From Candidatus Abyssobacteria bacterium SURF_5 (GTDB lineage Bacteria > Abyssobacteria > SURF-5): 17,931 bases of DNA. Within the stretch, counting starts at the first letter, position 1. The number at the start of each line of letters is the position of its first letter. The position numbers were made by a program, and so were the translations under genes. The DNA lies in NCBI GenBank assembly GCA_003598085.1, contig QZKU01000121.1, forward strand, positions 1 to 17,931, written 5' to 3'. Positions 1 through 17,931 of this stretch are shown here, in pieces. Under the pieces are notes generated by a model. The model saw nothing but the letters and a program-made list of their open reading frames with translations, was not told where the DNA came from and did not search any database.

Positions 1-1
1 C

Positions 2-1006
2 GTTGCGAGCCAGTTGTTCTCGCAAACTGCAGCGACCGCCTATTTTCCGCTGGATTTCCGGTGGGTGGTCGGCCGGATCCTGTCACGGGTTCGCCCGCGT
101 GTCGTCGTCCTGTTCGAAACCGAGATCTGGCCCAACTTCATCAACAGCGCGATTTCGCTCGGCATTCCCGTGGTCGTCGTAAACGGGCGGATATCGGAAG
201 CATCCTTTCGATATTACCGGCTGCTGCCCTGGATTTTTCGGAACATATTCGCCCGGATCAGCCGCATCGGCATGCAGTCGGGCGCCGACGCCGAGCGGGC
301 GGTGGCGCTCGGGGCCAAGCCGGATGCGGTCTTCATCTGCGGGAACATGAAATTCGATGCGGTCTCGGAGCCGCCGTCGGCGGAACGCATCGAGGCCATT
401 CGCCGCGAATTGCTGCTGCCGAGGAATGCCTCGCTGATCGTTGGCGGAAGCACTCACCAGGGGGAGGAAAAGGCCCTGGTGAATGCATACAAGCGCCTTC
501 TGGACAAGAAGCCCGATACCCGCCTGCTCATTGCCCCGAGGCATCCCGAACGTTTCGACGAGGTGGAGGTGCTTATCCGAAGCCAGGGGTTCGACGTCCT
601 GAGAAGGAGCAGGTGCTCAAGCAAGCTCAAGCCGCCCGCCTCCAATACCGTAATTCTCCTTGATACTATCGGCGAACTTGCGCAGGTATATGCGCTCTCG
701 ACGATCAGTTTTGTTGGTGGAAGCCTTGCAAATGTTGGAGGGCATAACATTATCGAGCCGGCCGCCGTGGCGAAAGCCATCGTTTTCGGCCCGCATATGC
801 ATCACTTCAAAGATATCAAGGAGATTTTCCTTTCGGAACAGGCTGCCATAATGGTCTCTTCCGAAGATGAGCTGTATGAGCGGCTGCGCGAACTCCTGCA
901 TAATCCGGAACGGATAAGAGCGATCGGAGACGCCGCGCTGCGCGTGGTGGAAAGAAATCGGGGCGCGACCGAACGGTATTTCGCCTTCCTGAAAGATTTC
1001 TTGTAG
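2..1006 (+). CDS. waaA: 3-deoxy-D-manno-octulosonic acid (Kdo) transferase, 5'-truncated by the window edge
   Basis: Glycosyltransferase family 30 enzyme that transfers Kdo from CMP-Kdo to lipid IV-A at the inner membrane, starting the LPS core. The frame is open from base 2, so the TTG at 14 is unlikely to be the start. About 334 of the usual 420-430 residues are visible; the N-terminal membrane anchor and part of the acceptor domain lie to the left. Recognisable family segments are the LFETEIWPN block, the VVNGRISEASFRYY block, GGSTHQGEE, and the C-terminal GGSLANVGGHNIIEPAA signature of the CMP-Kdo-binding domain. The stop is TAG at 1004-1006. The next gene follows at once, so the two are probably cotranscribed. 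The number of Kdo residues added cannot be read from the sequence. Confidence 0.93.
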   Translation, partial: VASQLFSQTAATAYFPLDFRWVVGRILSRVRPRVVVLFETEIWPNFINSAISLGIPVVVVNGRISEASFRYYRLLPWIFRNIFARISRIGMQSGADAERAVALGAKPDAVFICGNMKFDAVSEPPSAERIEAIRRELLLPRNASLIVGGSTHQGEEKALVNAYKRLLDKKPDTRLLIAPRHPERFDEVEVLIRSQGFDVLRRSRCSSKLKPPASNTVILLDTIGELAQVYALSTISFVGGSLANVGGHNIIEPAAVAKAIVFGPHMHHFKDIKEIFLSEQAAIMVSSEDELYERLRELLHNPERIRAIGDAALRVVERNRGATERYFAFLKDFL

Positions 1007-1027
1007 GTGGCCGTCAGAAAGAGGTGC

Positions 1028-3202
1028 ATGAAGCAGGACAATCAAATATCTCCGGTGCTGGAAGAAAACAAACCGTTGCGCCTGTTCCGCACGTTTGCCC
1101 TCGCGATGTTGCTTCTCATCCTGGTGTTCGTGGTTTTCTCGAATACTCTCGCCAATGACTTCGTATTCGACGACTCTTCGATGATAAAGAACAATCCGGC
1201 AATCAGAAGCCCGCGCTATGTGAAGCTGTATTTTATCCGTCCGTTCTTTTCGGTCGGGCAGCCGGTAACCGGTCCGGTCGACTATGATTACTACCGGCCT
1301 CTCGTACTGGTCTCGTATTTGCTGGATTATTTGCTGTGGAACGGAAGCCCCGGCGGGTACCATTTGACGAACATAGTGTTGCAGTCGATAAGCGCGATCC
1401 TCTTTTTTCTTGTCCTTTGCAGGTTGAATGTGGCCGCCCCGGTCTCGTTTTTCGCCGCAGTTCTGTTTGCGGTGCATCCCGCAATCGCCGATTCGGTGGC
1501 AGGCGTTTCCGGCCGCTCCGATCCGCTGTGTGCTCTGTTTCTGCTGTCGGCGTTCTACTGTTTCCTCATGATGAAGCAGGCTTCACAACGGGCGAAACGG
1601 GTATGGCTGGCCGGCCTCAGCCTGTGTTACTTGTCCGCTCTGATGACGAAGGAAAACGCGATCGCCTTCCCGTTTCTTTTGGGTGCTTATGAATTATTGA
1701 AACCGAATCCCGCTCGCAGCGAGAAAAGCCTGAGGGACACGCTTAACACCCTGTTGCCGAGCTTCACCATTGCGGTCGCCTATTTTCTCTGGAGGAACAC
1801 CGTCATCAACAGTTCATTTTCGCTGCGGGAGCGCGGCGAGCTTCTGCAGAGGTCGGCGACGTCCGCCGTTGTGGCGGCCGAATATCTGCTCATGGCGTTC
1901 GTTCCGGGTAATCTTTATTTCGAGCGATTTACGCGGCAGGTGGAAACGGTGTTATCGCCGCGGGCGGTCGTGTCGGTGGCCGTGTTGCTGATTCTGTTCC
2001 TTGCCGCCCTCTTCCTGAGGAAGCGGCATGCGCATATGAGTTTCTTCATCCTCTGGTTCTTCATTTTCCTTTTGCCTTTCTCCTACTTTTTCCTCTTCGT
2101 TCCGGAATCGATCTTCTTTACGCCGCCCCACTTCCTCTATTTCCCGCTGATGGGGCTGACGGCTGCGGCGGCACTGGCGGGCAACCATGTGCGGGGGTAT
2201 TTGCGCGGGCGGCGGCAATCCTCATTATTTTTAGCATGCGGGGCGCTTATTCCCTGTCTGCTCGCCGTTCAAACAATAGGACGCAACGGCGACTGGCGGG
2301 ATGAATTTACGTTTTTCTCGAAAATGCTGCGCCACGATCCGCTGAACGCCCGGACGTATATCGGCATGGGCAACACGCTGCTGGCGCGCGGTCAGATGGG
2401 GCACGCACTGGCGCGTTATGCGCAAGCCTACGAGCTGTCAGACCCGCTTCGGAATGAGAGAGCCGGTCCCTTTCCTGATGGCGCGAAAGAAGGAATGATT
2501 GCCATATCGAATTATCATGCTGCTGCGGCTAGTGCGGGCATGGGCGATGCTTATTTTGCCCTCGGTGAGCCTGAAAACGCTGTCGAGATGTATCTTGCGG
2601 CCCTTGAACAGAATGCTTTTAACTCGGTTATCCATTACAAGCTCGGGCGCGCCTATGAATACATCGGCAGTTTGGAGAAGGCGCTGGCAAGTTACGATCG
2701 CGCGCTCCGCCTCGACAAGAATTTGAGCGGCGCCAGGGCATCGCGCGAGATCATTCTTCTGAAGAAAGAAGTATACGATCAGGCGAAGCGCGTATACCTC
2801 ACCTCACATCTGTCCGGCCGGGAGAAATCAGCCGACGCGTATTACGGCGAAGCCATCATGATCCGTCTGAGCGGGAAAGGGGAGGTGGCCGAAGCATTGT
2901 TGAGAGAGGCGGTAAAAGAAGACCCGTTTCATTTCGGGGCGAACCTGGCGCTGGGGCAGATTCTTTCGGAAAGAGGCGCGAACGAAGAGGCGCTGGGCAA
3001 TTTCAGCATTGCGTACGCCTCGGTTCCCACCTCAGCAGTCGCGGCCAAAGAGCTCGCGCTGACGAGTCTGGTTTTGAAGGACACGCTTGGAGCGGTGCGA
3101 TGGGCGGCGAAAGCCTACGAGCTTGCACCGGATCAATACTACGAGCAATTCTTGTGGGATGTTCAGAGACTGTCCGCGCCTGCAAAAAAAACAGCCTCTT
3201 AA
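1028..3202 (+). CDS. Multi-pass membrane protein with C-terminal TPR repeats (TMTC/GT-C glycosyltransferase-like)
   Basis: A 724-residue protein. The first 400 or so residues hold many hydrophobic helices and the last 300 hold TPR-type helical repeats (for example around the segments AYFALGEPENAVEMYLAALE and LGRAYEYIGSLEKALASYDR). After the first helix lies NDFVFDDSSMI, with an Asp-Asp pair. A similarly placed acidic pair in the first extracytoplasmic loop is typical of GT-C enzymes, including the eukaryotic TMTC O-mannosyltransferases that this layout resembles. A role in lipid-linked sugar transfer to protein or glycan is inferred from that architecture and from the neighbouring waaA; substrate unknown. 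I chose ATG 1028 over GTG 1007 because AGAAAGAGG stands just upstream of it, while the GTG directly abuts the waaA stop. Its TAA overlaps the stop of the convergent epimerase gene. Confidence 0.85.
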   Translation: MKQDNQISPVLEENKPLRLFRTFALAMLLLILVFVVFSNTLANDFVFDDSSMIKNNPAIRSPRYVKLYFIRPFFSVGQPVTGPVDYDYYRPLVLVSYLLDYLLWNGSPGGYHLTNIVLQSISAILFFLVLCRLNVAAPVSFFAAVLFAVHPAIADSVAGVSGRSDPLCALFLLSAFYCFLMMKQASQRAKRVWLAGLSLCYLSALMTKENAIAFPFLLGAYELLKPNPARSEKSLRDTLNTLLPSFTIAVAYFLWRNTVINSSFSLRERGELLQRSATSAVVAAEYLLMAFVPGNLYFERFTRQVETVLSPRAVVSVAVLLILFLAALFLRKRHAHMSFFILWFFIFLLPFSYFFLFVPESIFFTPPHFLYFPLMGLTAAAALAGNHVRGYLRGRRQSSLFLACGALIPCLLAVQTIGRNGDWRDEFTFFSKMLRHDPLNARTYIGMGNTLLARGQMGHALARYAQAYELSDPLRNERAGPFPDGAKEGMIAISNYHAAAASAGMGDAYFALGEPENAVEMYLAALEQNAFNSVIHYKLGRAYEYIGSLEKALASYDRALRLDKNLSGARASREIILLKKEVYDQAKRVYLTSHLSGREKSADAYYGEAIMIRLSGKGEVAEALLREAVKEDPFHFGANLALGQILSERGANEEALGNFSIAYASVPTSAVAAKELALTSLVLKDTLGAVRWAAKAYELAPDQYYEQFLWDVQRLSAPAKKTAS

Positions 3203-4140
3203 GATTTCGGTCGAAACCACTCGACCGTTCGCCTGAGGCCTTCATCGAATTCCACCCGAGGCTCATATCCGAGTTCGCTCCGCGCCAACGTGATATCCGC
3301 AATGGAATCCCGCACGTCTCCGTTGCGTGGTGCAACATGGATGGGATCGATCTGTTTCGAGAGAGCTTCGTTCAGGCCCTTGACCAAATCGTTGATCGTG
3401 TGCCGTTTCCCGCAGGCGATGTTGAATGTCTTTCCCGCCACTTTTGAAGCGGGCGCAGTGCAGGCGAGCAGGTTTGCGGCGACGACATTATCGACGTAAC
3501 AAAAGTCGCGAGATTGCTCGCCGTCGCCGTGAATTGTCGCGGGCACGCCCCCATTCATGGCGGAGATGAATATGGGGATCACGGCGGCATAAGGAGACGC
3601 CGGGTCCTGGCGCGGTCCGAAGACATTGAAGTACCTGAGCGCGACAGTCGGCAAATTGTAGAGGGAATAAAAAACGCGGGTATACATTTCGCCCGCAAGC
3701 TTCTCGATGGCATACGGCGAGAGTGGCCGAGTCGGCATATCCTCTTTCTTGGGCAGGACGGGCAGGTCTCCATAAACCGAGGAGGAGGAGGCATAGACAA
3801 AACGACGGATACCCGCCTCTCTTGCCGCCAGAAGCGTGACGAGCGTGCCATTGACGTTGATGTCGTGGCTGGTCAACGGGTCCTCGATTGAGCGCGGAAC
3901 GGAAGGCAGGGCCGCCTGGTGCAGGCAAGAGTTCACGCCTTGCATTGCCCGGCGCATCAGCGCCGGGTCCCGGATATCGCCCTCGATCAACTCGATGCGG
4001 TCGCGCACCTCTTCCAGATTCTTCATTGACCCCGTGAAGAAATTATCAACGACTCGCACCTTTTCGCCGCGGTCGACCAGGTGCTTTACGATATGGGATC
4101 CGATAAATCCCGCACCGCCGGTTACCAGATAAATATTCAT
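3199..4140 (-). CDS. NAD-dependent nucleotide-sugar 4-epimerase (GalE/WbpP-like, extended SDR)
   Basis: A 313-residue extended short-chain dehydrogenase/reductase. The Rossmann GGAGFIG motif is at residues 8-14, the SSSSVYG segment at about 118-124, and the catalytic Tyr143 and Lys147 in SPYAIEK. The blocks FNVFGPRQDPASPYAAVIP and GDGEQSRDFCYVDN resemble UDP-GlcNAc 4-epimerases of the WbpP type more than classical GalE. The likely reaction is therefore C4 epimerisation of UDP-GlcNAc or UDP-Glc for LPS or another surface glycan; substrate choice is inference. The gene lies 35 bases downstream of glmS on the same strand. This fits, since glmS feeds UDP-GlcNAc synthesis. ATG 4138-4140 is preceded by an AGGATG ribosome-binding site. 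The length is slightly short for the family but both ends look intact. Confidence 0.9.
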   Translation of the reverse strand: MNIYLVTGGAGFIGSHIVKHLVDRGEKVRVVDNFFTGSMKNLEEVRDRIELIEGDIRDPALMRRAMQGVNSCLHQAALPSVPRSIEDPLTSHDINVNGTLVTLLAAREAGIRRFVYASSSSVYGDLPVLPKKEDMPTRPLSPYAIEKLAGEMYTRVFYSLYNLPTVALRYFNVFGPRQDPASPYAAVIPIFISAMNGGVPATIHGDGEQSRDFCYVDNVVAANLLACTAPASKVAGKTFNIACGKRHTINDLVKGLNEALSKQIDPIHVAPRNGDVRDSIADITLARSELGYEPRVEFDEGLRRTVEWFRPKS

Positions 4141-4175
4141 ATCACATCCTGTTTCTGCCGGATTTTTTCATTTGG

Positions 4176-6002
4176 TCATTCGACCGTCACACTTTTCGCC
4201 AGGTTCCTCGGCTGGTCCACATCCAGTCCATTGAGAATCGTGACATAATATGCGAGCAACTGGAGCGGAATCACGGTCAGCAGAGGGCTGAGCATCTCAT
4301 TGACCGTTGGAATATACATGACATAATCGCAATGCTTCGCGATCTCGGCATTTCCTTCGGTCGCAACAGCGATCACGATGCCTTTGCGAGCCCGGATTTC
4401 CTCGATATTGCTCAACATCTTTTCGTACACCCGGCCCGCGGGAGTAATGCAGACGACCGGAAATGTCCCGTCTATCAGCGCGATCGGCCCATGCTTCATC
4501 TCGCCGGCGCCGCATCCCTCGGCATGAATATAGGACAGCTCCTTCAACTTCAGCGCCCCCTCAAGCGCGTTTGGATAGTTGAAGCTGCGGCCCAGGTAGA
4601 GGAAATGGGCGGCCCCGCTGAATTTCTTCGAGCACAGCTTTACCGTCTCGTGGTTGTCGAGAATCCACTGCATCTTTTTCGGAAGCGCGCGCAGTTCGTC
4701 CAGCAGTGTACGGTAAAGATCCGATTCAATGGTTCCGCGTTTTCTGCCGAGATGCAACGAGAACAGCAGCAGCGCAAGCAACTGCGCGCTATATGCCTTG
4801 GTCGAGGCCACTGCAATCTCGGGGCCCGCGTAAACGTAGAGAGTGGAGTCGGAGGCCCTGTCAATACTGCTGCCCTCGACGTTGATGAGCGAGAGCACCT
4901 TTGCTCCGCGCTCGTGAGCCTCTTTCACGCCCGCCAGAGTATCGGCCGTCTCTCCGGATTGAGAAATGGCGACTACGAGGGTATTCTCGTTCAGAACAGG
5001 ACTGCGATAGCGGAATTCGCTCGCGATATCGACTTCAACCGGGAGCCGGGCCAGGTTTTCGAGAAAATATTTTCCGACCATGCTCGCGTGGTATGCGGTC
5101 CCGCAGGAAACCATCTGGATTCGCTCGAGCGATTCGAGCCCCAGCCCTTCGAGGCGCGCCTCGCGGAACTGGATTTCATTCGAAGGAGAGATCCGCCGCA
5201 TGATGACATCGTTTACCAGCGCGGGCTGCTCGAAGATCTCCTTTATCATGTAGTGCGGGTGACCGCCTTTTTCGATATCAGTCAGATTCAGATTGATCTC
5301 CTTGAAAAGCGGCTCGTGCTGAACGCCTTTGATGTCGCGGATAACCAGGCGGCTGCGGTCGAGCCTTGCCGCGTGGTAGTCTTCGAGATAGACGACTTTC
5401 CTGGTATGTTCAAGAATGGCCGAAGCATCCGAGGCGACGAGGCCGCAGCCGTTGCCGCACCCAATGACGAGCGGACTGCCGCACCGAGCCGCAACGATCG
5501 TGTCGGGTTCATGCATGCAAATGGTTGCGAGCGCATACGCGCCGCTCAGCCTTCGCATTGCCTGAAGCATTGCCTCGAGCAGATCGCCCGTATAGTTTTC
5601 CTCGATCAGGTGGACGACGATCTCGGTGTCCGTATCCGACGCAAAGCGGTGGCCTCTCTCGATAAGCTCGTTCCTGAGATCGGTATAGTTTTCGATGATT
5701 CCGTTATGGACGACCGTGAAGGAATTCGTACAGTCGCAGTGAGGATGGGCGTTCAATTGAGAAGGCACGCCGTGAGTCGCCCAGCGGGTGTGCCCTATTC
5801 CCGTGGTCCCGGTAATCGGTTCGTCCTGCAAGCGTTGCCGGAGCATCTTCAACTTGCCCACTTCTTTCACGACTTGCATTCCGGAATGGTTCAGCACGGC
5901 GACTCCCGCGGAGTCGTATCCGCGGTATTCCAGCCGCCTTAATCCCTCGAGAATAACCGGAACCGCCTGTTCTTCACCTACATAACCGACTATTCCGCAC
6001 AT
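4176..6002 (-). CDS. glmS: Glutamine--fructose-6-phosphate aminotransferase (isomerizing)
   Basis: A 608-residue enzyme, the usual length, that makes glucosamine-6-phosphate from fructose-6-phosphate and glutamine, the first step toward UDP-GlcNAc for peptidoglycan and lipid A. The N-terminal class II glutaminase domain begins MCGIVGYVG; Cys2 becomes the N-terminal nucleophile after Met removal. HTRWATHG is at 71-78. Two SIS isomerase domains follow: CGTAYHAS at about 300-307 with SQSGETADT at about 348-356, and a second at about 455-590. His504, in EMKHGP, fits the sugar-ring-opening histidine. The C-terminus LAKSVTVE is the conserved family ending. The start is supported by AAGAGGT upstream. 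The 184-base leader shows no ribozyme-like core that I could recognise, so glmS-ribozyme control is not claimed. Confidence 0.98.
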   Translation of the reverse strand: MCGIVGYVGEEQAVPVILEGLRRLEYRGYDSAGVAVLNHSGMQVVKEVGKLKMLRQRLQDEPITGTTGIGHTRWATHGVPSQLNAHPHCDCTNSFTVVHNGIIENYTDLRNELIERGHRFASDTDTEIVVHLIEENYTGDLLEAMLQAMRRLSGAYALATICMHEPDTIVAARCGSPLVIGCGNGCGLVASDASAILEHTRKVVYLEDYHAARLDRSRLVIRDIKGVQHEPLFKEINLNLTDIEKGGHPHYMIKEIFEQPALVNDVIMRRISPSNEIQFREARLEGLGLESLERIQMVSCGTAYHASMVGKYFLENLARLPVEVDIASEFRYRSPVLNENTLVVAISQSGETADTLAGVKEAHERGAKVLSLINVEGSSIDRASDSTLYVYAGPEIAVASTKAYSAQLLALLLFSLHLGRKRGTIESDLYRTLLDELRALPKKMQWILDNHETVKLCSKKFSGAAHFLYLGRSFNYPNALEGALKLKELSYIHAEGCGAGEMKHGPIALIDGTFPVVCITPAGRVYEKMLSNIEEIRARKGIVIAVATEGNAEIAKHCDYVMYIPTVNEMLSPLLTVIPLQLLAYYVTILNGLDVDQPRNLAKSVTVE

Positions 6003-6186
6003 CGATCTACCTCTTCTTGAAGTTATAAGTACTGAACTAATTCCCCGTCACAATAGACATCTCTTGTTCCTTGGAACGATAACAGCCGCCATCCGCGCCA
6101 TTCGAGTAAGCGTGAGGATGTGGCTCCATATCGCCGCCGTCTAATGATATCTCATAGTCTCCGGCCTCCACAAGAGCCGCTCCCGG

Positions 6187-7338
6187 CTACAATACGAGTT
6201 CATCCAATTCTACCGGAGATTCGGTCAGGCAAACCGGCCCACTCGGCGAAACCCAGACAGTATCCGAATGTCTGAAACCGCCGTAGCCGGGAATGTAAAT
6301 GCCCGGCTCGATGCTCACGACCTCGTTCACTTGAAGTTCCGCTTCGCTCCCTTCGGCAATCCAGGGGGCTTCATGGGAACCGATTCCGAACCCGTGGCCG
6401 GTGCGGTGGAGGATATGGTCGGCATGCCCCTGCGCCCTCAGATAATCAAGGACCTTCCTGTCGATTTCGCCGCAAACGGCGCCCGGTTTGATCAGGGAAA
6501 ACGCAATCGCGCGAGCCTCCATCATTGTTTCAAATAATTCCCGCGCCATCTGGTCGGGGGCGCCGACGAAATAGGTGCGCTCGCATTCGGCCGAGTATCC
6601 GTCCGCCTGCAGGCTCACGAGCGATACATTGGGCTGTCCCTCCTGAATTGTATCGTTTATGGAGGGAGTGGAGTGAGGCATCGCGCTCATGCGGCCGATC
6701 CATACCGCAGCCACGATATTTGTCACCTGGAAATTGACCTGCGGCATATCCTGAATTATCTTGTACGTCATGGCGTTTCTTCCCGCCGAGTAGAGCGTGA
6801 GCTCGGTTACCCCGATGGCCGAATTTTCAAGGAGAGTTTGTGTTCCCGTGTCGGCCACTTCCGCCGCATAAGCAATCCGCCCGAGCTCCCATTCGGATTT
6901 TACGAGGCGGCATTCCTGAATAATGTCCGCGATAGCAGTTTGCCGTCCAATAGCCTCACGAACATATGAGGGGAGCGTAGATTCGATCCCGATTTTCTTG
7001 GCCGAGCCCAGCCCGCGTTCAAGCGCATCGGCCCACCCTTTGCCTGCCACAGCAGGATATTCACGGTATGAATCGATTCGAGTTATCCAAGTATGTTCTT
7101 TGGCGTGATCAACTTCTAGTCTTGGTAAAACAAAACTCGCTTGGCCGTCCTTCAAGACCAGAAAGAACGGACGCTCCTGAGCCGTATAGACGAAGCCGGA
7201 AAGATAATACACGTTTTCGAGCCACATCGCGACGTACGCGTCGAAACCCCGCTCCACCGCCTTGCGCCATACTCTTTGCACCCGCGTTTCATATTCCTGG
7301 CGGGATGGTCGATTCGTTATAGGAGTTATCTGTTTCAT
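6187..7338 (-). CDS. M24-family (creatinase/prolidase fold) hydrolase with altered metal ligands
   Basis: A 383-residue protein with the two-domain layout of creatinase/aminopeptidase P: an N-terminal domain (about 15-150) and a C-terminal pita-bread domain (about 155-375). The fold signatures are present: MPHS with His222, HRTGHGFGIGSHEAP with His315 and His322, and SIEPGIY with Glu344. Canonical metallopeptidases of this family use five ligands, Asp-Asp-His-Glu-Glu. By my hand alignment the first Asp is Ser242, the second is Glu251, and the final Glu is Ser358 in GFRHSDT. Similar replacements occur in metal-free relatives such as creatinase. So it may hydrolyse a C-N bond in a small amidine, amide or imino compound rather than act as an Xaa-Pro peptidase; substrate unknown. 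An AAGGGA ribosome-binding site precedes ATG 7336-7338, and the histidine phosphatase gene ends 39 bases upstream. Confidence 0.85.
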   Translation of the reverse strand: MKQITPITNRPSRQEYETRVQRVWRKAVERGFDAYVAMWLENVYYLSGFVYTAQERPFFLVLKDGQASFVLPRLEVDHAKEHTWITRIDSYREYPAVAGKGWADALERGLGSAKKIGIESTLPSYVREAIGRQTAIADIIQECRLVKSEWELGRIAYAAEVADTGTQTLLENSAIGVTELTLYSAGRNAMTYKIIQDMPQVNFQVTNIVAAVWIGRMSAMPHSTPSINDTIQEGQPNVSLVSLQADGYSAECERTYFVGAPDQMARELFETMMEARAIAFSLIKPGAVCGEIDRKVLDYLRAQGHADHILHRTGHGFGIGSHEAPWIAEGSEAELQVNEVVSIEPGIYIPGYGGFRHSDTVWVSPSGPVCLTESPVELDELVL

Positions 7339-7377
7339 TCATCCCTTCCCACACGCCCCGCCGCTGAGACGGGGGGA

Positions 7378-8001
7378 TCATCTCGCAGCAAAATTGGTCA
7401 AGTGGCCGGTGTCGTTCAATCGTACAATCACCGGGTGAGGCCACCTCTCGCCGATCTCAATCAGGTTCACCGCGCTCTCGTCCTGTCGCAAATGCCGGAA
7501 ATATTTCAGATCGAGATTCATAAGTCTGCAAAGCAGCGCCAGATTGCACAGGTTATGTCCGACAACGATCACATTCCCTGTTGGATACGCCTCAATGATT
7601 TCCGCCAGCGCATTCCATGCCCGCTCCTGCACCGCCCGCATCGATTCGCCGCCCGGTAGCACCAGGTCGGCCGGGTCGTGCATCCAGCGCTCCAGGAAAT
7701 CGGCATGAAGAGAGACCAGCTCCGAGAGAGTCAATCCCTCGAACTGCCCCTGGTTTATTTCGCGAAAACCATCCGACATCTTGACCGGTGCATCATGATA
7801 TCGTGCAATAATTCGGGCGGTTTCGGATGCGCGTTTCAATGTGCTCGAATAAATCGCCTCGAGCTTGATGCTGCTGAGTTGTCGCGCGAGTGATTCCGCC
7901 TGCAACCGCCCGGTGCCGTTCAATTCGCTATCGGTGAATCCCTGGCACCGTCGCTCGCAATTCCATGCGGTCTGTCCATGTCGGATTAAATATAATAGCA
8001 T
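7378..8001 (-). CDS. Histidine phosphatase family protein (phosphoglycerate mutase/CobC-like)
   Basis: A 207-residue cytosolic phosphatase of the branch-1 histidine phosphatase superfamily. LIRHGQTAWN carries the Arg7-His8-Gly motif with the phosphorylated His8. Arg57 in SSTLKRASETA, acidic Glu81 in REINQGQFEG and His149 in VVGHN complete the expected catalytic set. The QGFTDSELNGTG block is common to alpha-ribazole phosphatases (CobC) and broad-specificity GpmB-type phosphatases, so the substrate cannot be fixed from sequence. No cobalamin genes lie nearby. It sits between lepB and the M24 hydrolase on the same strand with short gaps, probably in the same transcript. The start ATG at 7999-8001 has only a weak ribosome-binding site, but it places the RHG motif at the normal distance from the N-terminus. 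Confidence 0.9.
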   Translation of the reverse strand: MLLYLIRHGQTAWNCERRCQGFTDSELNGTGRLQAESLARQLSSIKLEAIYSSTLKRASETARIIARYHDAPVKMSDGFREINQGQFEGLTLSELVSLHADFLERWMHDPADLVLPGGESMRAVQERAWNALAEIIEAYPTGNVIVVGHNLCNLALLCRLMNLDLKYFRHLRQDESAVNLIEIGERWPHPVIVRLNDTGHLTNFAAR

Positions 8002-8063
8002 AATGTACTTTTAATGAAACTTTCAGCAGGTCCCGGCATGATGCGCTGCAAAGCTGTCCCGTC

Positions 8064-8561
8064 TCAGTTTACCAGGCCGATTCTGTTTATCGGATTATAG
8101 ATGAACTTCACTTTTGCCTCGACAAGAGCAAACGGGATGGGTCCGAGGAACCTGCTGTCGAAGCTGTTGACTCTGTTATCGCCCAGAACAAAATACGCGT
8201 TTTCAGGAATCCTCTGCGAAACGATGGTATCCGTAGATCGATATTTGACGAAGGGCTCGTCCAGCAGGCGCCCGTTGATGTACACGTACCCATTGAACAT
8301 GGAAATGGTTTCTCCCGGCATTCCGATGACTCGTTTCACGTAGAAATCGTCTTCTCTCCCGCTGGTAAAAATGATGATGTCAAAACGCAGTATGTCTTCC
8401 GGATCGGCGGCGAATCCTGCGATATAATCGGACTGTTTCAGCGTCGGGCTCATCGACTCTGACGGGACGAGGTAAAATTTTATCTGTTTGATATCGAACA
8501 GGTAAAGGACAAGGGCGAAGAAAGCCAACGCCAGCCAAGGGGATAGGCGTCCTTTTTTCAT
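8064..8561 (-). CDS. lepB: Signal peptidase I
   Basis: A 165-residue type I signal peptidase (S26) that cleaves signal peptides of exported proteins on the outer face of the inner membrane. One N-terminal transmembrane helix (about 8-24) is followed by the box B segment LVPSESMSPTL with catalytic Ser36. Box D YVKRVIGMPGE carries the general base Lys76, and box E GDNRVNSFDSR is at about 127-137. It is short compared with E. coli LepB (about 324 residues) and nearer the compact single-helix form common in many bacteria. It lies 57 bases downstream of the NtrC-type regulator gene on the same strand. The start ATG 8559-8561 follows an A-rich stretch, with a G-run about 13 bases upstream. Confidence 0.95.
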   Translation of the reverse strand: MKKGRLSPWLALAFFALVLYLFDIKQIKFYLVPSESMSPTLKQSDYIAGFAADPEDILRFDIIIFTSGREDDFYVKRVIGMPGETISMFNGYVYINGRLLDEPFVKYRSTDTIVSQRIPENAYFVLGDNRVNSFDSRFLGPIPFALVEAKVKFIYNPINRIGLVN

Positions 8562-8618
8562 TTTTTTGCACGGTCCCCCCCACCGGATAATGGAATTTCG
8601 AATGTATTGTTTTTCAAT

Positions 8619-10022
8619 CTACTTCAGCCCCAGTTTTTTCATTTTTTTGTGGAGAGTGTTGCGGTTGATGCCAAGCATTTCAGCCGCTCGAAGTTGATTC
8701 CCCCTGCAGCGGGCCAAAATTTTTTGGATCAACGGTTTTTCCAGTCTCTCCAGCAACTGATCGTAAATGGCGATTTCAGACGATAAGGAGAGCAATTCTC
8801 GTTCCACCAGATCGCTCCACGAGGCGCCCGACTCAGCGGCGGGTTTCTGTCCGCCGGCGGGCAGGGCGAGCGCGATATGTTCGGTGGTTATCGTCTGTTC
8901 GATCTGCATTACCATGATTCTCTTGATCAGGTTTTCGAGTTCGCGCACGTTCCCGGGCCATGAATAGGCTTCGAGCAGTTCGAGTGCGGCTGGGTCTATA
9001 ACGCGCGGCTCGGTATTCATCTCATCTGCAAACCGCTGAATGAAATAAGCGGCAAGCTCGGGGATGTCTTCTTTCCGCTCCCGCAGAGGAGGCAGCTTTA
9101 TCGGCACGACATTCAACCGGTAGTACAGATCCTCTCGAAAGCGGCCTTCTGCGAGTTCGATATCGAGGTTCCGGTTTGTGGCCGCCACCACGCGCACGTC
9201 AACTTTCAGTGTGCCATGGCCGCCGACGGGCTCCACCTCGTGTTCCTGCAACACGCGCAGCAGTTTTCCCTGCAAATCGAGGCTGATGTCGGAAACCTCG
9301 TCAAGAAAGAGAGTGCCGCCTTGCGCCTGCACGAATTTGCCGGTGCGGTTGGAGGTGGCGCCGGTGAAGGCGCCTTTGATGTGTCCGAACATCTCGCTCT
9401 CCAGAAGGTTCTCGGGAATAGCGACGCAATTGACCGGCACAAATGGGCGCGATGAGCGGCGGCTGTTGTAATGAATTGCTCGCGCAACCATCTCCTTGCC
9501 GGTTCCGCTTTCGCCCTGAATCAGCACCGTTGCATCTTTATCTGCAACTCGACCAATCTTCTTATACACATCCTGCATTTTCTCGGATGTGCCGACGAGA
9601 TTGTTGATATCGTATTTGCGGCGAAGGTTAGCCCGCAACTCCAAATTTTCGCGGGCAAGCGCCTGAGCCTTCAGTGCTTTTTGAACCGTCAGCTCGAGCT
9701 GCTCGACATCAAACGGTTTGGTGAGGTAGTCGTACGCTCCCCATTTCATCGCTTCGATCGCCGTCATCATTGTTCCGTACGCCGTGATGATGATAACCGC
9801 GAGGTCGGGCTGAATCAGCCTGGCCTGAGAAAGCGCTTCCAGTCCACTCATTCCCGGCATGCGAATATCCATCAAGAGCACGTCATACGTCGATTCTCTC
9901 AGCTTCTGCAGTGCGTCGCCGGCGACCGCAACCGCGTCTGAATCGTATTTGGGCGGTGCAAACGTCTTGTTCAGCACCCACCTCATACTCTCGTCGTCGT
10001 CCGCGATCAGGATCCTTGCCAT
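8619..10022 (-). CDS. Sigma-54-dependent response regulator, NtrC type
   Basis: A 467-residue transcription activator. The receiver domain (1-120) has acidic Asp8-Asp10, phospho-acceptor Asp52 in LLMDIRMPG, Thr80 and Lys102. The central AAA+ domain (about 140-370) has Walker A GESGTGKE, the sigma-54-contacting GAFTGA loop, and the Walker B segment GGTLFLDEVSD. A Fis-type helix-turn-helix ends the protein (RAAEMLGINRNTLHKKMKKL). The KPLIQKILARCRGN linker before the helix-turn-helix is like NtrC (NR-I) proteins, but nitrogen control is not shown. The gene starts 16 bases after the kinase gene, so the two are a cognate pair. I saw no convincing sigma-54 (-24/-12) promoter in the intergenic regions, so its targets may lie outside the window. 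Confidence 0.93.
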   Translation of the reverse strand: MARILIADDDESMRWVLNKTFAPPKYDSDAVAVAGDALQKLRESTYDVLLMDIRMPGMSGLEALSQARLIQPDLAVIIITAYGTMMTAIEAMKWGAYDYLTKPFDVEQLELTVQKALKAQALARENLELRANLRRKYDINNLVGTSEKMQDVYKKIGRVADKDATVLIQGESGTGKEMVARAIHYNSRRSSRPFVPVNCVAIPENLLESEMFGHIKGAFTGATSNRTGKFVQAQGGTLFLDEVSDISLDLQGKLLRVLQEHEVEPVGGHGTLKVDVRVVAATNRNLDIELAEGRFREDLYYRLNVVPIKLPPLRERKEDIPELAAYFIQRFADEMNTEPRVIDPAALELLEAYSWPGNVRELENLIKRIMVMQIEQTITTEHIALALPAGGQKPAAESGASWSDLVERELLSLSSEIAIYDQLLERLEKPLIQKILARCRGNQLRAAEMLGINRNTLHKKMKKLGLK

Positions 10023-10038
10023 TCCACAAGCTTCTCCA

Positions 10039-11667
10039 TCAAATATGCCCTCTGATCGATCTAAACGATATCGAAAACGTCGTCCCGATTCCCTCTCTGC
10101 TCATAACATCGATCGTTGCGCGGTGTTCCTCTATGATCCGATGCGAAAGCGCGAGACCGAGTCCGGTTCCCTCTTCGCGAGTTGTAAAGAAAGGCGTGAA
10201 CAATTGTTCCAGCGCCGCCGCGCTCATCCCGCAGCCGGTATCCGATATGTCGACAACCACCACGTTTCGATTCGAGCCCGGTGATTGAGCATCCACCGTT
10301 ACCGTGATTGAAAGTGTGCCTCCGCCGGGCATTGCCTGCAGGGCGTTGAGGAACAGGTTCAAAAAGACTTGCGTCAGTTGGCCGCCATCGGCCCGGATGA
10401 GCGGCACGGAGGGCGGGAACTTCTTGATGATCTGGAAGCCGCCGCGTTCGATATCCGGCTTCACGAGTTCAAGCGCCCGTTCCATTACCGGAATGATATT
10501 TGTCGGGACCATTTCGGTCTTCGAGGGGCGGGCAAAATCCAGGAGCTGTTTGACCGTACGATCCAGCCGATCGACCTCCTTGATGATGACATCCAGAAAA
10601 TCGCGGACACGCCTGTCATCCTGTATCTCGCGAAGAAGCAATTGTGAGGCGCCGCGGATGCATCCGAGCGGATTCCTGATCTCGTGAGCGACGCCCGCCG
10701 CCATTGTGCCGAGCGAAGCCAGCCGCTGGTTTCGCCGCGATTGCCGCTCGAGGCGCTTCACATCGGTCAGATCCTGCACGTTCACCACGATTGCCTGTAT
10801 GGCATTCGCTTCGTCGCAAACGATCGACCAGGTGAAAAGGACGGGTACGGGGTCCGGAGCGACTCCGAATATCTGCGTTTCGAAACTGGGGGCGGCGCCG
10901 GGGTCGTCATAGATTCTTTCAATGATGTTCAAGACGTTCTGGAACCGATTGAATACATCGAGATACAGTTTTCCCGCGACACTCTCGCGCTTCAACCCGA
11001 AAATCTGTTCTGCGGCGGGGTTCAGCGCCTGCACCAATCCTCTCGGATCGAGAACGAGCACGCCCTCGGGCATTCCTGCAAGTATTCGGTCGGTACGCTC
11101 CTTGAGGCTGACGACCTCGCTGATTGCGCCGTGCACGCGGACGGCCTGTGCGATCATGGAAGCGATGATGGTGAGGAAGCGCATGTCGCTCTCGAGCGTA
11201 TCGTCGCTGGAGCGCACCTTGTCGACGCTGAGCACGCCCATCACCTCGTTTTGCAGTTTCAGAGGAACGCACAGGAAAGCGATCATGTCCCTGTCGATGT
11301 TCTTTCGCGCGCCGGTGCGATCGAGAAACAGCGGTTCGCGCCCGATGCTGGGAACGATGACCGGTCCCCTCAACTCGACCACCTTTCCGGTGATCCCCTC
11401 GCCGATCTTGTACTTGCCGCGCTTCATCTCCTCCTCGGTCAACCCGTGGGCGACACGAATGATCAGTTCCTTGGTCTCCGGATCGAGCAGTGTCAGGGTT
11501 CCCCGCTCCATTCCGAAGCGAGAGGCGAGGATTTCCATGATCTGCTGGAAGGTTTCCGAGAGGTCATGCGATGCGCCCAGCTTCTCCGATATCGCCAGGA
11601 GAGCCTCGATTTCAGGGGTTCTCAAGCGAGAGGACTCAAGGGAGGAATTGCCGCGGGTCTCTGTCAT
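10039..11667 (-). CDS. GAF-PAS sensor histidine kinase, NtrB-like
   Basis: A 542-residue kinase with no obvious membrane helix, so probably cytoplasmic. An N-terminal GAF domain (about 22-180), of the type NifA-like proteins carry, is followed by a PAS domain (about 190-300) and a HisKA domain with phospho-acceptor His328 in VAHEIRNPLG. The ATPase domain has the N-box around Asn441, DTGCGM at 477-482 and GTGLGLA at 500-506. The sequence after His328 (RGASQLLLREIQ) is typical of NtrB. The GAF and PAS ligands cannot be read from sequence; no conserved haem or Fe-S cysteine cluster is evident. The start ATG overlaps the larE stop as ATGA (11664-11667), so translation is coupled to larE. Its partner regulator follows after 16 bases. 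Confidence 0.93.
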   Translation of the reverse strand: MTETRGNSSLESSRLRTPEIEALLAISEKLGASHDLSETFQQIMEILASRFGMERGTLTLLDPETKELIIRVAHGLTEEEMKRGKYKIGEGITGKVVELRGPVIVPSIGREPLFLDRTGARKNIDRDMIAFLCVPLKLQNEVMGVLSVDKVRSSDDTLESDMRFLTIIASMIAQAVRVHGAISEVVSLKERTDRILAGMPEGVLVLDPRGLVQALNPAAEQIFGLKRESVAGKLYLDVFNRFQNVLNIIERIYDDPGAAPSFETQIFGVAPDPVPVLFTWSIVCDEANAIQAIVVNVQDLTDVKRLERQSRRNQRLASLGTMAAGVAHEIRNPLGCIRGASQLLLREIQDDRRVRDFLDVIIKEVDRLDRTVKQLLDFARPSKTEMVPTNIIPVMERALELVKPDIERGGFQIIKKFPPSVPLIRADGGQLTQVFLNLFLNALQAMPGGGTLSITVTVDAQSPGSNRNVVVVDISDTGCGMSAAALEQLFTPFFTTREEGTGLGLALSHRIIEEHRATIDVMSREGIGTTFSISFRSIRGHI

Positions 11668-12482
11668 TTCTGGTCTTCGGAAAGAACCTCATTCATGCTG
11701 CCCGTCCGATAGCCTTCGAGGTCAAGCGTGATGTAGGTGTATCCGATTCGCTTCAGTTCGCCTACAATTTCAGCTATCAATGCCGTGTTAAAGAAAAGGC
11801 TCATCTCCGAAGGGGGCACTTCAATACGGGCTGTATGATCGTGATGGCGAACACGCACTTGTTTGAATCCTTTTCCGCGAAGGAACCGCTCCGCCGCATC
11901 CACCCGCTCGAGCTTATCCGCCGATATCTCTTGACCATACGGGAAGCGGGAGGAGAGACAGGCAAACGATGGCTTGTTCCAGGTCGGCAAATCCAATTCT
12001 TTTGAGAGCTGTCTGATATCCGATTTGGTCAGGCCGGCTTCGCGAAGAGGGCTTCGCACGCCCAACTCGACGGCGGCGCGGCCGCCGGGCCGGTAGTCGG
12101 CCTGATCGTCCAGGTTCGAGCCATCGACCACGGTGTTCAATCTCTCGGTTTTGGCTACCTTGACCAATTTGCCGAACAGTTCCCGCTTGCAATAATAACA
12201 GCGATTGGGAGGATTCTGGACAAATTCGGCGATTTCCGTTTCCTCCGACTCGATCACCAGGTGCCGCGCTCTCATCTGTCTGGCCAGCCGGCAGGCTTCC
12301 TCGAATTCGGCCTTAGGATAAGTTGAAGACGTCGCAGTTACGGCAAGCACATTTTGAGGACCGACCGCATCCAGCGCCGATCGTAGGAGAAATGTGCTGT
12401 CAACGCCGCCGGAGAAGGCGACCAGCATGCTTCCCATATCCTGCAAAATGCTCTGAAGCTTCTGTTTTTTTTCTTCCAACAT
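11664..12482 (-). CDS. larE: LarE-type ATP-dependent sulfur transferase (nickel-pincer cofactor synthesis)
   Basis: A 272-residue PP-loop ATPase with the SGGVDS motif at 24-29. LarE adenylates the carboxylates of pyridinium-3,5-biscarboxylic acid mononucleotide and puts sulfur on them, giving the dithiocarboxylate that binds nickel in lactate racemase and other LarA-family enzymes. Cys175 in FACLSSRFPYG matches the sacrificial Cys176 of the Lactiplantibacillus plantarum enzyme. A second cysteine pair, Cys95 and Cys98 in CYYCK, makes a three-cysteine set like LarE proteins reported to hold a [4Fe-4S] cluster; cluster binding here is inference. The conserved ending GYRTGSMNEVL is present. larA, larB and larC are not in the window. 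It has its own promoter, a mini-ORF leader, and an ATGA overlap with the kinase gene downstream. Confidence 0.9.
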   Translation of the reverse strand: MLEEKKQKLQSILQDMGSMLVAFSGGVDSTFLLRSALDAVGPQNVLAVTATSSTYPKAEFEEACRLARQMRARHLVIESEETEIAEFVQNPPNRCYYCKRELFGKLVKVAKTERLNTVVDGSNLDDQADYRPGGRAAVELGVRSPLREAGLTKSDIRQLSKELDLPTWNKPSFACLSSRFPYGQEISADKLERVDAAERFLRGKGFKQVRVRHHDHTARIEVPPSEMSLFFNTALIAEIVGELKRIGYTYITLDLEGYRTGSMNEVLSEDQK

Positions 12483-12487
12483 ATTTT

Positions 12488-12504
12488 TGCCTAAAAAATA
12501 GGCA
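12488..12504 (-). promoter_or_regulatory. Leader hairpin covering the weak larE ribosome-binding site
   Basis: Perfect inverted repeat on the transcript strand: TGCCTA, five-base T loop, TAGGCA. The 3' arm contains TAGG, the only ribosome-binding-like sequence at suitable distance from the larE ATG, so pairing could limit larE translation. It lies downstream of the predicted transcription start and overlaps the mini-ORF. The regulatory role is inferred. Confidence 0.4.
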
Positions 12505-12505
12505 T
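12491..12505 (-). other. Four-codon leader mini-ORF (MPIF) before larE
   Basis: ATG at 12503-12505 opens a four-codon reading frame that stops at TAG 12491-12493, nine bases before the larE ATG begins. It has a better ribosome-binding site (GGAAGGA, five bases upstream) than larE itself. Only the frame and the site are seen; translation is inference. Confidence 0.35.
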
Positions 12506-12521
12506 AATTTTCCTTCCAATA

Positions 12522-12550
12522 ACTATATCAGAGCAAAGAAATTGTGTCAA
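12522..12550 (-). promoter_or_regulatory. Near-consensus sigma-70 promoter for larE
   Basis: On the minus strand, -35 TTGACA (12545-12550) and -10 TATAGT (12522-12527) are separated by exactly 17 bases. Transcription would start near 12515, about 33 bases before the larE start codon. The gap after the CooC-like gene ends (12569) is A/T-rich, unlike the surrounding coding DNA. This would let larE and the two-component genes be expressed apart from the ACS-like/CooC-like pair. Confidence 0.75.
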
Positions 12551-12569
12551 TTTCGGGTGGAGAGCCCGG

Positions 12570-13343
12570 TCAGAAGCTGTTTCCTGCGAGCATATCTCGC
12601 ACGGCGACGTAGGCGGGCGAATCGTCGGGGAGCTGTAGCAGGGGCCGACCTTGCATGTCGAAGGCGGCAACCGATTCGTCCTCGGGTATGCAGGCAAGCA
12701 GTTCAAGACCCGTCTGCTGCGCCAGCGCCCGCGCATGCGATTGATTGCGGACCCGGTTGAGGACGAGCCCGATCTTCTTATATTGAATGATCTTGTGTGA
12801 TTCAATGACCTCTCTTATGAGGGTCGCAGTCTGAAGGCCGCGGGCGGAGACGTCGGAAACAATGAGCGGGACGTCCACACTGCGGATGACCTGTCTGCTG
12901 ATTTGCTCGACGCCCGCTTCGCCATCAATGAGTATGATATCAAAGTAGGCCGCCATGCCTTTAATGCCTTCGCGCAACAGGTCATTGACCGGGCAATAGC
13001 AGCCCAACGACTCGGGGCGGCCCATCACGAGCATGCTGAATGAGTCTGTCTCGATCAGTGCTTCGAGGAGCAAGTAATCGAGAGAACGGGCAATGCTTTG
13101 CTTCTCTTTAGGACCGGCGGCGCGCGCTTCTCGAATGATTTTTTCCCTGACATCGTTGACGGTCATGCTGGGCTGAACTCCAACGGTGGCGGGGAGGCAC
13201 ATGGTAGGATCGGCATCGATGACGAGGAGCTTTCCCTGCCGGTTCTGAAGGTAATATTTTGTCAGCAAAGCAGTCAGCGCCGTTTTTCCGCTGCCGCCTT
13301 TGCCGCAGGCGGCAATCAGGCGCTTGCGCTGTGGCACATTCAT
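12570..13343 (-). CDS. CooC-like nickel-insertion ATPase (MinD/ParA-type P-loop)
   Basis: A 257-residue ATPase of the SIMIBI class. The deviant Walker A motif GKGGSGKT (14-21) has signature Lys15 and P-loop Lys20, and is followed by VIDADP. The CxC pair Cys115 and Cys117 in LGCYCPVN matches the metal-binding cysteines of CooC1, and IDGEAGVEQISR matches the CooC switch segment. CooC and AcsF proteins are dimeric ATPases that help load nickel into CO dehydrogenase or acetyl-CoA synthase. The gene's ATG overlaps the stop of the ACS-like gene as ATGA (13340-13343), and GAGGAAC lies about 10 bases before the ATG. No CODH is encoded in the window. The likely client is therefore the coupled ACS-like protein or an enzyme elsewhere; this is inference. 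Confidence 0.88.
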   Translation of the reverse strand: MNVPQRKRLIAACGKGGSGKTALTALLTKYYLQNRQGKLLVIDADPTMCLPATVGVQPSMTVNDVREKIIREARAAGPKEKQSIARSLDYLLLEALIETDSFSMLVMGRPESLGCYCPVNDLLREGIKGMAAYFDIILIDGEAGVEQISRQVIRSVDVPLIVSDVSARGLQTATLIREVIESHKIIQYKKIGLVLNRVRNQSHARALAQQTGLELLACIPEDESVAAFDMQGRPLLQLPDDSPAYVAVRDMLAGNSF

Positions 13344-14149
13344 TTTTCAGGTTCCTCGGGTTTCGCAGTTTCCTGTGTGGGCCGACTGCCGTCTCTTGCA
13401 AAAGTGATGATGCGATCGCCTTTGCGAATCGAGATGATTTCGCGGATATTATCGCAAACCGGCTTTTCGGGACATTCGGTGCAGTCGAGCCCCGTAGTGC
13501 ACTCGTAGGTTCCATCGGGCAGGCGCTGGTACGTCTGGATCTGCTCCAGCTCTTCCCGCGCCGGCTGAATGATTCCCTCCAGGGCGGCAACGTCCTCTTT
13601 GCATCTTGTCACGAAGAATACCTCGATTCCAGTGATGCCGGGGCATTGATCCTTGAGCGAGTTGCGGAGTTGCGAGCCCAACTTCTCGAGCGAGAAGCCG
13701 GAACCCGCCGCCTCTCTGCTCACGCGCGCCCACACCCGATTCGGAACGCTGCGCAGCATATAGCCGTCCATCTGGGATGAGGTATGAATGATGCGGTCCA
13801 TCGCCAGAGATATCTCGCCGGCGTCCTTTGTGCAAGAGCCGATTACCACCTGTGCAAACGGCAAGACTTTACCTTGGCTTTCGGGGATATCAGGACCGAG
13901 CATCGTCAAGCGTCCATCATCAACCAGTGAATGCTCGAGTGTGGCCGCGCACAGCGAGCATGAGCCGGCTGAAGGATGGCCGAGCTCAACGAAGGTATTC
14001 TCCTTAAAGATGATCGACGGCGCCGTCTGTTGAAGCTTTTCGGGCGGAGAAAGATCGATACGCGATGGCAAGAGAGCGGTACGAAATTCCTTTTCGTTGC
14101 TTCTCAGGTCGAACCATTCCCGCAGCGAAGTTATTGTTGCGTCAAACAT
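13340..14149 (-). CDS. Short acetyl-CoA synthase beta-subunit-like protein (CdhC/AcsB middle domain plus cysteine cluster)
   Basis: A 269-residue protein. Residues about 70-195 follow the middle domain of acetyl-CoA synthase: GRLTMLGPDIPES, a MDRIIH helix, RVWARVSREAAGSGFSLEKL, then GIEVFFVTRCKEDV, each with a counterpart in CdhC/AcsB. Near the C-terminus Cys217, Cys223, Cys226 and Cys232 (CTECPEKPVC) sit where the [4Fe-4S] part of the A-cluster begins in the full enzyme, with different spacing. The CGC motif that binds the distal nickel, and the rest of that domain, are missing. An added N-terminal CSLC pair (Cys64, Cys67) is seen. Catalysis as an acetyl-CoA synthase is therefore unlikely; a scaffold, carrier or maturation role is possible. 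An in-frame TAA two codons upstream fixes ATG 14147-14149 as the first start. It is coupled to the CooC-like gene. Confidence 0.8.
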   Translation of the reverse strand: MFDATITSLREWFDLRSNEKEFRTALLPSRIDLSPPEKLQQTAPSIIFKENTFVELGHPSAGSCSLCAATLEHSLVDDGRLTMLGPDIPESQGKVLPFAQVVIGSCTKDAGEISLAMDRIIHTSSQMDGYMLRSVPNRVWARVSREAAGSGFSLEKLGSQLRNSLKDQCPGITGIEVFFVTRCKEDVAALEGIIQPAREELEQIQTYQRLPDGTYECTTGLDCTECPEKPVCDNIREIISIRKGDRIITFARDGSRPTQETAKPEEPEK

Positions 14150-14273
14150 TCCTTAAATACTTCTCGCGTTGCATTATCATTCTTTTCGGAAAGCAATGGG
14201 CCGCTTTCAGTCTACCAGACGGCACCTGATGAATCAACCAACCAGCGGCTCTCCCGTATCGTTCGGCGGAAGC

Positions 14274-14303
14274 TTTACACTGCCCGCCGCGGTGGGATAT
14301 AAT
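14274..14303 (+). promoter_or_regulatory. Sigma-70-like promoter for the ferredoxin-AOR-MoaD operon
   Basis: -35 TTTACA (14274-14279) and a perfect -10 TATAAT (14298-14303) are separated by 18 bases. Transcription would start near 14310, about 37 bases before the ferredoxin start at 14347. The -10 box overlaps the alternative upstream ATG at 14302, which argues against that ATG being used. The 197-base gap between the divergent genes holds no other clear gene. A weaker GATAAT-like -10 on the minus strand (about 14174-14179) lacks a matching -35. Confidence 0.75.
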
Positions 14304-14346
14304 GCCGGTTGCTGAGCATTCGGTCTGGATTCGCATCGGGAGGATT

Positions 14347-14820
14347 ATGAAAAAGCTCTCACTTGTTCCGAACTTGTGCACCGGCTGCCGGGAATGTCAA
14401 TTGATGTGTTCCCTGAAACACGCTGGGAGATTCAATCCCGCGGAAGCCCGGATTCGCATCGAGTATGATGTCGAGATGAACTGCTATAGTCCGGTGATTT
14501 GCCGGCAGTGCGATGAACCTGCGTGCGCTGATGCGTGCCCTTCGGAGGCGTTTTCCCGGGATGACCGGAGCGGGTCTCTCGTTATCGATGCAGAGAAGTG
14601 CTCGCTTTGTCTGCAGTGCGTGGACGCCTGTCCCTACGGCGCGATACGGGTTGCGCCCGATGGGACGGTTCTCAAATGCGACCTTTGCGGCGGTGATCCC
14701 GAGTGCGTGAAGTTCTGCTCGAAGCGCCCTGAAATGAGCAGCCCGCTGATGGCAAATCCCGAAGGCGCGACCGCCCTCATTCTCATTGAGAATGGAACGC
14801 CTGCGCCTGCTCAAGGATAA
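14347..14820 (+). CDS. Four-[4Fe-4S]-cluster ferredoxin-like electron-transfer subunit (HycB/DmsB type)
   Basis: A 157-residue protein with sixteen cysteines in four groups fit for four [4Fe-4S] clusters: 11/14/17/21, 52/55/60/64, 85/88/91/95 and 111/114/120/124, plus one extra Cys46. There is no twin-arginine or other signal peptide, so it is cytoplasmic. Such subunits accompany AOR-family enzymes (AorA-like) and carry electrons to ferredoxin or another acceptor. That role here follows from position, 16 bases before the AOR gene. I chose ATG 14347 because GGGAGG stands just before it and the promoter -10 box overlaps the alternative ATG at 14302. The C-terminal tail after about residue 130 is not iron-sulfur binding. 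Confidence 0.92.
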   Translation: MKKLSLVPNLCTGCRECQLMCSLKHAGRFNPAEARIRIEYDVEMNCYSPVICRQCDEPACADACPSEAFSRDDRSGSLVIDAEKCSLCLQCVDACPYGAIRVAPDGTVLKCDLCGGDPECVKFCSKRPEMSSPLMANPEGATALILIENGTPAPAQG

Positions 14821-14836
14821 AACAGGAGCACCGGAA

Positions 14837-16801
14837 ATGGATGGTTACGGCGACATTTTACGAGTGGACCTTACAAGCGGCCGCATCAAGCGCGAACCGA
14901 TTCCGCGAGGATTGATCAAGAAATTTGTGGGCGGAATGGGCATAAACGATTACCTTCTGTGGGAGCATTTCCTCGAGGTGAATCCGCACATCGACCCGCT
15001 CAGTCCCGACAATGTCCTCATCGCAGGCCTCGGACCGCTTGGCGGGACCGGCTTCGGACTCGGCAGCAAAATGAAATTCACCTTCAAGTCTCCGGTTACG
15101 GGCTTCTTCGGCGACAGTGCAAGCGGCGGCAATTTTGCCTCTCAGATGCGGTGGGCGGGCATTGACCATCTGGTGCTGACGGGTCGCGCAAAAAACCTCG
15201 TATATCTGTACATTGAGGATTCCCGCATCGAGATACGGGATGCTGAACACCTGCGGGGCCTCGGGACGCACGAGACCGTGAGGAAGCTGCGTTCCGGGGA
15301 AGTTCCCGCGGATGCCGGCATAGCGTGCATCGGGCCGGCCGGCGAGAACGGCGTCCGCTATGCCTCGATTGTTTCCACTGAGGAGCGGGTGGCAGGCCGC
15401 ACCGGTTCGGGCTGTGTTGCGGGAACCAAAAACTTGAAGGCGATTGTGGCCGTGGGGAGGCGCGGAATCCCGGTTCACGACTCGGCTGCGGCGCATGAAG
15501 CCGCTCTGAGAATCTTCAATGCGATCGATGCCGATCCGCTTGTGTACGTCTTCAAGAAGAACGGGACCTTCAACATGGTCGAGTTTTATGATGCGATCGG
15601 CGGCAACGCTTTTCGGAACAACCAGTTCTCGGATGTGCCCGATGATAAGATCCGGATGATGTCGCCCGACTGGTATTCTGCAAACATGAAACTGCGCGAC
15701 CTCGCTTGCTCGCCCGGCTGCACGTTCGGCTGCGATTCATCCTGCAAGATCAAGGGAGACGAAACCGAGCTTGCGAAACGACTGGAAAGCCCCGTGGGGG
15801 GCAGTCCCGAATATCTCACCATCGCCAGTTTCGGCATGGGATGCGACATTGCGGATATGACTGCGATTACCCACTTTCATCGATTGTGCAACGAGTACGG
15901 CATGGACCTTGGCGAAATCGGGGGGATAATACCTTTCCTCATGGAACTGTGGCAGCGTGGAATCATCACGGCGGAACACACGCGCCAATGGTTTGGTGAG
16001 CCTGTTTCGCTCGAGTGGGGCAATTTCGATGCGGTCGAGAAGATTATTCGCGCCGTCGCGCTCCAGGAAAACGAGTTGGGGATCATTTGCTCGCACAACA
16101 TACGAAAGACTGCCGAGGCCCTTGAAAAGATCACCGACCTGCCCACGATGCCGTACGTTGTCTGCGGCAAGGGCGGCGGCGCATTCCATGAGGAAATCCG
16201 GTCGTTCCCGATTTGGGCGGTCAATTTTGCCGTCGCCTCGAGAGGATGCGATCATCTGAAGGGGTTGAATATCATCGATAAGGGATTCCGGCAGGACATC
16301 TCAATGGCGTGGCTGGGGAAACCTGATGCGGGTATCGGATACACGCCCGATCTCAAGGGAGCCGCAGCCGCGCTTTCGGAGAATCATGCCGCCTCCATCA
16401 ATTGCCTGGGCATTTGCATCTTTCGCCCGGCCACCGATCCGTTATGCATGCCGCCGAAACTGTTCACAGATGCGTATGCTGCGCTCACGGGTCTTCCACT
16501 GGCGCCGGAGGAACTGCTGCTCGCGGGCGAGCGCGCCTGCAATCTTGAGAAGGCTTTTAATTCGCGCTTGGGATTGCGAAGGAGCGACGATGCTCTGTGC
16601 GCGCGCTGGATGGATGAGCCGGTAACCTTTGAGTACGGTTACGGCATGAAGGCGAGAGATTACCTCGATAACCTGCTTGACGAGTACTACGAGCGCCACG
16701 GCTGGGACAAGTATTCCTCGTTGCCGACCCGCAAGAAGCTCGAGACTCTCGAACTGGGCGACGTCGCCGATGTGCTGGCGAAAGAAGGCGCGCTCGTCTA
16801 G
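14837..16801 (+). CDS. Aldehyde:ferredoxin oxidoreductase superfamily protein (tungsten/molybdenum bis-pterin)
   Basis: A 654-residue protein. The N-terminal beta domain starts YGDILRVDLTSG and includes GFGLGSKMKFTFKSP and GFFGDSASGGNFASQMR, both typical of AOR. The iron-sulfur cysteines of AOR (CX2CX3C plus a late Cys) appear here as Cys291, Cys295, Cys299 and Cys303 (CX3CX3CX3C), with late candidates Cys523 and Cys527 in NCLGICIF. The family oxidises aldehydes or reduces acids with ferredoxin; members such as BamB instead reduce benzoyl-CoA. Which applies is not decidable here. I chose ATG 14837, with AGGAG eight bases upstream, rather than ATG 14786, which lies inside the ferredoxin gene and adds a non-family leader. 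The MoaD-like gene follows 21 bases later. The stop is TAG. Confidence 0.93.
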   Translation: MDGYGDILRVDLTSGRIKREPIPRGLIKKFVGGMGINDYLLWEHFLEVNPHIDPLSPDNVLIAGLGPLGGTGFGLGSKMKFTFKSPVTGFFGDSASGGNFASQMRWAGIDHLVLTGRAKNLVYLYIEDSRIEIRDAEHLRGLGTHETVRKLRSGEVPADAGIACIGPAGENGVRYASIVSTEERVAGRTGSGCVAGTKNLKAIVAVGRRGIPVHDSAAAHEAALRIFNAIDADPLVYVFKKNGTFNMVEFYDAIGGNAFRNNQFSDVPDDKIRMMSPDWYSANMKLRDLACSPGCTFGCDSSCKIKGDETELAKRLESPVGGSPEYLTIASFGMGCDIADMTAITHFHRLCNEYGMDLGEIGGIIPFLMELWQRGIITAEHTRQWFGEPVSLEWGNFDAVEKIIRAVALQENELGIICSHNIRKTAEALEKITDLPTMPYVVCGKGGGAFHEEIRSFPIWAVNFAVASRGCDHLKGLNIIDKGFRQDISMAWLGKPDAGIGYTPDLKGAAAALSENHAASINCLGICIFRPATDPLCMPPKLFTDAYAALTGLPLAPEELLLAGERACNLEKAFNSRLGLRRSDDALCARWMDEPVTFEYGYGMKARDYLDNLLDEYYERHGWDKYSSLPTRKKLETLELGDVADVLAKEGALV

Positions 16802-16822
16802 GAGACAGGATAAGGGGAGAGC

Positions 16823-17101
16823 ATGAAGGTAAAGGTGCGTTATCTGGGTGCATTCGCGGACGCGGTGAAATACGGAGAAGTGCTGTACGACTGCTCCGCC
16901 ATTACGTTGGATTCGCTCGTGGAGGAGTTGGCACAGAGAAATGGCGAGAAATTTCGGAAGCTCTTAGTTGATCCGGCAACCGGAGACATTCGCGGAGGCG
17001 CAATTTTGCTTTTGAACGGTCACCGCATCGCTCTGGATCATCCTCTGTGCGAGCACGATGAACTCGTGTTTTTGACTCCCGTGGCAGGGGGAAAAAGATG
17101 A
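16823..17101 (+). CDS. MoaD/ThiS-family sulfur-carrier protein
   Basis: A 92-residue beta-grasp protein. The N-terminus MKVKVRYLGAFADAV, the ILLLNGHRI segment and the ending DELVFLTPVAGG are those of MoaD-like carriers, which bring thiocarboxylate sulfur from the C-terminal Gly-Gly to the dithiolene of molybdopterin. Placed directly after the AOR gene, it is probably the carrier for that enzyme's bis-pterin cofactor. Oddly, two residues (Lys91, Arg92) follow Gly89-Gly90. MoaD normally ends at Gly-Gly, so removal of KR would be needed before activation. GGGGAG before the ATG is a good ribosome-binding site. No MoeB-type activating enzyme is in the window. Confidence 0.9.
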   Translation: MKVKVRYLGAFADAVKYGEVLYDCSAITLDSLVEELAQRNGEKFRKLLVDPATGDIRGGAILLLNGHRIALDHPLCEHDELVFLTPVAGGKR

Positions 17102-17112
17102 GGGAAACTCGC

Positions 17113-17505
17113 TCACGAAACCTTGCCGTGTGGCGAAAATTTTCGAAGGGTATAGATAAAGTCTTTCAGTTGGACACGCCTCTGATCGTCAAGATTGGTG
17201 AATTTTAATCCGGCCGGATATTGTCCCGTCGAGACGGGCACATTGCCTATCCACCTGATCTCCGCTTGAAACCCAAGCCGGGCAAATTCTTTTCCTGTCA
17301 ACTCGAGGGTCACGCGGACTCCGCGTTCAATGGGAGCGGGCAACAAGATACCCGCGCCTGCCTCGCTCAGGTTTACGATTTCGACGGACGGCCCGGGCTC
17401 GGCCGAATTGGCGGGCAGTCGAATCACAACTTGTTCAACCAGCGCATCCAGCGCCGCCCGCGGCCATTCCCGGCGCTCAACAAAATGCTTTTCGAGATTC
17501 TCCAT
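17113..17505 (-). CDS. PilZ-domain protein (probable c-di-GMP receptor)
   Basis: A 130-residue single-domain protein. The two PilZ signatures are present: RREWPR near residues 11-16, giving RxxxR, and NLSEAGAG, matching (D/N)xSxxG. The C-terminal part, AEIRWIGN and YPAGLKFTNL, completes the PilZ barrel. Members bind cyclic di-GMP and alter motility, exopolysaccharide or export. The partner here is unknown, but the gene lies 12 bases downstream of the small membrane protein, so the two are likely one transcript. It converges on the MoaD-like gene with 11 bases between stops, and no terminator is visible there. Confidence 0.9.
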   Translation of the reverse strand: MENLEKHFVERREWPRAALDALVEQVVIRLPANSAEPGPSVEIVNLSEAGAGILLPAPIERGVRVTLELTGKEFARLGFQAEIRWIGNVPVSTGQYPAGLKFTNLDDQRRVQLKDFIYTLRKFSPHGKVS

Positions 17506-17517
17506 GCCGTGTTCGTT

Positions 17518-17751
17518 CTATCCGAAGATCGTGACGTACAGAACGGCTGCTGTCCCGAGGACAACTCCGACAATCGTTCCGCCGATAAACCCGAAGACAC
17601 CGGTCCTGATGGAATTCATCATCATGTCGAAGGGCGTGCCGCCGAGCGTCTGGTAAATTCCCCAGCCGATGCCCGCCAAAACGCCGATCATCGAAAACGT
17701 TTCAACCAGATGAATGAATGTGGCTTTACGAGTTCCTCTATTGATCGCCAT
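17518..17751 (-). CDS. Small two-helix membrane protein of unknown function
   Basis: A 77-residue protein I do not recognise. A short basic N-terminus (NRGTRK) is followed by two hydrophobic helices, about residues 15-36 and 50-75. The second is rich in small residues (GFIGGTIVGVVLG), a pattern that favours helix packing. It is preceded by a good ribosome-binding site (GAGGTG, seven bases before ATG) and a promoter, and leads a two-gene unit with the PilZ gene. It might be the membrane partner of the PilZ protein; that is inference from position only. Confidence 0.7.
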   Translation of the reverse strand: MAINRGTRKATFIHLVETFSMIGVLAGIGWGIYQTLGGTPFDMMMNSIRTGVFGFIGGTIVGVVLGTAAVLYVTIFG

Positions 17752-17773
17752 TCTGTTTCACCTCATTAAAGGA

Positions 17774-17788
17774 AGGCTTTTTTAGCCT
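17774..17788. repeat. Inverted repeat abutting the -10 box
   Basis: AGGCT, five-base loop, AGCCT: a perfect 5-base inverted repeat directly next to the -10 box and spanning the expected transcription start. It could be an operator half-site pair; with such a short stem, chance is possible. Confidence 0.3.
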
Positions 17789-17816
17789 ATTTTATCATAC
17801 AATTGCAGAAAATCAA
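17789..17816 (-). promoter_or_regulatory. Extended -10 promoter for the small membrane protein/PilZ unit
   Basis: On the minus strand, -35 TTGATT (17811-17816) and -10 TAAAAT (17789-17794) are 16 bases apart, and a TG one base upstream of the -10 gives an extended -10. The start codon is about 30 bases beyond the predicted transcription start. Confidence 0.6.
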
Positions 17817-17850
17817 GATATGCGGCGCCGAGTGTAGGGCTTACGCATCT

Positions 17851-17874
17851 AAATCGGCCCTTGGGGGCGGATTT
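17851..17874. repeat. Hairpin with T-run near the right edge (terminator-like or repeat end)
   Basis: Ten-base arms 17851-17860 and 17865-17874 pair with one G-G mismatch around a four-base TTGG loop, and T residues continue to 17876 on the plus strand. It could be an intrinsic terminator for plus-strand transcription or part of a repeat or mobile-element end. No gene is visible in 17821-17931. Confidence 0.4.
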
Positions 17875-17931
17875 TTGCTGACTGCTCCTTCTTATTGGCT
17901 CTGTTGGGTTTCCTTTGTGGTTTTGGAGATG

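Follow-up and report, generated by a model that had tools for sequence, protein, structure and literature searches.

A short acetyl-CoA-synthase-like protein and its CooC-type ATPase are linked to a separate branch of benzoyl-CoA-reductase-type enzymes

What is the role of a 269-residue protein that resembles only the middle of acetyl-CoA synthase (ACS; CdhC/AcsB), and whose gene runs directly into that of a CooC-like ATPase? The two genes lie in a stretch of DNA (the window) that is contig C121 in full (17,931 bases), part of a draft genome of 5.1 Mb (G000; 98.5% complete), whose nearest relative found is Candidatus Abyssobacteria SURF_17, of a lineage in which a complete Wood-Ljungdahl pathway has been described (PMC6121073). 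A sequence-only reading had proposed that the pair is a stand-alone module in a setting that lacks CODH and a complete ACS, possibly serving the divergent aldehyde:ferredoxin oxidoreductase (AOR) operon beside it. The absence of CODH and ACS holds for the contig but not for the genome, which encodes a full 733-residue ACS inside a normal CODH/ACS operon on another contig (C67, locus L027). Nor is a stand-alone module supported: in other genomes the partner is an operon for a reductase of the BCR/HAD type. Features of the window, and of two ACS genes discussed below, are collected in Table 1; no Rfam RNA was found in the window.

Table 1. Coordinates of features in the window and of two TGA-containing ACS genes from other genomes.
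Feature	Position	Strand	Basis or remark
LarE, sacrificial sulfur transferase, next downstream of CooC	11664..12482	-	TIGR00268, E 3.5e-104
Sigma-70-like promoter-like site ahead of LarE, TTGACA-17-TATAGT	12522..12550	-	Consensus match only
CooC-like MinD/ParA-class ATPase, 257 aa	12570..13343	-	3kje, E 1.5e-13; alignment
CxC metal motif, Cys115-Tyr-Cys117, of the CooC-like protein	12993..13001	-	Invariant in seven aligned S-linked homologues
P-loop GKGGSGKT, residues 14-21, of the CooC-like protein	13281..13304	-	Alignment
S, short ACS-like protein, 269 aa	13340..14149	-	N-terminal segment (MFDxxI..LREWF), ACS A2 domain and C-terminal Cys cluster
ATGA overlap, S stop and CooC start	13340..13343	-	Sequence; translational coupling likely
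Cys cluster of S, C217-x5-C223-x2-C226-x5-C232	13454..13501	-	Located where ACS has its A-cluster [4Fe-4S] ligands
CdhC/ACS A2-domain homology, S residues 47-182	13604..14011	-	Pfam PF03598, E 3.1e-12
Divergent 4Fe-4S protein and aldehyde:ferredoxin oxidoreductase family gene	14347..16801	+	Common only to G002; no conserved partner of S
TGA-containing ACS, L064 (G228, C49)	about 7720-9075	-	Normal ACS sequence on both sides
TGA-containing ACS, L025 (G088, C157)	about 8480-9887	-	Normal ACS sequence on both sides

The short protein, here called S, follows the middle domain of CdhC/AcsB, as had been read from the window. Beyond its Pfam match, comparison with solved ACS structures places the homology in the A2 domain; the best E-value was 9.5e-10 when S was searched alone and 8.7e-18 (against 9c0s) with the family profile, and ACS/CdhC were the sole matches of a ten-protein S profile among solved structures. 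S retains the invariant W-x-R and GPD motifs that belong to the A2 fold, and at the position of Trp418 in Moorella ACS, a proposed CoA contact, it has a methionine, which is also found there in archaeal-type CdhC. Comparison of open reading frames and domains found no A1 domain, CGC motif or further ACS sequence in S, and no further ACS sequence can follow it because the CooC gene overlaps its stop codon; that the protein ends before the CGC motif and that a CooC-like ATPase whose CxC site is intact starts within its stop were both read correctly from the window, and similar overlaps of the two genes occur at loci L024 and L063. An AlphaFold model of S built from two input sequences had a pLDDT of 33 and was unusable.

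The C-terminal cysteines tell S apart from ACS. Aligned with solved bacterial ACS, Y-x-C217, C223 and P-V-C232 of S fall on the Y-x-C, C and H-V-C of the synthase, while Cys226 is additional, and in the profile alignment S has neither the last A-cluster cysteine nor the CGC motif; three of the A-cluster [4Fe-4S] cysteines are thus aligned in part, at a spacing that is not that of ACS. The altered four-cysteine cluster noticed in the window is indeed present there, with all four residues in place, but across the family only Cys223, Cys226 and Cys232 (C-x2-C-x5-C) are invariant and Cys217 is missing in three of ten aligned members, so the four do not make up one family-wide site. By its sequence, S forms an old clade of its own that is related to the ACS A2 domain, and it ends just past the first A-cluster [4Fe-4S] ligands; with A2 only, no CGC and a clade of its own, it is not a normal synthase, as had been supposed.

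S is also a maintained family. A tree of the A2 region divided 11 S proteins and 32 ACS proteins into two groups with 100/100 support, bearing out the expectation of a distinct clade. Orthologues of S are 48-56% identical, and differences between members of the window's family at the three codon positions (0.32/0.24/0.65) are dominated by third positions. Because the clade is separate and the changes are concentrated at third codon positions, S is not a broken acsB, and a pseudogene or frameshift origin is ruled out; its orthologues and the single clade in ten genomes also speak against chance. These ten are among 386 genomes that span the bacterial domain (from a sample of about 390 genomes plus a few phyla, mostly drafts), and they fall into five groups: the window's family, the phylum of G041 (three genomes), that of G036 and G315, G258, and G376. 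Its occurrence in one of the 50 genomes of the phylum of G376 points to horizontal transfer of S. A tblastn search of plasmid records gave a single ACS-like match, which covered 59% of the query at 30% identity.

The conserved partner of S is a set of reductase genes. At each of the eight S loci found outside the Abyssubacteria family, and at that of its member G001, S lies beside genes for two HGD-D family proteins (PF06050) that we call N and O and a BcrA-type ATPase (A, PF01869, one or two copies), or beside N and O alone at a contig edge; PF03598 (S) and, at most loci, CbiA/CooC complete the set. N is BzdN-like (E 1.9e-55) and O is BzdO-like (E 5.1e-16). The gene order is N-O-A-A-S-C, C being CooC, in G036, G315 and one G041 locus. 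A class I benzoyl-CoA reductase (BCR) has four subunits, and N-O-A-A matches that make-up, with S and CooC added. The pairing with a CooC-type ATPase recurs as foreseen, though not at every locus: CooC is not adjacent to S on contig C73 of G041 and none was seen in G318 and G186, on contigs that end nearby. We found no paper on this combination of S, CooC and BCR-type genes in the literature searched.

Other proteins recur in or near these operons. One of roughly 200-220 residues is found in or beside S-N-O operons (L059 9469-10131 (+), L061 3091-3705 (+), L022 3624-4289 (-)); its L059 copy had no Pfam match, and by eye the protein is perhaps SCP2-like, which would hint at a lipid-like substrate. 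A flavoprotein oxidoreductase that looks GMC-like by eye follows clade-X N-O genes (the clade is defined below) in two unrelated genomes (L093 18688-20000 (+), L059 14504-15937 (+)).

Within the window's family the arrangement varies. In G001 the order is O, a molybdenum enzyme, N, A, S, C and LarE, the molybdenum enzyme being a molybdopterin oxidoreductase (PF00384; L020 4835-7741 (+)) inside the operon. The window and G002 retain just S and CooC, beside the AOR operon, with no N, O or A adjacent. The AOR of the window has aldehyde oxidoreductases as its nearest solved structures, and BamB is a weaker match. LarE, which belongs to the nickel-pincer (Lar) pathway, adjoins CooC in G000 and G001 and does not lie beside S outside the window's family; as it is preceded by its own promoter-like site it is probably a separate unit, and we rejected it as a certain member of the operon.

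The reductases linked to S form a branch of their own. Trees were built from 29 N proteins and 33 O proteins of these genomes. Each protein has a clade of 17 with 100/100 support, here called clade X, which holds all ten S-linked N/O copies and seven unlinked copies whose genomes carry S at another locus, including the copies on contigs C49 and C85 of the window genome. G000 has 16 matches to the HGD-D family in all, a large set of BCR/HAD-type reductases. An O-profile search of the 386 genomes found S in 10 of the 12 strict clade-X genomes and in none of the 374 others (Fisher p 4e-18, a value inflated by profile training and by relatedness, with five independent groups), and p was still 1e-6 after removal of the genomes used to train the profile. 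The two clade-X genomes without a detected S are G033, with N-O-O-CooC at a contig edge, and G228, which is 68% complete; related O proteins without a detected S occur in G088 as well as in G228. The partnership of S and CooC with clade X is well supported.

Residues around the metal clusters also set clade X apart. The BzdNO structure served as the basis for locating the six ligands of the [8Fe-9S] double cubane and the cysteines of the O cluster (PMC11971306). All six double-cubane cysteines are present in every clade-X N protein but one (16 of 17), and an equal share of the clade-X O proteins (16 of 17) retains the three O cysteines. In G376, the only closed genome with S (L062 5534-8027 (+)), N has glycine at the equivalent of Cys263, with one cysteine lost and one shifted, and O has a histidine in place of the third cluster cysteine, a sign of a diverged or altered cluster. 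Clade-X N proteins carry a histidine two residues after the Cys100 equivalent (16/17, against 0/12 other N proteins), and clade-X O proteins a histidine three residues before the Cys380 equivalent (17/17, against 1/16) and an extra cysteine slightly before that histidine (16/17, against 0/16). These clade-specific residues are possible extra metal ligands. Glu65 and His131 of BzdO are not conserved in clade-X O; the substrate is therefore probably not benzoyl-CoA, and we do not file clade X as a benzoyl-CoA reductase.

With about even confidence, we propose that S and CooC are an accessory pair for the maturation or activation of the clade-X ATP-driven BCR/HAD double-cubane reductase. S would hold an Fe-S unit, perhaps metal-capped, on its cysteine cluster and would act as a scaffold or docking partner, and CooC, by means of ATP and its CxC site, could load metal into the cluster of the reductase or rearrange it. 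In the window genome the pair seems to have become separated from N, O and A, and the clade-X copies on C49 and C85 are its likely clients. A role as metal or cluster carrier, one of those considered by the sequence-only reading, is still the likeliest for S, while the maturation role, the direction of transfer and the metal are what we infer from sequence comparison. As a short ACS-derived protein travels with a branch of reductases, part of the ACS machinery seems to have been reused for a different metal-cluster enzyme. Expression of just bzdNO in E. coli has yielded BzdNO with an intact double cubane (PMC11971306), and a classical BCR therefore needs no such maturase; any need for one would be special to clade X. 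A more specific form of the proposal would make clade X a branch of the BCR/HAD double-cubane reductases that contains nickel or is otherwise hetero-metallic, with S as scaffold for a Ni-Fe-S unit, CooC loading the metal and the clade-specific histidines holding it; this seems to us rather improbable.

Alternatively, S may be a working subunit of the reductase, its A2 domain binding CoA or an acyl group and its cysteines relaying electrons from the ATPase module to N/O, with CooC maturing S. In ACS, A2 is located at the CoA site, the W-x-R and GPD motifs are kept, S subclades track N/O subclades, and the linkage of S to N/O/A is as tight as that of CooC, three loci having S without an adjacent CooC. 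However, to our knowledge the class I BCR and HAD enzymes known so far work without an S-like subunit, the position of Trp418 is occupied by methionine (if also in archaeal-type CdhC), and the cysteine cluster varies between three and four residues, all of which makes this, the main rival, clearly less likely than the accessory role.

Three further explanations are less likely. Service to the adjacent tungsten AOR operon, with the pair as regulator or metal carrier, was suggested by the sequence-only reading; divergent ferredoxin-AOR genes lie beside S in both G000 and G002, and a molybdenum enzyme lies inside the G001 operon. Yet these two genomes of one family are the only ones with an adjacent AOR, none was seen at the eight loci outside it, and a Pfam domain search gave no DNA-binding family match for S. 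AOR is thus ruled out as the conserved partner of S, and we consider service to it very unlikely. That the pair instead assists the full CODH/ACS of its genome by loading nickel into the A-cluster, and adjoins other operons by chance, draws on the action of CooC-type proteins on CODH/ACS (PMC6006190) and on the full ACS encoded in seven of the ten S genomes. It is nevertheless highly improbable, given that no full ACS was found in the S genomes G376 (closed), G315 and G186 (draft), that most sampled ACS genomes lack S, and that no S was seen inside a CODH/ACS operon; the expectation that S occurs in genomes without a full ACS was accordingly borne out in G376 and G315 but not in those seven. 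Decay from acsB, which the shortness of S and its lack of distal-nickel ligands might suggest, has a negligible chance against one old clade over five groups with intact frames, third-position excess and invariant cysteines.

The survey of ACS sequences yielded a separate observation. In G228 and G088, which belong to two different families, full-length CdhC-type ACS genes read TGA-GGG-TGA in frame at precisely the codons of the distal-nickel CGC motif. Both genomes have a strong tRNA-Sec match (70.4 bits in G228 and 75.3 bits in G088, against a cut-off of 47), and a SECIS-like hairpin (-17.3 kcal/mol) follows the TGA site in G088. Taken together, the codons at the CGC position, the tRNA-Sec matches and the hairpin read as two selenocysteines on the distal nickel, and both distal-nickel ligands of these synthases are thus apparently selenocysteine. 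The ACS beta subunit is not named among selenoproteins in the selenoproteome reviews searched. The window genome also carries its own tRNA-Sec.

The association of S and CooC with clade X links CODH/ACS and the ATP-driven benzoyl-CoA-reductase-type enzymes, among the most reducing metalloenzyme systems known, through common parts. It also sets off a distinct group of double-cubane reductases that has accessory genes and a cluster environment of its own, and raises the testable question of whether any member of the BCR/HAD family contains a metal besides iron.

Each component has a known counterpart. S shares with CdhC/AcsB (PF03598; 1oao, 9c0s) the sequence of the A2 domain and a cysteine cluster right after it, where the A-cluster [4Fe-4S] ligands begin. 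Unlike the synthase, S lacks the A1 domain, the rest of A3 and the CGC distal-nickel site, has C-x5-C-x2-C-x5-C (or C-x2-C-x5-C alone) instead of the ACS spacing, carries its own N-terminal segment, lies outside CODH/ACS operons, so that neither CODH nor a corrinoid protein or methyltransferase is encoded with it, and forms one clade apart from all ACS. The CooC of CODH helps to insert nickel in an ATP-driven reaction, with two conserved cysteines binding metal between two monomers (PMC6006190). The window protein shares with such CooC/AcsF ATPases (3kje of C. hydrogenoformans) homology over its whole length, the deviant Walker A motif KGGxGKT and the CxC motif (CYC), whereas its family is linked to a BCR/HAD-type reductase and S instead of CODH. 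Clade X resembles BzdNOPQ/BcrCBAD, 2-hydroxyacyl-CoA dehydratase and DCCP (PMC11971306) in its two HGD-D subunits, BcrA-type ATPase(s) and six N cysteines, and mostly keeps the three O cysteines of class I BCR, but differs from class I BCR and HAD as a distinct clade with extra histidines beside cluster cysteines, without Glu65 and His131 of BzdO, and with S and CooC. The isoprene reductase operon of Acetobacterium wieringae (PMC10134865) likewise ties nickel chaperones, HypA and HypB, to a reductase without known nickel, although its FAD oxidoreductase and chaperones are unrelated to clade X, S and CooC.
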